Assembly (NCBI GenBank): GCA_000153445.1 | Contig: CH672396.1 | Span: 529,668 to 593,667, forward strand | Direction of reading: 5' to 3' | Length of the DNA stretch: 64,000 nucleotides | From: a gamma proteobacterium HTCC2207 | GTDB taxonomy: Bacteria; Pseudomonadota; Gammaproteobacteria; Pseudomonadales; Porticoccaceae | Shown here: in pieces, positions 1 to 64,000 of the stretch | How the letters are laid out: each line of letters begins with the position of its first letter | How positions within the stretch are numbered: position 1 is the first letter of the stretch | Position numbers and translations under genes: made by a program | Notes under the pieces: generated by a model | Told to the model about the DNA's origin: nothing | Seen by the model: only the letters and a program-made list of their open reading frames with translations | Database searches by the model: none

Positions 1-84
1 GCGTGGGAAAATAATGCGCTGGCCGATGATTTGGGTAAAACCACCATGGGTCGACTACTGCGTTCTGTGGCCACAGCGAAATAG
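1..84 (+). CDS. C-terminal end of an unidentified protein (partial)
   Basis: An open frame enters at base 1 and stops at TAG 82-84, leaving 27 residues ending in GRLLRSVATAK. This is too short to assign a family. It lies upstream of the GH16 gene on the same strand, separated by about 140 bases in which I see no clear promoter. It could belong to the same polysaccharide-use locus, but nothing in the residues shows this. Confidence 0.5.
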   Translation, partial: AWENNALADDLGKTTMGRLLRSVATAK

Positions 85-225
85 CCGCTAAATGGTGCGA
101 TAAACCTTATCTGAGTCGATTAGTCCTATTGTTTAGTTACTCTGCAGTATTCTGCTAGCAGCACGTAATTTAAAAGGCGACCATTGATACTAATAAAAAC
201 AATGAATTTTTTGGGTAACTAACCA

Positions 226-1974
226 TTGAACGCTACGATTAACCTGTTGAAGATATTTAAGCAGCCCATTCTTATTGGTCTGACATCAGTCATCCTTGCC
301 GCCTGTGGCGGTGGAGGCGGGAGTGGTTCCACACCAGCCCCAACGCCAAATCCAACACCAGCGGATACAACTGCGCCGGTGATCTCCATATCAGGTGCTC
401 AGGCCTTAACGATTGAGCAGGGGACTGCCTACTCCGATGCTGGCGCAACTGCCACCGATGATGTGGATGGTGCTGTCACTGTCTCCACTACGGGATCTGT
501 GATCAGCAGTAGCGCTGGCGAATATACCCTGACCTATAGCGCAACCGATGCGGCTGGCAACACTGCCACGGAGACTCGAGTTGTAACAGTGACTGCAGTC
601 GCCACTGTGGATACGCTGGTTGTATTTGATCAGGGTGTTGTAGGTTCGACCTGGGATCTCGGTCTAAATGGCTATGACCAGGAGAAAGATTATGCCGAAT
701 GTAGTGATGATGGTGGCGCCGCTTGCCCCAATATCAGCTGGGACTTGGTTACCGATCTCGATCGCGGCACTGTGCTGCAAGTCAGCCACTCCTCTGCCGG
801 AAAAGTTGCTGCGGTCTATGCCAAGACCTCGGTTCCCTACAATGCCGCTGCCTATGCCGGTGGCAATATAATCTTTGACGTAAAAATAGTCAGTGGTGAT
901 AGCGCTCTTTCAATGAAAGTAGACTGCATCTACCCCTGCTCTTCTGGCAACTATGGTCTTAACTCCATAGATAGTGCTGATTGGCAGACCCTAACTGTGC
1001 CAGTGAATGACTTGGTCGGTCAGGATCTCAACCTAGCAACCATCGACACAGGTATTGTTATCTGGGCCTCCGCTTACACCAATAGCGTCTTCCAGCTCGA
1101 CAATGTGCGCTGGGAAGCTGCGCCAGGTGGCCCCACTACGGATCCCGGCACTGGTCCAATCAATGATAACTGGGTAAATCCCAACTTTACTGGCTACACC
1201 ACGCCGACTAGTTACTCCGGTTATAGTCTGTTGTGGTCCGATGAGTTCTCGGGCAGCACATTGAACACAACGGAATGGAACTATGATATTGGCACTGGTG
1301 ATAACGGCTGGGGCAATGACGAAGAGCAGTACTACCGCAGAGAAAATGCCTCCCTTCAAGAGGGTCTATTAATTATTGAAGCTAAAGAGGAGAACTTCGG
1401 TAATCGCAGTTATACCTCCTCGAGAATTAAGACCCAGGGCAAATTTAACTTTAAATATGGTCGAGTAGATATTCGTGCAGCCATGCCAAAAGGCAAGGGT
1501 ATGTGGCCTGCTCTGTGGATGTTAGGCGAAAACATTACCTCGATTGGCTGGCCCTACAGCGGCGAAATTGACATTATGGAAATGGTCGGTGGCAGCGGTT
1601 TAGAGAATCGCACAGTGGGTACTGCGCACTGGAATAGCGGTGGCACCTATCAGGCTGATGGTGTTACCAAACAGCCTTATGCACCCGCGTCTTTTGGCGA
1701 TACCAAAACATTGAGCGGCGGTGAAACCTTGGCCAATGCGTTTCATGTATTCAGTCTAGTTTGGACATCTAGCCGACTGACTTGGTATATCGATGATGTT
1801 CAGTACCACACAATGGCGATTAATAGCAGTGCCGAGCTGTCCGCCTTTCAGAAAGAATTCTTCCTGATCTTCAATGTTGCAGTGGGTGGCAGATGGCCCG
1901 GTTCGCCCAATTCGAACACTACTTTCCCACAGCGTATGTTGGTTGACTACGTTCGAGTGTTCCAGGAAAACTAA
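226..1974 (+). CDS. Lipoprotein glycoside hydrolase family 16 (laminarinase/beta-glucanase type)
   Basis: Predicted secreted endo-beta-glucanase acting on laminarin-like beta-1,3-glucans. The 582-residue protein begins with a lipoprotein signal whose lipobox ends at Cys27 (LAAC), then a Gly/Ser and Thr/Pro linker. An Ig-like DUF5011/HYR-type domain covers about 48-125 and a beta-sandwich region about 130-295 that looks like a carbohydrate-binding module. The GH16 catalytic domain runs from about 330 to the end. The catalytic signature E-I-D-I-M-E sits at 447-452, with Glu447 as nucleophile, Asp449 and Glu452 as acid/base; the extra Met is the beta-bulge seen in laminarinases. The start is TTG, because an in-frame stop lies at 220-222 and no ATG follows before the signal peptide. 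Membrane anchoring suggests glucan cutting at the cell surface. The exact substrate is inferred. Confidence 0.9.
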
Positions 1975-2002
1975 AACCCAACTGCTGTCTGACCCAAAGC
2001 TC

Positions 2003-2028
2003 TAGCGCGTTTTTTCGGAAACGCGTTA
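2003..2028. terminator. Stem-loop after the GH16 gene
   Basis: CGCGTTT at 2006-2012 pairs with AAACGCG at 2019-2025 around a six-base loop, and the helix can extend by two or three weaker pairs. It lies 30 bases after the GH16 stop. There is no clean U-tract after it, so it is a possible rather than a typical Rho-independent terminator. Confidence 0.4.
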
Positions 2029-2119
2029 TAGCTGCGTGGCCCTATGTTTGATATCCTCAACAGAATCAGAAGGATAATAAAAAGCCCCCAATAATAAAAA
2101 CTATAAAGAGGAGCAGGCC

Positions 2120-3469
2120 ATGCGCATTAAGGCTGTGGTATCCATATTTACCCTGGTATCACTGGGTTTCACATCGTATCTCGCGATAGCTAATCAGACC
2201 CCAGCGTCTAAGCCCCCACCAATACCTCAGGTGCCCCTTGTGTCAGAGCAGCCTATGCAGGGGGTGCCCCCGGCGCGCAACTCACAGGTCACCATGCACA
2301 ATTTCCGTGACTACCCGCTGAATCAATGGGCCTTTCAAAATATCGGTGCGCCACTCAATACTGTAGTGATCCCTCGTCAGGGCAATATTGCTGACTTGCC
2401 GGGTCCATCCCAATCCCAGCTCGGCGATAAACTCTTCACCACCGCAACGGGGCAGCAGCAGTCCTTTGACCAGATATTCGAGAGCAACTATGGCGATGGT
2501 GTCGCGATAATTAAAGGCGGCCAATTGCTCCATGAACGCTATTTCCACAGCTTTAATGTCCATGCTCAGCATATCTGGTTCTCCATGAGTAAATCTCTCG
2601 CCAGCAGCGCCTTTGGTCTGCTTGTGGAGCAAGGTAAAGTATCGTTGGATAAATCACCCGCGGACTATATTCCGGAGCTCAAAGGCAGTGGTTTTGAGCG
2701 CGTCACCATCCAGCAGCTGTTGGATCACGCCACCTCCTTAGATTTCAAGGAAACCTACACCGATATCACCTCAGATTTTGCCCTCTATTATGTGCCGGCC
2801 CTCAATATGGGTTGGCTTCCCGGCGCCCGGGATGTGCAGCCAAATAATAGTGAGATCTACGGGGTGCATGATTTTCTAAGTCGCTTTATCAAAGCGGATC
2901 CCAAGCGCGAACCCGGCGATAACTTTGATTACAACTCGAGCAATGCCGATGTGCTTGGCTGGTTGATTGCTCGGCTCAGCGGACAGCCATTTCAAGACTT
3001 TATTCAGCAGAATATCTGGGCCAAGCTTGGTGCCGAACACGATGCCACTATAGCTGTAGATAGAGCCTATATGCCGGCCGTCACCGGCGGCATGAACAGC
3101 ACATTAAGAGACGCTGCACGCTTTGGCATGATGATTCGCGACTCGGGCAAGTTTAATGGCCAGCAGATTATTCCCAGAAAATGGGTCGAAGCGACCCTGG
3201 ATGTCAGTGATCAGCTCAAGGCCAATATGGCCGCCAACAGCAATTATCAGGAAGAAACCTGGTCCGCTTACCACAATATGTGGTGGATTCTGGATGAGAG
3301 TATTGGCGAGTTTGCGGCTGTGGGTATTCATGGGCAGGTGATTTATATTAACCGCAAAGCCGATACAGTGATGGCCTGGTTTTCCAGCCAACCAGTGGCA
3401 GGTGCCGCACGAAATGAAAGCTTTAGGGCCAAGTTGAAAGCGGCGCGAGAGATGGCTGCGGGGCTTTAA
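2120..3469 (+). CDS. Secreted class C beta-lactamase-family serine hydrolase
   Basis: A 449-residue serine hydrolase of the beta-lactamase/esterase EstB/penicillin-binding family, exported by an N-terminal signal peptide (hydrophobic 5-22, then a Pro-rich linker). The active-site SxxK is S155-M-S-K158. The second motif is Y271-N-S273, and the third position, normally KTG or HxG, reads H404-G-Q406. Such proteins are esterases, amidases or D-aminopeptidases more often than resistance enzymes, and the substrate here cannot be read. The ATG has a strong ribosome site (AAAGAGGAG, 2105-2113). It follows the GH16 gene but has its own ribosome site and a hairpin upstream, so it may be transcribed separately. 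A second, shorter family member lies at 40227-41471. Confidence 0.85.
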   Translation: MRIKAVVSIFTLVSLGFTSYLAIANQTPASKPPPIPQVPLVSEQPMQGVPPARNSQVTMHNFRDYPLNQWAFQNIGAPLNTVVIPRQGNIADLPGPSQSQLGDKLFTTATGQQQSFDQIFESNYGDGVAIIKGGQLLHERYFHSFNVHAQHIWFSMSKSLASSAFGLLVEQGKVSLDKSPADYIPELKGSGFERVTIQQLLDHATSLDFKETYTDITSDFALYYVPALNMGWLPGARDVQPNNSEIYGVHDFLSRFIKADPKREPGDNFDYNSSNADVLGWLIARLSGQPFQDFIQQNIWAKLGAEHDATIAVDRAYMPAVTGGMNSTLRDAARFGMMIRDSGKFNGQQIIPRKWVEATLDVSDQLKANMAANSNYQEETWSAYHNMWWILDESIGEFAAVGIHGQVIYINRKADTVMAWFSSQPVAGAARNESFRAKLKAAREMAAGL

Positions 3470-3491
3470 GCGCTGCTTCCATGTAGGTTAT

Positions 3492-5021
3492 TTAAGTTGG
3501 ATCGGTTACTGGGGCGCCTAGCTGTTTGTCTGGGCCCCGCAGTATCACTGCCATTGGCAGCATCGCTAGCACCACCCACATCATTATTTTAAAGTCATTT
3601 AGATAGGCAATAGTCGACGCCTGTCGATTGATTTCCATATCCAAAAGCATCAGCCCTGAAATTGCCTCGTTATGCAGAGCCTGCGGAAACTGCTGCAGCC
3701 CCATGCTGGTGATATAGGGGGTGATATTCTCGGTAAGATAGGCGTGCTGAGTTTGCAGATCGCGGGAAAACAGTACAAAGGCCGCTGAGACGCCAATACT
3801 GCTGCCGAAATTGCGCACTAGGCTAAATAGTCCTGCGGCCTCTGTACGATATTGCGGCTCCAGCGTGAGATAGGCGAGCGTGCTGAGTGGCATAAACACA
3901 AACCCGAGACCCAAGCCCTGCAGAAAGCCGGTGCTAACAATTCTATGTGCTGGCACAAAGGTGTCGAAATGAGTCATTAGCCACAGGGAGTAGGCGGTCA
4001 ACAATAGGCCAACGACTACTAGTGCCCGAGGGTCGAAACGATCGGCAAACTTGCCTAGCAGGAACATCGACAGCATGGTGCCAATCCCGCGAGGTGCCAG
4101 TATGGTACCTACATCCAATACCGGATAACCCATAATCCTCTGCAGATAGTTGGGCAGCAGTGCCATGGTGGCGAGCAGAATCAGCCCCATAAAAAACATA
4201 AAAATTAGGGCGCCGGTAAAATTGCGGTCGCGAAGAATTGCCGGTGTTAAAAAGGGGTTTTTGGCAGTTTTGGTATGCACTACATAGACCCAGAGTGCCG
4301 ATAGCACTACTGCGCAATAGAACTGTATTTCTATGGAATCGAGCCAGTCGAGATGATGGCCGCGATCGAGAATCAACTGAATACCGGCGATAACTAAAGC
4401 CAGAGCAAAGAATCCCAAGCCGTCAAAGGGTCGCTCTTCACGCTCAGTCTCTGGCATTAGAGTCAGAATAATAAATAACACCACTACGCCAAACGGCAGA
4501 TTGATATAGAACACCCAGCGCCAAGAATAATACTCAGTGAGAAAGCCTCCCAGAGTGGGCCCTAGAATAGGCCCAATCATAATGCTCACAGTCCACATGG
4601 CCATGGCCTTGACGTGGTCTTCCTTGGCATTGATATCGAGCATAATGGTTTGAGAAAGCGGCACCAGTGCCGCGCCGAACAGTCCCTGCAAAATACGAAA
4701 GCCAATCATCTCGTTGAGAGAGGTGGCTGCACCGCAGAGCAGAGAGGTCAGCGTAAAGCCGGCGATGGAAATCAAGAAAACGTTTTTTCGCCCATATCGC
4801 CCAGACAGCCAACCTATAGGCAGGGTCATAATCGCCGACGCGACTATATAAGAGGTTAATACCCAAGCCAGCTGGTCCTGAGTTGCTGACAAACTGCCCT
4901 GCATATGGGGCAGAGCGACATTGGCAATGGTGGTGTCGAGCATTTGCATAATGGAAGCCAGCATCACTGCCAGAGTCACCGCGGATTTGGCTCGTGGTGT
5001 CAGTTCAACTTGAACTGACAT
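3492..5021 (-). CDS. emrB: EmrB/QacA-type 14-TM MFS drug efflux transporter
   Basis: Inner-membrane proton-coupled multidrug exporter of the DHA2 family, 509 residues, the usual length. TM1 carries D29-T-T, typical of the family. Motif A (GWLSGRYGRK) is at 70-79 and the antiporter motif C (GPILGPTLGG) at 150-159. The gene is third in a marR-emrA-emrB operon, 69 bases after emrA, with a good ribosome site (GAGGT) before ATG. By analogy with EmrAB of E. coli it would join the EmrA-like adaptor and an outer-membrane channel encoded elsewhere to expel hydrophobic compounds. The specific drug is not visible. Confidence 0.9.
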   Translation of the reverse strand: MSVQVELTPRAKSAVTLAVMLASIMQMLDTTIANVALPHMQGSLSATQDQLAWVLTSYIVASAIMTLPIGWLSGRYGRKNVFLISIAGFTLTSLLCGAATSLNEMIGFRILQGLFGAALVPLSQTIMLDINAKEDHVKAMAMWTVSIMIGPILGPTLGGFLTEYYSWRWVFYINLPFGVVVLFIILTLMPETEREERPFDGLGFFALALVIAGIQLILDRGHHLDWLDSIEIQFYCAVVLSALWVYVVHTKTAKNPFLTPAILRDRNFTGALIFMFFMGLILLATMALLPNYLQRIMGYPVLDVGTILAPRGIGTMLSMFLLGKFADRFDPRALVVVGLLLTAYSLWLMTHFDTFVPAHRIVSTGFLQGLGLGFVFMPLSTLAYLTLEPQYRTEAAGLFSLVRNFGSSIGVSAAFVLFSRDLQTQHAYLTENITPYITSMGLQQFPQALHNEAISGLMLLDMEINRQASTIAYLNDFKIMMWVVLAMLPMAVILRGPDKQLGAPVTDPT

Positions 5022-5090
5022 TGAACACCTCTATGCTTGTTAGGTTAGGGAGGGCAGGGGAATTAAGAGCGCTAAAAGAGTTGCAGCTCA

Positions 5091-6170
5091 TTAGTTGGCC
5101 CAGGGCAGCTGACGACTATGGCCTGTATCAACCTTTACCAGTGCGCTCATACCCGCGGTGAGCGCAATGCCCGATATTGATGAGCTGGGCGTTGAGGAGC
5201 CAGAGGCTATTGATCCAGAGGCTATTGAATCAGAGGCTGTGTCGATGGCCAAATTGACGGTGATACGCTGCACTACCTTGACCCAATTGCCGGTACTGTT
5301 CTGTGCCGGTAGTAGTGAAAATTCCGAGCCCGTGCCCGGAGTAATACTGCTGACGTGACCCTGCCACTGCTGATCCGGGTAGGCATCCACTTCGATGGTC
5401 GCCGGTTGGCCCACCTGAAGATGGGTTAGGTCGGTTTCTTTAAAGTTTGCCTCGACCCAAATATAGCTGTCATCCACCAGGCTAAACAGCGGTGCTCCAG
5501 CGATAATATATTCGCCCTTGTGGATTGAGAAATTGGCCACCACACCAGAGGAGGGGGCAACAATGCGAACATGGCTGAGATCCAATCTGGCTTTGTCGCG
5601 CTCGGCTAGCGCTAATAGATAGCTAGGGTGTTGCTGCAGCGGTAGGTCAATATCAATCAGTCGTGCCTTCACCACCTGCAGCGCTTGGGTAGTCACCTGC
5701 ATCTCATTAATAGAATCGAGATAGAGATATTCGGCTTGATCCACCTCAGCTGCAGAGACGGTTTTTCGCGCCAGCAAACTGTTTAGGCGATTAAACTCGC
5801 GGAGATAAAAATCATGCTGAGTTTTGCTTTGCTCAAGATCAGCCAGCTTATTTAAATAGTCGGCTTTTAAACTCTCAACATCGCCGCCCACCTTGATCAG
5901 ATTCGCCTCAGCCCTTGCCAGGGCAATTTGATAGGGTTGGTCATCGACCCGGAATAGCAGTTGCCCAGCCTCAACGCGACCATTGTCGGCAACGGAAACT
6001 TCCACTACTTTACCGGATATCTCACTGGCGATAGACAGCATGCCAGCCTTTAAATAGGCATTGTCGGTTTCCATATAGCGACCACCAACTATGTAAAAGT
6101 ACGCAGCGACTGCGGCTATAGCCAGGGGTCCCGCGAGAAGGGTTGCGCGGCGTTTAAGGTTGTCAGACAA
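5091..6170 (-). CDS. emrA: EmrA-type membrane fusion protein (HlyD family)
   Basis: Periplasmic adaptor of the EmrAB pump, 359 residues. One N-terminal membrane helix (about 10-27) is followed by the DNAYL region and a biotinyl-lipoyl half (45-80), a helical hairpin (about 80-190), the second lipoyl half (SGVVANFSI..GEYI) and a beta-barrel. An unusual Ser/Gly/Ile-rich insert near 310-332 interrupts the C-terminal barrel region and comes from a 15-bp DNA repeat (5197-5241). The start is TTG with AGGA nine bases upstream. It lies between the MarR regulator and the EmrB transporter on one strand. Confidence 0.9.
   Translation of the reverse strand: MSDNLKRRATLLAGPLAIAAVAAYFYIVGGRYMETDNAYLKAGMLSIASEISGKVVEVSVADNGRVEAGQLLFRVDDQPYQIALARAEANLIKVGGDVESLKADYLNKLADLEQSKTQHDFYLREFNRLNSLLARKTVSAAEVDQAEYLYLDSINEMQVTTQALQVVKARLIDIDLPLQQHPSYLLALAERDKARLDLSHVRIVAPSSGVVANFSIHKGEYIIAGAPLFSLVDDSYIWVEANFKETDLTHLQVGQPATIEVDAYPDQQWQGHVSSITPGTGSEFSLLPAQNSTGNWVKVVQRITVNLAIDTASDSIASGSIASGSSTPSSSISGIALTAGMSALVKVDTGHSRQLPWAN
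5197..5241. repeat. Three 15-bp tandem repeats inside emrA
   Basis: Units at 5197-5211, 5212-5226 and 5227-5241 share the core CAGAGGCTATT with two to four differences. Fifteen bases keep the frame, so copy-number change would only lengthen the Ser-Ile-Ala-Ser-Gly stretch of the adaptor. Confidence 0.85.
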
Positions 6171-6237
6171 GGCGTGTATTCCTGTTTTAGTTATTATTTT
6201 TTGGCCGTGACTCGAGCATCATGGCTCAAGGATTTTA

Positions 6238-6693
6238 TTATTTTGTATCTGCGTCTTGTGCGCAGAGATTGGCGCGCATACGTGACAGCAGGTCGGTTAG
6301 TTGCTGCCGTTCGCTGGCGGAAATTCCCTTGAGCGCAGATTCGCGAACCTCTATTCCCACCAACTTAATTTTTTCTATCAGGGGTTCAACCTTGTCGGTC
6401 AGAAACACTCTTTTGGCGCGACGATCCTGAGGGTCTTGACGACGCTCAACCCAGTCATTGCGCTCGAGGCGGTCCACCAGTCCCGTCATAGTAATTGCGG
6501 TAACACCAATAATATCTGCTAGACGCTTTTGCTGAGCACCATTTTCCCAGGAAAGAAGAACCAGAACTGACCACTGAGAGCGGGTCAAATTGTATTCATG
6601 GGCACGGCGCTCAAAATTCCAGCGCATCATGCGGGCAACATCGTGGATGATAAAACCCAGGGTATCGTTGTTGGCTATATCGGTATTGCTCAT
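6238..6693 (-). CDS. MarR-family transcriptional regulator of the emrAB operon
   Basis: A 151-residue winged helix-turn-helix protein. Recognition-helix region KRLADIIGVTAITMTGLVDRL and wing ERRQDPQDRRAKRVFL sit at about 55-100, flanked by dimerisation helices. It is first in the operon, 67 bases before emrA, as in E. coli emrRAB. It most likely represses its own operon and is released by a small aromatic ligand. A near-perfect palindrome overlapping the promoter at 6737-6754 is the likely operator. Confidence 0.9.
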   Translation of the reverse strand: MSNTDIANNDTLGFIIHDVARMMRWNFERRAHEYNLTRSQWSVLVLLSWENGAQQKRLADIIGVTAITMTGLVDRLERNDWVERRQDPQDRRAKRVFLTDKVEPLIEKIKLVGIEVRESALKGISASERQQLTDLLSRMRANLCAQDADTK

Positions 6694-6726
6694 AGGAATC
6701 TATTGACGAATTTTAAGAGGAACCTT

Positions 6727-6755
6727 ATTGTAAGTATGCTAACTATATTAGGCAA
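6727..6755 (-). promoter_or_regulatory. marR-emrAB promoter with overlapping operator palindrome
   Basis: Read on the minus strand, -35 TTGCCT (6755-6750) and -10 TACAAT (6732-6727) are 17 bases apart, close to the sigma-70 consensus. The inverted repeat TGCTAA-N5-TTAGGCA (6737-6754, one extra base in one arm) covers the -35 and most of the spacer. That is where a MarR dimer would block polymerase. The start codon follows about 33 bases after the -10. Confidence 0.75.
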
Positions 6756-6873
6756 TTTTTTTATACCGTGATAAATAATGCTGTGTCTGTAGGGGAATTT
6801 GGTCAAACGCGGTAAGCTGAAGCGCTGTTTTACATTAAAAGCTACAACAACCAAAATCTGCGAGTTAAAAAAT

Positions 6874-7242
6874 ATGAGTCAGACCAATGTCTTTGGAGAA
6901 CCCATCGAAGAGTGCTGCAGCAACCCTATCACCGGCTACTTTCGCGATGGATTCTGCCGCACCGACAAATATGACCGCGGCTCTCACACGGTTTGCGCGG
7001 AAATCACCGATGAGTTCTTAGAATTCTCCAAATCCAGAGGCAATGACCTGTCGACCCCGCGTCCGGAGTTCGAGTTTCCCGGATTAGTCGCTGGGCAATC
7101 TTGGTGTCTCTGTGCCTCGCGCTGGTTGGAAGCCTACGAAAGCGGTTGTGCACCGAAAGTATTCTTGCGCCGCAGCAACAGTATGGCCCTGGAAATTGTT
7201 CCTATGGAAGCGCTTAAAGCGTCCGCCGCAGATTTGAATTGA
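6874..7242 (+). CDS. DUF2237 family protein
   Basis: A 122-residue soluble protein of the DUF2237 family, recognised from the N-terminal NVFGEPIEECC, the GFCRT motif, GNDLSTPRPEF and the central GQSWCLCASRW. No biochemical role is established. The family is widespread in proteobacteria and cyanobacteria. I use the ATG at 6874, since the frame also runs back to a TTG at 6799 but the residues before ATG do not look conserved. It is divergent from the marR operon, so the 6693-6874 spacer may serve both directions. Confidence 0.8.
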   Translation: MSQTNVFGEPIEECCSNPITGYFRDGFCRTDKYDRGSHTVCAEITDEFLEFSKSRGNDLSTPRPEFEFPGLVAGQSWCLCASRWLEAYESGCAPKVFLRRSNSMALEIVPMEALKASAADLN

Positions 7243-7291
7243 GTGCCCGCTGCCGACCTAAATAAAAATAAAAAATGACAGGCTGATTCCT

Positions 7292-7924
7292 ATGAGTTTT
7301 TACGACAAATATATTCTGCCCTCTTTTCTCAACTGCGCCTGTGGCTCCAAGCCTATTCTCTACCAGCGCGGCAAAGTCGTGCCTCTAGCTGAGGGTCTAG
7401 TTCTTGAAGTGGGTATTGGCTCGGGGCTGAATATTCCCTTTTACGATGCCGGCAAGGTCGAGAAAGTCATAGGCTTAGACCCCTCGCCAGAGCTCAATGC
7501 GATGGCCGAAAAAGTGGTTAGTAAGACCGCCGCGGAGAATGGTTTGAAGGTAGAAATCATTCTTGGTGGTGCTGAAGCCATGCCCTTTCCCGATGATTAT
7601 TTTGATAGCGTAGTAATCACTTACACACTCTGTACGATTCCCGATGCTGCATCTGCCAATCTTGAAATACGCCGTGTATTAAAACCCGGCGGCAAGCTGA
7701 TCTTCTGCGAACACGGGCTGGCACCAGATGCAGGCGTCGCCAAATGGCAGGGCCGCATCGATCCTTTCTGGGGCAAGATGGCCGGTGGTTGCCACCTCAA
7801 TCGCGATATTCCCGAGCTGATTGTCAGCGCCGGTTTTAGGTTTAAAACCTTAGACCAGATGTATCTGCCGAGCACACCAAAGTTCGCCGGTTATAACTAT
7901 TGGGGTGTGGCCGTGATCGCCTAA
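7292..7924 (+). CDS. Class I SAM-dependent methyltransferase
   Basis: A 210-residue Rossmann-fold methyltransferase (Methyltransf_11 type). Motif I (EVGIGSG) is at 39-45, the acidic end of strand 2 is GLDPS, and motif IV region is FDSVVITYTLCTIPD. The Cys-rich N-terminus NCACGS is shared with proteins related to phosphatidylethanolamine N-methyltransferases, but this alone does not define the substrate. It follows the DUF2237 gene by 49 bases on the same strand and may be co-transcribed. Confidence 0.8.
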   Translation: MSFYDKYILPSFLNCACGSKPILYQRGKVVPLAEGLVLEVGIGSGLNIPFYDAGKVEKVIGLDPSPELNAMAEKVVSKTAAENGLKVEIILGGAEAMPFPDDYFDSVVITYTLCTIPDAASANLEIRRVLKPGGKLIFCEHGLAPDAGVAKWQGRIDPFWGKMAGGCHLNRDIPELIVSAGFRFKTLDQMYLPSTPKFAGYNYWGVAVIA

Positions 7925-7967
7925 TCGCCTATTTATCAGCATTGGGCGTCTACATATTTCAGTTTGT

Positions 7968-7996
7968 TTGCTAAGCTGTTACATTAAATCTATAAC
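7968..7996 (+). promoter_or_regulatory. Predicted sigma-70 promoter of the MFS-bax-dipeptidase operon
   Basis: TTGCTA at 7968-7973 and TATAAC at 7991-7996 are separated by exactly 17 bases, 53 bases before the ATG at 8049. The match is four or five of six at each box. No activator or repressor site is obvious. Confidence 0.5.
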
Positions 7997-8048
7997 CCAA
8001 AAAGGGCTATTAAAAGCTCAATAAAAATAATAATAATCGAGGTACTCA

Positions 8049-9362
8049 ATGACCGATCCATCTATACCTGAAGGGGGAGCTGCAAAGGCTTCTGGAGCTG
8101 ACAATGCAGCCGCGCCTGTCTCCAATGGCTACCGCCGCTATGTGTTGGTTCTGCTAACTCTTGTCTATGCACTGAATTTTATTGATCGACAAATCTTGGT
8201 GATTCTGCAAGAGTCGATCAAAGTGGATATGGATCTGTCTGATTCTCAGCTCGGCCTGCTCACCGGTTTTGCCTTTGCGATCTTTTATGTCAGTGTGGGT
8301 ATTCCCATTGCCCGCTGGGCCGATTTGGGTAACCGTCGAAATATTGTCTCCCTCGCAGTCGCCGTATGGAGTGGTATGACCGCTCTGTCTGGTTTCACTC
8401 AGAACTTCTGGCAGTTGTTAATGGCCCGAATCGGCGTCGGTGTCGGTGAAGCTGGCGGCAGCCCGCCATCTCATTCGATGATTTCGGATTATTATCCGGT
8501 TGAGCAGCGGGGCAGTGCGCTGTCGTTTTACTCCACCGGTGTCTATCTCGGTATTCTGTTAGGCTTTTTGATTGGTGGCTGGATCAACAGTGAGTTTGGT
8601 TGGCGCACAGCGTTTTTCGTGGTCGGCGTGCCGGGCTTTCTGGTGGCCCTATTAGTGCGTTTCACCATTCGTGAGCCGGTACGCGGTGGTCTCGAGGGAC
8701 GCGCCCTAGAGACGCCAGCAACCTTTGGCGAAACTCTGCGTACCCTAAAAGGCTTTGGTTCATTCAAGCTATTTGCCATCGCCGCTGGGCTCAATGCCTT
8801 TAGCAGCTATGGCATTGGTAACTTTACACCTTCGTTTTTAATTCGCTCTCACGGTTTTAGCAGCTTAGAAGTAGGCACTAGTCTGGCGCTGATTACTGGT
8901 ATTGGCGGCGCGTTGGGAACCTATATGGGCGGTGTATTAGCTGATCGCTTCGGCGCTAATGACAAGCGCTGGTATCTATGGGTCTCGGGGATTCCCGCCG
9001 CCTGCAGTGTACCTTTGATGTTTACCGCGGTATTTATTGGCGATCCGAGATTGGCCCTGGGCTTTCTGTTTTTTGCCACTATGCTGGGTGCCTTCTATCT
9101 GGGGCCCACTATTGCGATCTCCCACACCCTGGTTAGCCCAAGCATGCGCGCTATGGCCTCGGCCATTCTGTTCTTTATCCTTAACTTAATTGGCTTGGGT
9201 TTAGGGCCGCTGGTTGTGGGAATGCTGAGTGATTTACTTGCGCCTACCTATGGCTCTGAGTCACTGCGTTATGCCTTGGGCATAGTCTCATTTGTTAATT
9301 TGATCTCAGCGGCATTCTTCTTTTTGGCGGCGCGCAAATTACTCGCAGATCTTAAAAAATGA
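8049..9362 (+). CDS. Spinster-like MFS transporter
   Basis: A 437-residue, 12-helix major facilitator. The first helix contains LNFIDRQIL, typical of spinster-type and related MFS proteins. The loop 2-3 motif ARWADLGNRRNIV and the GVGEAGGSPPSHSMISDYYP segment of helices 4-5 match that group. Substrates of bacterial members are poorly known (lipids, sugars, organic acids). ATG is preceded by GAGG seven bases upstream. Its stop overlaps the next gene by four bases (ATGA), so transport is likely linked to the murein or peptide hydrolases that follow. Confidence 0.85.
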   Translation: MTDPSIPEGGAAKASGADNAAAPVSNGYRRYVLVLLTLVYALNFIDRQILVILQESIKVDMDLSDSQLGLLTGFAFAIFYVSVGIPIARWADLGNRRNIVSLAVAVWSGMTALSGFTQNFWQLLMARIGVGVGEAGGSPPSHSMISDYYPVEQRGSALSFYSTGVYLGILLGFLIGGWINSEFGWRTAFFVVGVPGFLVALLVRFTIREPVRGGLEGRALETPATFGETLRTLKGFGSFKLFAIAAGLNAFSSYGIGNFTPSFLIRSHGFSSLEVGTSLALITGIGGALGTYMGGVLADRFGANDKRWYLWVSGIPAACSVPLMFTAVFIGDPRLALGFLFFATMLGAFYLGPTIAISHTLVSPSMRAMASAILFFILNLIGLGLGPLVVGMLSDLLAPTYGSESLRYALGIVSFVNLISAAFFFLAARKLLADLKK

Positions 9363-10111
9363 TGAGTTTGCTTCGCAGTAAGGTGTTTTTTGCTGTGATG
9401 CTAGTCGCTGTGGTGAGTCTCTACAGTATGGGAGCGGACCGCAATCCGCTGCCAGAATTTGGGGGCTACAGTGATGTAAAACAGAAGAAAACCGCGTTTT
9501 TTGATTATATGCTGCCCCTGGTAGCTGCAGCTAATCAATCGGTTATCAAACAGCGTGTCGAGCTTGAGAAAATGGCCGCCGGTGCAGATCAGCTGTCATT
9601 CTTTCAGCAGCGCAAGTTGCTGCAGCTAGCTGATCGTTACGCTGTGGATACGGGAGACGCAGACGTTGGCGACCATCAGCAAATCATTGATCAGCTATTA
9701 CTCCGCGTTGCCCCATTGCCACCCTCATTAGTGCTGGCTCAGGCTGCCATAGAGTCAGCTTGGGGGACGTCGCGCTTTGCCCGTCAGGGCAATAATTTAT
9801 TTGGTCAGTGGTGCTATCAAAAGGGTTGTGGCCTCGTGCCTCTGCGCCGCTCGGCAGACAGTAAGCATGAAGTGGCTAAGTTTGATTCCGTTGCCGCTGC
9901 AGTCGAAGCCTATCTACACAACCTCAATACTCACCGCGCCTATGCGGATCTGCGTGCGCTTCGTGCGGATCTGAACACAGCGGATAGCAGTGCTAGTGGC
10001 CATCAGTTGGCACAGACGCTACTTTATTATTCGGAGCTTCGTCAGGTCTATGTTGACGAAGTGCAGGCTGTTATAAGAATCAATAAGCTGCAGGGCTACG
10101 ACAGCTTATAA
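9359..10111 (+). CDS. Bax-type glucosaminidase-domain protein
   Basis: A 250-residue protein with an N-terminal hydrophobic signal or anchor (about 8-24) and a glucosaminidase (GH73/Bax-like) domain at about 110-235. The QAAIESAWGTSRFA motif contains the likely catalytic Glu132, followed by GNNLFGQWCY. The family cleaves N-acetylglucosaminyl bonds of peptidoglycan in the periplasm. Translationally coupled to the upstream transporter by an ATGA overlap and 15 bases from a dipeptidase gene, suggesting a small cell-wall turnover operon. That link is an inference. Confidence 0.85.
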   Translation: MMSLLRSKVFFAVMLVAVVSLYSMGADRNPLPEFGGYSDVKQKKTAFFDYMLPLVAAANQSVIKQRVELEKMAAGADQLSFFQQRKLLQLADRYAVDTGDADVGDHQQIIDQLLLRVAPLPPSLVLAQAAIESAWGTSRFARQGNNLFGQWCYQKGCGLVPLRRSADSKHEVAKFDSVAAAVEAYLHNLNTHRAYADLRALRADLNTADSSASGHQLAQTLLYYSELRQVYVDEVQAVIRINKLQGYDSL

Positions 10112-10126
10112 ACTGAGTTCGACAAT

Positions 10127-11290
10127 ATGAAAAAATTTTTTAGCCTGTTCATTGGTTTTTTGTTTTTCGGCATTGCGACATTTCTGATTGTTGCCCCAGC
10201 AATAGTAGATGATGGAGCAAATGTAGTCGTTGCCCACCAACCCTATGAGATTTCTGAGCGAGCTGCGGCGCTACACAGCAGTCTGCTGGTTGGTGATTGG
10301 CATGCAGACAGTCTGTTGTGGATGCGCGACCTGACGGAACAGTATGACTATGGCCATCTGGATTTTCCGCGCATGCAGCAGGGCAATATGGCGCTGCAAA
10401 TGTTCACCACGGTAACCAAATCTCCCAGCGGGCAAAACTATAAGCGCAACAGTAGTGACGCCAGCGACAATATTACCCTGTTGGCCATGACACAGCGCTG
10501 GCCAGTGGCAACTTGGACCAGCCTTGCGGAGCGCGCACTATTCCAAGCCGATAAACTCCATGAACTGGCTGATCGCGATCCTGAAAACCTTATGTTGATT
10601 CGATCGCGAGATGAACTTGCCGACTATCTGCAACGCCGACAGAGCAGTCCGAAACTGATCGGCGGGTTGCTCGGCACCGAGGGCTCTCACGCACTGGATG
10701 GCGATCTGAATAATATTCAACGGCTGTTTGATCGCGGCTTTCGCATGATGAGCCTGCAACATTTTTTTGATAACAAACTCGGTGGTTCACTGCATGGCAC
10801 TAGCGGAGAAGGGTTAACCCAGTTTGGTCGCGATGCCGTGACTCAGATGTTGGCCCTAGAGATTATGCTGGATGTCTCGCACTCTTCGGAACAGGTGGTG
10901 ATCGATACACTGGCGATGAGTAATAAGCCTCTCCTGGTCAGCCACACCGGCTTTCAGGGACACTGTCAGTCGCCGCGCAATATCAGCGACGGCCTGATGC
11001 AGCAGATTGCCGCTGCTGGCGGATTAATCGCGGTGGGTTATTGGGAAGGGGCGATCTGTGGCAATAGCCCCGCCACCGTGGCTGCGGCGATCGTCTATGG
11101 TATTGGACTAGTGGGCGAAGACCATATTGCCCTGGGTTCTGATTTTGATGGTTCGGTGACCACCTCTTTGGACGGCAGTGAGTTAGCCGCGATCACTCAG
11201 GCGCTGTTGGATGCCAATCTCAGCGAACAGCAGATCCGCAAGGTAATGGGCGAGAATATGCTCACGTACTTGCAGACCTATCTGCCCTGA
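10127..11290 (+). CDS. Membrane dipeptidase, peptidase family M19
   Basis: A 387-residue zinc dipeptidase of the renal dipeptidase family, anchored or exported by an N-terminal hydrophobic helix (5-24). Metal ligands are visible: H59-x-D61 in GDWHADS, the bridging Glu of GTEGSHAL, His residues in DVSHSSEQ and VSHTGFQGHC, and the Asp of GSDFDGS. Family members hydrolyse dipeptides including those with D-residues, which fits processing of peptidoglycan peptides after the Bax-like enzyme encoded just upstream. Last gene of the run; it converges with the beta-helix gene. Confidence 0.9.
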   Translation: MKKFFSLFIGFLFFGIATFLIVAPAIVDDGANVVVAHQPYEISERAAALHSSLLVGDWHADSLLWMRDLTEQYDYGHLDFPRMQQGNMALQMFTTVTKSPSGQNYKRNSSDASDNITLLAMTQRWPVATWTSLAERALFQADKLHELADRDPENLMLIRSRDELADYLQRRQSSPKLIGGLLGTEGSHALDGDLNNIQRLFDRGFRMMSLQHFFDNKLGGSLHGTSGEGLTQFGRDAVTQMLALEIMLDVSHSSEQVVIDTLAMSNKPLLVSHTGFQGHCQSPRNISDGLMQQIAAAGGLIAVGYWEGAICGNSPATVAAAIVYGIGLVGEDHIALGSDFDGSVTTSLDGSELAAITQALLDANLSEQQIRKVMGENMLTYLQTYLP

Positions 11291-11300
11291 CAGGGTAGTT

Positions 11301-12815
11301 CTAGGGCTGGCTCGGTTCTAGTTGGATATTGAGCAGATAGTCTGCCACCGCCAATTGGGTCTCTGCATCCAGATAATTTTGTGCCGGCATCTCAGGATAC
11401 TCTGGACGAACCTTAAACGGCGCATTGATATAGCTAACAATGCCCTGTGGATTATTCGCATACATCGCCTGAATATCGCGTGTCGAAGGACCGATCAACA
11501 CATCATCATAAGCATGACAGCCCGCACAGATGCCCATATAGGCGATTTCACCGCGCTCGGCTGACGCGATAATCCTTGGCTTGGCAGCGCCTGGAATCAG
11601 GTAGTTATGGATGCTATCGGTGTTGCTAAAATCGCACTCAGCAAAGTCACCGAGCCCTACATGGTGGTAGCGATGACGGTTGATTATGCAGCTATCTTGA
11701 CTGGGCCCGATCTGAAAAATATCTATATCGCCTGTATGCAGTTCAGTGAGAGCAAAGGCGCGAACTTCGTCGATAGTGTCATAGCCATTGTTGTGCATCA
11801 CATTGTCGAGAATCATCACTCGGTCGGCATTGGGGTCCACATCTGGGTCCAGAGTTAGGCCTGGGGCATTGCCGTGATCGTTGATCAATATGCCCGCGAC
11901 TTTGTGGTCGACGATAATATTGCCTTCGATAATCACATCATCTGCCGCCATTACCAGAATGCCCGTACCAGAGGGAATGCCTGCTACGGTAGAGCCGGGC
12001 GCGGCAAAATTGGGAATGTTGTTATCGAGGATAAAGTTATTGCGAATAATGACATCGTAGGTGGTTTTGATCGGCAGGCCCGGCGTGATAAACGCGAGAA
12101 TGCCGCCGCTGTTGTTGTAGGTGTAATTGTTCTCGACTACGGCGTGGCGACTGTTTTCGATTTCGATGCCGGCAACGCTGTCGAACACTTGGTTGTGGGC
12201 AACATGGATATTGTCACTCATGCCCACATAGATCGCTGCGTCGGCAATACCTGAAACAATATTGTGTTCAATCAGGCCATTGACACCGAGCTGGGGGAAA
12301 ATTCCGTAGATGCCGGTATCGATAATTATATTATTGCGAATCTCAAAATTGTTACCGGCCTGACTCATAATGCCATTGCCTTTGTAGCGAGTAATTTTAA
12401 AATTGGCGATAAGAATATTATTCCCCGAATAGAGAATCGCATCATTGAGTTTGCCAAGGCCATCTAACGTGGCTCGCTCACCCGCCTTGATCACACCCAC
12501 CAGATGAATATCGTCTTTGTCTATATAGACAGTTTCTGAATAAATGCCGGGCATTACCTGAATCGTATCGCCGGGCTGGGCGGCTTCTACCGCGGCCTGT
12601 ATCGAGTCGCCGGGATTGACGGTAAGGATTTGACCATTGACCGTTCGCTCTGGCAGGGCAGTGTTAACGCTGTCGGCTTGATCACCACCGCCATAGCTGG
12701 CGCCACCGACGCTGCTCGTAATCTGCGGCGAACTGTTGAGGTTTGTCGCCAATTGCCAGCCGCCGACAAAGGCTACCAACGCAATGATAATACCCAGTGT
12801 TTTAGCTTTTTTCAT
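11301..12815 (-). CDS. Parallel beta-helix protein fused to a C-terminal cytochrome c domain
   Basis: A 504-residue exported protein with an N-terminal membrane anchor (about 7-24). A right-handed parallel beta-helix follows (about 60-370), full of NosD-like repeats such as NNILIANFKIT, NNFEIRNNIII and DDVIIEGNIIV. A C-terminal class I cytochrome c domain has haem motif C430-A-G-C-H434 and a later Met in YPEMPAQ as likely sixth ligand. A short Cys-containing segment (DSCIINRH..AECDF) joins the two. It begins 12 bases after the stop of the di-haem peroxidase gene, so the two are surely an operon. The beta-helix could bind a polysaccharide or copper, and the haem could pass electrons to or from the peroxidase. 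Both ideas are inference; I know of no characterised homologue. Confidence 0.85.
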   Translation of the reverse strand: MKKAKTLGIIIALVAFVGGWQLATNLNSSPQITSSVGGASYGGGDQADSVNTALPERTVNGQILTVNPGDSIQAAVEAAQPGDTIQVMPGIYSETVYIDKDDIHLVGVIKAGERATLDGLGKLNDAILYSGNNILIANFKITRYKGNGIMSQAGNNFEIRNNIIIDTGIYGIFPQLGVNGLIEHNIVSGIADAAIYVGMSDNIHVAHNQVFDSVAGIEIENSRHAVVENNYTYNNSGGILAFITPGLPIKTTYDVIIRNNFILDNNIPNFAAPGSTVAGIPSGTGILVMAADDVIIEGNIIVDHKVAGILINDHGNAPGLTLDPDVDPNADRVMILDNVMHNNGYDTIDEVRAFALTELHTGDIDIFQIGPSQDSCIINRHRYHHVGLGDFAECDFSNTDSIHNYLIPGAAKPRIIASAERGEIAYMGICAGCHAYDDVLIGPSTRDIQAMYANNPQGIVSYINAPFKVRPEYPEMPAQNYLDAETQLAVADYLLNIQLEPSQP

Positions 12816-12827
12816 AATTGCTCTCGC

Positions 12828-14069
12828 TTATGTTTTTTCACTGCTCGATTTTTGACTATTGTTGTCTCTAGCCGCTTTGCCGCTAATAGTTGTCAGTCCC
12901 GACGGCACTGTGTGGGGAACGGTTGGCAACATGCTGCTGTCGCTAAGGGTGCGCATAAAGTCGACCAAACGATCGAGCTCATCGGCATTTAAATCCGGTT
13001 CGGAGATATGCCAGTGCAGCAGCAGGTCTTCCCCTTCAGGCACTGCATGGCCGCGTCCACCGCTGTAAAACTCGGCGACTTCGCGAAGTGTTTGAAAGCG
13101 CCCTGAGTGCATATAGGGTGCAGTCTCGGCAATATTTCGCAGGCTCGGCACTTTAAATCCGCCTTTTAATTTAACCGAATCAAAGGTTTTTTCTGCGCCT
13201 ATATCCCGAGGCATATCCTCAGGTTCCGGGGAGCCAATCACGGCGATCTGCTGATTGGTAAACAGCGGTGGCATATGACATTGGGAACAGCGGGCCACAA
13301 AGGAGCGGAAGATATTGAGTCCCTCGATCTCCTGGGCATTAAGTGCTTCGCCATAACCATGGGCATATTGATCATAGCGGCTGTTAAGCGAGATCAATGA
13401 GCTCTGAAAGGCCGCCAGAGCTGTGGCAATCTGATCAAGACTTAGGTCCTTGGTGTCAGGGAAGGCCTGTTTAAAGAGTTTTGGATAGGCCTCCACTGCT
13501 CGAAGACTGCTGAGCAGTTGGCTGGGGTTATTACCCATTTCCTGAGGTGAGAAAAGCGGACTCAATGCCTGTTCTTCTAAACTTTGGGAGCGGGCATCCC
13601 AAAAGAAGTCTTTTAAAAAAGCACTGTTCCACAGGCTTGGAGCAGAGCGGCTGCCCAGCTGGCCATGGATACCCACGCTACGCCCGAGCCCATCGCTAAA
13701 TCCTTGACTGGGGTTGTGGCAACTTGCGCAGGAGACGGACTGATCTGCCGACAGCACTGGGTCAAAAAACAGTAATCGACCCAGATCAATTTGTTCGGGG
13801 CTAAAGCCATCGCGATGGGCCGGCAGAGCGGTTTTGAGTCCACCTATGCCATGGTCACCCAAGGAGTTGTAGAGTTGATAGAGATTGCGCAGCAGGCATT
13901 GATTGTTGTCGCTGAGCAAAAAACTAGCGGGGCAGTCTGAGGAGAGCGTTGTGGTTGCTGGCTCCACTGAGCTAGCAGTGCTGCAGAATCCCAAAGCACT
14001 GAGTAATAGCAGGCGGTAAACCTGTTTAATCAGATTTTGACGAGGTAGTGTTGATAACAAAAATGCCAT
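12828..14069 (-). CDS. Di-haem cytochrome c peroxidase / MauG family protein
   Basis: A 413-residue periplasmic protein with a signal peptide (about 12-33) and two haem c motifs, C114-A-S-C-H118 and C261-S-Q-C-H265, in the spacing of bacterial cytochrome c peroxidases and MauG. The C-terminal segment VPSLRNIAETAPYMHSGRF is the family's conserved region around the second haem. Enzymes of this family reduce hydrogen peroxide or oxidise protein side chains. It is first in an operon with the beta-helix/cytochrome c protein, which is a natural candidate for redox partner or substrate. Whether it is a peroxidase or a MauG-like oxidase cannot be decided from sequence alone. Confidence 0.9.
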   Translation of the reverse strand: MAFLLSTLPRQNLIKQVYRLLLLSALGFCSTASSVEPATTTLSSDCPASFLLSDNNQCLLRNLYQLYNSLGDHGIGGLKTALPAHRDGFSPEQIDLGRLLFFDPVLSADQSVSCASCHNPSQGFSDGLGRSVGIHGQLGSRSAPSLWNSAFLKDFFWDARSQSLEEQALSPLFSPQEMGNNPSQLLSSLRAVEAYPKLFKQAFPDTKDLSLDQIATALAAFQSSLISLNSRYDQYAHGYGEALNAQEIEGLNIFRSFVARCSQCHMPPLFTNQQIAVIGSPEPEDMPRDIGAEKTFDSVKLKGGFKVPSLRNIAETAPYMHSGRFQTLREVAEFYSGGRGHAVPEGEDLLLHWHISEPDLNADELDRLVDFMRTLSDSSMLPTVPHTVPSGLTTISGKAARDNNSQKSSSEKT

Positions 14070-14207
14070 ACTACGGCCTGATTTTATTATTACTCTTATC
14101 TCTTTAAGTGGATAAGATGTTTTTCTTAGGGCGCTATTATGCCATAGTCGAAAACTGAAATGGCGCTACCAATAACAGCCATTAAATTTACGTTTGAGGG
14201 ATACATT

Positions 14208-14759
14208 ATGTTCAAGGTTTTAGGTTTATCGCCGGCGCTATCGTTGGTCACGCGTGCGCTTTCTTCGCTCACGGCTCTTTTTTCGCTCACGGCCTTTTTC
14301 TCGCTCACGGCCCTTTTCTCGCTCACGGCTGTTGCTGGCGGACATCTACCCGGCGAGAAAGGTGCGCATGAGCACCATCATCATGATCATGGCAGCATGC
14401 ATGCCGCGTCTGCAGCAGTGGCCCAAGTTTCATTTATTCAGCCCACCGACGGTCAGGTATTTAAAACCGGCGAGGTCAGTGTGGTTTTCGGAATCGAAGG
14501 TATGTCAGTAGCTCCCGCAGGCACGGATACGCCTAACTCGGGTCATCACCATCTGCTGATCAATGTTGAGCAAATGCCCGATATGACCATGCCATTGCCC
14601 GCTTCGGACAGTATTCGGCACTTTGGCAAGGGGCAGACTGAAACAACGTTAAACCTAGCACCGGGAACCCACCGTCTGCAGCTGTTGCTGGGTAACTATG
14701 CGCATATTCCCCACAACCCGCCGGTCATGTCTGACGTCATTGAAATAACGGTTAAGTAG
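14208..14759 (+). CDS. DUF4399 family exported His-rich protein
   Basis: A 183-residue exported protein of the DUF4399 family: conserved FIQPTDGQVF, GHHHLLIN, FGKGQTET and GTHRLQLLLG..HIPHNPPV. Just after the signal peptide is a His-rich stretch (HEHHHHDHGSMH) that could bind metal. I place the start at the ATG with GAGGG seven bases upstream. The signal peptide is abnormally long because of an 18-bp DNA repeat coding FSLTAL (14265-14336). The gene is divergent from the peroxidase operon with about 140 bases between. Function unknown; a periplasmic metal or copper role is plausible given the His-rich stretch and haem neighbours. Confidence 0.8.
   Translation: MFKVLGLSPALSLVTRALSSLTALFSLTAFFSLTALFSLTAVAGGHLPGEKGAHEHHHHDHGSMHAASAAVAQVSFIQPTDGQVFKTGEVSVVFGIEGMSVAPAGTDTPNSGHHHLLINVEQMPDMTMPLPASDSIRHFGKGQTETTLNLAPGTHRLQLLLGNYAHIPHNPPVMSDVIEITVK
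14265..14336. repeat. Four 18-bp tandem repeats in the DUF4399 signal peptide
   Basis: Units begin at 14265, 14283, 14301 and 14319, each starting TCGCTCACGGC. Each codes six residues of the pattern S-L-T-A-L/F-F, so the hydrophobic core of the signal peptide is built from repeats. Gain or loss of units would keep the frame but change the length of the exported segment. Confidence 0.9.
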
Positions 14760-14836
14760 TTGTAGGTTAGACACTAGACCGGATAAGGACTTATCCGGTC
14801 TGGTTTGATACGCAGGCGCTAAACATTAACCCATCA

Positions 14837-15205
14837 CTATTTGCCGGTCATCTTGGCAAACTCACCACTCTCAATCAGCGCATTTAAGTCACTGTTGCCG
14901 CCGATTAAAACACCGTCTACAAAGATCATTGGAAAAGATGGCCAGCCGGTCCACATCTTTAGAGCGTTGCGTCTGTACCACAGGGAAAAGTAACTGCCGT
15001 ATTCCAAATAGGCGTGTTCGGCACCCAAGGCATCGAGCGTTTTGCGCGCTCTTTTTGGGGCTGGATTTTGAGCCATGCCGACCACAACAATTTTATTGCT
15101 GGCAATCGCCTGCTGAACCTCTAGAACTATATCGAGATTTTTGCTTGCAACAGTCTCCTGTATCGCCGGATGGATTTTTGCACTATCGAGAATATGTCTG
15201 CTCAT
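14837..15205 (-). CDS. Glutaredoxin-like protein lacking the active-site cysteine
   Basis: A 122-residue thioredoxin-fold protein. The C-terminal half has the monothiol glutaredoxin signature: WPSFPMIFVDGVLIGGNSDL, including the cis-Pro strand and the GG-x-x-D glutathione-binding corner. The place where CPxC or CGFS should be (after IVVVGM) reads AQNPAPKR, and there is no cysteine anywhere in the protein. Classical thiol chemistry is therefore excluded; it may be structural, bind glutathione or partner a protein. I take the ATG at 15205, with AGAGGAA upstream, rather than an earlier start that would overlap the thioesterase gene. Confidence 0.8.
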   Translation of the reverse strand: MSRHILDSAKIHPAIQETVASKNLDIVLEVQQAIASNKIVVVGMAQNPAPKRARKTLDALGAEHAYLEYGSYFSLWYRRNALKMWTGWPSFPMIFVDGVLIGGNSDLNALIESGEFAKMTGK

Positions 15206-15233
15206 GATCGGTTCCTCTCTTACGCTTATTATT

Positions 15234-16037
15234 TTATTTTTTAGGCTTATCATAAACGGCCACTAGCTGCCGACTCAGCGCCAACAGCTGGCCATTGGGG
15301 TGATAGACTTTTGCTTCAGTGTGGGCATAGCCATGATCGGCCTGTATCACGTCACAGTGGTAATAGAGAAAATCATCTGCGGCCAGTGTTTCTCTGGGCT
15401 GAATAAATTCAACATTCCAGGTGATCGAACTGGTTGGCGCAGGCTGGTGTAACATTGGCATCACAGCTGGCGGCCAGGCATCAATCAGAGCCAATATGGC
15501 ACTGTCGGAAAATACCTCTGGCGCTTCATTAAAGCGTATCCAACCACTTATAACGGCCTCGCTGCTGCCGCTATAGGGTTTAGCTGTGCTGGTAAAGCGG
15601 GTATCTAAATATTCAATAAAGCCAGGCGCTACGCCTTTAATAAAGGGCAGTTTGATGCCGTCTTCGGGGCTATTGGTAAACACCAGCGGCGCTGGGGTCA
15701 GGTTAACTCCAGACAGTCGTGCGCGACTAAAGCAGGCGATAATTTGCGTTTTAATCGCGCCGTCTTGCAGCAACTGGCCTTCAATTTGGATTACCGATCG
15801 TCCTTCAGAGAGCACTTTGTACTTTAGCTCGCAGGCTTCGCCCTCGACGGCCGCGCCGCAAAAATGCACATTAACAGTGCGCAGATCACAATCTTTTAAG
15901 CCGGTCTGGGTTTCTATATAGGTCAGTACCATGGCCGCCGCTAGGCCGCCAAAGACGCTGCGTCCCTGAGACCAGGTATTATCAACTGTCACAGTGTTAG
16001 TGGTCTTGGCGAGCTCTTCGTAATAGGAGAAATTCAT
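15234..16037 (-). CDS. TesB-like acyl-CoA thioesterase family protein
   Basis: A 267-residue protein with the double hot-dog arrangement of TesB-type thioesterases: an N-terminal half with WSQGRSVFGGLAAAMVL and a C-terminal half with SSITWNVEFIQPRE followed by DFLYYHCDVIQADHGYAHTEAKVYHPNG. Such enzymes cleave acyl-CoA thioesters in the cytoplasm; chain length cannot be read. It lies just upstream of the glutaredoxin-like gene on the same strand (28 bases apart), so the two are probably co-transcribed. Confidence 0.8.
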   Translation of the reverse strand: MNFSYYEELAKTTNTVTVDNTWSQGRSVFGGLAAAMVLTYIETQTGLKDCDLRTVNVHFCGAAVEGEACELKYKVLSEGRSVIQIEGQLLQDGAIKTQIIACFSRARLSGVNLTPAPLVFTNSPEDGIKLPFIKGVAPGFIEYLDTRFTSTAKPYSGSSEAVISGWIRFNEAPEVFSDSAILALIDAWPPAVMPMLHQPAPTSSITWNVEFIQPRETLAADDFLYYHCDVIQADHGYAHTEAKVYHPNGQLLALSRQLVAVYDKPKK

Positions 16038-16236
16038 TGTCTGCCTTAGTTAAAATAAATCGCTGAGTGCTTCGTGAAAACAAGCCGGAGACTATAGCAC
16101 TGTCAGTAAATTAAATAGGGCAATAAGTGACTACTCAGACAGCCACTTTCACGTTAGTATTAAAGGATAAATATAAAATCAAAAAATGCTTAATCGAGCA
16201 GTCTGATTTCCCAATAATAAAAAGAGCCGAATCGCC

Positions 16237-17517
16237 ATGAGTCTAAATTTTACCGACAGTCTATCCCTTCCCTGTGGCGCAACAATCCCAAATCGCTTTG
16301 CCAAGGCCGCTATGACAGAGGGGCTAGCCAGCGCCGACGGTATACCCGGAATAGCGCTAGAAACACTCTATGGCATTTGGAGTGATGGCGGCTCAGGCAT
16401 GTTGCTGTCAGGCAATATTCAGATTGATCGTGACCATTTAGAACGTCCGGGTAATGTGGTGATCGACAGCCCACCCAATGCTGAAATGCACGCGGCACTG
16501 TCGCGCTGGGCCACTGCGGCAACGCGCAATGGCAACCACTTTTGGGCGCAAATTAGTCATGCAGGTCGGCAGACACAAAAAATTATTAATCCTAATCCAA
16601 AGGCTCCTTCTGCAGTGAAGCTGGGTTTGCCCGGGGGGCAGTTTGGCGAGCCGGTGGCTTTAACGATTCCTGAGATTGAAGATATTGTGCGCCGTTTTAC
16701 TGTCTGCGCGGTGGCGGTAAAAGATGCTGGATTTACCGGTGTTCAGCTCCATGCTGCTCACGGTTACTTACTCTCCCAGTTTCTCAGTCCACGGAGCAAC
16801 CAGCGCACTGACGATTATGGCGGCAGTCTTGCCAATCGCGCTCGGGCACTATTAGATTCCGTGGCTGCGGTTCGTGCGGCTGTAGGTCCTGATTTCCCCG
16901 TAGCGGTGAAACTCAACAGTGCCGATTTCCAGAAGGGCGGCTTTGGTTTTGAAGAGAGCCTGCAGGTTGTTGCCTGGCTCGAGCAAGCCGGCGTTGATCT
17001 TATTGAAATATCCGGCGGCACCTATGAGCAACCTAAGCTATTAGGGCTGGAAGGTATGGAAGCGGAAGAAAAGCAGGAGGTGGCGGAATCTACCATGGTA
17101 CGCGAGGCGTATTTTGTCGACTTTGCCCTAGCCATGCGCAAGCATATTTCGGTACCGCTAATGGTCACGGGCGGCTTTCGTCAGAGTCTGGCCATGCAGC
17201 AGGCCCTGGATAGCGGTGGTGCAGATCTGATCGGTCTGGGACGTCCCATGTGTGTAATGACCGATGCACCCAACCAGCTTATTAACGGTTTAGCGGAGTT
17301 GCCACGCTATGAGAATGCTCTATCGCTGTTTCCATCATGGCTGGGCTTTTTACAGCGCTGGAAACCTCTGCGGGCGCTGGCAGGCTTTGCCACTCAGTAC
17401 TGGTTTTACAGTCAGATTGACGCAATCGGTCGCACAGGTTCGGCGAATCCTTCCTTATCTGTTCTCGGGGCGACTCAGCAGACCATGGCACTGCAGAAAA
17501 AATTAACCGCTAAGTAA
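16237..17517 (+). CDS. NADH:flavin oxidoreductase / Old Yellow Enzyme family
   Basis: A 426-residue FMN-dependent TIM-barrel enzyme. Markers are NRFAKAAMTEG at the N-terminus, QISHAGRQ, the substrate-anion pair H172 and H175 in LHAAHGYLLSQFLSPRSNQRT, the DDYGGS loop and VTGGFR near the FMN phosphate. A tail of about 50 residues after the barrel (GFLQRWKPLRAL..) is longer than in classical OYE. There is no 4Fe-4S or second flavin domain, so this is not a full dienoyl-CoA reductase. Family members reduce activated C=C bonds of enones or dienoyl compounds. A second, shorter relative lies at 19127-20203. Confidence 0.85.
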   Translation: MSLNFTDSLSLPCGATIPNRFAKAAMTEGLASADGIPGIALETLYGIWSDGGSGMLLSGNIQIDRDHLERPGNVVIDSPPNAEMHAALSRWATAATRNGNHFWAQISHAGRQTQKIINPNPKAPSAVKLGLPGGQFGEPVALTIPEIEDIVRRFTVCAVAVKDAGFTGVQLHAAHGYLLSQFLSPRSNQRTDDYGGSLANRARALLDSVAAVRAAVGPDFPVAVKLNSADFQKGGFGFEESLQVVAWLEQAGVDLIEISGGTYEQPKLLGLEGMEAEEKQEVAESTMVREAYFVDFALAMRKHISVPLMVTGGFRQSLAMQQALDSGGADLIGLGRPMCVMTDAPNQLINGLAELPRYENALSLFPSWLGFLQRWKPLRALAGFATQYWFYSQIDAIGRTGSANPSLSVLGATQQTMALQKKLTAK

Positions 17518-17520
17518 TCC

Positions 17521-19107
17521 TCAGCAGGCGGTGAGCGGCCAGACCTTGAGGTTGTTCATCTTCATTTTTTCGGCATCCACAAGAAAGCGGACCAAAATAA
17601 AATAGATATCCAGATCAAAGCGATCATCGCTGGGAGTGGCTGACCGCTGGTCGCTCTCGTTTGGGCCTGCAGTCAAATCGGCACTCATACCTGCGCCTAT
17701 ACTTTGCCGAGCATCAGCTAACTGATAGCCATGATCATAGAGATCTTCGATCAGCGTCAGCTTGGCAATATAACGCCAGTTGTGAACCACATGAAAAGCC
17801 ACATGTTCCGGCTCCTGCATATCCCGTTCTTCAATCAAAATTGGACCTGGGTAGGGCCACATTTTAAGCTGATAGGTTTTTAGCGCGGCGCTGACACGCT
17901 CGTTATAGTTCTCTGGGCTCTCGGCGCCATGACAGGCACCAAAGCACTTTTTAAGTTGCGCGCGGAAACAGGGTTTTTGATTGGTGGCAACACTGGTGGT
18001 TGCAGTGGATGATTCCAAGCCAAGCAATTTATGGCAGAGAAAATAATGATCGGCAAGTTTTTCAATTTGCTTTGATGCCTGCCGCGGTGAACGAAATAAA
18101 CCAAAGCGTTCATCGGCACTGTCACTGTCCAGTTCAACCGCTTCTATAGCAATGCGTTGATAGCCATTGCGGTCCTCGTCGCAGCGATATTGATAGAGTT
18201 TTTTAGTTTTTCGCAGCCGGCGGTTATAGAGTGGATACAGCGCCTTAATCTGGTTGCTCTCACGAATTTGTGCGCCTAGGTCACTGGGTGTTTTTTCAAA
18301 ATCTATATGCGCAAGTTTGTTATTAATCTGCAGGTCTTTGGGGTTGCTGTGATCCTGAGAAAAATGGCTCATTACACGGTTGCGAATATGAATACTTTTG
18401 CCAACATAGAGCAGCGCACCATTGGCATCATAAAAATAATAGACCCCAGCTGAGGCAGGTAATTTTTTGATATCGCTGGCTTTTAACAGAGGCGGCAGGG
18501 CTGGATTTTTTAGCAGGCTGGCACAGGTGGCACCAATCTCTTCATCGGAAAACAATGCTGAGGATTTAAGGAAAAACCGCTGGATCATCTCGGCGTCGTC
18601 CAGAGCCCGGTGACGGTTTTCAATCGGCAACTGAAAGCGCTTAATAATTTGGTCGAGACCGTGGCGTTTAAACTGCGGATAGAGGCTGCGGCTAAATTTT
18701 ACCGAACACAGGGGCTTGGCGTTATAACTTATGCCGATGCGCTGAAATTCATTTTTTAAAAAGCCGTAGTCAAAGCGCGCATTGTGTGCCACCAGAGTAC
18801 GGTCATTGAGATAAGTCAGCAGTGTTTCGGCAACTTCAGAGAACAGCGGTGCGCCGCGCAACATGCTGGGTGCTATACCGGTCAGCTTTTGAATAAACGG
18901 CGGCAGCACTGTTTCTGGATCGACAAAGGACTGCCAGCGCTCAAGTACTTTGCCTTGCTCGATAACTAGCAGGCCAATTTCAATAATACGATGGTGAGTG
19001 GCTTTTCCGCCTGTGGTCTCAAGATCGAGCAAGACCATTTTTTCCGGGAATCCACCCGAAAGAGTCTCGGGTGTTGGGGTCTCGTCATCGAGCCAATTTA
19101 GTTGCAT
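17521..19107 (-). CDS. DnaQ-like 3'-5' exonuclease fused to a GIY-YIG nuclease domain
   Basis: A 528-residue two-domain DNA-processing enzyme. The N-terminal DEDDh exonuclease has D28-L-E30, H108-N-A-R-F-D113 and H166-R-A-L-D170. From about residue 215 comes a Cho/UvrC-type GIY-YIG domain (AGVYYFY..LLYVGKS) followed by a UvrC-like helical region with the cysteines KKCFGACHG. The fusion is known in actinobacterial and other Cho-like proteins. A role in nucleotide excision or repair of DNA ends is likely, near the 3' side of a lesion as for Cho. I choose the ATG at 19107; the frame opens 33 bases earlier at a TTG that would overlap the upstream flavin oxidoreductase gene. Confidence 0.85.
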   Translation of the reverse strand: MQLNWLDDETPTPETLSGGFPEKMVLLDLETTGGKATHHRIIEIGLLVIEQGKVLERWQSFVDPETVLPPFIQKLTGIAPSMLRGAPLFSEVAETLLTYLNDRTLVAHNARFDYGFLKNEFQRIGISYNAKPLCSVKFSRSLYPQFKRHGLDQIIKRFQLPIENRHRALDDAEMIQRFFLKSSALFSDEEIGATCASLLKNPALPPLLKASDIKKLPASAGVYYFYDANGALLYVGKSIHIRNRVMSHFSQDHSNPKDLQINNKLAHIDFEKTPSDLGAQIRESNQIKALYPLYNRRLRKTKKLYQYRCDEDRNGYQRIAIEAVELDSDSADERFGLFRSPRQASKQIEKLADHYFLCHKLLGLESSTATTSVATNQKPCFRAQLKKCFGACHGAESPENYNERVSAALKTYQLKMWPYPGPILIEERDMQEPEHVAFHVVHNWRYIAKLTLIEDLYDHGYQLADARQSIGAGMSADLTAGPNESDQRSATPSDDRFDLDIYFILVRFLVDAEKMKMNNLKVWPLTAC

Positions 19108-19126
19108 TGAATTACTTTTTATTCTG

Positions 19127-20203
19127 TCACTCAGCGACAAAACCCTTCCAGCTTCTCATGTAATTGACAAAGGTTTCACTTAGCCCTTCGCTGCGCAAGT
19201 GCTCTGCTGAGACGGGGTTGCTTACCGGCTGAAAATCCCCATCAGCTTGCATCTTTTTTGGGTAGTCATGGTGCAAAATCGCGGCGCGGCCGAGCAGAAC
19301 AAAGTCGATGTCGGCAGCCATCGCCTGGCGGATTTCTTCGGGTGTGCGAAGTTTGCCGGCGATACCCAGAGCCACATTGCCGCGCTCTAGCTCAGTGAAA
19401 TAAGACAGCAGTGTGCGGCCCTTAAACGCTTCCTCTACGGGTTCTTTAAAGACATCCCAGAGTGACATATCGAGAAAGTCGATCTTACCTTCGCTGAGTA
19501 CGGTTCTTGTGAAGTCGATGATGTCGCCGAGTTCCACATCAAAGCGCTCAGGCGAGAGGCGCAGGCCGAGAATAAAATCACTGCTGCAGCGGGCGCGTAT
19601 GCCATCGATAATATCGCGAATAAGTCGACCGCGATTTTCCACGCTACCACCATACTGATCTTGGCGTTGATTGATGCTGCCACTTAAGAACTGCGCCAGA
19701 ATATAACCGTGGGCACCATGAATCTCGACGCCTTCAAAGCCGGCTTTTTCAGCGCGCTCGGCGGCGGTAATAAAATCTTCGCCAAGCTGCTCGACTTCTT
19801 CGGTGGTCATGGCGCGAGCGCCATATTCTTCATTATCCGATGGGCACAGCGGTGGCTCGCCAATCAAGTCAGTGGGTGAGCGCATACCGGCGTGATGCAG
19901 TTGCACCAAAGAAACACTATCGTGTTCCTTGATGCCCTCAGCAAGACGACTGAGACCCTCGAGATGGTGGTCAGAGAAAATACCCAACTGCCCGGGAAAA
20001 CCTTGCCCAGCAGCCTGAACGTGCGCAGCACAGGTCATAGTCAGTGAGAAACCGCCGACAGCGCGCTGAGTCAGCCAGTGATATTCATCGTCAGATAGGG
20101 TCCCGTCGATATGGCTCTGGGAGTTGGTGAGTGGCGCTAAAATAAAACGGTTTTTTAAGGTTGCGCCAGAGGCCAGTGTGAGTGGCTGGAAAATATCGGT
20201 CAT
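19127..20203 (-). CDS. NADH:flavin oxidoreductase / Old Yellow Enzyme family
   Basis: A 358-residue FMN TIM-barrel enzyme of typical OYE length. It shows NRFILAPLTNSQS at the N-terminus, QLHHAGMRS, H162 and H165 in IHGAHGYILAQFLSGSINQR, DQYGGS, and FVLLGRAAI near the C-terminus. It would reduce electron-poor double bonds with NAD(P)H. It is 19 bases upstream of the exonuclease/GIY-YIG gene on the same strand; whether they form a functional unit is unclear. It is more similar in outline to YqjM-type than to the longer family member at 16237. Confidence 0.85.
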   Translation of the reverse strand: MTDIFQPLTLASGATLKNRFILAPLTNSQSHIDGTLSDDEYHWLTQRAVGGFSLTMTCAAHVQAAGQGFPGQLGIFSDHHLEGLSRLAEGIKEHDSVSLVQLHHAGMRSPTDLIGEPPLCPSDNEEYGARAMTTEEVEQLGEDFITAAERAEKAGFEGVEIHGAHGYILAQFLSGSINQRQDQYGGSVENRGRLIRDIIDGIRARCSSDFILGLRLSPERFDVELGDIIDFTRTVLSEGKIDFLDMSLWDVFKEPVEEAFKGRTLLSYFTELERGNVALGIAGKLRTPEEIRQAMAADIDFVLLGRAAILHHDYPKKMQADGDFQPVSNPVSAEHLRSEGLSETFVNYMRSWKGFVAE

Positions 20204-20229
20204 AGAATTCTTCTTATTATGCGTAATTT

Positions 20230-20255
20230 GGCCCCAAGCTTTTAGCTTTGGGGCC
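20230..20255 (-). terminator. Strong GC hairpin between acylase and OYE genes
   Basis: GGCCCCAAGCT pairs with AGC-T-TTGGGGCC around a TTT loop, an 11-pair helix with one bulge. It lies downstream of the penicillin acylase gene on the minus strand and before the OYE start. The run after it is only AAATT, so termination may be Rho-assisted. Confidence 0.55.
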
Positions 20256-20308
20256 GTTAATCGATTGCTGAGTTTATTACTCAGGTTTGCTTGTTGCGCT
20301 TGGTCTCC

Positions 20309-20394
20309 GGTCTTACTCTCCAGGTCTTACTCTCCGGTCCTAAGCTACGGGCTTTCTCTACAGGCTTATTTTACGAGCGTACTCTACAGGCTTA
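20309..20394. repeat. Short direct repeats around the acylase stop codon
   Basis: GGTCTTACTCTCC occurs at 20309-20321 and 20323-20335. CTCTACAGGCTTA occurs at 20356-20368 and 20382-20394, the second copy including the acylase stop. The 14- and 26-bp periods suggest slippage-generated duplication of the 3' end of the gene. Confidence 0.65.
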
Positions 20395-22512
20395 CTCGCC
20401 AGGTCGATAGCGCCGCAGTAGTTTATCTTTGCGCGACTCAGAATCAAATAGTGGGTCGTGCAAAATTTCGGCTGTGTAGTCTTTGGCCTGATCGGCATAG
20501 TGAGGAGACTGAGTGTCCAAGGTGGCCGCGCCAAACTGATGCACGCCACGAATCTTTTGCACCCCTTGAGCGTCCCAAGAGACAAAGTAGTAGAGGCCAT
20601 CGCCGGCTATATTAGTCTGATAGCCATCTTCCTCCATACCCAGAGCGTAAATGGCCCTCAAGGTATCGGGACCACCGCCTACTGGCAGGTTTAGGTCGCC
20701 GCGCACATGGCGGTTAACATCACCCCAGAGTGGATCTATGCGGCCCGTGGCGGCCATTAGCCTGTCGGCACAGGAATAGAACGCGTCGGCCACATCCGGT
20801 GTCGGCTCGCCTTTTTGTTCGGCCAGCCATTCGACTCCAATTACACAGGTGGATATAGCCGCGCCGCGGTTTTCGATATCGGTAGAGAGATCCCAGTCGC
20901 GAATAACTGCCTGGGCATCTATGTAGGATTGCTGTGCAGAGTCAGCTAAGGGCAGGTTAATAGCGCCCTGTAAAAATCTCACTGCTCGGGAATTGGGGCT
21001 GTATTTTTTGTCATGCTTAATCTGTGAGAACTCGTCTTCAGAGATTGGGCTGAGCTCGGCAAACATTTCCAAGCCACGCACGGCACGATTTGTCATGCGT
21101 GTTGGGAAGCCATCTTCCGGCCGATAGTCAGCAATTTTCGGGTTACTGCCTGTAGCGGTGACAAAGAATGGAGACTGATTGGCGCTGTGAATAAAACCGG
21201 ACTCTGGGTTAATCACCTGAGGCAGTTTGTCGAACGCCATATAGTCCTGCCAGATCAGACTGCTGTCATCGCCAGGTAAATACTGCGACCAATCGTAACC
21301 ACCCACCCGCACAGGGGTAAGCGAGTTGTGCACAAACATAATATTGCTGTCGCGGTCGGCGTAGACAAAATTAAAGCTCGCAAAGCTGTGAATACGCAGT
21401 GCATCGCGCCATTGCTCTAGGTTTTGCGCTTTGTTCATGGCCAGCCACTGTTCCACTTGGCGCATCTTGCCCATGCCGGCATAGCGAATCGCATAGGTGC
21501 CATGATCAGTCTGCAATACCGGGCCGTGGATTGAGCGCAGGCCAAGCTCGGAGGTGGTCCAAGGCAGGAAACCCCATAACTTTACGTCTACGCTCAGCTC
21601 GGTGACCTCGAGGTCCCGCCATTCACCATCTATGCGATAGCGCAGTGGGTCTTCAGGATCTATATCCAGCACATAGACATCCACCAGATCCGGTTTGTTG
21701 ACCGTTGCGCCCCAGGCAATATTTTCATTAAAACCGACACCTATGGTGGCGCTGCCAGGAAACAGGCCGCCCATGGCATTCAAACCTTCACCACTTTGAA
21801 TATGGGCTTCATACCAGGCTACAGGGCCGGTGGTGGGCTGATGGGAGTTGATGGCTAAGCGAGTTGCGCCATCTGTACTATTGAGTGGGGATATAGCCGT
21901 GGCATTGGATCCTACCGGCAGGCCGTTATAGATAACCCCGTTAGCGGTGCTGATGGGTTGTTGACGTTCGCTGCTTAAGACTTCCTTTAATACCCCATCA
22001 AAACCGTAAAACAGGATATGACGAAACATATAGCCGGCAATAATATCTTTACCGGTCACTGGCAGATCGGCCACGGCTCGTTCGGGGTTCAGGGCAGCAT
22101 AGTAATTTAAGCCATCGGCATAGGCCTCGATATAGGCGCGAATCTCTGGTGATAGTCCGCTGCTGTAATGCGCATCTATGTCATCCCAGATACCCAGCCA
22201 CTTGACCAAAAAATCAGTGATCGCCGAATCCGGCCCCTTGGTCTTGGCTGCGGTGCCGCGATAGAAATCGATGGTGTCGTAAACCAGCTCCCAGTTGTCC
22301 TCAGCCTGAGCATAGGCAAAGCCAAAAGCGGCATCTACATCGCGTTCGCCAATAACATGGGGCACGCCGCGGATATCCCGCTCAATTACTACATTGTATT
22401 TGTCGCCGAGATTTTGATAGTCGGCGGCGGGGAATTTTTCCGCACAGCTGGTGGTCAGCAGTGCAAGGCCGGTTATTAATGCGGCGCTTAGGAATTTTGG
22501 AGTCAGTGACAT
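20392..22512 (-). CDS. Lipoprotein penicillin acylase family (Ntn) hydrolase
   Basis: A 706-residue Ntn-hydrolase precursor of the penicillin G/AHL acylase family. A lipoprotein signal ends at Cys23 (LLTTSC). The alpha chain contains RDIRGVPHVIGERDVDAAFGFAYAQAEDN. Autocleavage is predicted before S202 in LPVG-SNATA, leaving Ser as nucleophile of the beta chain; NSHQP follows about 20 residues later. Family members cleave amide bonds of beta-lactams, acyl-homoserine lactones or acyl peptides in the periplasm. Lipid anchoring is not typical of PvdQ or PGA. The substrate is not readable; acyl-amide scavenging or quorum quenching are both possible. Confidence 0.9.
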   Translation of the reverse strand: MSLTPKFLSAALITGLALLTTSCAEKFPAADYQNLGDKYNVVIERDIRGVPHVIGERDVDAAFGFAYAQAEDNWELVYDTIDFYRGTAAKTKGPDSAITDFLVKWLGIWDDIDAHYSSGLSPEIRAYIEAYADGLNYYAALNPERAVADLPVTGKDIIAGYMFRHILFYGFDGVLKEVLSSERQQPISTANGVIYNGLPVGSNATAISPLNSTDGATRLAINSHQPTTGPVAWYEAHIQSGEGLNAMGGLFPGSATIGVGFNENIAWGATVNKPDLVDVYVLDIDPEDPLRYRIDGEWRDLEVTELSVDVKLWGFLPWTTSELGLRSIHGPVLQTDHGTYAIRYAGMGKMRQVEQWLAMNKAQNLEQWRDALRIHSFASFNFVYADRDSNIMFVHNSLTPVRVGGYDWSQYLPGDDSSLIWQDYMAFDKLPQVINPESGFIHSANQSPFFVTATGSNPKIADYRPEDGFPTRMTNRAVRGLEMFAELSPISEDEFSQIKHDKKYSPNSRAVRFLQGAINLPLADSAQQSYIDAQAVIRDWDLSTDIENRGAAISTCVIGVEWLAEQKGEPTPDVADAFYSCADRLMAATGRIDPLWGDVNRHVRGDLNLPVGGGPDTLRAIYALGMEEDGYQTNIAGDGLYYFVSWDAQGVQKIRGVHQFGAATLDTQSPHYADQAKDYTAEILHDPLFDSESRKDKLLRRYRPGE

Positions 22513-22685
22513 TTTGGGTCCCCTATTATTGTTTTTATTCTTGTTAAGGGTTTACGTTGTTGGTCTGGCCGTCGATCAGTTTGGCTTATTGTGCGCGGTT
22601 TTTAGAAGCAGGTATAGGGCGCGCGCAGCGATTCAATTGCGACGCTAGATCTTGCGGTGAAGCGGTGGAGCGGCCGAGCAAGAAG

Positions 22686-23936
22686 CTAAGCCGCCGCCGC
22701 ATCAACGCTGGGAATCTCTTCCTCAACATGCAACACAGTACCCACCGGCACGGTGGCCGCCTGCAATGTACTCTGAACCTTGTACTCTAGAGGTAGGGCG
22801 GGGATTGTTAGCACGCGCCAAATACTGATGCCGCCAAGCAGCAACAGACAGGAGGCGAGCAGAATAAAAAACGACTGCAAACCAAAGATCTCAAGCCAGA
22901 ATACCGCGGTTATAGGGCCAGTAACTGAGGTCAGACCAGCGATCAAAATCACTGTGCCACTGGCGGGAATAATCTCTCTTGGGCGCAGGTGATCATTGGT
23001 CAGTGCGACGACCAAGGAGTACAGCGATAGTGAGAAGCCCCCAAACAGAAACGTCAGAAAGTAGAGTCTTCCCGAAGCCTGGGTTTCAAAGCTAATAATG
23101 ATCGCCACCACCACAGCTGCCAAGCAGGAGTAACCTATAACCCAGCGTCGATCCATAGCGTCGGACAGTTTGCCCAGAGGCCAGGGGAAGAGCATGCCAC
23201 CGGCCATCATCGCAGCCATAAAGTTGGCTACTTCAGCAATACTAAAGCCGAGTTTGGTGGCGTATACCGCCCCCATGCCAAACAGAATGCTCGAGACCCA
23301 CTGGGAGAGAATAATACCGGTCACACCCATGGGAGTGCGATGCCAGAGGTGGCCGATGCTAACGCGCTCGGTTTCCTCCGGCGGCGGCGTTGCAATCACT
23401 GAGAGCAGGATCGGCACAGCGGCAACACTCACCATCACTGAGATTAAGATAAATAGCTCGAAGCCTGCGGGGCTGGCCAGGTTAAGCATAAACTGCCCGG
23501 CGCAAATACCGGACAACAGAATGGCAGTGTAAATCGCCAGTATCTGTCCGCGGTTGGTGTTGCTCGAAGCTTGATTGAGCCAGCTCTCGGCGACTACATA
23601 AATAGTCGAAAAGGCAAATCCGGTGAGTAGACGCATCAGTGCCCAGGCCCATGGATCAACATAGAGCGCATGAATCAAAATGGTCACAGAGGCCACCGCT
23701 GAAAGGGCCGCAAATATGCGAATGTGTCCGACTCGCTCGATCAGTGCTGGTGTGAGGCGCGAACCGATCATAAAACCGGCAAAATAACAGGACATCAGCA
23801 GGGCGATTAGGTAGTCATCAAAGCCTTCAATTTCCGCGCGAATACCCAGCAGACTGTTTTGTACGCCCACGGCGAGGCCGATCAGAGCGAGTCCGATAAA
23901 CAGCGGCCAAAGGTTGATCATAGTCCGTAATGGCAT
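22686..23936 (-). CDS. MFS transporter, YcaD-like
   Basis: A 12-helix major facilitator of about 416 residues. The start of TM1 is MINLWPLFIGLALIGLAVGVQNSLL; the loop GSRLTPALIERVGHIRIF is the A-type motif, and the second half has PLGKLSDAMDRRWV. It resembles YcaD-type permeases of unknown substrate. I use the ATG at 23936; the frame runs on to a TTG at 24005, and an AGGAG at about 23985 leaves an upstream non-ATG start possible. A cytoplasmic tail of about 25 residues ends the protein. The 170 bases between it and the acylase gene hold no feature I can support. Confidence 0.85.
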   Translation of the reverse strand: MPLRTMINLWPLFIGLALIGLAVGVQNSLLGIRAEIEGFDDYLIALLMSCYFAGFMIGSRLTPALIERVGHIRIFAALSAVASVTILIHALYVDPWAWALMRLLTGFAFSTIYVVAESWLNQASSNTNRGQILAIYTAILLSGICAGQFMLNLASPAGFELFILISVMVSVAAVPILLSVIATPPPEETERVSIGHLWHRTPMGVTGIILSQWVSSILFGMGAVYATKLGFSIAEVANFMAAMMAGGMLFPWPLGKLSDAMDRRWVIGYSCLAAVVVAIIISFETQASGRLYFLTFLFGGFSLSLYSLVVALTNDHLRPREIIPASGTVILIAGLTSVTGPITAVFWLEIFGLQSFFILLASCLLLLGGISIWRVLTIPALPLEYKVQSTLQAATVPVGTVLHVEEEIPSVDAAAA

Positions 23937-24098
23937 GGGCGAATTTGTCCAATTAAGATGCGATTGCAATTGGCGCCACAGTACTCCTAAAGTTAAAAAA
24001 CACAAAGCATCTTTTGCACTAAAATAAGCCTATAATCGCGTTTTTTCTGGCTGCTCACTGCCAGTACAAGAGGACGCTTTTAAACGCGCTTAAGAAAT

Positions 24099-24668
24099 AT
24101 GTCTGTGGTTGCATTTAGTCTAGTCGAACAACATATCCGCACCTGGCTGCAGAGCTTTATTGTCGAGCTTAATCTGTGTCCATTTGCGCGGCCGTTGATC
24201 GCTGATCCGGCACTGCGTATCCATGTTTGTGAGGCTAATAATCTTGAACAACTGCACCATGCATTTCTCTCTGAGCTGGACTTGGTTCAGCAGAGCAGTG
24301 AGGGTGAAATCGCCACTAGCCTGTTAGTGATGCCCAACATATTGCAGCGATTTGAAGACTACCTAGAGTTCCTCGGTGACGCCGAAGCTATGTTGGAAGA
24401 GCTGGGGCTTGACCATATGATTCAGCTGGCCAGTTTTCATCCCCAGTACCTGTTTGATGGCGAAGATAAAGACAGCGCCAGCCACTTTAGCAATCGCTCT
24501 CCCTATCCGCTGATTCATTTTTTGCGTGAAGAGATGGTCACCGCTGCACTGGACAATGTCGATATGCCGCAGCAGATTCCCGAGCGCAATATTGCCCTGT
24601 TAGAAGGCATGGGTCGCGAGACCGTCGCAGCACGCTGGGCGGCCCTAACGGCTGACGAACAAAAATGA
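24099..24668 (+). CDS. DUF1415 family protein
   Basis: A 189-residue protein matching DUF1415 throughout: TWLQSFIVELNLCPFARPL near the start, LDLVQQ, a central LEFLGDAEAMLEELGL, IQLASFHPQYLFDG and NRSPYPLIHFLREE. The family is common in gammaproteobacteria and has no assigned function. A TATAAT at 24031-24036 may be its -10 box. Its stop overlaps the flavoprotein gene by four bases (ATGA), implying translational coupling. Confidence 0.85.
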   Translation: MSVVAFSLVEQHIRTWLQSFIVELNLCPFARPLIADPALRIHVCEANNLEQLHHAFLSELDLVQQSSEGEIATSLLVMPNILQRFEDYLEFLGDAEAMLEELGLDHMIQLASFHPQYLFDGEDKDSASHFSNRSPYPLIHFLREEMVTAALDNVDMPQQIPERNIALLEGMGRETVAARWAALTADEQK

Positions 24669-25870
24669 AAAATCCTGATGTGATTATTATTGGTGGCGGT
24701 GCTGCCGGACTGTTTTGTGCCTTTACCGCTGCCCAGCGGGGCCAGTCTGTTGTAGTTCTCGACAGCAGTAATAAAGTGGGCAAAAAAATCCTGATGTCTG
24801 GGGGCGGTCGCTGCAACTTTACTAACCTCGACATTACGCCAGAAAATTATCTCTGTAATAACCCGCACTTCTGTATCTCCGCGCTCAATCGCTACAACCA
24901 ATGGCAGTTTATCGAGCTGGTGGAGAGCCATGGTATCGCCTACCACGAGCGCAAACATGGCGAGTTGTTTTGCGATGAGTCGGCAAAAGATATTCTCACC
25001 ATGCTCCTCGATGAATGCCAGCGAGCCGGTGTGGTAATTAAAACCAAATGTGAGATCAAGTCTGTAAAGGCTGTTGATAAAGCGGGTGAAGAGAACCAGA
25101 GATATGGCCTGCAAACCTCTGCGGGTCAGTACCAGTGCAGGTCACTGGTTATCGCCACAGGCGGCCTTTCGATCCCCACCATGGGTGCCAGCGGCTTTGG
25201 TTATGAGATCGCCGAGCAGTTTGGTTTAAGCCTGCTGCCGCGCACCGCGGGCTTAGTGCCCTTTACCTTTAGTGATGGCATCAAACAGATTTCAGAGACC
25301 CTGTCTGGGTTGGCAGTGGATGTGGATATGTCGGCCAATGGCATCAGCTTTCGCGAGAATATGCTCTTTACTCACCGTGGTATCAGCGGTCCTGCAGCCC
25401 TACAGTTATCCAGCTATTGGAAGCCGGGGCAGGCTATTGGGGTGAATTTACTCCCAGATAACAATGCTGCGGAGTTACTCCTCGGCTATAAGAAAACCAG
25501 TGCCAAGAGTTTGCTGCGCAATCTATTATCTCAGCATCTCTCGAAAGGTTTGGTATTGGCATTGCAGACATTGCACTGGCCCAAGTATGCGGAAACCGCC
25601 ATGGCAGAAATTCCCGATGCTCAGCTATTGGCCGTGGCTCAACAGCTTGCCGATTGGCAACTAAAACCTTCTGGAACCGAGGGTTATCGCACCGCCGAAG
25701 TCACCCTCTGCGGCGTGGATACCGATCAGCTATCGTCAAAAACCATGGAATGTAAAACCCAGCCCGGGCTGTATTTTGTCGGTGAAGTGGTGGATGTGAC
25801 CGGCCATTTGGGAGGGTATAACTTTCAGTGGGCCTGGGCTTCAGGCTATGCAGCGGGGCAGTACGTCTAG
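24665..25870 (+). CDS. BaiN/HI0933-type FAD-dependent oxidoreductase
   Basis: A 401-residue flavoprotein of the YhiN/HI0933 family. The Rossmann FAD motif is IIGGGAAGL at 7-15, followed by the signature KVGKKILMSGGGRCNFTN at about 38-55. The C-terminal GLYFVGEVVDVTGHLGGYNFQWAWASGYAAG closes the FAD site. Most members have no proven substrate; BaiN from gut clostridia reduces bile acid intermediates. Coupled to the DUF1415 gene by an ATGA overlap, so the two products may act together. Confidence 0.9.
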   Translation: MKNPDVIIIGGGAAGLFCAFTAAQRGQSVVVLDSSNKVGKKILMSGGGRCNFTNLDITPENYLCNNPHFCISALNRYNQWQFIELVESHGIAYHERKHGELFCDESAKDILTMLLDECQRAGVVIKTKCEIKSVKAVDKAGEENQRYGLQTSAGQYQCRSLVIATGGLSIPTMGASGFGYEIAEQFGLSLLPRTAGLVPFTFSDGIKQISETLSGLAVDVDMSANGISFRENMLFTHRGISGPAALQLSSYWKPGQAIGVNLLPDNNAAELLLGYKKTSAKSLLRNLLSQHLSKGLVLALQTLHWPKYAETAMAEIPDAQLLAVAQQLADWQLKPSGTEGYRTAEVTLCGVDTDQLSSKTMECKTQPGLYFVGEVVDVTGHLGGYNFQWAWASGYAAGQYV

Positions 25871-25881
25871 GCATTAACCGC

Positions 25882-26820
25882 CTAGCGGCGGTTAGCTTTG
25901 GCCTTGCGGCGGCGCGCGGCAACCTTTTCCAGGCGCAGTTTCTCGCGCTCTTCTTTCTCGGCTCTCAACACTTCGACCTGTTTCATTTCGAGATCAATAA
26001 CCGCTGGTGTTTCGAAGGTTATATTACCCAGAGTGCCAGCGCGCAGTTCATTGACAAAGATTGTTGAAACCCGCTCCAGATCTACCTGTCCGCCGCCACG
26101 TAGGCAGCCGCGCTGAGCGCCAATAATCTCCAACAGCTCAATCTCACTGTGAGGCAGAGTCTCAAACTTAAAGCGTTTTTGCAGCAATTCAGGGTATTTT
26201 TCCAGCAGGAAGTCAGCGGCAAAAAATGCCACATCCTCATAGCTTACTGCGGTATTTTTAATCGCCCCTGTAGTCGCCAATCTATAACTGCCATTGGGAT
26301 TCTCGATTTTCGGCCACAGAATTCCCGGGGTATCCAACAGCATAATGCCATTGCGCAGATTGATTTTTTGCTGGCCTTTGGTCACTGCAGGTTCATTGCC
26401 GGTCTTGGCAATATGGCGCCCGGCAAGGCTATTGATCAGCGATGACTTGCCGACATTGGGAATGCCGGTAACCATCACCAAGGTATTGCGACCCTCTTTC
26501 TGGGGGCAGAGCTTATTGATCAGATCAATAACCTGCTTGCTCGGATCAAAGTGCTGCAGATCCAACGCCATAGTCTTGGTGTTGTCCTGCTGTTCATAGT
26601 AGTCCTGCCAGACCTGAGTGATTTCAGGGTCGGCAAGATCGCACTTGTTAAGGATCTTGATCGACGGCTTCTCGGTGACCAAGTCCTGAATAAACGGGTT
26701 TGAGCTGCTAAAGGGAATTCTTGCGTCGAGCACCTCAATCACCAGATTGACCAATGGTAATGATTCGATCATCTCGTTGCTGGCCTTGCGCATATGGCCG
26801 GGGTACCAATGTATCGACAT
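25882..26820 (-). CDS. Ribosome biogenesis GTPase, YlqF/RbgA type
   Basis: A 312-residue circularly permuted GTPase. Motif G4 (N58-K-C-D61) comes before G1 (GIPNVGKSS, 118-126) and G3 (D163-T-P-G166), the order diagnostic of this family. The start MSIHWYPGHMRKA is conserved. RbgA-type proteins bind the late 50S subunit in the cytoplasm. The C-terminus is a basic tail (KVAARRRKAKANRR) suited to rRNA contact. Converges with the flavoprotein gene, 11 bases apart. Confidence 0.9.
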   Translation of the reverse strand: MSIHWYPGHMRKASNEMIESLPLVNLVIEVLDARIPFSSSNPFIQDLVTEKPSIKILNKCDLADPEITQVWQDYYEQQDNTKTMALDLQHFDPSKQVIDLINKLCPQKEGRNTLVMVTGIPNVGKSSLINSLAGRHIAKTGNEPAVTKGQQKINLRNGIMLLDTPGILWPKIENPNGSYRLATTGAIKNTAVSYEDVAFFAADFLLEKYPELLQKRFKFETLPHSEIELLEIIGAQRGCLRGGGQVDLERVSTIFVNELRAGTLGNITFETPAVIDLEMKQVEVLRAEKEEREKLRLEKVAARRRKAKANRR

Positions 26821-27046
26821 TTAGAGATTCTCTGGTATTTGAACAGCTTGTTCGGTGCCGAGGGCACGGATGGGCGCATTTTCGGGGGCGCGGCGTTTAA
26901 AAGCAAACCTTAAGTCAGGCCGCAGTATACAGCAAGGCCCCGCCGCTTCACCTACGACTGCAGCTACAACTCCACCTTTAACTGCAACTTCGCGTAACCG
27001 CAGTGTGATCCCAACAGTTGTTCTCGAAGATCCCTAGCACAGCGTC

Positions 27047-27295
27047 TTAGTAGCCGATGATTTTGAGTGCTATGTAGGGCGCAACAATAAATATCAGAGA
27101 CAACATTTTGTAATTGGCTAAATATTTAAAGTAGATCAGGGCAAGCTCTTGCTCTGGAATAGCAAACATCTTGCTATGCATTGAGGTGATCGTCGATTTC
27201 ATTGTCACCAAGGCGATGCTGGCGAAAATTAACATGCCGATATTTAAAATTGAGGCCCATCCGAGTAACTCGGTAAGCTGTGAGACGGTAAACAT
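27047..27295 (-). CDS. Small two-helix membrane protein, DUF6868-like
   Basis: An 82-residue protein with two hydrophobic helices (about 10-32 and 62-80) and a short amphipathic linker. The layout LTELLGWASILNIGMLIF...YKMLSLIFIVAPYIALKII resembles the DUF6868 family as I remember it. Function unknown. ATG has AGGAAT upstream. The 230 bases between it and the GTPase gene hold no gene I can support. Confidence 0.7.
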   Translation of the reverse strand: MFTVSQLTELLGWASILNIGMLIFASIALVTMKSTITSMHSKMFAIPEQELALIYFKYLANYKMLSLIFIVAPYIALKIIGY

Positions 27296-27387
27296 AATAA
27301 TATTCCTGTGTTTTGACTCATGTATTTAGCGCCCAACTAGGGCGCATTGGAACTTGATCCTATTGTTGACAGACCAGGTTGCAGGAC

Positions 27388-27846
27388 TTAAGCAAATAGC
27401 GCCTTAGCCCGCTTTTCGATTTCTTCCATACTCAGGTCTTCTTTGTGTGTGCCGACAAACCAAATATGGCCAAATGGGTCCTGTAATGTGCCGGTGCGAT
27501 CGCCATAGAATTGGTCTTCTACCGAATTGATATCTAAGGCTCCGGCATCAATGGCTTGAGCAAATATTGCATCTACATCATCGACATAGAGATGCACAGC
27601 GACTGTTGATCCCCCCAGGGTTTCGGGGCTTGGCATGGGGCTCTCTGAACAGGCTTCTGACAGCATTATATGAGAATCACCGATTTTGATCTCTGCATGG
27701 GCTATGTCGCCGGTGGGGGTGCTAAGGCGCAGTACTTCGGTTGCGCCAAATGCGAGTTTATAAAATTCGATGGCGTCTTTAGCGCCTGAGATACTGAGGT
27801 AGGCCGTGGCGGTGTGATAGCCCTCTGGGGTGGGTTTTGCTGTCAT
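27388..27846 (-). CDS. VOC-fold (PhnB/glyoxalase-like) protein
   Basis: A 152-residue vicinal oxygen chelate protein of the PhnB/DUF1428-like group: TATAYLSISGAKDAIEFYKLAFGATEV is the first beta-alpha-beta module and AVHLYVDDVDAIFAQAIDAGA the second, with GDRTGTLQDPFGHIWFVGTH at the end. Metal-binding His and Glu are possible but the enzyme activity is unknown. AAGGGAG precedes ATG. It is single, followed by a separate small membrane-protein gene. Confidence 0.85.
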   Translation of the reverse strand: MTAKPTPEGYHTATAYLSISGAKDAIEFYKLAFGATEVLRLSTPTGDIAHAEIKIGDSHIMLSEACSESPMPSPETLGGSTVAVHLYVDDVDAIFAQAIDAGALDINSVEDQFYGDRTGTLQDPFGHIWFVGTHKEDLSMEEIEKRAKALFA

Positions 27847-28020
27847 GTTATTACTCCCTTAATAAAAGTGTCCATTTATTCAAGCGATTTCAAGACTGGC
27901 TTGAGGTTATTTCTGTTCGACGTTTTTAATGCGACTTTTAATGCGACTTTTAATTCCTTCTCAATGCAATTCCTGCCACTACAACAACTTGATACGAGCC
28001 CAGTTAAACTTATTTATAGC

Positions 28021-28467
28021 CTAGTTTGAATTGAGTATCACGGAGCGAATAGCAAAGCCTATTGGCCCCTGACTGATTAAGAGTAATAGGAATGCGGCAT
28101 AAGCGAGTAGTGACGCAGCCATGCTGCCCAGGCCTGCGCCTATACCGCCAAAGATTGCTGTTGTAATAAAGAAGCCTAGTCCCTCAGCATTATTGTCGGT
28201 GGCAACGCTCAAGCCAAAGATGACGCCAGCGAAACCGCCGAGACCGATGCAACCCTCGCGGATTTTTCGCTCCGGGTCTCGCATGATGTGATTTAAGATA
28301 TTCACCATAATGGCGCTGATAACGAGACCGATTGCTGCGCCCACTAGGGGTGATACGTCCATCCATGTGGCGTAGTCATAACCGACAACACCTCCGCCGC
28401 AGGCGACTAGAAAGGTTGCTATGGGGGGCATGGGTTTGGCGGTTTGCTGCTGAGTGCTTGGGTTCAC
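28021..28467 (-). CDS. Glycine-rich membrane protein of unknown function
   Basis: A 148-residue protein with about four hydrophobic segments (near 15-35, 40-58, 76-92 and 105-142), rich in Gly, Ala and Ile (FGGIGAGLGSMAASLLAYAAFLLLL). It starts at GTG with a near-perfect AAGGAG eight bases upstream, which supports it as a real gene. I do not recognise the family. The short cytoplasmic loop MRDPERKIREG is the only charged region. Confidence 0.6.
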   Translation of the reverse strand: MNPSTQQQTAKPMPPIATFLVACGGGVVGYDYATWMDVSPLVGAAIGLVISAIMVNILNHIMRDPERKIREGCIGLGGFAGVIFGLSVATDNNAEGLGFFITTAIFGGIGAGLGSMAASLLAYAAFLLLLISQGPIGFAIRSVILNSN

Positions 28468-28705
28468 TTTAGATCTCCTTATCCAGTGATTGGTGCTCTG
28501 GGTGTTGGGCGAAGCCTGTAATTGCAGCTGTCGCTTTTCCCTTGCAGTTCCTTTGCTTAAGAATATTACTTAACTATTTCTGGCGACTATAGAGCGCCCA
28601 ATTACCCTGATCAAGCGGTTCATCTCCAGTGAGACTGAAATGATTTCCCAGTTGATTTGGGTCATTTTGCAGACTTTAGAATTGACTGGTTGTTAGGGGT
28701 TTTAT

Positions 28706-28727
28706 AAAGCCCCATTGCCGAGGCTTT
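28706..28727 (-). terminator. Predicted terminator of the peroxiredoxin gene
   Basis: On the minus strand AAAGCCTC pairs with GGGGCTTT around GGCAAT, 15 bases after the stop codon, followed by ATAAAA rather than a U-run. An 8-pair helix with one G-U. Confidence 0.5.
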
Positions 28728-28742
28728 CTAATGAGTTTCGTT

Positions 28743-29321
28743 TTATTGGGAATCCAGTCGATCCAACACTTGCTGCAACTGCGTCGCACTGGGTCGCGTC
28801 TTGTAGTCTTCACCTATATAGAACCACTGCACTATGCCCTGGTCGTCGAGTAATATCATAGCGGGATGCGGCAGTTCTTCGTCTTTGCGTATGCCATATA
28901 AATCGGTCACTGCAAGATCGGCGTCAGAGAGGAACTGATAGGGGCGGTCCATGCGCTCGGCCATTTTCTGCATGCCGGTGGCATCGTCTGGGCTAATCGC
29001 CAGCACTTGATAGCCGCGTTTCTCAAGCTCTGGCAGCATGATTTGAATATCTTGCAGATGCCCAACACAGAATGGGCACCAGTGGCCGCGATAGAAAATC
29101 ATTAGAACCTTGTTTCCGCGCAGCTGAGACAGCTTTACCCAATCGTCATTCAGAGATTGCAGAGAAAAATCGGGGGCTGGCAGGCCTACTTCTAATGTCG
29201 CGCTGGCAACATCGCTATATCCGGCCTCTGCGATAATCGCGGTTTCCGATACTGGATCATTGTCACAGGCGGCGAGCAGTGCAACGGCGCACAGCAGGGG
29301 TAAATAGGTTTTTATTTTCAC
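28743..29321 (-). CDS. Lipoprotein peroxiredoxin (AhpC/TSA, PrxQ-like)
   Basis: A 193-residue thioredoxin-fold peroxidase exported as a lipoprotein: the signal ends in LLAAC with Cys19. The catalytic motif is FYRGHWCPFCVGHL, a CxxC in the position of the peroxidatic cysteine, within a typical AhpC/TSA domain (PDFSLQSLND..QVLAISPDDATGMQKM). The start is GTG at 29321 with AAGGA upstream; an earlier frame start would leave 41 non-conserved residues before the signal. It would reduce peroxides in the periplasm, perhaps fed by a thioredoxin-like partner. Confidence 0.85.
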   Translation of the reverse strand: MKIKTYLPLLCAVALLAACDNDPVSETAIIAEAGYSDVASATLEVGLPAPDFSLQSLNDDWVKLSQLRGNKVLMIFYRGHWCPFCVGHLQDIQIMLPELEKRGYQVLAISPDDATGMQKMAERMDRPYQFLSDADLAVTDLYGIRKDEELPHPAMILLDDQGIVQWFYIGEDYKTRPSATQLQQVLDRLDSQ

Positions 29322-29522
29322 AATATCTATCCTTGTGTTGGTTAATGAGTCTTGCTCCTTAAAGGAGAGGCAGATCTTTGCAGTGATTTTAGTCAATGGG
29401 CTGAGGGCTAGCTTATCTGTTGTAGCCCAATAGATGCAAAGCAATACTCTATTTAGGCGATATAGCTTCTATGGAGGGTGATACACTTTGCCACTGTCAT
29501 CAAGCGTGAACCCGCTACAAAC

Positions 29523-29912
29523 ATGAAAGACTGTAACCAATGTGGAAAGTGCTGCATCAAATACGGCGACGGCGCGCTCTCGGCAACCGCGGCCGAAATC
29601 GATATGTGGGAGCTGTTTGAGCCGCATATTTACCAATACGTAAAAGATAATGAAATTTGGTTTTCTCCAGATACTGGCGTACAGCTGACTCGCTGCCCTT
29701 TTCTTGAGATTGAACCCGGTCAGGGTAAAGAAAAATATACCTGCTCTATCTACCAAAGCAGACCTGAAGACTGCAGGCACTATCCAAGCAATATTGCGGA
29801 AATGGTTCGAGATGAATGCGAAATGATTGAGGTTAAAGACTTGGCTGACGTTAAAAAGGCGCAATCTACATTGGATGACTTAATGGAAGATAGCCGGCCA
29901 AGAAGGCGGTAA
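29523..29912 (+). CDS. YkgJ-family cysteine cluster protein
   Basis: A 129-residue zinc/iron chelatase-type (YkgJ, CxxCxxCC) protein. The N-terminal KDCNQCGKCCIKYGDG and the later CPFLE, YTCSIYQSRPEDCRHYP clusters give at least eight conserved cysteines. The family binds an Fe-S cluster or zinc; its role is unsettled. The ATG at 29523 begins the conserved part; a GTG 45 bases upstream extends the frame. The gene is divergent from the peroxiredoxin gene. Confidence 0.85.
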   Translation: MKDCNQCGKCCIKYGDGALSATAAEIDMWELFEPHIYQYVKDNEIWFSPDTGVQLTRCPFLEIEPGQGKEKYTCSIYQSRPEDCRHYPSNIAEMVRDECEMIEVKDLADVKKAQSTLDDLMEDSRPRRR

Positions 29913-29973
29913 AGCGTTTAGACTTGGAACGGCTGATAGCCGTCCCAAGCCCTGACTTGCATAGGTGTTGCAA

Positions 29974-30138
29974 CTATTTCAGGACTAGCCATAGAGCATG
30001 CAATATGCCCGGCACATAGAAAAAAAGGCAGAGCACGATATTTATAAGAAGATCCTTACCTGCACCGTTGTTAAGAAATACCGCTCCTGGTGGTAGTAGG
30101 ATTGCCAGAATTACCAATAGTGTTTTGTTTATATCAAG
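29974..30138 (-). CDS. Pmp3/YqaE family small membrane protein without a normal start codon
   Basis: The frame reads (x)DINKTLLVILAILLPPGAVFL followed by KDLLINIVLC and FYVPGILHALWLVLK, a complete Pmp3/YqaE protein of about 54 residues with two membrane helices. Where the initiator Met should stand (before Asp-Ile-Asn-Lys) the codon is CTT. A GGAGG ribosome site lies just upstream. One extra G would turn TTGAT into TTG-GAT and restore a TTG start, so this is a one-base deletion, a sequencing error, or an ATA start at 30130-30132. Pmp3 proteins affect membrane potential and salt tolerance. Coordinates include the CTT codon. Confidence 0.65.
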   Translation of the reverse strand, partial: LDINKTLLVILAILLPPGAVFLNNGAGKDLLINIVLCLFFYVPGILHALWLVLK

Positions 30139-30203
30139 ATACCTCCGTCAGTGATCGGTTGCCAAATTTTGTACTGGTTGAATGCAACCAAAGAGTCTGT
30201 TTG

Positions 30204-30224
30204 TGAGGTCGCCCGCTGACCTCA
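30204..30224. other. Hairpin upstream of pmp3
   Basis: TGAGGTC (30204-30210) and GACCTCA (30218-30224) form a perfect 7-pair stem around a GC-rich seven-base loop. It would lie in the leader of the pmp3-type gene, about 65 bases before the start. There is no U-tract. Confidence 0.45.
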
Positions 30225-30371
30225 TTATTATCGGACGTTTAATTGATAGATCATTTTTGGGTTTAAAGCCTAATAAAACGGTTATTGCCATGCGTAACAA
30301 ATCGTCTTTTAGGCGTTATTGAATCTGGCGAGGTGCAAAACTGCTCTACCAAGCTAAAATAAATCAAAAAG

Positions 30372-30494
30372 ATACTGATGCCCTGAGAATAACTATTACA
30401 GAGTATCCATCAGTATTCCTTGGTTCACATGGGGTGTACATTCTTGTACGCGATATTTAACAAGGAACTATAGGTTCCTACTCGACGGGCATCA
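30372..30494 (-). ncRNA. Possible structured RNA element between yaeQ and pmp3
   Basis: This covers much of the 378-base gap between yaeQ and pmp3. Read on the minus strand, TGATGCCC (30494-30487) pairs with GGGCATCA (30383-30376), enclosing hairpins AGGAAC/GTTCCT (30463-30468 with 30474-30479) and GTAC/GTAC near 30436-30449. A competing helix, ATACTGATG (30416-30408) with CATCAGTAT (30380-30372), shares five bases with the closing helix and is followed by a U-rich run. Two exclusive folds before a U-tract resemble a riboswitch or attenuator. I recognise no known class, so this is a structural inference only. The rest of the gap holds a small hairpin at 30204 and no gene. Confidence 0.35.
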
Positions 30495-30516
30495 ATACCG
30501 TTGGTCGGTTTCCGTG

Positions 30517-31053
30517 CTAGCGCAACTTCTCCGGCGTAAAACTCAAATTCTTTTCACCCGAATCCCAAGTCACCTCCCCATCCTGCAAGCTAATCTGCAC
30601 ATCCATATTCCGCTGCACAAGCTTGGATAGAGCTTCAGTAGTCTCTGTGTCTATATGAAAAACACTAATATTCTTAAACCGTGCAAGAGGAGCTTCCATC
30701 TGCTTCCACCACATCTCGGCGGAGCCGCTGCCATAGGTGTAAACAATCACTTGCTGCGATCGTCCACTGGCTTTCTTAAGGCGTTTTTCACTGGGCAGGC
30801 CCAGTTCAATCCAGAGTTCGATATCGTCGCTCAGGCTTTTTTGCCAGAGGTCCGGTTCGTCGTCGGTGCTAAGGCCTTTGGTGAAGGTTAGGCTTTCGCT
30901 GGCTTGGAGGGCGAAAACTAGAAGACGAACCATTAGGCGTTCGTCTGTTTCGGAGGGATGTTGCGCTAAGGTGAGGCTGTGCTGTTGGTAGTAGTGGCGG
31001 TCCATATCGATGACATTAAGTTCTGCTTTGCAGATGCGTGCGCTGAGTGCCAT
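30517..31053 (-). CDS. yaeQ: YaeQ family protein
   Basis: A 178-residue protein matching YaeQ along its length: MALSARICKAELNVIDMDRHYY, HPSETDERLMVRLLVFAL, FTKGLSTDDEPDLW, ELWIELGLPSEKRLKKASGRS and the W-rich WWKQ. The fold is a compact PD-(D/E)xK nuclease-like domain; the acidic and Lys residues of DEPDLW..IELGLPSEKRLKK fit that motif. Its role is not established (RfaH-related suppression has been reported in E. coli). The gene is followed 23 bases later by the structured region. Confidence 0.9.
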   Translation of the reverse strand: MALSARICKAELNVIDMDRHYYQQHSLTLAQHPSETDERLMVRLLVFALQASESLTFTKGLSTDDEPDLWQKSLSDDIELWIELGLPSEKRLKKASGRSQQVIVYTYGSGSAEMWWKQMEAPLARFKNISVFHIDTETTEALSKLVQRNMDVQISLQDGEVTWDSGEKNLSFTPEKLR

Positions 31054-31133
31054 GTGGACCTGACCTTTTACCTAATGGGTGAGCGCGCCAGTGTAGCCTA
31101 AGTCTGTGGTGATTGGTGGACTGTGATTGGCTG

Positions 31134-31328
31134 TTAGAAGCCGTCGTCTTCCTGAGTCACTTGGACACTGACATAGTCGCCTTGGACCTCGGTTTGAATC
31201 AGTATGGGGCGGCAGCAGACGGAGCAGTCTTCGGTGTAGAGTTGTGACTCTGAGGGGTCCACGAGGACCGTGATGCTCTCCCAACAGAAGGGGCAGGTGA
31301 TCTGTTCTTCGTGGAGTTGAAAGTGCAT
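31134..31328 (-). CDS. CPXCG-motif cysteine-rich small protein
   Basis: A 64-residue zinc-ribbon-like protein. CPFC at 12-15 and CSVCC-RPI at about 35-42 are the two metal knuckles, with the typical EDC between. Belongs to the CPXCG-motif cysteine-rich family found beside diverse housekeeping genes, function unknown. It sits between the hydrolase gene and yaeQ on the same strand. Confidence 0.85.
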   Translation of the reverse strand: MHFQLHEEQITCPFCWESITVLVDPSESQLYTEDCSVCCRPILIQTEVQGDYVSVQVTQEDDGF

Positions 31329-31353
31329 AACTGATCCTATTGGTGCCTACTAA

Positions 31354-32454
31354 TTAGTCTAGATCTTTGAGCGGATGCTGCTCCTCTGACCAGGGGCTGC
31401 TGAAAAACGGCTCGACCATATCGCGGGTAATATCTTCTATACGGGCTGGCTTCCAGATTGGCGCATGGTCTTTGTCGACGGCCAGTGCGCGGATACCCTC
31501 TACGGTTTCACTGCTGGTGCCGCTGCGGCCCAAATGCTCTGTGTGGAAGCAGTGGTGGACTATATTGCGCTCCATGCGCAGGTCGTCGGCCATGGTGAGT
31601 TGGCGGCCGCGACGGATCTGTTCGAGGCTCACATGCAACATAAGCGGTGACCGTTGACGCAGGCAGGCCAATGTCTTTGATGCCCATTCGCCGTCCGCTT
31701 GTTCTAGGGCGTTGATCATGTCCATTACTGTGGGTAGTGCAAAAATGCTGTCGATCTGTGGGTCTTGCCATGCGGGTGCGGTGACCGGTGAGGGTAGGCT
31801 GACGAGATCAGAGAGTTGCTCGAAGCGCTCTATGGCGCTGAGCTCGGTGTTGGCGGTGAGGCTGTCCCAGAGATCGGGCATGGAGTCGCTGGCGACTAGG
31901 CCGTCGGCAAGATCTGCTGCAAGGGCGTCGCCGCCGACTAGCATCTGTCCTGTTAGGGCAAGGTATTCACCTAGGTGACCGGGACAGCGGCTTAGGAAAA
32001 AACCGCCGCCGACATCGGGGAAGAGGCCGATATTGGTCTCTGGCATGGCCATCTTGGTGCGCTCGCTAACGATTCGCAGGTCGGCGCCCTGTGCCAGGCC
32101 CATGCCGCCTCCCATAATCACGCCGTCCATAAAGGCGACGTAGGGTTTTGGGTAGCTGTAGAGTAAATTATTAAGACTGTATTCCGCCGTGAAAAACGCT
32201 TCTAGGGCAGGGTCTTCGGCGATGGCGGCATCGTGAAAAAAGCGGATATCACCACCGGCACAGAAGGCGCCAAATACGCCGCGTTTGTTGCTGCCGCGGA
32301 TGGCGACGACGTCTACGCTGGCATCGTCGCGAAAGTCTGTGAACACTGCGGTGAGGTCGATAACCATCTGCAGTGACAGGGCATTTAAGGCTTCGGGGCG
32401 GTCTAGGGTGATAAGGCCGACGCCGGCAACGATCTCGCTTTGAATTTGGCTCAA
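31354..32454 (-). CDS. 3-hydroxyisobutyryl-CoA hydrolase (enoyl-CoA hydratase/isomerase family)
   Basis: A 366-residue crotonase-fold enzyme of the HIBYL-CoA hydrolase subgroup, longer than ordinary enoyl-CoA hydratases because of the C-terminal ECH_2 extension. Oxyanion-hole segments are FCAGGDIRFF and GVIMGGGMGLAQG; the MPETNIGLFPDVGGGFFLSR segment carries the subgroup Glu and Asp. It removes CoA from 3-hydroxyisobutyryl-CoA in valine breakdown. No other valine genes are nearby. A CoA-ester isomerase is the alternative. Confidence 0.8.
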   Translation of the reverse strand: MSQIQSEIVAGVGLITLDRPEALNALSLQMVIDLTAVFTDFRDDASVDVVAIRGSNKRGVFGAFCAGGDIRFFHDAAIAEDPALEAFFTAEYSLNNLLYSYPKPYVAFMDGVIMGGGMGLAQGADLRIVSERTKMAMPETNIGLFPDVGGGFFLSRCPGHLGEYLALTGQMLVGGDALAADLADGLVASDSMPDLWDSLTANTELSAIERFEQLSDLVSLPSPVTAPAWQDPQIDSIFALPTVMDMINALEQADGEWASKTLACLRQRSPLMLHVSLEQIRRGRQLTMADDLRMERNIVHHCFHTEHLGRSGTSSETVEGIRALAVDKDHAPIWKPARIEDITRDMVEPFFSSPWSEEQHPLKDLD

Positions 32455-32550
32455 GGGGTAATTCTCCTGGCGGTGCTTTTGATGACAATATTAATAACGC
32501 TATTAATCACACTATTGATAACGCTATGTATTAAAAGTATTGGCAAGCAG

Positions 32551-32588
32551 CAAAAAACAAAACCGCCCAACAGTGGCCTATTGAGCGG
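32551..32588 (-). terminator. Rho-independent terminator of the carotenoid/retinal operon
   Basis: On the minus strand CCGCTCAATAG pairs with CTGTTGGGCGG (11 pairs, two G-U) around GCCA and is followed by TTTTGTTTTTTG. It lies about 80 bases after the fni stop and is the clearest terminator of this strand, marking the end of the rhodopsin-crt-blh-fni unit. Confidence 0.85.
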
Positions 32589-32670
32589 CTAGATATATAT
32601 AGCAGTAGCTAGTTTAAACGGTTGTGAAATCTGCAGCTAGCGCTGTTTTGATTCCCACCCTATGGATTTT

Positions 32671-33678
32671 TTAGATTGACAGCAGGGGAGCTGATTGCAA
32701 TCTTTTGAGATTGGCACTGCCGGTTAAAAACATCGCCCAGCGCAGTTGTTCACGAAAGATTTCAATCTTTTCAATTACCGCGTCTGTGGATTCCAGCGCG
32801 GGCTGCAAAAACGGCTGTGCCATGGCGCTCATATTGGCACCGAGTCGCAGGCTGCGAGCTATATCCAGTCCATCTCGAAGTCCACCAGAGGCAATCAGGC
32901 CAAGCTGACTGGATTGGCTGCGCACCTGGGGAATCAGTTGCGCAGTGTCCATGCCCCAGTCGATAAAAGGCGCGGCGATCTGCTGTTCGCGCGTTTGTTG
33001 GATGCGCGCACTTTCGATGCTGGCCCAGCTGGTGCCGCCGCGACCGGCGATTTCAATCCAGCTGACACCCACATCAATTAGGCGCTGAGCAGAGCTTGGA
33101 CCAATACCTGAGCCCACTTCTTTGATAATCACTGGCACACTCAGGGTGGCGCAGCATTCTTCGATGGCGGCGAGCACACCACGCCAATCGCGATCGCCGT
33201 CAGGTTGCACTAGCTCTTGTAGAGGATTGAGATGGATAATCATGGCATTGGCTTCGATGCTGTCCACCGCGCGCTGGGCTAATTCGACGCCATGTTGCTG
33301 CAGTTGAGTGCCGCCAAGATTGCCCAACAGTATCGCCTTGGGTGCCCAGCGGCGCACATCTTGGGCAAGTCCATCTTGCAATGCGGCGCGCTGCGATCCC
33401 ACTGCCATAGGAATCTGCGCTTGCTCGGCAGCTTCCGCGAGATGACGGTTGATAGATTCGCCGTGCTCACAGCCGCCGGTCATGGCGCCAATAATCAGTG
33501 GAGCCGAACAGTATTGGTTGAGAAATATCGCCGAACAGTCCACTTCGCTCACTAGTAGTTCTGGCAGTGCATTGTGTTCGAATTGAATTCGATCAAAGCC
33601 GGCACTTAAAGCCCCTTGGTGCTCGGCTTGCAGCGCCAAATTAATATGGTCAGCTTTGCGTTGGCTTATCTCAGTCAT
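32671..33678 (-). CDS. fni: Type 2 isopentenyl-diphosphate delta-isomerase
   Basis: A 335-residue FMN-dependent isomerase converting IPP to DMAPP. Recognised from RKADHINLAL at the start, GAMTGG, PMAVGSQRAAL, NLGGTQLQQHG, the metal/phosphate region IHLNPLQELVQPDGDRDW, VIIKEVGSGI, AGRGGTSWASIE and ASGGLRDGLDIARSLRLGA. True start is the ATG at 33678, overlapping blh by eight bases; the longer frame is the blh region read in another frame. It is last in the rhodopsin cluster and supplies precursor for carotenoid synthesis. Confidence 0.92.
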   Translation of the reverse strand: MTEISQRKADHINLALQAEHQGALSAGFDRIQFEHNALPELLVSEVDCSAIFLNQYCSAPLIIGAMTGGCEHGESINRHLAEAAEQAQIPMAVGSQRAALQDGLAQDVRRWAPKAILLGNLGGTQLQQHGVELAQRAVDSIEANAMIIHLNPLQELVQPDGDRDWRGVLAAIEECCATLSVPVIIKEVGSGIGPSSAQRLIDVGVSWIEIAGRGGTSWASIESARIQQTREQQIAAPFIDWGMDTAQLIPQVRSQSSQLGLIASGGLRDGLDIARSLRLGANMSAMAQPFLQPALESTDAVIEKIEIFREQLRWAMFLTGSANLKRLQSAPLLSI

Positions 33679-34531
33679 GTTGCTGGTCTTCTTGTTGTTG
33701 CCCGTGAATAAAATCAACCAGCACCATATGGGGCACTGTGAGTGCGGCGAGGCCAATAAAGGTCAACTGTAAAAGCGCCGGAGTTATAGCTGTTACGGAT
33801 GCCGAGGCGGTGTCGGTCTGCAAGACAAAATAAACTCCTGCGGCAGCGTAGGCCAGCAGGCTATAAATTAGCGTTTCATTGGCGCTGCGGCGGCGATCTG
33901 CCTGGGCAATATTGCGCCAGATACGCTGCATATGGCTGCGACTGTGCCAGAGACAAAAATACAGTGCAAAGCTGACTAGAGGCGGCAGCAGATAAGCCAG
34001 TGCAATCAATACTGACAGGCTGAGCAGTGACTTGCGCCAGCGCGGTTGGTAAATGCTGTAGATAACATAGGCGAATAGGCAGGCAGCCCAGGGCAGTCGC
34101 AACTGATTAATTTGCTTGACTAGCCAGAGGCTGCTTTCGGTCCCTACCAAGGCTGCAAACAGCGGCTCTACCGAGCTACTTTGCAAAACCGGTATAGCGA
34201 TCACCACTAGGCCGCCGTGAGCAATCAGCGGCACCCAAGCGTCTTTTGACGAGGGCGGGCTTATATGCCGAATATCGCTGCTGCCAAAGTGCAGCGCTGA
34301 GATGACCAGAAAAAATATTAGGCTGGGCAGCGGATACAACCACCAGAGGCCGGCAACGCTGGCAGCCAACAGCAAATACAAAATATGAAACAGCATCCAT
34401 GGCAGTGTGCCGCTGGGCCAGCCGACGCGTCGTGCTACTGCGCCATCGAGACCGCCGTGGGGCACGCCGATTATTAGAATCGCCGCAATCGCTATAAGCG
34501 ATGCATTGGATAAGAGAGCTAAGTCAGGCAC
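33671..34531 (-). CDS. blh: Brp/Blh family beta-carotene 15,15'-dioxygenase
   Basis: Integral membrane enzyme cleaving beta-carotene into two retinals. About 286 residues with six to eight helices. Conserved IIGVPHGGLDGAVARR near the N-terminus, ISALHFGSSD, FALYFCLWHSRSHMQR and LTVPHMVLVD carry the His residues thought to bind the catalytic iron. I place the start at GTG 34531 (eight-base overlap with crtY, like the blh-fni overlap); a GTG at 34573 would add 14 residues. It is the step between the crt genes and the rhodopsin. Confidence 0.9.
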   Translation of the reverse strand: MPDLALLSNASLIAIAAILIIGVPHGGLDGAVARRVGWPSGTLPWMLFHILYLLLAASVAGLWWLYPLPSLIFFLVISALHFGSSDIRHISPPSSKDAWVPLIAHGGLVVIAIPVLQSSSVEPLFAALVGTESSLWLVKQINQLRLPWAACLFAYVIYSIYQPRWRKSLLSLSVLIALAYLLPPLVSFALYFCLWHSRSHMQRIWRNIAQADRRRSANETLIYSLLAYAAAGVYFVLQTDTASASVTAITPALLQLTFIGLAALTVPHMVLVDFIHGQQQEDQQHD

Positions 34532-35729
34532 TTTTATGCTGCCCCAGTAATTGCTTTGAAACCTGTTTGGCACTTTGTTTTACCGTCTCTTTTAAAAACG
34601 GCAACTTAGGCATGGCGGCTATCACCCTCAGCCAATCACCTGTTGTGGCCTGGCCGAGCATAAAGCGCGCAAATTCATCGCCATTTAAGGCCTTGGCCAT
34701 ATCCATATACAACGACACGGCGAGATCGGGACGGCTCAGTAGCACGCCATTAAAAATACTATCCATCGCGGTGAGGCGGCTGGAAATAGGGGTGGGAACG
34801 GCCATGTTGCCCTGAGCAATGCCTGCAGCCAGTTGGCTTATCTGCTGCTGAATATGCTGAAAGGCGTAACCTGAAGAACGCCGCACCGCGCCGCTCGCTG
34901 CGCCAATCGTGGCGATTAGTGGCTGTGGCCCCAAAGATTCTGAGGATTCTGATGATATTGGAGATGCCGCAATATCCGGATCGGTCTCGATTGTATCCAT
35001 GGGAATCACACCCATTTCCTCACAGAGAAATTCTCCGATTTCAATATTATTGTCTCGCAACCAACCTTTGATGGCATCACGATACCAGTCTTGGGTTTCC
35101 ATTCGGCCTGAAATCAATGTTGATTCGATCAGCAGGTGATGGTCCGAGAAGGGTAGGGCATAAATAAAGTGTAATCCCCGTGACTGATCGACGCGGAAGT
35201 CCATCAGGGTGGCCATATCAGGGTCTTTGATGGGCTCTTTGGTCGTGATCTCCCAGCCGAGAAAGTGTTGCCGCAAGGTGCTGTAGCCGATTTCAGGCGG
35301 GCGACTGTCATAGACGGTCTTGGCGCTATAGCGACCCTGCTCGGTTTCGATAATGGTTTCGGACTGCTGTGGGTGCAGAGCTTTAACCGAATCTTCAATT
35401 AAGCTTACAGGCTCGCGTAACTGTGCGGCACGGTCGAGTAGATAATCTGCTGAGCTAAGGCTGAGGTAACTGTATTGATTACTGCTATGGACCACTCGGC
35501 GAGTTTCATCGACCAGTTGCCAGCGACGCCAGCGACCTTTAGTGGAATGGGCTAATTGCTCAGTTTGTTGATCCAGAGCCCAGAGTCCCCAGCTACAGTC
35601 ACGCTGTTGTACGGTCTGAGGTTCAATCACTACTGTGCTCGGTGGGTTATCCTGAGCTGCAAGCTGCGCTGCCAGGGTTAGCCCAGCATTGCCGCCGCCA
35701 ATAATGGCGATATCAAACTCAGTCGACAC
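34524..35729 (-). CDS. crtY: Lycopene beta-cyclase
   Basis: A 401-residue FAD-dependent cyclase that turns lycopene into beta-carotene. The N-terminal dinucleotide motif is AIIGGGNAGL, with the CrtY-type DCSWGLWALD and the later IGAASGAVRRSSGYAFQHIQ and MDSIFNGVLLSRPD. Starts at GTG with AAGGGA upstream and overlaps crtB by 11 bases. Membrane-associated. The C-terminus is basic and overlaps the start of blh. Confidence 0.92.
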   Translation of the reverse strand: MSTEFDIAIIGGGNAGLTLAAQLAAQDNPPSTVVIEPQTVQQRDCSWGLWALDQQTEQLAHSTKGRWRRWQLVDETRRVVHSSNQYSYLSLSSADYLLDRAAQLREPVSLIEDSVKALHPQQSETIIETEQGRYSAKTVYDSRPPEIGYSTLRQHFLGWEITTKEPIKDPDMATLMDFRVDQSRGLHFIYALPFSDHHLLIESTLISGRMETQDWYRDAIKGWLRDNNIEIGEFLCEEMGVIPMDTIETDPDIAASPISSESSESLGPQPLIATIGAASGAVRRSSGYAFQHIQQQISQLAAGIAQGNMAVPTPISSRLTAMDSIFNGVLLSRPDLAVSLYMDMAKALNGDEFARFMLGQATTGDWLRVIAAMPKLPFLKETVKQSAKQVSKQLLGQHKSA

Positions 35730-36630
35730 CGGCTAATCCCTTTAAATCTTTGTGCAGATTGGCCTGATGCTCCGGCACTCTGTTCGGGCTCAGACCGGAC
35801 AAGAGGTCAATCACGCTAGTGATACTTAGGCGCGCTTTGGTAATCTTGTTCACCACAGTGCGGCCACGCCACCACTGCAGTCCGCCGCGTTTAAGCTGGT
35901 GGCCAATCTGACCGTAAACTCGCAACGCGACAATAATTGAGAATCTGCTGCGCCAGGGCAATAGGTGAATGCCAATCAGGGCGCTGGCGTAATAGCGATC
36001 CGCCAACTCTAACAGCTGATTGATGCCAGCGGCTACTGGCAGGTGACAGTTATTGGCCGCCATAGCAATAGTCTCTGGACTAAGTGGCGCATCAAACCAA
36101 TTGGCAGGCAGATAGCGACGATCCATCTTGGCATCTTCGAGCACATCACGCGCAATATTGGTGAGCTGCATGGCAATGCCCAAATCAATGGCAAAGCTAT
36201 CGGCACGGGGGTGTTGGCAATTGAGTACCCGGCACATCATCAGCCCGACGGTGCCAGCTACGGCATGGCAGTAGCGCAGCAGTTCGGCCTCGGTTTCAAG
36301 TGCAGTGGGATGTTGGTCCCTGAGCATACCGTCGAGTAGTTCACCGGCGGCTTTAAGGGGAATGTTGGCTTCTCCCGCCAGAGCGATAAAAGCCTCGAGC
36401 TCGGGAATGGTTGCAATTGCAGGGTGTTGAGGGTCGATTAATCCGGCGCGAATATCTTCCAGAGAGTCGAGCCTGTCGGGCAGGTCGCCATCGGCTAGAT
36501 CATCGACAAAGCGGCAAAATTGATAGAGACGTGCGGCGCGATCTGCCAACTCCGAGCCGAGAAACAGGCTGGCCCAATAGAACGATTTACCGTTTCGGGC
36601 GAGAACCTGCTTGGCCTGAGAGTTTTGCAT
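35719..36630 (-). CDS. crtB: Phytoene synthase
   Basis: A 303-residue head-to-head prenyl transferase joining two GGPP to phytoene. The two aspartate-rich motifs are FVDDLADGD (near 41-49) and NIARDVLEDAKMDRRYLP (near 158-175). Length and order match bacterial CrtB. It starts four bases after the crtI stop, so the crt genes are tightly packed. Confidence 0.92.
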   Translation of the reverse strand: MQNSQAKQVLARNGKSFYWASLFLGSELADRAARLYQFCRFVDDLADGDLPDRLDSLEDIRAGLIDPQHPAIATIPELEAFIALAGEANIPLKAAGELLDGMLRDQHPTALETEAELLRYCHAVAGTVGLMMCRVLNCQHPRADSFAIDLGIAMQLTNIARDVLEDAKMDRRYLPANWFDAPLSPETIAMAANNCHLPVAAGINQLLELADRYYASALIGIHLLPWRSRFSIIVALRVYGQIGHQLKRGGLQWWRGRTVVNKITKARLSITSVIDLLSGLSPNRVPEHQANLHKDLKGLAGVD

Positions 36631-36633
36631 GGA

Positions 36634-38136
36634 TTATCCGCCGGAACCCACCTCGACCCCGGTCAAGAGCTCTTCAACCACTTTGGCTGAGCTGACCACG
36701 CCCGGCAGTCCGGCGCCCGGGTGAGTGCCGGCGCCGACAAAGTAAAGGTTGGAGATAGCGCGGTCGCGGTTATGAAAACGAAACCAGGCGGACTGTGTGA
36801 GGCGTGGTTCTATGGAGAAGCCGGCGCCATGCATAGAGCGATAATCCTTGGCGAAATCTTCTGGGGTCATCCAAAACACTTCTTCGATCACTGAGGACAG
36901 CTCTGGCAATATGGTTTCTTCCAGAGACTGCACAATTCGGTCGCGCAGCTTTGGTCCTTCAGTTTCCCAGTTAACATCGCCGAGCAAATTCGGCACTGGG
37001 CAGAGCACGTAAAAAGATTCACAGCCCTCTGGCGCAAAGCTTGTGTCCGTGGCCGTGGGTCTATGTACATAGAGTGAATAGTCTTCACTCATGGTTTTGT
37101 GATCGAAGATCTCGGTGAGCAATTCCTTAAATCGTGGTCCCATCCAAATGCTGTGGTGCGCCACATCGGGATAGAGTTTACGAGTACCGAAATAGAGCAC
37201 ATAGAGGCCCATGGAATACTGTTTTTTGATGGTCGGCAGGCTGAAGGTTTTTTTCGCCGGCAGCAGATGTTTGTAGCAGGTCTCGGGATCGCCGCCAAAC
37301 ACAACAATGTCAGCGTTTAAGGTTTCCCCTGAATTCATACGCACGCCGGTGGCGCGTTTGCCGTCGAGGATAATCTCATCAACATCGGCACCCATTTGGA
37401 GCTTGATGCCTTGGCGCTCCATCAACTTGCCTAATTCTTCCACTAGTTTGCCGGTACCGCCCATACAAAAGAACACACCCCAGCGCCGCTCGAGATAGTG
37501 AATCAATGTGTAAATTGCCGTGGTTTTAAAGGGATTGCCACCGACTAATAGGGGGTGAATGGAAAACGCCTGACGAATAAGCGGATGCTTGAGGTGGCTG
37601 TTAACCATTTGCGACACGCTGCGATAGCACTTCAGCATCAGCAGTGCGGGAATCTGTTTGACCATATCCCAGACCCGAGTAAAAGGGCGGTGCACCAGCT
37701 CTTTAAAACCTACATCGTAGACCCGCTTTGATTTTTCCAGCAGCTTTAGATAGCCATCGGCGTCATCTGGGTTAAAACGGCGGATTTCAGTGAGGGTATC
37801 TTCAATCGAGGCACGGTAATCGAACTGGCTGCCGTCGGCAAAGTGAAAGCGGTAAAAGGGATCTAGGGGGACAAACTCAAGATAATCTTCGAGTTTTTCA
37901 TCGAATAATTCATAGAGTTCGTCAAACAAAAAAGGTGCGGTGATAACGGTTGGGCCGGCATCGTGTCGGTAACCGCCTCGCTCAAAAACCTGGGCGCGAC
38001 CGCCAAGGCTTTGTAAACGTTCTAATAAGGTGACTTCGTAGCCGATTTTGCGCAATCTCAATGCTGTGGCTATTCCGGCAAATCCTGCTCCTATGACTAC
38101 TGCTCTTTGAGCGTCCTGCTGTGCGGTTTGTGTCAA
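36634..38136 (-). CDS. crtI: Phytoene desaturase (CrtI type)
   Basis: A 500-residue FAD enzyme taking phytoene to lycopene. N-terminal FAD motif VVIGAGFAGIATALRLRKIGY, then GGRAQVFERGGYRHDAGPTVI, and the C-terminal signature GAGTHPGAGLPGVVSSAK. TTG start with AAGGG upstream; the TTGA overlaps the crtE stop. The complete length and intact motifs suggest activity. Peripheral membrane protein. Confidence 0.93.
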   Translation of the reverse strand: MTQTAQQDAQRAVVIGAGFAGIATALRLRKIGYEVTLLERLQSLGGRAQVFERGGYRHDAGPTVITAPFLFDELYELFDEKLEDYLEFVPLDPFYRFHFADGSQFDYRASIEDTLTEIRRFNPDDADGYLKLLEKSKRVYDVGFKELVHRPFTRVWDMVKQIPALLMLKCYRSVSQMVNSHLKHPLIRQAFSIHPLLVGGNPFKTTAIYTLIHYLERRWGVFFCMGGTGKLVEELGKLMERQGIKLQMGADVDEIILDGKRATGVRMNSGETLNADIVVFGGDPETCYKHLLPAKKTFSLPTIKKQYSMGLYVLYFGTRKLYPDVAHHSIWMGPRFKELLTEIFDHKTMSEDYSLYVHRPTATDTSFAPEGCESFYVLCPVPNLLGDVNWETEGPKLRDRIVQSLEETILPELSSVIEEVFWMTPEDFAKDYRSMHGAGFSIEPRLTQSAWFRFHNRDRAISNLYFVGAGTHPGAGLPGVVSSAKVVEELLTGVEVGSGG

Positions 38137-39152
38137 GCGATGTGCCCTTGGTGTTTGATAATATGAGTATTAGTGGTCATTTTTTTAACCGAGGCGACCA
38201 GCCCAGCGGTGACTGACTGCAATTCTGGAGGCACTGACAACACAAGCAGTTCCGCTTGAAGCAACCAGTAATCAACCGATTGATTAGCCTGCAAGATGAC
38301 GTCACTTGAAGCAATACGTTTCTGCCATTGACTCAGTTTACTCAGATCATCGGACTGGTACCAGAGGTTAAACTCATCAGCACTGGGCCCCTGTTGAGCG
38401 AATAAACTGACCACTAAGTTGGGTTTGCGACCGTCGAGATCACTGGAGCGCCTGCTCGAAGGAATAATATCGTCGATATCGTTGCGACCCTGATAGGCAA
38501 GGCCACAGTATCCGACCAGTTTTTCAAGGGATTGCAGTTCTGCATTGAGCTTTTCATTTTGCTCAGCATTTAAGCCTGCGGCAATGGCGGCACCTTTGAT
38601 GGGTGCAATTAGGAGTGGCGCGGTTTTACCTTTGGCAATGCGTTGCCAGTCGTCTAAATTGGCGCACTCTCGCTGGGTAATATCAGAAATTTGACCGCTG
38701 CAAGTCTCTTGCATCGCCTGAGCTAACAAGGTCACCAGCTTGCCTCCATAAAGGGCATTTCTGGCACCGAGCTCAAAGGCTTTAGCCACCATCCAGTCGC
38801 CGAGGCAGAGTGCCATATCAGCACCAAAATGCTGATGAATGCTCTCTTGACCGCGTCTATGAGTGCTGGCATCACTGATATCATCGTGTATCAGCGAGGC
38901 ATTGTGCAGCAGCTCGCAAGCCGCAGCCCAATGAAGATTATCTTGTGTATTTAGACCCAGTGATACGCCACTGGTCAGCGCAAGTTGCGCACGAAAAGAT
39001 TTGCCTGGATTTTTAAAGTGGTAGCGAGCGGCTGGTGCAAGTGTGCTCTGTGCATCTGGCATTTCACGCTTATAGAGAAGCTCTAATTCTGCTAACCCGT
39101 TTAATCCGAGTGACTGGTTTGTCGAAATATTTTTAAACTTTGCTGGGGACAT
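38133..39152 (-). CDS. crtE: Geranylgeranyl diphosphate synthase
   Basis: A 339-residue polyprenyl synthetase. First aspartate-rich motif D90-D-I-S-D94, preceded by LLHNASLIHD. The second reads N224-D-I-D-D228 in place of the usual DDxxD, an Asn for the first Asp, seen in some CrtE proteins. It supplies C20 substrate to CrtB. ATG with AAGGG eight bases upstream. The gene starts 150 bases after the rhodopsin stop, with a hairpin between. Confidence 0.88.
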   Translation of the reverse strand: MSPAKFKNISTNQSLGLNGLAELELLYKREMPDAQSTLAPAARYHFKNPGKSFRAQLALTSGVSLGLNTQDNLHWAAACELLHNASLIHDDISDASTHRRGQESIHQHFGADMALCLGDWMVAKAFELGARNALYGGKLVTLLAQAMQETCSGQISDITQRECANLDDWQRIAKGKTAPLLIAPIKGAAIAAGLNAEQNEKLNAELQSLEKLVGYCGLAYQGRNDIDDIIPSSRRSSDLDGRKPNLVVSLFAQQGPSADEFNLWYQSDDLSKLSQWQKRIASSDVILQANQSVDYWLLQAELLVLSVPPELQSVTAGLVASVKKMTTNTHIIKHQGHIA

Positions 39153-39256
39153 TGTGCGTACCCTTATAATTTTTATATGCCGTTACTTATCATGTAACTT
39201 TAGTTTGTTGCTTTTGTGCTGTATCTGCCGTTGGAGAAAGAATGCGGCAGAGAGAG

Positions 39257-39281
39257 AAAGAGCCAGCAGAGCTGGCCCTTT
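39257..39281 (-). terminator. Attenuator-like hairpin between proteorhodopsin and crtE
   Basis: On the minus strand AAAGGGCCAGC pairs with GCTGGCTCTTT around TCT, then TTTCTCTCTCT follows. It lies just after the rhodopsin stop. A partly efficient terminator here would let rhodopsin mRNA exceed the carotenoid mRNA, as expected from the protein need. Confidence 0.7.
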
Positions 39282-39302
39282 CACATTCACTACTGTTTCA
39301 GA

Positions 39303-39992
39303 TTACTCTGAATCAGCTACTGCTGCTGCCCAGATAACGACACCGAAGGCAATCTTGTTCCAGAAGTCAGCTACGTTATAGATAACGTTCAGCATAACTG
39401 GATCTTGGCTGCCCATAAAGTAGCCGAAGAAGTAACCCAATGGGTAGATTGACCAACCGACAGTGACCAACAGAGTCATAGTCTTATAGGCTTTTTGGAC
39501 GTTAGCATTGGCTAGACCAGCATTGATCTGGCTTGCTTCACCTCTGAAGATTTCCCAGATGATGTAGAACCAAGCTGCCATTGATGGGATAAACGCCATC
39601 TTCGCATCCATCCAACCCGCTTCACCAGCATAGCCGAAGCCAAGCATAGCGATAGTACCGATCAGTAAGCGCCAGAAAACACCAGCTGGTACTTTAGTCA
39701 CTGCAGATAGAATCAAGTAAAACTCGATCATCAACAATGGCACAGTGAGTAACCAGTCAATATAACGGAAGACGGTTGGAGAAGTTCCGGTTGCTACCCA
39801 TACATCGCGCATATAGAAATAGTGCACTGCAGCGATCAGAGTAACCAAACCAGAGACTGTCAGAGACGTCTTCCACTTGCCCGCGACACGGTCGCGTTCA
39901 ACGAAGAAGAATGCCGTGGCAGCAACCAACGCCATAGATATTAGCCAAAATGAAATGCCAACGGGATCGCTAGCGGATAAGTTGTTTGTCAT
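39303..39992 (-). CDS. Proteorhodopsin, green-tuned proton pump
   Basis: A 229-residue seven-helix light-driven proton pump of the inner membrane. Key residues by alignment to green proteorhodopsin: H57 (H75), D79 acceptor (D97), T83 (T101), L87 spectral tuning site (L105, green), E90 donor (E108) and retinal Schiff-base K213 (K231). The protein has a short N-terminus and no long signal. ATG is preceded by AGGGG. It is followed on the same strand by all genes for retinal synthesis. Expression is probably strong and regulated from the promoter at about 40113-40147. Confidence 0.96.
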   Translation of the reverse strand: MTNNLSASDPVGISFWLISMALVAATAFFFVERDRVAGKWKTSLTVSGLVTLIAAVHYFYMRDVWVATGTSPTVFRYIDWLLTVPLLMIEFYLILSAVTKVPAGVFWRLLIGTIAMLGFGYAGEAGWMDAKMAFIPSMAAWFYIIWEIFRGEASQINAGLANANVQKAYKTMTLLVTVGWSIYPLGYFFGYFMGSQDPVMLNVIYNVADFWNKIAFGVVIWAAAVADSE

Positions 39993-40112
39993 GTGTAACC
40001 CCTACAGTTAGATATTATTTTTATTATGGGCGTAGCATGCTTTCTTATTATGCGGAGAACAAGCTGTGCCCCATGTGCGAACTTACTTTTTCTATGAAAA
40101 GAATAATTTGCG

Positions 40113-40147
40113 ATAGCGAATGTATCGCTATTTCTAAAAAAGTGCAA
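40113..40147 (-). promoter_or_regulatory. Proteorhodopsin promoter with a perfect inverted repeat across -10
   Basis: On the minus strand -35 TTGCAC (40147-40142) and -10 TACATT (40124-40119) are 17 bases apart. The inverted repeat ATAGCGA-N5-TCGCTAT (40113-40119 and 40125-40131) is perfect over seven bases and encloses the -10 box. The transcript leader would be about 120 bases. A repressor or other DNA-binding protein could sit here. The divergent hydrolase gene begins at 40227. Confidence 0.6.
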
Positions 40148-40226
40148 ATTTCTGGTTCTCAATAAGAAATACGCCGAAACCTAAGTTTGGGCCTATAATC
40201 GACTCATAAAAAAAAAAGAGAATCCA

Positions 40227-41471
40227 ATGCTTCGAATGACTTCTTATATAAACACATTTTTTGCTCTGTTACTTTTCCCGATAATCGCTTTCGCGGAGCA
40301 CCATGGTGAGCCCGGCAGAATAGTGCCGATCGATTCCTCAGCTGAGTATCCGCAGCAGCAGTGGCGCGTTAAAAGCCCCTCAGACTTGGGTATTACGGAG
40401 GAAAAAATCAATCATTTATTCGATTTGTCTTTTGCCGATTCCGCTACTCAGGCGGTGGTATTGATTAAAGATGGCTTTCTTGTCGGTGAACGTTACGCCG
40501 CGGGCTTTGATAAAAGTTCCTATGGAACATCTTGGTCAATGGCGAAAAGCTTTTATGCCTCACTTATCGGTATATCTATTGATCGTGGCGAAATTGCCAG
40601 CCTTGACGACAAGGTGGCAGTGTATCTCGACTATTTTGATGACCAGCGTGCTGAGATTAGTATTCGTGATTTGTTGGATATGACCAGTGGTCTAGAAATG
40701 CCGGATCACGAGCATGAAAAAATGTTTTTTGCCAGCGATCACCTGGCCTATGCTCGAGCTGTGGGTTTTGAAAAGCCGGCTCAAGAAAAATTTGAATACA
40801 ATAATGTTAACTCAATGCTTTTGGCCGAAATTCTCGAAAATGCCACCGGCCAGAAAGCCGATGTACTCTTAAAAGAACGGGTATTCGATAAAATAGGTTT
40901 GACTGATGCCACATTGTGGCGCGACAGTGCCGGCAATCCATTAACCTATTGCTGTGTGGATACCACGGCCCGCCAGTATTCCCGCTTTGGTTTGTTGTTT
41001 GCTCGCAGTGGTAATTGGAATGGCGAACAAATTATTTCTGAAGACTATGTAAATCAAACCTTTTCGGAGGTCTGGACTGGTTTAGAAAGCTCGACCATAC
41101 AGCAGGACCGCGGTTATTCATTACACTGGTGGATTTCACGTCATGATGAGGAAGCGGTGATTTTTAATGCCAGTGGGAAATTCGGCCAGTATATTTTCGT
41201 CGACAGAGAAAATGACATTGTCTTTACGCGGATTACCAAATATCACCCCACTGGTGGCTCGGTTCAAGACTGGGGAAAGCTGAGTTATGTTAACTGGCTA
41301 GGCTCTGTGGATTTCCGTCGCAAGGCTGCAGAGGTACTTGATGCCTTGGGCATAATCGAACTCAATAATGCGATAAAAACCCCAGTGACCTATGACGATG
41401 GCACTTCGAAAGAATTTTTCGAAAATTACCAAATCATTATAGAGAGTCTGGTGGAAATCTCTCGGCAGTAG
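40227..41471 (+). CDS. Secreted class C beta-lactamase-family serine hydrolase
   Basis: A 414-residue exported serine hydrolase. Signal peptide about 1-24 ending AFA. Active-site S104-M-A-K107, second motif Y191-N-N193, third motif region SGKFGQ. The MTSGLEMP segment is typical of the family. Probably an esterase or peptidase. It is divergent from proteorhodopsin and shares its 235-base upstream region, where a TATAAT at 40194-40199 could be its -10. It is different from the longer family member at 2120-3469. Confidence 0.85.
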   Translation: MLRMTSYINTFFALLLFPIIAFAEHHGEPGRIVPIDSSAEYPQQQWRVKSPSDLGITEEKINHLFDLSFADSATQAVVLIKDGFLVGERYAAGFDKSSYGTSWSMAKSFYASLIGISIDRGEIASLDDKVAVYLDYFDDQRAEISIRDLLDMTSGLEMPDHEHEKMFFASDHLAYARAVGFEKPAQEKFEYNNVNSMLLAEILENATGQKADVLLKERVFDKIGLTDATLWRDSAGNPLTYCCVDTTARQYSRFGLLFARSGNWNGEQIISEDYVNQTFSEVWTGLESSTIQQDRGYSLHWWISRHDEEAVIFNASGKFGQYIFVDRENDIVFTRITKYHPTGGSVQDWGKLSYVNWLGSVDFRRKAAEVLDALGIIELNNAIKTPVTYDDGTSKEFFENYQIIIESLVEISRQ

Positions 41472-41556
41472 TACGAAGACTTCTCGGTTCAGGCGTAAAA
41501 CCTTCCTGAGATGCCTTTTTCTCATGATGCAGATAATCAACAAAGGTCCAGTAAAA

Positions 41557-41991
41557 ATGACAAGATTTTTCTATTTAGCGTCGGTTGTGGGTTTATGTAT
41601 TTTGACGGGTTGCAGCGCGCCGGTGAGCACTATGCAATCTGACGGCGAAGACGGCGGTGCTGGTGAAGCCGTTGTTGCCAACTCATTTTCTGATATTCCG
41701 ATTGCTGCGAATGATGCAATTGATGTGGAAAAGTCACTGCTGATTAATTCTGGAGACTACTGGTTAGGGCGAGCAGTACTGCGCTCCTCGCTGGATAGCA
41801 ATGCGGCGTTCGAGTACTACCAGTCAAGTATGCCGCAGTACGATTGGACCAGTATTACTACGGTGCAGTCGAAGGTATCAGTGCTAAGCTTTCAGAAGGC
41901 GTCCCGTGTCGCCACGGTGCAGATTGATGGTGCCGGTACGCGCGGAAGCTATATTGTGATTACGGTGTCACCCAGAGTGGAAATTCGTTAA
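41557..41991 (+). CDS. Small lipoprotein of unknown function
   Basis: A 144-residue protein with a lipoprotein signal ending LTGC at Cys19. The mature part is an acidic Gly/Asp linker then a compact alpha/beta region (FEYYQSSMPQYDWTSITTVQSK..SFQKASRVATVQID..GSYIVITVSP). I do not recognise the family. ATG at 41557 has AAAGGT upstream; an upstream ATG at 41524 adds 11 residues that would spoil the signal. It converges with the photolyase gene, overlapping its stop by four bases. Confidence 0.65.
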   Translation: MTRFFYLASVVGLCILTGCSAPVSTMQSDGEDGGAGEAVVANSFSDIPIAANDAIDVEKSLLINSGDYWLGRAVLRSSLDSNAAFEYYQSSMPQYDWTSITTVQSKVSVLSFQKASRVATVQIDGAGTRGSYIVITVSPRVEIR

Positions 41992-43535
41992 AGATCATTT
42001 AAATTTTCCAGATAGAAGTCGGCTCTTGCTAGAAGGGCCTGCCTGACCTCAGAGTCCATTTTATTCCAAGTGCGATAGGCCATAGCGGTACGCGGGTTTC
42101 TTGAAAAGCGCTCGCTATGACGCTGCATAAAGTGCCAATAAAGACTATTAAAGGGACAGGCATCTTCAGTAAATCGCTCTTTGACACTGTAATGACAGTC
42201 TTTGCAGTAGTCGCTCATTTTATTGATATAGCTGCCACTGGCGGCATAGGGTTTGGTGGCGATTAAGCCGCCATCGGCGAATTGACTCATGCCTCGCGTA
42301 TTGGGCATCTCAACCCATTCGATCGCATCTATATAGATGCCCAGATACCACTGATCCACTTGGTCTGGGTCTATACCCGCTAGCATGGCAAAATTACCAG
42401 TGACCATTAGACGCTGAATATGATGTGCATAGGCGTACTCCAAAGACTGATCTATCGCCTGTTTCATGCAGGCCATTTTGGTCTCACCAGTCCAAAAATA
42501 GTCGGGCAGATCGCGCTCGGCGCCGAAACTATTGCCCTTCGCATAATCGGGCATATTGACCCAATAGACGGCGCGAACATATTCACGCCAGCCGAGTATT
42601 TGACGGACAAACCCTTCCACTTGCGCCAGATCCACACCGCTGTCGGTCTCGGAAAAGCGCTTAAGCGCCGCATCAATTACCTGCATGGGATGGAGGATTT
42701 TGCAGTTTAGGGCAAAGGAGATACGTGAGTGATAGAGGCTCCAGCGAGATTCACCATGCTGGGTCATAGCATCTTGAAAACGGCCAAAGTTTGGCAGGCA
42801 GTATTCACAGAAAAAATCCAAGAGCTGCAATGACTGTTGACGATTAACCGGCCATAACAGCTCCTCCGTGCCGCTTCCCAGCGTATCTATTTTGTGCTTT
42901 TTAATGCGTTCTAAATAGCTGCCCACTGGGTTGGCAAACATCAGCGGTTGGGGAACCATTTGGATATCTGCAGCTTTTAATTTATTGCGGTTTTCGCCAT
43001 CGAAATTCCAGCGCTCGCCAAGGGGCTCAGCACCGTCCATTAATATATCAAAGCGTTTGCGCAGCTTGCGATAAAAGGATTCCATGCGATTGTGTTTGCC
43101 GACCTTGATGTAGCTGGCTAGCTCATCATGGGTGAGTAAAAAATGTTCACTCTCCCAGCAGGTGACGGGAATACCTAGATCTAAATTCTGAAGTTGTTCG
43201 GCGAGACGATATTCATCGGGCTGTTGATATTCAAATTGTTCAATACCCTGTTCTGCACAGATGGCAGCAATCAATGTATTGAGATCGGCGAACTCCGCAG
43301 TGTCGTCCAGTTTTAGATGCTTTACTTGGTGTCCCGCTGCGCTCAGAGCGTTGGCAAAGCTTTCGATTGCGGCAAAAAACGCACAGACTTTTTGGACATG
43401 ATGGCGCACGTAGGATGCTTCCTGATGCAGTTCGGCAATTAAATAGAGTACGCCGTCATCTTGCTCTCTATACCAAGAGTGGCTGGCATTGAGTTGGTCG
43501 CCGAGAATAAGTCGTAGGCTATGATATTTTTTCAT
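41988..43535 (-). CDS. FeS-containing class III photolyase/cryptochrome-related protein (PhrB type)
   Basis: A 515-residue flavoprotein of the FeS-BCP (6-4) photolyase family. Four cysteines, C356, C444, C447 and C460, have spacings of 88, 3 and 13, which match the 4Fe-4S ligands of Agrobacterium PhrB (350, 438, 441, 454). The N-terminus LRLILGDQLNASHSW and C-terminal QRHSERFSRNPRTAMAYRTW are family signatures. It would repair (6-4) photoproducts using blue light, with FAD and lumazine cofactors. Lumazine comes from the riboflavin pathway encoded in this window. Confidence 0.9.
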   Translation of the reverse strand: MKKYHSLRLILGDQLNASHSWYREQDDGVLYLIAELHQEASYVRHHVQKVCAFFAAIESFANALSAAGHQVKHLKLDDTAEFADLNTLIAAICAEQGIEQFEYQQPDEYRLAEQLQNLDLGIPVTCWESEHFLLTHDELASYIKVGKHNRMESFYRKLRKRFDILMDGAEPLGERWNFDGENRNKLKAADIQMVPQPLMFANPVGSYLERIKKHKIDTLGSGTEELLWPVNRQQSLQLLDFFCEYCLPNFGRFQDAMTQHGESRWSLYHSRISFALNCKILHPMQVIDAALKRFSETDSGVDLAQVEGFVRQILGWREYVRAVYWVNMPDYAKGNSFGAERDLPDYFWTGETKMACMKQAIDQSLEYAYAHHIQRLMVTGNFAMLAGIDPDQVDQWYLGIYIDAIEWVEMPNTRGMSQFADGGLIATKPYAASGSYINKMSDYCKDCHYSVKERFTEDACPFNSLYWHFMQRHSERFSRNPRTAMAYRTWNKMDSEVRQALLARADFYLENLNDL

Positions 43536-43605
43536 AATTGCAGCTGCTTCTTTTTTAATTTTTTATCTATAAATGAATTGTTTTTACTATTGCCGTATCA
43601 GAATT

Positions 43606-44949
43606 CTAGATTGGCCAGTCTGCAGCATCCACTGAATCTAAAGGTTGCAGCGTTTGCTTTCCCGCCCAGCGCTGCACAAATTGGTTTTTTGGATCATAGA
43701 TCTGCGCCTGTTTTTTCAAATCAAAACGGCGGTGACCGCGGGGGTCGGCTCCCACTCCCGCCAGATACTGCCAGTTACCCCAGTTGGACGCGACATCGTA
43801 GTCGACCAATTGCTGTTCCATATAGGCAGCGCCGTGACGCCAGTCCAAGCCCAACTCATGGACAAAACAGCTGGCCACCAACTGGCGACCGCGGTTGGAT
43901 AGATAACCGGTGGTATTCAACTGTTTCATGCAGGCATTAATAATGGCGTAGGGAGTGTTGCCGGCGCACCATTTTTTAAAGCGCTCGGGATAAAAGCTGG
44001 TAGTGGGTGCTGATTGAGCAATGCCAGTAAAGGCGTATAACTGTTGCTGATGCCGATGTCCGTACCACTGGAAATACTCACGCCAGAGAAGTTCAAAAAA
44101 GATCCAGTAGGTTGAATCATTGGCCCCTGCACGGGCTTCGTATTCCTGTAATTGCTGGACAATCCGCCTTGGTGAGAGCGTGCCATTGGCCAGCCAAGGT
44201 GAAAACTTAGTGGAGTAATCCATGCCGTCGAGACCATTTCGGGTCTGCTTATAACTGCTGGCGAGATCTTTGGCGAAGTAGCCTTTGAGGTGTTCCTCGC
44301 CGGCACTAGCACCGCCCTTAAACAATGCTGGTGAGTCGTCGCCATCTAGGTTCGAGGAATAGTGGTCGCGCCACAATGGTTGCCACGCGATATCTGCCAC
44401 TGAGGCCGGCGGAGGCAATTTCTCTGGTGCATCCAGAGGCGCGCTAATAACGCTGTCCAGATCCATCTTTTCTATCAGGCGACGAAATTTAGAAAAGCTT
44501 GCGGGCAGCTTATCTATCGTGAAGGGCAGCTGTGAGGGGGCAAATAATGTGTGGGTATGACTCTGGTTAAACTCAAGCATGGGATAACGTTTGCGCAGCG
44601 TATTCCAGATACGGTTCTCATAGCTGCCGACATGGTTTGCACTATAGAGGTGCGAAACATTGTGCACCGTAATTAGCTGGGCAATGGCTTCTAGAGGGGG
44701 CTGTATGCGCACCACCAGCTTCTGCCCATATTGGCTGAGCTGAGTCTCCAGATCCTGCAGCGATTCAAATAAGAACTCTCGCCGCCGGGGCGACAGTTTA
44801 GCGGGCTGCTGCCATCCTGGCCCAGTATTAGTGGTATCGGCACAGTAGAGGCAAATAAGTTTGTCCACCTCAGCGGCGGCAAGCACTAGAGCCGCATTAT
44901 CGTCCATGCGTAGATCATGATTGAACCAAAAAAGACCAACTTTCTGCAT
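43606..44949 (-). CDS. Cryptochrome, DASH type
   Basis: A 447-residue FAD/folate blue-light flavoprotein. WFNHDLRMDDNAAL opens the antenna domain; the DASH markers SYKQTRNGLDGMDYSTKFSPWLANGTLSPR and NTTGYLSNRGRQLVASCFVHELGLDWRHGAAYME, then SNWGNWQYLAGVGADPRG, line the FAD pocket. CRY-DASH proteins repair CPDs in single-stranded DNA or loops, and some sense light. Lies 70 bases upstream of the FeS photolyase on the same strand, a paired light-repair unit. Confidence 0.93.
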   Translation of the reverse strand: MQKVGLFWFNHDLRMDDNAALVLAAAEVDKLICLYCADTTNTGPGWQQPAKLSPRRREFLFESLQDLETQLSQYGQKLVVRIQPPLEAIAQLITVHNVSHLYSANHVGSYENRIWNTLRKRYPMLEFNQSHTHTLFAPSQLPFTIDKLPASFSKFRRLIEKMDLDSVISAPLDAPEKLPPPASVADIAWQPLWRDHYSSNLDGDDSPALFKGGASAGEEHLKGYFAKDLASSYKQTRNGLDGMDYSTKFSPWLANGTLSPRRIVQQLQEYEARAGANDSTYWIFFELLWREYFQWYGHRHQQQLYAFTGIAQSAPTTSFYPERFKKWCAGNTPYAIINACMKQLNTTGYLSNRGRQLVASCFVHELGLDWRHGAAYMEQQLVDYDVASNWGNWQYLAGVGADPRGHRRFDLKKQAQIYDPKNQFVQRWAGKQTLQPLDSVDAADWPI

Positions 44950-44950
44950 A

Positions 44951-45115
44951 CTAAACTGTCTCGACGCCAGGGGCGCTAAAGTGAGTGAGGTGGGCTTCTA
45001 AGTACGCTGAGAGGGGATATTTAGACTTATACAACCAATTATCAGGATCATCTGAAACACCTGGCCGCGCGTACCAATGCAGGTACCCAAACGAAGAACC
45101 AAAACTAACTCTCAC
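44951..45115 (-). CDS. Possible 54-residue Trp/Tyr-rich ORF before CRY-DASH
   Basis: An open frame from GTG 45115 to TAG 44951, directly before the CRY-DASH ATG. Composition FGYLHWYARPG..DNWLYKSKYPLSAYLEAH looks protein-like rather than random, but there is no clear ribosome site and I recognise no family. Upstream extension would overlap the DUF3429 gene on the other strand. It may be chance. Confidence 0.22.
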   Translation of the reverse strand: MRVSFGSSFGYLHWYARPGVSDDPDNWLYKSKYPLSAYLEAHLTHFSAPGVETV

Positions 45116-45135
45116 AATTGTAAAAGCGACCTTTA

Positions 45136-45675
45136 ATGTCTGATCAGCCATCAAATGCCGAAGCGCCCTCAAGCGTAAAAGCCGCGTCAAAATACAACCT
45201 TAGTTCACTGCTAGGTGATCTTGGCTCACTACCCTTTTTACTACTTACTGGGCTTATGGCCCATGCCCATTTTAATGGGCCGGGGTTGCAGAGTGCGTCG
45301 GTCTTGGGACTCTATGCACCCTATGTCTTTATCGCCTACAGTGCGGTGATTCTGAGTTTTTTAAGCGGAGCGCTCTGGGAACGAAGCCGCCTTGAAGAGG
45401 CAAATAGACTGGCGACAACAGCGATTCTGTTTAGCAATCTAATTGCCCTCTGTGCCTGGGCCTGTTTGTTGTTAATCTATGTTGCGCCAATTATGACCGT
45501 CTTTGCGGTCTGCTTGCTGATGGCAGGTTTTCTGAGTTTGCTCTGGGTCGAGCGGTTGACCGCCGCCGATATTATTGGCACTAGCTACTGGTCAATGCGC
45601 TTACGAATTACACTTACAGTGGTATTTTTGCACGGGCTGGTTGCCGCGCTGATGCTCGCGGAGTTCACAATATGA
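45136..45675 (+). CDS. DUF3429 domain membrane protein
   Basis: A 179-residue inner-membrane protein with five hydrophobic helices: LLGDLGSLPFLLL, YAPYVFIAYSAVILSFLSGALWE (the DUF3429 signature), LFSNLIALCAWACLLLIY, FAVCLLMAGFLSLLW and VVFLHGLVAALML. The function is unknown; the family often sits beside photolyase genes. Divergent from CRY-DASH and overlaps the DUF393 gene by four bases. Confidence 0.8.
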   Translation: MSDQPSNAEAPSSVKAASKYNLSSLLGDLGSLPFLLLTGLMAHAHFNGPGLQSASVLGLYAPYVFIAYSAVILSFLSGALWERSRLEEANRLATTAILFSNLIALCAWACLLLIYVAPIMTVFAVCLLMAGFLSLLWVERLTAADIIGTSYWSMRLRITLTVVFLHGLVAALMLAEFTI

Positions 45676-46085
45676 CTGAATCATCTACTACAGAACTGAC
45701 TATCTTTTATGACGGCGGCTGCCCCCTGTGCGTCTCTGAGATGCGCCACCTGAGTCGTCGAGATGTAGGCCAGAAGATTGCCCTACAGGATATTCATGCG
45801 CAGGGTTTTGCTGAGAGGTTCCCTTATATTGATCCGGTGCGTGCGGATCAGATTCTCCATGGTCAGCTAGCCAGTGGTGAAATAATTTACGCGTTGGATG
45901 TGACCTATGAAGCCTGGGCTCTGGTGGGTAAGCGTCATTGGGTTGCCATATTACGCTGGCCTGTGGTCAAGCAGGTGTCGCATCAGGTCTATCTATTTTT
46001 TGCCAAGCATCGCTCGCGGATTTCGAAATTATTAACCGGCAGCGAACGCTGCGAGGTCTGTGAGATCAAGCGAGGTGAGGTGTGA
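45672..46085 (+). CDS. DUF393 (DCC family) thiol-disulphide oxidoreductase-like protein
   Basis: A 137-residue thioredoxin-fold protein with the DCC signature FYDGGCPLCVSEM at about 10-22, the CxxC being the putative redox site. The second half has ALVGKRHWVAILRWP. A C-terminal SERCEVCEIKRGEV adds two more cysteines. The ATGA overlaps on both sides (DUF3429 and SDR genes) show one transcription unit. Role unknown. Confidence 0.85.
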   Translation: MTESSTTELTIFYDGGCPLCVSEMRHLSRRDVGQKIALQDIHAQGFAERFPYIDPVRADQILHGQLASGEIIYALDVTYEAWALVGKRHWVAILRWPVVKQVSHQVYLFFAKHRSRISKLLTGSERCEVCEIKRGEV

Positions 46086-46819
46086 GCGAAGATACTGCAG
46101 CATTGGTGCTGGGTGCCAGTGGCGGACTTGCCCAGGCGATTATTGGTGAGTTAATGGCGGACCCAGAGATTGGTACGGTGATTGCGATAAGTCGAAGCGC
46201 TGCACCCGAGAATGTCTCTGCTGGCACAGTTAAACCAATCTGGATTGAAACTGAGTACACTGAGCCAGCCATGGCTGCTGTCGTAGAGCAGTTGCAATCT
46301 TTTGCTGGACGCATCACTCGAGTGGTTATCTGTCATGGCATTTTGCACAGCGAAACATTGTGGCCAGAGAAACGCCTCGAAGATATTTCCGCTGAGGCAC
46401 TGCAAAGCGTGTTTCAAGCCAACACCGTGGTGCCCGTGCTCTGGTTAAAATTATTGCATCGCCTGCTAAAAAGTAAGCAGCGCTGTGTTGTGGCGGCGTT
46501 GAGCGCCAGAGTGGGCAGTATTGGTGACAACCATCTTGGCGGTTGGTATGCCTACCGCAGCTCCAAGGCGGCACTCAATATGATGTTGCGCACCCTGTCT
46601 ATCGAATATGGCCGGCGGGTAAAAAACGTTAAGATCATTTCCTTCCACCCAGGGACTACCGACACGGCGTTGTCGAAACCCTTCCAGGCCTCAGTGCCAT
46701 CGGATAAGTTATTTACGCCAGAGTTTGTCGCCGAGCGACTCTGTGGAATTATGAATGAGGCCGAGATTGATGGGCAGCTCTCCTATTTGGATTGGGATAA
46801 TAAATCGATCCCTTGGTAG
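46082..46819 (+). CDS. Short-chain dehydrogenase/reductase (C-factor-like)
   Basis: A 245-residue SDR. Nucleotide-binding VLGASGGLAQAI, catalytic Ser in ALSARVGSI and Y-R-S-S-K in WYAYRSSKAALNMML. The C-terminal GTTDTALSKPF follows. The GTG start overlaps the DUF393 stop. Substrate unknown; often found in the same neighbourhood as photolyase and DUF3429. Confidence 0.88.
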   Translation: MSEDTAALVLGASGGLAQAIIGELMADPEIGTVIAISRSAAPENVSAGTVKPIWIETEYTEPAMAAVVEQLQSFAGRITRVVICHGILHSETLWPEKRLEDISAEALQSVFQANTVVPVLWLKLLHRLLKSKQRCVVAALSARVGSIGDNHLGGWYAYRSSKAALNMMLRTLSIEYGRRVKNVKIISFHPGTTDTALSKPFQASVPSDKLFTPEFVAERLCGIMNEAEIDGQLSYLDWDNKSIPW

Positions 46820-46886
46820 GCCGGTGCTTGGGAATTGATACACTGCTTCTCCGTTGTCGATTTGATTTCAGCTAATAGGTGAAGCG

Positions 46887-47441
46887 ATGCACGTTCAGGT
46901 TAAACCCCTCAATCAATACCCTTGGTATATTCGCCCATTTTTTTGGAATCAAAAGCGCAAATATGGCGCCGTGCTCGACCCCGGTCGGCTCTGGGGTCGG
47001 TCGCCAAAACTGTTCGCCAGTGTGGCGATTATGTACGGCGTGCTGGATCGAAAGCACTCACCCTTGAGCCCGGTGCTGCGCTCATTGGTGACGGTGCGGG
47101 TATCTCAGGTTAATGACTGCCACTTCTGTGTTGATATCAATTCAGCCACTCTGGCCCAGCGCACTGGTTCTATGGACAAAATGCTCGCTCTCAGTGATTG
47201 GCGCAATCAGGATCTGTTCAGTGAGGAGGAACAGGTGGTTCTTGAATATACAGAGGCTGTGACCTACACCCATGGGGTTGTTAGTGCTGAGCTAATGACC
47301 AGATTGCGTGGATTTTACGATGATGAGGGGATTGTCGAGCTGACTGGATTGATTGCTTTTCAGAATCTCTCGAGTAAATTCAATAATGCACTGGATGTGC
47401 CTGCTCAGGGTTTTTGCCCTGTGTCGGATTCGCCGGATTGA
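46887..47441 (+). CDS. Carboxymuconolactone decarboxylase family protein
   Basis: A 184-residue AhpD-like helical protein. The redox pair C-H-F-C in RVSQVNDCHFCVDINSATLAQ is the alkylhydroperoxidase D motif. The N-terminal 60 residues include a basic FWNQKRKYGAVLDPGRLWGRS segment. Likely a peroxidase or thiol oxidoreductase. Not overlapping the SDR gene (67 bases apart) but same strand. Confidence 0.85.
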   Translation: MHVQVKPLNQYPWYIRPFFWNQKRKYGAVLDPGRLWGRSPKLFASVAIMYGVLDRKHSPLSPVLRSLVTVRVSQVNDCHFCVDINSATLAQRTGSMDKMLALSDWRNQDLFSEEEQVVLEYTEAVTYTHGVVSAELMTRLRGFYDDEGIVELTGLIAFQNLSSKFNNALDVPAQGFCPVSDSPD

Positions 47442-47442
47442 G

Positions 47443-48141
47443 TTACTGTCTGCGGGCGACCAGTTGATAGCTAATTTCCAGCCTGTCTTTTACCCTAAGT
47501 AAACCATTAAACACCGAGAACGGTTCTATGCCGAAGTCGGTCTGCAAAATCGCGAAGCTGCCGCTAATTACAACGCTATTGGTGTTGGGTCGAGCCACTG
47601 TCATCGTTAACTGCTGCTCTTGAATAACCCCATGCAGGCTAATACTAGTCGTAACTGGCTGTCCGTCCAGCGCCCCAGAACAATCTAGACTCTGCAGTTG
47701 TACAAAAGGAAATTTCTCGGCTTGCAGGCTAATCAGCATGTTGGTTTTTGTGCCGGCGATATCTTTTTCTGAGGGGGTGGTGAGCAGGTTCGCTCTGTCG
47801 CGCAAAACTGGATCGTCAACAATCAGATTATTTATATCTGCATAGAAATCTGCTCGGCAAGCGTTGTTATCGCCGAGTAGCAGGTAGCCCTGAATATCCC
47901 GGCTGGCCACTATATGGTCGTGACCAAATTTGGCCATGGCACCGCCGCGCAGGACTTTGATCTGGACCATAGAGCTGGCGCTATCCAGTTGGTAGAGGCT
48001 GCGCTGTAAATTGGGCTTGGCATAGATGGCGGCTGGAAAGTTGGCCGGTCGCTGTTGTGCGGTGCTGGACTCTTCCCTGGGTGCGGAACAGCCGGCCAAT
48101 AAAGCCATAGTCAAAAGTGCTGTGAAAATAGGCGTATTAAT
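47443..48141 (-). CDS. YceI-like lipocalin-fold lipoprotein with apparent ATT start
   Basis: The frame gives a YceI-type protein (AMAKFGHDHIVASRDIQGYL..SISLHGVIQEQQLTMTVARP..ILQTDFGIEPFSVFNGLLRVKDRLEI). It starts with NTPIFTALLTMALLAGC, a good lipoprotein signal, but only if translation begins at ATT 48141, overlapping the previous stop (ATTAA). The first standard start, TTG 48114, leaves eight residues before the lipid Cys, too few. YceI proteins bind isoprenoid quinones or lipids in the periplasm. Last gene of the b561-YceI-YceI operon. Confidence 0.75.
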   Translation of the reverse strand: MNTPIFTALLTMALLAGCSAPREESSTAQQRPANFPAAIYAKPNLQRSLYQLDSASSMVQIKVLRGGAMAKFGHDHIVASRDIQGYLLLGDNNACRADFYADINNLIVDDPVLRDRANLLTTPSEKDIAGTKTNMLISLQAEKFPFVQLQSLDCSGALDGQPVTTSISLHGVIQEQQLTMTVARPNTNSVVISGSFAILQTDFGIEPFSVFNGLLRVKDRLEISYQLVARRQ

Positions 48142-48709
48142 GGGTTAGCTCATCAGTCTGTCGCTGCATATGAACAATAAAGCTAACACTGACATCGATG
48201 CCAATCTGCTCGCCGCTGGACCAGTCGCCAATACCGATAGAAAAGTCGCTGCGTTGAAGGGTTAACTGGCCGCTCATAATAGCCCTACCTGGATTTTCAG
48301 CATCTTGTCGCCAGAGAAATGGCACATCTACTGGCTCGGAAACACCTTTCAAATTTAAGTTGCCTGCGGCGATAAAGTCTTGGCTCGCGTTGCTCTGTGC
48401 ATTCAGGCTTTCACTGCTAAAAGTGGCTTCGCTAAAACGGCCAGTATCAAACCAGTCGGCGTTGGCAATTTCACTGTTGAGTTCATCGTCGCTCATATCG
48501 GCGCTGCCGACATCCACTTTAACCAGAAGCTTTGCCGCTGGACTGTAGATCACGGAGAAGCGTTTAAATTGGCCTGCAATCGGCAGCCCTTGAAAAGTGA
48601 CTTCATAGTTGAGTTGGCTGTCCGTTGTCACAGACCGCCACTGTTCGGCGGTGCTGGGCAGGCAAAGTAGTGGGAGAGTTAGCAGTATGGATTTAAGGAA
48701 AATTTTCAT
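48137..48709 (-). CDS. YceI family periplasmic protein
   Basis: A 190-residue exported lipocalin-like protein: signal peptide about 1-21 (STAEQW junction). The body has SQLNYEVTFQGLPIAGQFKRF, WFDTGRFSEATFSSES, AAGNLNLKGVSEPVDVPFLW and LQRSDFSIGIGDWSS, the four conserved YceI blocks. Binds polyisoprenoids such as ubiquinone. It starts four bases after the cytochrome b561 stop, as in the yceJ-yceI pair of E. coli. Confidence 0.9.
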   Translation of the reverse strand: MKIFLKSILLTLPLLCLPSTAEQWRSVTTDSQLNYEVTFQGLPIAGQFKRFSVIYSPAAKLLVKVDVGSADMSDDELNSEIANADWFDTGRFSEATFSSESLNAQSNASQDFIAAGNLNLKGVSEPVDVPFLWRQDAENPGRAIMSGQLTLQRSDFSIGIGDWSSGEQIGIDVSVSFIVHMQRQTDELTH

Positions 48710-48713
48710 TAGC

Positions 48714-49250
48714 TTAAAACCACATGCGTCTTAGAATGCTATCGCGGCGTTTGAATTGATGCCATAAGGCTGCACCTATATGCACGGCCAGCACGACAAG
48801 CAAAAGTATCACTGAGATCTCATGTACTTCTTCGGCAATTTCTTTTAGCGCCTTATTCGGGCCTGTCAGAGCCGGTAGTTCCATAATCCAAAACCAATTG
48901 ATTGGTCGGTTGGCTGCTGACGACATCAGCCAGCCGCTGAGGGGCAGCACCAGCATAAGCCCATAGAGCAAACTGTGACCTAGATTGGCCAGCCGTCGCT
49001 GGATAAAACTGGCATCCGGCAGGGTGGGAATAGAGCCTGCCATGCGCCATAGCAATCGCATAATCGCCAGCATCAAAACTAAAATACCAAGGGACTTATG
49101 CCAGCCAAATAGCTCAAGCTTAAGTGGCGAGTTAGCTAAGTCATCGGCATAAAAACCGAGAGGTATTTGAACCAAGATCAACGCAGCTGTCAGCCAGTGC
49201 AAAAACTTGCTGGGCCAGCCCCATTGTTGCTCTGTATTACGCATATTCAT
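48714..49250 (-). CDS. Cytochrome b561
   Basis: A 178-residue four-helix membrane cytochrome of the prokaryotic b561/YceJ family. Haem His are in KFLHWLTAAL, GWHKSLGILVL, GHSLLYGLML and VHIGAALWHQ. Start ATG 49250 has GGGAGA six bases upstream; an upstream TTG is unlikely. It likely transfers electrons from quinol to the periplasm or superoxide to quinone, with the YceI proteins as lipid/quinone partners. Confidence 0.9.
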   Translation of the reverse strand: MNMRNTEQQWGWPSKFLHWLTAALILVQIPLGFYADDLANSPLKLELFGWHKSLGILVLMLAIMRLLWRMAGSIPTLPDASFIQRRLANLGHSLLYGLMLVLPLSGWLMSSAANRPINWFWIMELPALTGPNKALKEIAEEVHEISVILLLVVLAVHIGAALWHQFKRRDSILRRMWF

Positions 49251-49384
49251 CAGAATCTCCCTTTGATTATCTGTCCTGTCCAAACGGATTATCAGCTCAA
49301 TTCCGACCTATGTAAAACAATCAAAAGCGATTACCTCAATCTGCTACTATAGCGCCCTTAAATTTGACCACACAAGATGCCGCT

Positions 49385-50683
49385 ATGGCCAACGAAGCTC
49401 CTTTGATTTGCGAAATTGTTGATTTGATTCATGACGGCCGCGGTGTCGGTCGCCCCGATGGTAAGGCGTGCTTTATCGATGGTGCACTGCCCGGTGAAAC
49501 CGTTGAATTTCGTCGTCATAATCAAAAGCGCAATTACGACGAAGCTCATGTGATCAATATTGTCGCCGCTTCGCCAAGTCGCGTTGAGCCCCTGTGCAAA
49601 CATTTTCCGCGCTGTGGTGGCTGCACTCTGCAGCATCTCGATCACGGTGCCCAGATCGCCTTTAAACAGCAGCAGCTGTTAGACAGTTTGCAGCGCGTTG
49701 ATCTGTCGCCAGAAATCATACTGCCAGCACTCAGTGCGCCCCAATGGGGCTATCGTCGCCGTGCGCGACTCGCCGTGCAGCGGGCCAAAGATGGCCAGAT
49801 TATCGTTGGCTTTCGCAATGCCGGTAGTCGCCGTATTGAGCCGATTACTGAATGCCATGTATTGGCGGAGCCTCTGCCGGAGATCGTTGCGGCGCTGCCC
49901 GGCTGGATGGTTAATTTTCCTTCCGGCATTCGTCTATCTGAGATTGAGTTGCTGAGTGCCGACAATGCCGTGGCTATCGCCATCGAGGCCAGTCGTGTGC
50001 CATCCGCCAGCGAACGTGAAGCCATGCTTGCTGAGCTCACCTTTACTGATGCCCAGCTCTGGTGGAAGACCGAAAAGCAGACGGCTTTTAAGCGCATTGA
50101 TGGCGGTGATCAAGCGTTACATGTTGTATTAAATGACCGCATTGAGCTGCAGGTAGAGCCAGGTCAATTTGTTCAGGTCAATAGCGAGATTAATCGTCAG
50201 ATGATTGATCAGGTATTAGACCTAGTGCGTACACCTAATTCTGAGCGGGCGTCAGTTGCGGTTGATCTGTTCTGCGGTTCAGGGAATTTTTCACTGCCTC
50301 TGGCGGCCCAGTTTGACCGCGTAATCGGTATCGAGGGGCTCTCCGAGTTAGTGGGAAAAGCTCAAGAGAACGCCCAGCGCAACAATGTTAGCAATGCTGA
50401 ATTTGTGGTTTCTGATCTGAGTAACTGGACCGGCATGCGCAAAATTAAAGGCAAAGTTGATCTGGTGCTGCTAGACCCGCCACGAAGCGGCGCTGCCGGA
50501 GTCATGCCTTGGGTTGTAAAAACCAAGGCGAAGCAGGTTGTGTATATTTCATGCCACCCTTCGACCATGGTTCGCGACTTAAAAGTGCTAGTCGAGGCCG
50601 GCTATAAAATGATCGCGGCTGGCGTAATGGATATGTTCCCGCACACTGCCCACGTCGAGGCGATTGCACTGCTCGAAAAATAG
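49385..50683 (+). CDS. rlmD: 23S rRNA (uracil-1939-C5)-methyltransferase RlmD
   Basis: A 432-residue TRAM/FeS methyltransferase. The 4Fe-4S cysteines are C-x5-C-x2-C in CKHFPRCGGC and a later Cys. TRAM part GRGVGRPDGKACFIDGALPGE; SAM motif VDLFCGSGNFSLPLA; catalytic and base segments LLDPPRSGA and YISCHPSTMVRDLK. Methylates U1939 of 23S rRNA. ATG at 49385 is preferred to a TTG 21 bases before. Confidence 0.92.
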   Translation: MANEAPLICEIVDLIHDGRGVGRPDGKACFIDGALPGETVEFRRHNQKRNYDEAHVINIVAASPSRVEPLCKHFPRCGGCTLQHLDHGAQIAFKQQQLLDSLQRVDLSPEIILPALSAPQWGYRRRARLAVQRAKDGQIIVGFRNAGSRRIEPITECHVLAEPLPEIVAALPGWMVNFPSGIRLSEIELLSADNAVAIAIEASRVPSASEREAMLAELTFTDAQLWWKTEKQTAFKRIDGGDQALHVVLNDRIELQVEPGQFVQVNSEINRQMIDQVLDLVRTPNSERASVAVDLFCGSGNFSLPLAAQFDRVIGIEGLSELVGKAQENAQRNNVSNAEFVVSDLSNWTGMRKIKGKVDLVLLDPPRSGAAGVMPWVVKTKAKQVVYISCHPSTMVRDLKVLVEAGYKMIAAGVMDMFPHTAHVEAIALLEK

Positions 50684-50806
50684 ATTTCAGGGAAACTTTT
50701 GACTGTTAGCCGCATCGGCTTTCAGTTAAACTTCCCCCCCTTTTTAACCTTGCTACATTTAGATCTTCTACATGTAACTGCCACTAGCTATGGGAATGTC
50801 CTAACC

Positions 50807-52066
50807 ATGTTCGATAAAAACCAGACTATTGAGAATTTTGATGCCGAGGTATGGCATGCCATGCAGCAGGAAGATCAGCGTCAAGAGCAGCATATTGAGT
50901 TGATTGCCTCGGAGAATTACACCAGCCCAGCGGTTATGGCAGCTCAGGGTGGTCAGATGACCAATAAATATGCAGAAGGTTATCCTGGTAAGCGTTACTA
51001 CGGTGGTTGCGAGTATGTCGATATCACTGAACAGTTGGCGATTGATCGCCTGAAAAGCCTCTACGGCGCAAAGTTTGCCAATGTGCAGCCCCATTCGGGT
51101 TCTCAGGCTAACAGCGCAGTATTTTTGGCGCTGATCAAAGGCGGCGATACTATTTTGGGTATGAGCCTGGCCGACGGTGGTCACCTTACTCACGGCGCCA
51201 AGCCAAACTTTTCTGGCAAGCTTTACAACCCCATTCAATATGGCCTCAACGCCGAGACTGGTCTGATCGATTACGATCAGGTTGAAGCGCTGGCGATCGA
51301 GCACAAACCGGCAATGATTATCGCTGGTTTCTCTGCCTACTCTGGCATCATGGACTGGGCGCGTTTCCGTGAAATCGCCGACAAGGTCGGTGCCTATCTG
51401 ATGGTTGATATGGCTCACGTCTCCGGTTTGATTGCTGCGGGTGTTTATCCTAACCCAGTGCCACACGCTCACGTTGTGACCTCAACTACGCACAAAACAC
51501 TGCGTGGTCCCCGCGGCGGAATCATTATTACTAATGATGAAGACGTGGCTAAAAAATGTAACTCTGCGGTTTTCCCTGGCGGACAGGGTGGCCCTCTGTG
51601 TCACGTGATTGCGGCCAAGGCGATTGCCTTTAAAGAAGCAGCCAGCCAAGAATTTGTCGATTATCAAAAGCAGGTTGTGGCTAACGCCAAAGCTATGGCG
51701 GCGAGCTTTATCAAGCGTGGATTCAATATTGTTTCCAACGGCACTGAAAACCACCTGATGCTGGTTAGCCTGATCGGCAAAGAGTACACAGGTACAGACG
51801 CTGACCGCGCTATGGGCGAAGCCTTTATTACGGTCAACAAAAATGCGGTACCCAATGACCCCCGTTCACCGTTTGTGACCTCTGGCTTACGCGTGGGTAC
51901 ACCGGCTATTACGACTCGCGGTTTTGGTATCGAAGAGACTGTGCAGTTGACTGAGTGGATGTGCGATATTCTCGATAGCCTTGAGAACGGTACTTCTGAG
52001 CAGGTGATTGCTGATGTTAAAGCCAAGGTCCTGGAAATCTGTGCCCGATTCCCTGTCTATGGTTAG
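50807..52066 (+). CDS. glyA: Serine hydroxymethyltransferase
   Basis: A 419-residue PLP enzyme converting serine and tetrahydrofolate to glycine and methylene-THF. Recognised from [68 protein letters not shown], with the PLP Lys in STTHKTLRG, and [22 protein letters not shown]. The ATG at 50807 begins the conserved protein; the frame upstream to TTG 50699 is non-coding in look. Single gene with its own terminator. Confidence 0.96.
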
Positions 52067-52113
52067 TCGTTTTACACGTAGTCTCAGTGAGGCAACTTGT
52101 GCAAGCAAATCGA

Positions 52114-52148
52114 AAAAGCCCTGTTTACTACAGGGCTTTTTTGTTTTT
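52114..52148 (+). terminator. Rho-independent terminator after glyA
   Basis: AAAAGCCCTG pairs with CAGGGCTTTT around TTTACTA, followed by TTGTTTTT. A textbook terminator 48 bases after the glyA stop. Confidence 0.92.
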
Positions 52149-52187
52149 AACTGTAGCCACTAATAATAAAAAAATAGAGACATCATC

Positions 52188-52913
52188 TTGAGCGACACAG
52201 CAGCAGATATTTTACGCAATGCCGCAACCGTAATGATTTTACGCCAAGCTCAAACTGGCATTGAAATACTACTTTTGCGGCGCAATGCCAAGCTAGCCTT
52301 TGCCGGCGGTGCCTGGGTGTTTCCCGGCGGTGCAGTAGATGCGGCTGATTGCGCGGGCGCTGGTATCGAAGATGAATCACTCACGGCGCGAGTTGCTGCA
52401 GTGAGGGAATCTGCGGAAGAGTGTGGCCTTGTGTTAGAGGCTGAGCACCTGGTGCACTTTTCTCACTGGACCACTCCGGAGAAATTAACGCGTCGCTTTG
52501 CCACCTGGTTTTTTGCCGCAGTGGTGTCAGAGGCTGATTCAACGGTAGTGATCGATGATGGCGAGATTCACGATTTTCAGTGGCTAAATCCATCTCAGGC
52601 GCTGGCGATGCATGATGCAGGTGAGCTGGATATGATGCCGCCGACTTATATGAGTATTAAGCTAGTTGATCAGTTTGTCAGTGCCGAAGAGGCTCTGGAG
52701 AGCTTGCGCCAGTTTGACGCGTACTGGGTCACTCCGCGATTTGCTCGCGACGGAGAGGTTGGCGTATTACTCTATCCGGGAGACGCCGGTTATGAGACGC
52801 AAAATGGCTCTCTTGCAGGCCCTCGACACCGCTGCATCCTAGGCAATAAGGGTGTCAGTTATATCCACTCTGGCGCGGATGTAGGAATAGCGGTTATGGA
52901 TAATCCACAATAG
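52188..52913 (+). CDS. NUDIX hydrolase
   Basis: A 241-residue nucleotide pyrophosphatase-like enzyme. N-terminal MILRQAQTGIEILLLRRN..GAWVFPGGAVDAAD leads to the Nudix box with RESAEECG (the REUxEE core). Size and C-terminal part resemble the NUDT19-like group that acts on CoA esters, but substrate is uncertain. TTG start after the glyA terminator; the ribosome site is weak. Confidence 0.82.
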   Translation: MSDTAADILRNAATVMILRQAQTGIEILLLRRNAKLAFAGGAWVFPGGAVDAADCAGAGIEDESLTARVAAVRESAEECGLVLEAEHLVHFSHWTTPEKLTRRFATWFFAAVVSEADSTVVIDDGEIHDFQWLNPSQALAMHDAGELDMMPPTYMSIKLVDQFVSAEEALESLRQFDAYWVTPRFARDGEVGVLLYPGDAGYETQNGSLAGPRHRCILGNKGVSYIHSGADVGIAVMDNPQ

Positions 52914-52932
52914 GCTTCAGAGCCTTATCTTG

Positions 52933-52941
52933 TGTTAGAAT
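52933..52941 (+). promoter_or_regulatory. Extended -10 upstream of nrdR
   Basis: TGT-TAGAAT at 52933-52941 fits an extended -10 (TGnTATAAT). It lies 28 bases before the nrdR ATG. No good -35 is seen. It would drive nrdR-ribD. Confidence 0.4.
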
Positions 52942-52968
52942 GGCGCCCCTTTTTTTTGATCTAAAGCC

Positions 52969-53442
52969 ATGTATTGTCCCTTTTGCAAAGCTGATGACAC
53001 CAAAGTTGTAGATTCTCGTCTTGTCGCCGACGGCGGTCAGGTTCGTCGACGTCGTGAATGTCTCAGTTGCAGTGAGCGTTTTACCACTTACGAGATGGCC
53101 GAATTAGTGATGCCGCGAGTGATTAAAACCGATGGCACCCGCGAGCCTTTCGATGAAAACAAGCTGCGCGCCGGTCTGCAGCGCGCTCTGGAAAAACGTC
53201 CGGTATCCATTGAGCAAATTGAAGTTGCCCTGACCCAAATTCGTCATTTTTTACAGGTCACCGGTGAGCGCGAAGTGCCCTCGCGGATGGTTGGTGAAGC
53301 GGTAATGAGTAAATTGCGTGAGCTCGACGAAGTGGCCTATGTCCGCTTTGCCTCGGTTTACCGCAGCTTCCAAGATCTGAGTGAATTCCAAGATGAACTC
53401 AATCGCTTAAATGCATTAAAGCCCACGGCGGCAGAAGACTAA
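52969..53442 (+). CDS. nrdR: Transcriptional repressor NrdR
   Basis: A 157-residue zinc-ribbon/ATP-cone repressor of ribonucleotide reductase genes. Zinc Cys C3, C6, C31 and C34 (CPFC..CLSC) and the ATP-cone [24 protein letters not shown] are present. The usual neighbour of ribD in gammaproteobacteria; its stop overlaps the ribD start by one base. Confidence 0.96.
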
Positions 53443-54563
53443 TGGCCTACTCTGTGGACGATCGCGAATATATGTCTCGGGCCCTCGAATTGGCCGCCAA
53501 AGGGCGTTTTACGACCAGCCCCAACCCGAGCGTTGGCTGTGTACTGGTTGTTGATGGTGCAATTGTTGGTGAAGGTCACACCCGTCCAGCAGGGGGTAAT
53601 CATGCAGAAGTTGAGGCACTGAATGCTGCCGCAAGTGCCAAAGGCGCAACGGCTTATGTCACGCTGGAACCCTGCAGCCACAGTGGCAAGACTGGGCCCT
53701 GCGTTGAGGTGCTGATCGATGCGGGTATCAGCCGTGTAGTGATTGCCTGCGAGGACCCCAATCCCAAGGTTGCCGGTGAGGGCATTAAGTTGCTCCAAGA
53801 TGCTGGCATTGAAGTCGCCTGTGGTCTCTATGAAGATCAGGCGCGAGAGTTAAATAAAGGTTTTATCAAACGCCATGAGCAGGGGTTACCCTGGGTTGTG
53901 GTCAAGATGGCCGCTAGCCTCGATGGTCGCACTGCCATGGCCAGTGGTCAGAGTCAGTGGATCACCACACCGGCATCGCGCAAAGATGTACAGCGCTTAC
54001 GCGCCGCTAATTGTGCGATTATTACTGGCATTGGCACTCAGTTGATGGATGATCCCTCGCTGACAGTACGCATCACTAATGACGATCTTGGCGTTACAGA
54101 TAGCCTGCGCCAGCCCCTGCGCGTGGTGGTCGATAGCAAATTACAGATGAGTCCCGAGGCGCGGATGTTTGCGCAGCCCGGCGATACCCTGATTGCGACT
54201 ATGGATGGACCGGAGCAGCGCGAAAGGGCGTTGCCGCTGGAAGCGGCTGGTGCTGCGGTTGTGTTTTTGCCGGCTCGCGATGGTCATGTTGATCTGCATG
54301 AGTTATTGCTCGAATTGGCTCGCCGTGAGTGCAACAGCGTTATGGTGGAAGCGGGCGCAGGTTTAGCGGGAGGCTTTGTTGCGGAGGGGCTTCTCGATGA
54401 GTTGGTCTGCTACTGGGCGCCGAAGTTATTTGGCAGCGATGCGCGGCCGATGTTTGAGCTTCCGATTCAGACTATTGATGCCCATTTAGCGCTGGCAGTA
54501 AAAGATATGCGCCAGATTGGTGAAGATATCCGTATTACTTTGAGGCCGGATAAGGACTACTGA
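53442..54563 (+). CDS. ribD: Bifunctional riboflavin deaminase/reductase RibD
   Basis: A 373-residue two-domain enzyme of riboflavin synthesis. The N-terminal deaminase has zinc residues in HAEVEAL and the LEPCSHSGKTGPC motif; the C-terminal reductase begins WVVVKMAASLDGRTAMASGQSQWIT. It deaminates the pyrimidine and reduces the ribosyl group. ATG overlaps the nrdR stop by one base. Confidence 0.96.
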   Translation: MAYSVDDREYMSRALELAAKGRFTTSPNPSVGCVLVVDGAIVGEGHTRPAGGNHAEVEALNAAASAKGATAYVTLEPCSHSGKTGPCVEVLIDAGISRVVIACEDPNPKVAGEGIKLLQDAGIEVACGLYEDQARELNKGFIKRHEQGLPWVVVKMAASLDGRTAMASGQSQWITTPASRKDVQRLRAANCAIITGIGTQLMDDPSLTVRITNDDLGVTDSLRQPLRVVVDSKLQMSPEARMFAQPGDTLIATMDGPEQRERALPLEAAGAAVVFLPARDGHVDLHELLLELARRECNSVMVEAGAGLAGGFVAEGLLDELVCYWAPKLFGSDARPMFELPIQTIDAHLALAVKDMRQIGEDIRITLRPDKDY

Positions 54564-54590
54564 GTTTAGGACCATGATAATGGCCCTAAA

Positions 54591-54688
54591 GTCATCCTGA
54601 GCGCGCGCAGCGCATAGAAAGATCTCTTGCCGGTTTCAGAGCCTAGGGTGGCACACCGAAGAGATCCTTAGGCTGCGCTCAGGATGAC
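54591..54688. repeat. Inverted-repeat intergenic element (GTCATCCTGAGCGC arms)
   Basis: The left arm GTCATCCTGAGCGC..GCAGC..GATCTCTT (from 54591) and the right arm, read inverted from 54688, share GTCATCCTGAGCGC, GCAGC and GATCTCTT with a few mismatches. The 98-bp unit resembles small dispersed hairpin repeats (REP/MITE-like) known from many bacteria. It lies in the ribD-ribE gap. Confidence 0.75.
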
Positions 54689-54697
54689 CTAATACAT

Positions 54698-54733
54698 TGT
54701 CATCCCGACAGAGCGAAGCGCTGAGGGATCTCA
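54698..54733. repeat. Dispersed repeat, copy A
   Basis: A 36-bp sequence starting TGTCATCCCGACAGAGCG and ending GAGGGATCTCA. It is nearly the same as 63228-63263 and shares arms with the preceding inverted element. No coding capacity. Confidence 0.8.
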
Positions 54734-54801
54734 AAATTAGCCCTTGGCAGATGTCAGCAAACAACGCATTACTACAGAATTAATCAACACAGGCTAACAC
54801 T

Positions 54802-55416
54802 ATGTTTACAGGAATTATCAGCGCCCTTGGGGAGCTCACCAACCTCGAGCCCCGTGGCGGCGACGCTCGACTCCATATCAATGCCGGCAACCTGAGTATG
54901 GCCGATGTCCAGCTCGGCGACAGCATTGCCTGCAACGGCACCTGCCTGACCGCGGTAGAGTTAACCGAAAATGGTTTTGTCGCCGATGTGTCAGTTGAGA
55001 CTTTGACCCTGACCACTACCGGTGATTTAAAATCCGGCAGCCGGATCAATCTGGAAAAAGCCATGCAGGCCACAGATCGTTTCGGCGGTCATATTGTCTC
55101 TGGACATGTGGATGGTATTGGCGAAGTAGTGTCACTCCACGAAGATGCACGCTCTTGGCGCTTTCGTATTCGCGCGCCTCGCGAACTGGCTAAATACGTC
55201 GCCCATAAAGGCTCGATTACTGTCGATGGCACCAGCCTGACAGTCAATCATGTTGAAGGCGCTGAATTCGAATTAAATATAGTGCCGCACACTATGGTTC
55301 ATACAATTATGGGCGATTATCAGGTCGGTACTAAAGTAAACCTTGAGGTTGATCTAGTTGCCCGTTACCTTGAGCGCCTGTTGCTCGGCGACAAGGCTGC
55401 AGACAGCTCTAACTAA
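54802..55416 (+). CDS. ribE: Riboflavin synthase, alpha subunit
   Basis: A 204-residue lumazine dismutase with two Greek-key barrels: MFTGIISALGEL at the start of barrel 1 and the GGHIVSGHVDGIGEV joint to barrel 2. It converts two lumazines to riboflavin. The 240-base gap before it holds repeats but no visible FMN riboswitch. Confidence 0.96.
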   Translation: MFTGIISALGELTNLEPRGGDARLHINAGNLSMADVQLGDSIACNGTCLTAVELTENGFVADVSVETLTLTTTGDLKSGSRINLEKAMQATDRFGGHIVSGHVDGIGEVVSLHEDARSWRFRIRAPRELAKYVAHKGSITVDGTSLTVNHVEGAEFELNIVPHTMVHTIMGDYQVGTKVNLEVDLVARYLERLLLGDKAADSSN

Positions 55417-55475
55417 CGAATTTTAAAACCTTAAAGCTAATCGTAATAAACGGTCAAGATTGGAAGAAAATAACA

Positions 55476-56594
55476 ATGGTACTCAATACAATAGAAGAAC
55501 TGATTGAAGATATCCGTCAGGGCAAGATGGTTATTTTGATGGATGATGAAGATCGCGAGAATGAAGGTGATCTGGTTATGGCTGCGCCAATGGTGCGTGC
55601 CCAGGATATTAATTTTATGGCTACCCATGCGCGCGGACTTATCTGCCTGACGCTGCATGAAGATCGCTGCAAACAGTTAGAGTTGGCGATGATGGTTAAC
55701 TCGAGCCAGAACAATGCGAGTCATGGCACCCCGTTTACGCTGTCGATTGAAGCTGCAGAGGGTGTAACTACCGGTATTTCGGCTGCTGATCGCGCCCGTA
55801 CAGTGCAAGCTGCGGTTGCCAGCAGTGCGCGTCCCGAAGATATAGTTCAGCCGGGACATATCTTCCCGCTAAAGGCCCAGCCTGGCGGTGTTCTCAGTCG
55901 CGCAGGTCACACTGAAGCCGGTTGTGATATGGCGAAAATGGCGGGTTTTGAACCTGCTGCAGTGATCGTTGAAATTATGAATGAAGACGGCACCATGGCA
56001 CGTCGCGATGATCTCGAAGTATTTGCCCAGAAACATGATCTGAAAATCGGTACTATCGCTGATTTGATTCACCATCGTTTGGTTACCGAGAAAACAACTA
56101 CCTGCATCAGTGAGCGCGCAGTAAGCACTAGCTTCGGCGATTTCACCCTAAAAACCTACCATGATGATGTTCATGGTGAGAAGCATTTCGCCTTGGTGAT
56201 GGGCGATGTCATTGGTGAAGAGCCGGTGTTAGTCCGTGTACACACCAACCGATCTGCTCGTGATCTACTGGCTATTGAAGATTCCAGCACCTTTAAAAGC
56301 TGGTCTTTCCACAAAGCCCTTGAGCGTGTAGCCGCTGAAGGTCGCGGTGTGGTGGTATTGCTCTATTATCCTGAATCCTCCGAGGACATCGATCGCAGTA
56401 TCGAGCAGATCCTCAATCCAGGTCAGGCTCGCAGTCAGCAAGCCAGCGAAGTGGTCTATCAACAGGTCGGCACTGGATCGCAGATTTTGCGCGACCTTGG
56501 TATTCAAAAGATGCGTCTGATGAGTGCACCGTTTAAATTTACCGGCATCTCCGGCTTTGATCTCGAAGTCGTTGAGCATGTTGACTACGAATAA
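55476..56594 (+). CDS. ribBA: RibBA: DHBP synthase with degenerate GTP cyclohydrolase II domain
   Basis: A 372-residue fusion. The N-terminal 3,4-dihydroxybutanone phosphate synthase is intact: [35 protein letters not shown]. The C-terminal GCHII part lacks the zinc cysteines: the usual [11 protein letters not shown] reads [16 protein letters not shown]. It is therefore very likely inactive as a cyclohydrolase. That step is given by the separate ribA at 61701. Common in gammaproteobacteria. Confidence 0.93.
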
Positions 56595-56609
56595 TCACAG
56601 GAACAGAGC

Positions 56610-57092
56610 ATGAGCGAATATAGACCCGAAGAGGGACGTTTTAACACCGGTAAGGTGCGCATCGCGGTTATAGCTGCGCGCTGGAATGCCGAGATCACCG
56701 ATGGCCTAGTCGAGGGTGCCCTGCGTGCCTTTGCCCGTCACGATATCGTGGGTGATGCCGTAGATGTGTTTCGTGTGCCCGGTGCCTTTGAGCTGCCATT
56801 GGCCAGTCAGCGTGCTGCGCGCAGCGGACGCTATGATGCCGTCGTTGCCCTTGGCTGTGTCATTCGCGGTGATACGCCGCACTTTGATTATGTTTGTTCC
56901 GAGACTACCAGAGGCATAGGTGAAGTGTCGTTGAATGAAAATCTGCCGGTTGCCTTTGGTCTGTTGACCACTGACAATCTTCAGCAGTCCTTGGATCGCT
57001 CCGGGGACAACCACGAGAACAAAGGCGAAGAAGCCGCTCTGACTATCCTCGAATTATTGACTGTATTTAAGCAAATCCAAGGCGCCGAATAG
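56610..57092 (+). CDS. ribH: 6,7-dimethyl-8-ribityllumazine synthase
   Basis: A 160-residue lumazine synthase. AARWNAEITDGLVEGALRA, the active-site FRVPGAFELP and GCVIRGDTPHFDYVCSE (with the catalytic His) are typical. Forms capsid-like or pentameric assemblies. Fifteen bases after ribBA; nusB begins at the next base after its stop. Confidence 0.96.
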   Translation: MSEYRPEEGRFNTGKVRIAVIAARWNAEITDGLVEGALRAFARHDIVGDAVDVFRVPGAFELPLASQRAARSGRYDAVVALGCVIRGDTPHFDYVCSETTRGIGEVSLNENLPVAFGLLTTDNLQQSLDRSGDNHENKGEEAALTILELLTVFKQIQGAE

Positions 57093-57533
57093 ATGTCGAA
57101 ACCAAAAATGCGCCAAAAAGCTCGCCGGCTTCTCGTGCAGGCACTGTATTCCTGGGATATGGGCAAGACTGATCTGATTGATATCGAAGCCGAGTTCCAT
57201 GTGGATAACAATATGGCCACGGTGGACACTGAATTATTTCATGAAATACTGTTTGGTGTACCCAAGCATATGACTGAGATTGATGCGGCCTACGAACCCT
57301 ATTTGGACCGTGATCAGGACCAGCTTGACCCAGTTTCACAAGCCATACTGCGCTTATCAACCTACGAGATGCTCCACCGCATTGATGTGCCCTACAAGGT
57401 CGTGATTAATGAGGGCGTTAATCTGGCGAAAACCTTTGGCCCCACCGACGCGTTTAAATATATTAACGGTATTCTCGATCGCGTCGCTATCGCCAAGCGC
57501 AGTATTGAAGTGGCGGCTAATAAGCGCGCTTAA
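57093..57533 (+). CDS. nusB: Transcription antitermination factor NusB
   Basis: A 146-residue all-helical RNA-binding protein that joins NusE(S10) on boxA RNA. Markers: KARRLLVQALYSWDM, LDPVSQAILRLSTYEML and the VVINEGVNLAKTFGPTDAFKYINGILDRVA signature. ATG directly follows the ribH stop (TAGATG). The ribH-nusB-thiL-pgpA order is the usual one. Confidence 0.96.
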   Translation: MSKPKMRQKARRLLVQALYSWDMGKTDLIDIEAEFHVDNNMATVDTELFHEILFGVPKHMTEIDAAYEPYLDRDQDQLDPVSQAILRLSTYEMLHRIDVPYKVVINEGVNLAKTFGPTDAFKYINGILDRVAIAKRSIEVAANKRA

Positions 57534-57597
57534 AGCGCAGCGGCCCGCGGACTGTAATAGCGCCGCAGCCGATAAAGAGCCTTAGAGAGGACTTAAC

Positions 57598-58593
57598 CTG
57601 TCTGACCCATATCATCAACCCAGCGAATTCGAGCTCATCGCTCGCTATTTCACCGACCTCACCGGCCAATCCGGTGTGGCGCTGGGTATTGGTGATGACG
57701 CCGCACTGCTCAATGTGCGTCCCGGGCAGCAGTTGGTTATGGCCAGCGACACTTTAGTTTCCAGTATTCACTTTCCCGAATCCGCTACCCCAAGACAGAT
57801 TGCCACCCGTGCCCTCTGCGTCAATCTTAGCGATATGGCCGCGATGGGTGCGGAGCCGAGATGGTTTACTCTCGCTCTAACTCTGCCTCGAGACAAAGCC
57901 AAGGCCGAATGGCTAGCTGAATTTAGTGTTGGTCTGGGTCATATCGCCAATCAGTACAACCTTGCATTAGTGGGTGGTGATACTACTAGTGGGCCCTTGA
58001 CCCTCACTCTGACATTAGTCGGTGAGGTTCCAGTGGATAAAGCCCTTACTCGTGGCGGGGCCAGTATTGGCGATAGCGTCTTTGTAACCGGCACTCTAGG
58101 TGATGGTGCAGCGGGGCTAAAAATAGCGTCCAATAAAAACAGTAACTGTATTGACAGTGATCGCTTACTTCAACGATTTTACAGTCCTCAGCCACAGATC
58201 CAAGCGGGCTTAAAATTGCGCTCCATCGCCAGCGCCTGTATCGATATTTCCGATGGTCTATTGGCTGATTTAGGGCATATTTGCAAAGCCAGCGACGTCA
58301 GTGCTGTGATTAAGGCTGAGCAATTGCCGATCGCTGCAGATGTGCAGCAGCTCTCAGCATTGGATGCCCTGCAGTGGGCTCTCAGTGGTGGCGACGACTA
58401 CCAGCTGTGTTTTACTGTTGCTACTGGGCAGTTGCCAACTGTCGAGGGCTGGATTGAAAAAGGCGAATTGGATGCCAGTCGTATTGGCTTTATTGAAGCC
58501 GCTAGGGACTCAATCAATCGAGTCTCAGTGGTTGATAAGAATAATCTGCCGCTCACTATCGAAAAACCGGGGTACAACCATTTTGGCCGTTAA
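57598..58593 (+). CDS. thiL: Thiamine-monophosphate kinase with CTG start
   Basis: A 331-residue AIRS-like kinase phosphorylating thiamine monophosphate to the diphosphate. The conserved N-terminus SEFELIARYF..GIGDDAALL needs a start at CTG 57598: the frame is closed by TAG at 57583 and has no ATG, GTG or TTG before residue 27. GAGAGG lies seven bases before the CTG. Starting at GTG 57676 would remove the conserved EFELI helix. The metal/phosphate motifs GIGDDAAL, CVNLSDMAAMGA, LVGGDTT and ISDGLLAD are intact. Confidence 0.9.
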   Translation: MSDPYHQPSEFELIARYFTDLTGQSGVALGIGDDAALLNVRPGQQLVMASDTLVSSIHFPESATPRQIATRALCVNLSDMAAMGAEPRWFTLALTLPRDKAKAEWLAEFSVGLGHIANQYNLALVGGDTTSGPLTLTLTLVGEVPVDKALTRGGASIGDSVFVTGTLGDGAAGLKIASNKNSNCIDSDRLLQRFYSPQPQIQAGLKLRSIASACIDISDGLLADLGHICKASDVSAVIKAEQLPIAADVQQLSALDALQWALSGGDDYQLCFTVATGQLPTVEGWIEKGELDASRIGFIEAARDSINRVSVVDKNNLPLTIEKPGYNHFGR

Positions 58594-59071
58594 TCCGACA
58601 TTTGCTCAATTACTGCGTTCACCAACTCTTCTACTGGCGTTTGGTTTTGGCAGTGGTCTATCACCTAAAGCGCCGGGAACCATGGGTACCTTGGCGGCAA
58701 TTCCACTCTGGTGGTTACTGGCGCAGCTGCCCTTAACCAGTTACTTGATTGTGGTGTCGATAGCAGCAGTGGTGGGTATTGCAATTTGTGGCCGAGCCGC
58801 AGATCAAATGGGTGTCCACGATCATGGCGGCATTGTCTGGGATGAATTTGTCGGCTTTTGGATTGCTATGGCGGCGCTGCCCATCACTTGGCAGTCGGTG
58901 GTTCTGGGTTTTGTGCTATTCCGCGTTTTTGATATTCTAAAGCCTTGGCCAATCAGCTGGCTGGACAAAAAGGTCTCCGGTGGCTTCGGTATTATGATTG
59001 ACGATGTGATTGCCGGTCTGGCAGCCGCAGTAGTCATTTATTTTCTTGGCTACTTTGGCCTGATTCTATAA
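58583..59071 (+). CDS. pgpA: Phosphatidylglycerophosphatase A
   Basis: A 162-residue membrane phosphatase making phosphatidylglycerol from PGP. Signature GFGSGLSPKAPGTMGTLAAIPLWW and the catalytic region DHGGIVWDEFVGFW, then FDILKPWPISWLDKKVSGGFGIMIDDVIAG. The TTG at 58583 overlaps thiL by 11 bases; the long open frame upstream is a shadow of thiL. Confidence 0.93.
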   Translation: MAVNPTFAQLLRSPTLLLAFGFGSGLSPKAPGTMGTLAAIPLWWLLAQLPLTSYLIVVSIAAVVGIAICGRAADQMGVHDHGGIVWDEFVGFWIAMAALPITWQSVVLGFVLFRVFDILKPWPISWLDKKVSGGFGIMIDDVIAGLAAAVVIYFLGYFGLIL

Positions 59072-59177
59072 GCGCTGCAAAATAATCTTGTCTATACTTT
59101 TGCTTCAATAGGACGCCTTCCAGTTGGTTTATTATCAAGTAGGAGTGGGAGGCCGAAGAACTTAAGGACAAGCCCCC

Positions 59178-60461
59178 GTGAATAGGACGTTATTGCCAAT
59201 AGCAATTGTTGGCGCTGCTGTTGTTATCTCAATTGCCATGAATCTTTTCAAGCCCGCCCCAGTAAAAGCTGAAGCCCCAGACACGGCCGTGGCTGTGAAG
59301 ACAGTGATATTGCATAGAGCTCAAGCGGTTCTCTCCATTGAATCTCAGGGCACAGTTGCTGCTCGCACACGCACCGCATTAATTTCCGAAGTCTCCGGCC
59401 GCGTATTAAAGGTTTCTCGCAATTTTGTGGTTGGCGGCACCTTTAACAAAGGCGATTTATTGCTTGAGCTGGATCCCACTGACTACGAAGTGGCCCTGGA
59501 GCAAACCAATGCCAATCTGATTAGTATGAATGCTCAGCTAACTTTTGAGCAGGCCCGTGCCGTGCAGGCGGAAAAGGAGTGGGGCATGACTGGTCGCCCG
59601 ACCGAAGAGGCGCCATTGTTGGCGCTGCGAAAACCCTATCTCGAAGAAGCTCGCGCTAATGTGCTTCAGGCCGAAGCTGAGGTTAAGCAGGCCAAGCTAA
59701 AATTATCACGCGCCAGTATTCGCGCCCCTTATACCGGTATGGTCGCTGCCAAAGCAGTGGATATTGGGCAATATGTTGCCGTGGGAGCCCCCTTGGGTGA
59801 GACCTTTGCGATTGATTTTGCAGAGGTACGTTTGCCATTGACCAAGCGCGATCTGTCGATGATGAATAGTTTTTCAAGCGCTGATAAAAGTAGTCATCTT
59901 AAGGTTATTCTCAGGGGATCCATATACGGCAATATCAAGCAGTGGCAAGCCAAGTTGGTCCGTTCCGAGGGTGTTATTAGTGAGCAGAATCGCGCCTTCT
60001 ATGTGGTAGCGAAAATTGATGACCCTTACCTAAGACTTGAGTCCGATAGTCAGGTAGCTAGATTTCCTTTATTTATGGGCACCTTCGTTACGGCGATCAT
60101 CGGCGGAAAAACCATTGATAATGCCTTCGCCATTCCTCGTCATGCCCTATTGGAGGGAAGCAAAGTCGCATTGGTGGATGCCGAGCAGCGGTTGCGGTTT
60201 CAAACGGTTGAGCCAATTTTTGGCGATGATCATTTTTATTATGTTAGCAGTGGTCTAGAAAACGGCGACCAGCTAATTATTAGCGCCATGGGCGTGCCCA
60301 TCGAAGGAATGAAAGTTAGCCCTGATCAGGAACCGCGTTTAGACGATGCCGCTAGCGGTGAAAAAGCCTTTAGCGGTGCAAAAGCCATTAGCGACAAAGA
60401 GCCAGTCCCAAACGGCGCAGGGGGAGTAGTTAGCGATGGAAAAAGTTGGCAATCTGCCTAA
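59178..60461 (+). CDS. RND efflux periplasmic adaptor (HlyD family)
   Basis: A 427-residue membrane fusion protein with N-terminal helix (about 5-22), lipoyl halves (SEVSGRVLKVSRNFVVGGTF and IRAPYTGMVAAKAVDIGQYV), helical hairpin and barrel. GTG start with AAGGA ten bases upstream. The C-terminal tail (about 385-427) is a low-complexity repeat region (SGEKAF/SGAKAI). Its last residues SDGKSWQSA are read out of frame from what looks like pump DNA, so the tail may be a deletion scar. It should pair with an RND pump, whose gene here is badly truncated. Confidence 0.85.
   Translation: MNRTLLPIAIVGAAVVISIAMNLFKPAPVKAEAPDTAVAVKTVILHRAQAVLSIESQGTVAARTRTALISEVSGRVLKVSRNFVVGGTFNKGDLLLELDPTDYEVALEQTNANLISMNAQLTFEQARAVQAEKEWGMTGRPTEEAPLLALRKPYLEEARANVLQAEAEVKQAKLKLSRASIRAPYTGMVAAKAVDIGQYVAVGAPLGETFAIDFAEVRLPLTKRDLSMMNSFSSADKSSHLKVILRGSIYGNIKQWQAKLVRSEGVISEQNRAFYVVAKIDDPYLRLESDSQVARFPLFMGTFVTAIIGGKTIDNAFAIPRHALLEGSKVALVDAEQRLRFQTVEPIFGDDHFYYVSSGLENGDQLIISAMGVPIEGMKVSPDQEPRLDDAASGEKAFSGAKAISDKEPVPNGAGGVVSDGKSWQSA
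60354..60407. repeat. Three 18-bp tandem repeats in the RND adaptor tail
   Basis: AGCGGTG(A/C)AAAAGCC-like units begin at 60354, 60372 and 60390 (the third diverged). Each codes S-G-x-K-A-x. In-frame, like those in emrA and the DUF4399 gene. Confidence 0.75.
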
Positions 60462-61614
60462 TGTCCGCAAACAGCGCTATTATGCGGGCACTAATGCCGG
60501 CGGTGGTGCAAAAATTAACCTAACCCTGTCAGGGTCAGACCCAGAGCAGCTGACCCTGGCAGGAGCCGCCTTGGCTGATAAGTTGGGCGAGTACAACGGC
60601 GTTTTTGATATCTATAACTCTCAGGGTGCCGGTAGCCGCGAAATTCTGATTGGACTAAAGTCCAACGCCAATCAGCTGGGTATTAGTCTCGGGGATATAG
60701 CTCGCCAAGTGCGTCAGGCATTTTATGGTGAAGAAGTGCAGCGCCTGCAGCGCGGTGCCAACACCCTAAAAGTGATGGTGCGCTATCCCATAGAAGAGCG
60801 GAGTTCTATTGCCACTCTGGAGAATATGCATATCCGCACGGCCAGTGGGCAGGTTATCGCGATTGGTGAAGTGGCGGATATCCGCCTAGGCTTGGGTCTT
60901 ACCGCCATATCCCGAATAGATCGAGAACGCACCGTAACCATTACCGCTGATGTTGATGCGAGTCAGGCGCAAAGTGGCGCTGTGATTGCCGACCTAACAA
61001 CTGCGTTTATCCCCGAATTACTGGCGCGCTATTCCGGGGTTAAGTTCGGTTTAGGGGGTGCCAGTCAGGAAGAGCAAACCCTAATGAAATGTATGGTTTT
61101 GGGTTTTGTGGCCTCGCTGTTTCTGATTTATGGCTTGCTGGCAGTGCCGTTAAAGTCCTATGTGCAGCCTCTAGTCATTATGACAGTGATTCCCTTTGGC
61201 TTTATTGGTGCTGTAGTCGGACATATTATTTTTGGTGTCTCCATCAGCATGTTATCGATCTTTGGTTTGGTGGCTCTAGCCGGAGTGGTGGTCAATGACA
61301 GTTTGATCCTGGTGGAGTTTGTGAATCGCGGGCGTGCCGATAACTTGAGTATTGATGACTCGCTGTTAGGCGCTGGCAGGCAACGTTTTAGGGCGATTTT
61401 ACTGACTACCATGACCACCTTTGACGGTCTATTACCTATGTTATTTGAAACCAGCACTCAGGCACAGTTTGTGATTCCTATGGCCCTGTCCCTCAGTTTC
61501 GGTATTGTTTTCGCCACCACTATTACATTGATCCTAATTCCCTGTCTGTATCGGGTGATCTATGATTTGCGGGATTCAAAAAGGTTCTCTGAGCCAGCCT
61601 TAGCTGCAGATTAG
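60436..61614 (+). pseudogene. Truncated RND efflux pump (C-terminal part only)
   Basis: A 392-residue frame that aligns with only the last ~40% of an AcrB/MMPL-type RND pump (usual length about 1040). Present are the later half of the second periplasmic loop (QVRQAFYGEEVQRLQRG..VMVRYP) and TM8-12 with GVVVNDSLILVEFVN and QRFRAILLTTMTTF. The N-terminal domain, TM1-7 with the proton-relay Asp of TM4, and the first loop are absent. It cannot work as a pump. It overlaps the adaptor gene by 26 bases, which suggests a deletion joined the adaptor end to the pump's middle. A misassembly is the alternative. Confidence 0.85.
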
Positions 61615-61700
61615 TTTCGCTCTCCAAGCTATTTGAAAAGTCTGCACAAAGCGGGCTTTGCCGCTACAATACGCGGCTGAAATCTATCTTGGAGAAAACT

Positions 61701-62297
61701 GTGGCGCTTCGCTTTATCGAATCCTCAAAGTTGCCCACCCGTTGGGGCACTTTTGATATCCATGGTTTTGAAGACCCCTTTAAAGGCAAAGAGCATATCG
61801 CCATCAGTATGGGCGACTGTGCCAGCGACGAACCCCTGTTGATTCGAATTCACTCTGAGTGTCTGACTGGCGATGCTCTGGGTAGTATGCGCTGTGATTG
61901 TGGCGAGCAGTTACAGGAGGCGATGAAGCGTATCTCTGAAAAAGGTCGCGGTGCGATTCTTTATCTGCGACAGGAAGGACGTGGTATTGGTCTGGTGAAT
62001 AAAATCCGTGCCTACAATCTTCAGGATCAGGGTGCTGACACTGTTGAAGCCAATGAGCGCCTCGGTTTTGGCGCCGATATGCGTGATTATTCAATCTGCG
62101 CATCGATGCTCGACCATCTGGGTGCCACCGAGGTCAGACTGATGACCAATAATCCACGTAAAATCGACGCACTAAAAGCGTTGGGTATTAATGTGGTTGA
62201 GCGCGAGCCGATTCAGGCCGACAGCAATCCTCATAACGTCCAGTATCTGTCTACCAAAGCGGGCAAATTAGGCCATATGTTTAAGGACGAAAAATGA
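61701..62297 (+). CDS. ribA: GTP cyclohydrolase II
   Basis: A 198-residue enzyme starting riboflavin synthesis from GTP. Zinc Cys are in [21 protein letters not shown], and the [31 protein letters not shown] signature is complete. GTG start at 61701 with GGAGAA upstream. It provides the activity missing from the RibBA fusion at 55476. Coupled to hisF by a four-base overlap. Confidence 0.95.
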
Positions 62298-63064
62298 GTT
62301 TAGCAAAACGCATTATCCCCTGTTTGGATGTAGACAAGGGCCGTGTGGTTAAGGGCGTGCAGTTTGTCGATATACGCGATGCCGGCGATCCAGTGGAAGT
62401 TGCCCGCCGCTATAACGAGCAGGGCGCCGATGAAATTACTTTTCTCGATATTACTGCCAGTCATGAAGCCCGTGATACGACATTGCACACGGTGGAGCGA
62501 ATGGCGGGGCAGGTGTTTATCCCCTTAACGGTTGGCGGCGGTGTCCGTGAGTTACAGGATATTCGCAACCTATTAAATGCCGGCGCTGACAAAGTCGCGA
62601 TTAACTCTGCGGCGATTCATAATCCCGAATTTGTCCGCGAAGCGGCTCAGCGCTTTGGCTCCCAGTGCATAGTGGTGGCTATCGATGCGAAACAGGTTGA
62701 GCACGGAGACCAGTCTCGCTGGGAAATATTTACTCACGGTGGACGCAAGCCTACTGGGATTAACGCGATTGAGTGGGCGGAAAAAATGACTGCCTATGGT
62801 GCAGGCGAAATTCTACTGACCAGCATGGATCGCGATGGTACAAAAAATGGTTTTGATCTGGATTTGACGTCTCGGATTAGCGATGCGGTGAATGTTCCGG
62901 TGATTGCTTCGGGTGGTGTGGGCAATCTACAGCACTTGGTGGATGGTATTGTTGAAGGCAAGGCGGATGCAGTGTTAGCAGCGAGTATTTTTCACTTTGG
63001 TGAGCATACGGTACCCGAGGCTAAGCGTTATATGGCCGAACGTGGTGTTAATGTCCGGCTCTGA
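62294..63064 (+). CDS. hisF: Imidazole glycerol phosphate synthase subunit HisF
   Basis: A 256-residue TIM barrel that makes imidazole glycerol phosphate and AICAR from PRFAR with ammonia from HisH. Catalytic Asp in [18 protein letters not shown] and the second in VVAIDAK; phosphate loops VGGGVR and ASGGVGN. ATGA overlap with ribA. No other his genes are in the window. Confidence 0.96.
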
Positions 63065-63227
63065 TTAGCTGTTTGTTGTCCTCTAAACTTCATCTTTTTT
63101 ATCCGGGCAGGTTGTAGCGATGGGGAGCCTGTTTACAGGTTTTGAGATTTTTCATATTGGTTCGAGATGACAGGTGGGGTTTTCGCAGCTCTTTTCTAAA
63201 ATTCCAGCAATCCCAATTCACGCACCC

Positions 63228-63263
63228 TGTCATCCCGACAGAGCGTAGCGACGAGGGATCTCA
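63228..63263. repeat. Dispersed repeat, copy B
   Basis: A 36-bp copy of the sequence at 54698-54733 with four differences: TGTCATCCCGACAGAGCG, then TAGCGACGAGGGATCTCA. It sits in the 230-base gap between hisF and the PA4642-type gene, where I see no other feature. Confidence 0.8.
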
Positions 63264-63297
63264 TCGCAGATTTCTCAGATATTTAAACCGGTAATGC

Positions 63298-63594
63298 TTA
63301 CTTGGCTCCCGCCGCCTTCAGTGCGTCAACATACGCCACACCATGCCCATGCTCAGCGGCGATTTCGACCATAGTCTTACCATCGGGGTTGGTGGCATCA
63401 AGGTCATGACCAGCTTCTTTGAAAAATCCTAAAAAGGTTACAAAATTATCTATATTCATACCGCGATAGGTTTTTTCTAAAAGGTGAAAGTCAGTGCTCA
63501 CTCCTTCTGGTGCTTCGTATTCTAGAAAGCTTTTCACACGCTCATCATCAAAAACTTCGCCTAGGACTTTCTCTTTATCTTTCTTCAGTGACAT
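63298..63594 (-). CDS. PA4642 family protein
   Basis: A 98-residue soluble protein: MSLKKDKEKVLGEVFDDERVKSFL..GVSTDFHLLEKTYRGMNIDNFVTFLGFF..GHDLDATNPDGKTM. It matches the PA4642 family of gammaproteobacteria. Function unknown. ATG with AGGA upstream. Sixteen bases after gatB, same strand. Confidence 0.85.
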   Translation of the reverse strand: MSLKKDKEKVLGEVFDDERVKSFLEYEAPEGVSTDFHLLEKTYRGMNIDNFVTFLGFFKEAGHDLDATNPDGKTMVEIAAEHGHGVAYVDALKAAGAK

Positions 63595-63610
63595 GCTGAT
63601 TCCTGTTTCT

Positions 63611-64000
63611 TTAAAGTAGTTCGTTAAGCTTTTGTGCGAGTATTTGATTCACTTGTTGAGGATTAGCCTGGCCTTTAGAGGCCTGCATAATTTTACCCAT
63701 AAAGCCGCCAAGCTTTTTCTTGCGCTTGGTTTCGTCGCTATTAATGTAATCATCGACCATGGCCTGATTGGTGGCTAACACCTCGACAACCATTTTCTCC
63801 AGAGCACCAGTATCGGAGACTTGTTTAAGCCCACGGGCGTCGATAATTTGATCAGCACTGCCTTCGCCTGCCCATATAGCTTCAAACACCTCTTTGGCCA
63901 TTTTGCCGCTGATACTATTGTCGGCAATGCGCATTACCAGTCCACCCAATTGCTCCGCGGTGACTGGGCTCTTGCTAATGCTAAGGTCTTGACTGTTTAA
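63611..64000 (-). CDS. gatB: Aspartyl/glutamyl-tRNA amidotransferase subunit B, C-terminal part
   Basis: The last ~129 residues of GatB, running off the right edge of the window: [41 protein letters not shown].. is the C-terminal GatB/YqeY tail domain that contacts tRNA. The full protein with GatA and GatC amidates misacylated Glu-tRNA(Gln) or Asp-tRNA(Asn). Confidence 0.93.

Follow-up and report, generated by a model that had tools for sequence, protein, structure and literature searches.

A di-heme enzyme of the MauG type and a β-helix protein ending in a cytochrome c domain are encoded by adjacent genes in the gammaproteobacterium HTCC2207, and the two very probably form a functional redox unit. 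Both genes lie on the minus strand of the window, by which we mean the whole 64,000-nucleotide stretch of contig CH672396.1 that was analyzed. The di-heme gene (413 amino acids; positions 12,828 to 14,069) comes first and is followed after a gap of 12 bases (12,816 to 12,827) by the fusion gene (504 amino acids; 11,301 to 12,815), as the ORF coordinates confirm for the arrangement that an initial, sequence-only reading had described. The case for a unit comes from genome comparison; because the genes adjoin each other in nearly every genome checked, their products very probably work together. The β-helix family is already catalogued as TIGR03805 and is uncharacterized, and what is new is its MauG-type redox partner.

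The fusion protein scores 176.4 bits against TIGR03805, above the curated cutoff of 141.5, and is therefore a member of that family. It also matches the Pfam Beta_helix profile (PF13229; 1.2e-23), and full-length homologs are found in many genomes. The AF2 model (mean pLDDT 72, with residues 61 to 240 at 81–94 and lower values beyond) and its structural matches delimit a right-handed parallel β-helix at residues 62 to 397 (11,625 to 12,632). A mono-heme class I cytochrome c domain, poorly predicted in the AF2 model but recognizable from invariant residues and profile matches, occupies residues 415 to 497 at the C terminus (11,325 to 11,573). It carries the heme c attachment motif CAGCH (residues 430–434; 11,514 to 11,528) and the putative heme ligand Met476 (11,388 to 11,390). 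This domain has no Pfam match in the window's protein at E 0.01, and its PDB profile matches, to single-domain cytochromes c-552/c-551, are weak (E 8e-5 and weaker). Across 71 aligned pairs of fusion and di-heme proteins (the 70 pairs of the gene trees described below plus the window), Cys430, Cys433, His434, Met476, Cys376, Cys394, and Met199 of the fusion are all invariant. The β-helix matches, together with CAGCH and Met476, bear out the proposal of a β-helix that ends in a cytochrome c. The protein had also been called membrane-anchored. A hydrophobic helix is indeed predicted at residues 2–24, making residues 1–24 (12,744 to 12,815) a likely signal anchor, but anchoring is not a conserved property, since two homologs (from loci L118 and L125) have in its place an N-terminal sequence that, judged by eye, is probably a cleavable signal peptide.

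A fold search with the model (VIA-align), covering mainly residues 58–397, returned the mannuronan C5-epimerase AlgE6 as the best match (Z 31.8, rmsd 2.2, 282 aligned residues, 17% identity), with AlgE4, the RbmB lyase, and the NosD structure 7o0y (Z 27.9) among the others. To the AlgE/AlgG epimerases and RbmB (Z 27 to 32) the likeness seen is in the β-helix fold; identity is 15–18%, and those proteins, unlike the one studied here, are not redox proteins. A likeness between YGIFPQ of the fusion and the YG-x-DPH motif of AlgE was not confirmed by a profile search of solved structures, which gave only cytochromes. The predicted fold held in common with AlgE, RbmB, and NosD says nothing of the function of the fusion protein. 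The sequence-only reading had suggested that the β-helix may bind a polysaccharide or copper, either of which is a conjecture.

The di-heme protein belongs to the CCP_MauG superfamily. It has two CxxCH motifs and matches PF03150 at 184.1 bits (cutoff, 25.6; 3.2e-54), and it is the only protein encoded by the window's genome, which is 98.6% complete, to match that profile at E ≤ 0.001. Its first motif, CASCH (residues 114–118; 13,716 to 13,730), would bind the peroxidatic-type heme by homology, and the second is CSQCH (residues 261–265; 13,275 to 13,289). The best NCBIfam match is MbnH (TIGR04039), at 225.7 bits below its cutoff of 362.85, and the MauG model (TIGR03791) is likewise below cutoff at 191.4 bits against 443.85. 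Both motifs (C114, C117, and H118; C261, C264, and H265) are conserved in all 71 aligned pairs, as are Tyr335, Gln167, Trp157, Cys46, and Cys58; Glu177 is present in 70, the remaining row having an X. We take the conserved Gln and Glu to lie at the peroxide site, with the role they have in MauG and in peroxidases. Residues 42–95 (13,785 to 13,946), which include the invariant Cys46 and Cys58, form an N-terminal segment specific to this subfamily; among the matches listed, generic MauG-type proteins align only from profile position 85–101 on. The AF2 model of the di-heme protein (pLDDT 45) is too poor for fold comparison.

Tyr335 (codon 13,065 to 13,067) is the residue predicted to serve as axial ligand of the second heme. 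The PDB alignment ends with residue 337 opposite MauG residue 296, and this puts Tyr335 on MauG Tyr294 if the last residues are free of gaps. Alignments to MacA stop just before the Tyr335 position, which is that of the MacA ligand, presumably a Met. Because Tyr335 is invariant at the position of the axial Tyr294 of MauG, the di-heme protein looks like a MauG-type enzyme whose second heme is predicted to have a Tyr ligand, and not like a classical, Met-ligated peroxidase. We reject a classical CcpA peroxidase, the ligand position being Tyr and not Met in 71 of 71 proteins in a register read from the alignment ends; of the label MauG/CcpA-type that the enzyme had been given, the first half stands and the second, for which a Met is expected, falls away. 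As described in a study of BthA, the second heme has Tyr-His ligation in MauG and BthA and Met-His ligation in canonical peroxidases (PMC6405878).

The gene pair recurs with near-strict regularity. A contig search returned 40 fusion loci, mostly from Porticoccaceae/SAR92 and also from Paraglaciecola, Aestuariibacter, and one Wenzhouxiangellaceae genome. The di-heme gene lies just upstream of the fusion in 38 of them; the contigs of the other two (L038 and L039) start within the fusion and offer no upstream gene to read. In the order search, which covered 293 genomes, a fusion match of at least 453.9 bits was obtained in 42 (window included), the next β-helix matches reaching at most 175 bits, and the di-heme gene is upstream in 41 of these 42. 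The reverse search of the order gave 41 di-heme matches of at least 492 bits, all in those same 41 genomes, and the next match has 241 bits. In the one genome left over (G410; 83% complete, 460 contigs), the fusion sits at a contig end (L100), and a search of this incomplete assembly did not find the di-heme subfamily, the best relative being a generic one at 150 bits; either the di-heme gene lies in the missing part or G410 is a true exception. Contig ends likewise cut the fusion in G528 and G626, where the di-heme gene is kept, and in G541 a 356-residue gene with a TPR match stands between the two.

The pair extends beyond the order. A phylum sample of 398 genomes contained seven fusions of at least 660 bits (window included; next, 197 bits), and all six further ones are accompanied by the di-heme gene, including one in another class of the phylum (G939). 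In the class sample, three genomes besides the window's own (G352, G256, and G120) carry both genes. The contig-search and genome-search sets overlap in at least five cases, and their counts are therefore not to be summed. The fusion does not commonly occur without the enzyme: with the caveat of G410, every locus with readable upstream sequence has it. Trees of the two genes, built from 70 pairs (83 loci, less 12 duplicates or fragments and one that dropped out by length), are largely congruent. They share 39 of 67 splits, 26 of them with strong support, and show six conflicts in 1804 comparisons of strongly supported splits; the distance correlation of r = 0.84 owes part of its value to common species history.

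A third gene, encoding a cytochrome c4-like dihaem protein, lies upstream of the di-heme gene in 34 of 42 loci of the genome searches (L080, L081, L115–L134, and L165–L184; L082 was left out as its upstream sequence is too short). The loci in this set without it are L125, L131, L181, L165–L168, and L173, and those of L165–L168 and L173 are apparent duplicates of contig-search loci. The c4-like gene is also present in five of the six further phylum-sample loci, and the protein from L118 matches PDB entry 1etp at E 6e-14. Among contig-search loci with at least 2.7 kb of upstream sequence, it was found in three of 30 (L028, L031, and L032), and the 27 without it are mostly of the SAR92 type; the genome that contains the window has its best c4-like matches elsewhere, away from the pair. 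Because it is absent from 27 of these 30 loci, the c4 protein is not essential. The order TonB receptor, AraC regulator, c4, di-heme, fusion is found in Paraglaciecola and Aestuariibacter (Alteromonadaceae) and in four genomes of the f142 family; a fifth f142 genome (G758, locus L211) has the c4 gene and a divergent receptor, with no AraC gene recognized. With three receptor queries, a TonB receptor was located near the pair in 17 of the 42 genome-search loci. Such receptors are so common in the carriers (1416 plug matches in 35 chosen genomes, ~40 each on average) that adjacency is weak evidence. An obligate receptor partner is rejected, since two of these genomes (G526 and G411) have the pair and zero plug matches.

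The closest relatives of the fusion keep different company. Six TIGR03805 genes (L073–L078) have neighbors that all exceed the TIGR03806 cutoff (362–397 bits versus 313); the two domains are joined in four long proteins (L050, L056, L083, and L084), TIGR03806 scoring below cutoff there at 175–256 bits. TIGRFAMs lists the function of the TIGR03805/TIGR03806 pair as unknown. That pair resembles ours in its β-helix family and motif core, in having a c-type cytochrome alongside (6/6 loci) or fused (four proteins), and, at some loci, in the proximity of a TonB receptor or AraC regulator. It differs in that the partner here is a MauG-type di-heme enzyme instead of an SO2930-type dihaem cytochrome, and in that the cytochrome c fused to the β-helix here is mono-heme. 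TIGR03806 does not match the di-heme neighbor, nor does it match anywhere in the window's genome, a genome-wide absence that is not firm since 14 control genomes likewise gave no match. Judging from the family name, TIGR03806 and its partner presumably take their names from the SO2930/SO2931 loci. One paper places SO2930 and SO2931 among outer-membrane or extracellular cytochromes, one describes a deletion of SO2931 and further multihaem cytochromes of the outer membrane, and a third lists SO2931 as a cytochrome c lipoprotein under Fe/Mn oxide reduction; the β-helix goes untreated in the portions of these papers considered here. The sequence-only reading had known of no described system of this kind. 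That statement holds insofar as the open-access literature yielded no published description of the fusion and MauG-type pair, characterized or otherwise, but elsewhere TIGR03805 proteins do have TIGR03806 cytochromes as neighbors or as fused domains.

The β-helices of the two kinds share a core. We aligned the window family with 11 other TIGR03805 proteins, 10 of them known to be paired with or fused to TIGR03806, and found 35 near-invariant positions in common, including Y170, G171, P174, D192, Y196, E218, E220, and N221. At the Met199 position, all 11 have a Gln. Since proteins with another kind of cytochrome partner have this core too, the β-helix probably binds a ligand that the cytochromes serve, and this ligand is probably something common to the MauG-paired and TIGR03806-paired kinds. 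Several genomes hold both the fusion and a second TIGR03805-like match, so the two kinds do not simply replace each other.

Starting from the pairing, the heme motifs and ligand positions, the shared β-helix core, and the c4 gene, all of which are read from sequence, we favor, with a probability of roughly 0.4, a reading in which the MauG-type enzyme oxidizes a periplasmic ligand bound by the β-helix and the fused heme relays electrons. The two genes would encode a redox pair with a likely periplasmic location, and the β-helix would hold a putative ligand at the conserved core that it has in common with other TIGR03805 proteins. The MauG-type enzyme, presumably activated by peroxide, would oxidize this ligand, and the fusion heme, joined by cytochrome c4 where present, would carry electrons between the site and the respiratory chain, in whichever direction applies. 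In many non-SAR92 genomes, the c4-like dihaem protein would be a third member, giving five c-hemes per module. The near-strict pairing, the MauG-type ligand set, the heme of the partner, and the presence of c4 in many genomes argue for electron flow over a single modification event. Against ligand oxidation, most of these observations would also be accounted for by a simple peroxidase or by an enzyme that modifies its partner.

The close rival, which we regard as possible if somewhat unlikely, is that the fusion is a mere electron donor to a periplasmic hydrogen peroxide reductase, comparable to the extra heme domain of the tri-heme quinol peroxidases, with the β-helix as a scaffold. A donor heme encoded beside the enzyme, a c4 gene upstream in many loci, and the conserved Gln and Glu expected at a peroxide site would all suit such a tethered enzyme. 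However, the β-helix core is more strongly conserved than seems necessary for a scaffold, and it is common to proteins that are paired with a different kind of cytochrome. The study of BthA bears on both sides of the question; there, a Tyr-ligated enzyme uses an external donor to reduce peroxide, and the Tyr-to-His variant Y463H loses the near-IR bis-Fe(IV) feature but keeps peroxide reduction with comparable kinetic values, whereas the canonical peroxidases have Met and not Tyr on the corresponding heme (PMC6405878).

Less probable, and in our view distinctly unlikely, is that the di-heme enzyme oxidizes residues of the β-helix itself, as MauG does on methylamine dehydrogenase (MADH), and so builds a cofactor or metal site. 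The near-strict one-to-one pairing and the Tyr at the second-heme ligand position are consistent with modification of the partner, as is the contrast between Met199, invariant in the MauG-paired proteins, and the Gln of the other TIGR03805 proteins. A one-time reaction, however, needs neither a built-in heme nor a c4 partner. The residue modified in MbnP is a Trp. In MADH as well, Trp is the residue modified by MauG (PMC6405878). No Trp column of the fusion reaches 95% conservation in the 71 aligned pairs, window included, and this lack of a conserved Trp makes a modification of the MADH type unlikely; as a conserved function, we reject it. The suggestion that a MauG-type enzyme modifies its partner here can accordingly be kept only for a target other than a conserved Trp. 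One form that it might take, which we consider a long shot, is a Trp-free protein-derived redox center built in the β-helix by the MauG-type enzyme, for example with Met199 oxidized or cross-linked to a neighboring Tyr. If so, the β-helix would act as a catalytic subunit connected to the heme that it carries; we know of no described peroxide-built, Trp-free cofactor of such a kind. Finally, a NosD-like role in copper handling or nitrous-oxide-reductase maturation is very improbable, for although the fusion is the only match of the NosD Pfam profile in the window's genome (E ≤ 0.001; 43 bits, over its cutoff) and the term NosD-like suits its fold, the subfamily model TIGR04247 gives 53 bits against a cutoff of 300, by which NosD orthology is rejected, and AlgE and the RbmB lyase match the fold better than 7o0y does.

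Several known systems are related to parts of this one. BthA is a Tyr-ligated enzyme of the MauG superfamily with peroxidase activity, as is predicted here for the ligation, but its disulfide lies near the C-terminal end, whereas the two invariant Cys residues of our protein are N-terminal, and no β-helix partner is named for BthA in the sections of that study considered here (PMC6405878). With MauG and methylamine dehydrogenase, the pair has in common the CCP_MauG superfamily, a Tyr that the alignment puts where the second heme has its sixth ligand, and a dedicated partner; it differs in scoring below the MauG model cutoff and in having as partner a heme-bearing β-helix without a conserved Trp. 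MbnH, the best NCBIfam match, likewise has a dedicated partner, MbnP, but our di-heme protein is below the MbnH cutoff and its partner is another kind of protein. In the tri-heme quinol peroxidases of the YhjA type, a membrane-linked extra heme feeds a di-heme peroxidase core, and this extra heme is on the peroxidase itself, whereas here it is on a separate β-helix.

To our knowledge, the partner has been identified for only a few enzymes of the MauG type. Among the carriers of the present pair are marine bacteria of the SAR92 type, which occur widely in coastal seas. A partner that is tightly linked, bears a heme, and comes from a broad uncharacterized family offers a direct handle on the function of the TIGR03805 β-helices, and the pair is also a handle on how MauG-type enzymes are fed or used.

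In four of the loci compared with the window (L083, L084, L050, and L056), the TIGR03805 beta-helix and a dihaem domain resembling TIGR03806, the SO2930-type cytochrome, are carried on one polypeptide of ≈900 to 1050 aa, encoded at 6684-9752 (-) in L083 and at 6986-10120 (-) in L084. In genome G541 (locus L126), the di-haem gene and the fusion gene are separated by an inserted gene (3029-4099, +) whose 356-aa product has a TPR match; this fusion scores lowest among carriers in the order search. In L077, a TonB receptor and the TIGR03805/TIGR03806 pair adjoin a PQQ-dependent alcohol dehydrogenase (TIGR03075; 2699-4858, +) with a single CxxCH motif.

In the window, a DUF4399 protein gene (14160-14759, +) is divergent from the di-haem gene (-), a layout also observed in six named SAR92-type loci (L002-L006 and L008). 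The TIGR03805/TIGR03806 pair of L076, too, has a DUF4399 gene upstream. The N-terminal stretch of the window DUF4399 protein is rich in histidine (HEHHHHDHGSMH); a link to metal is possible.
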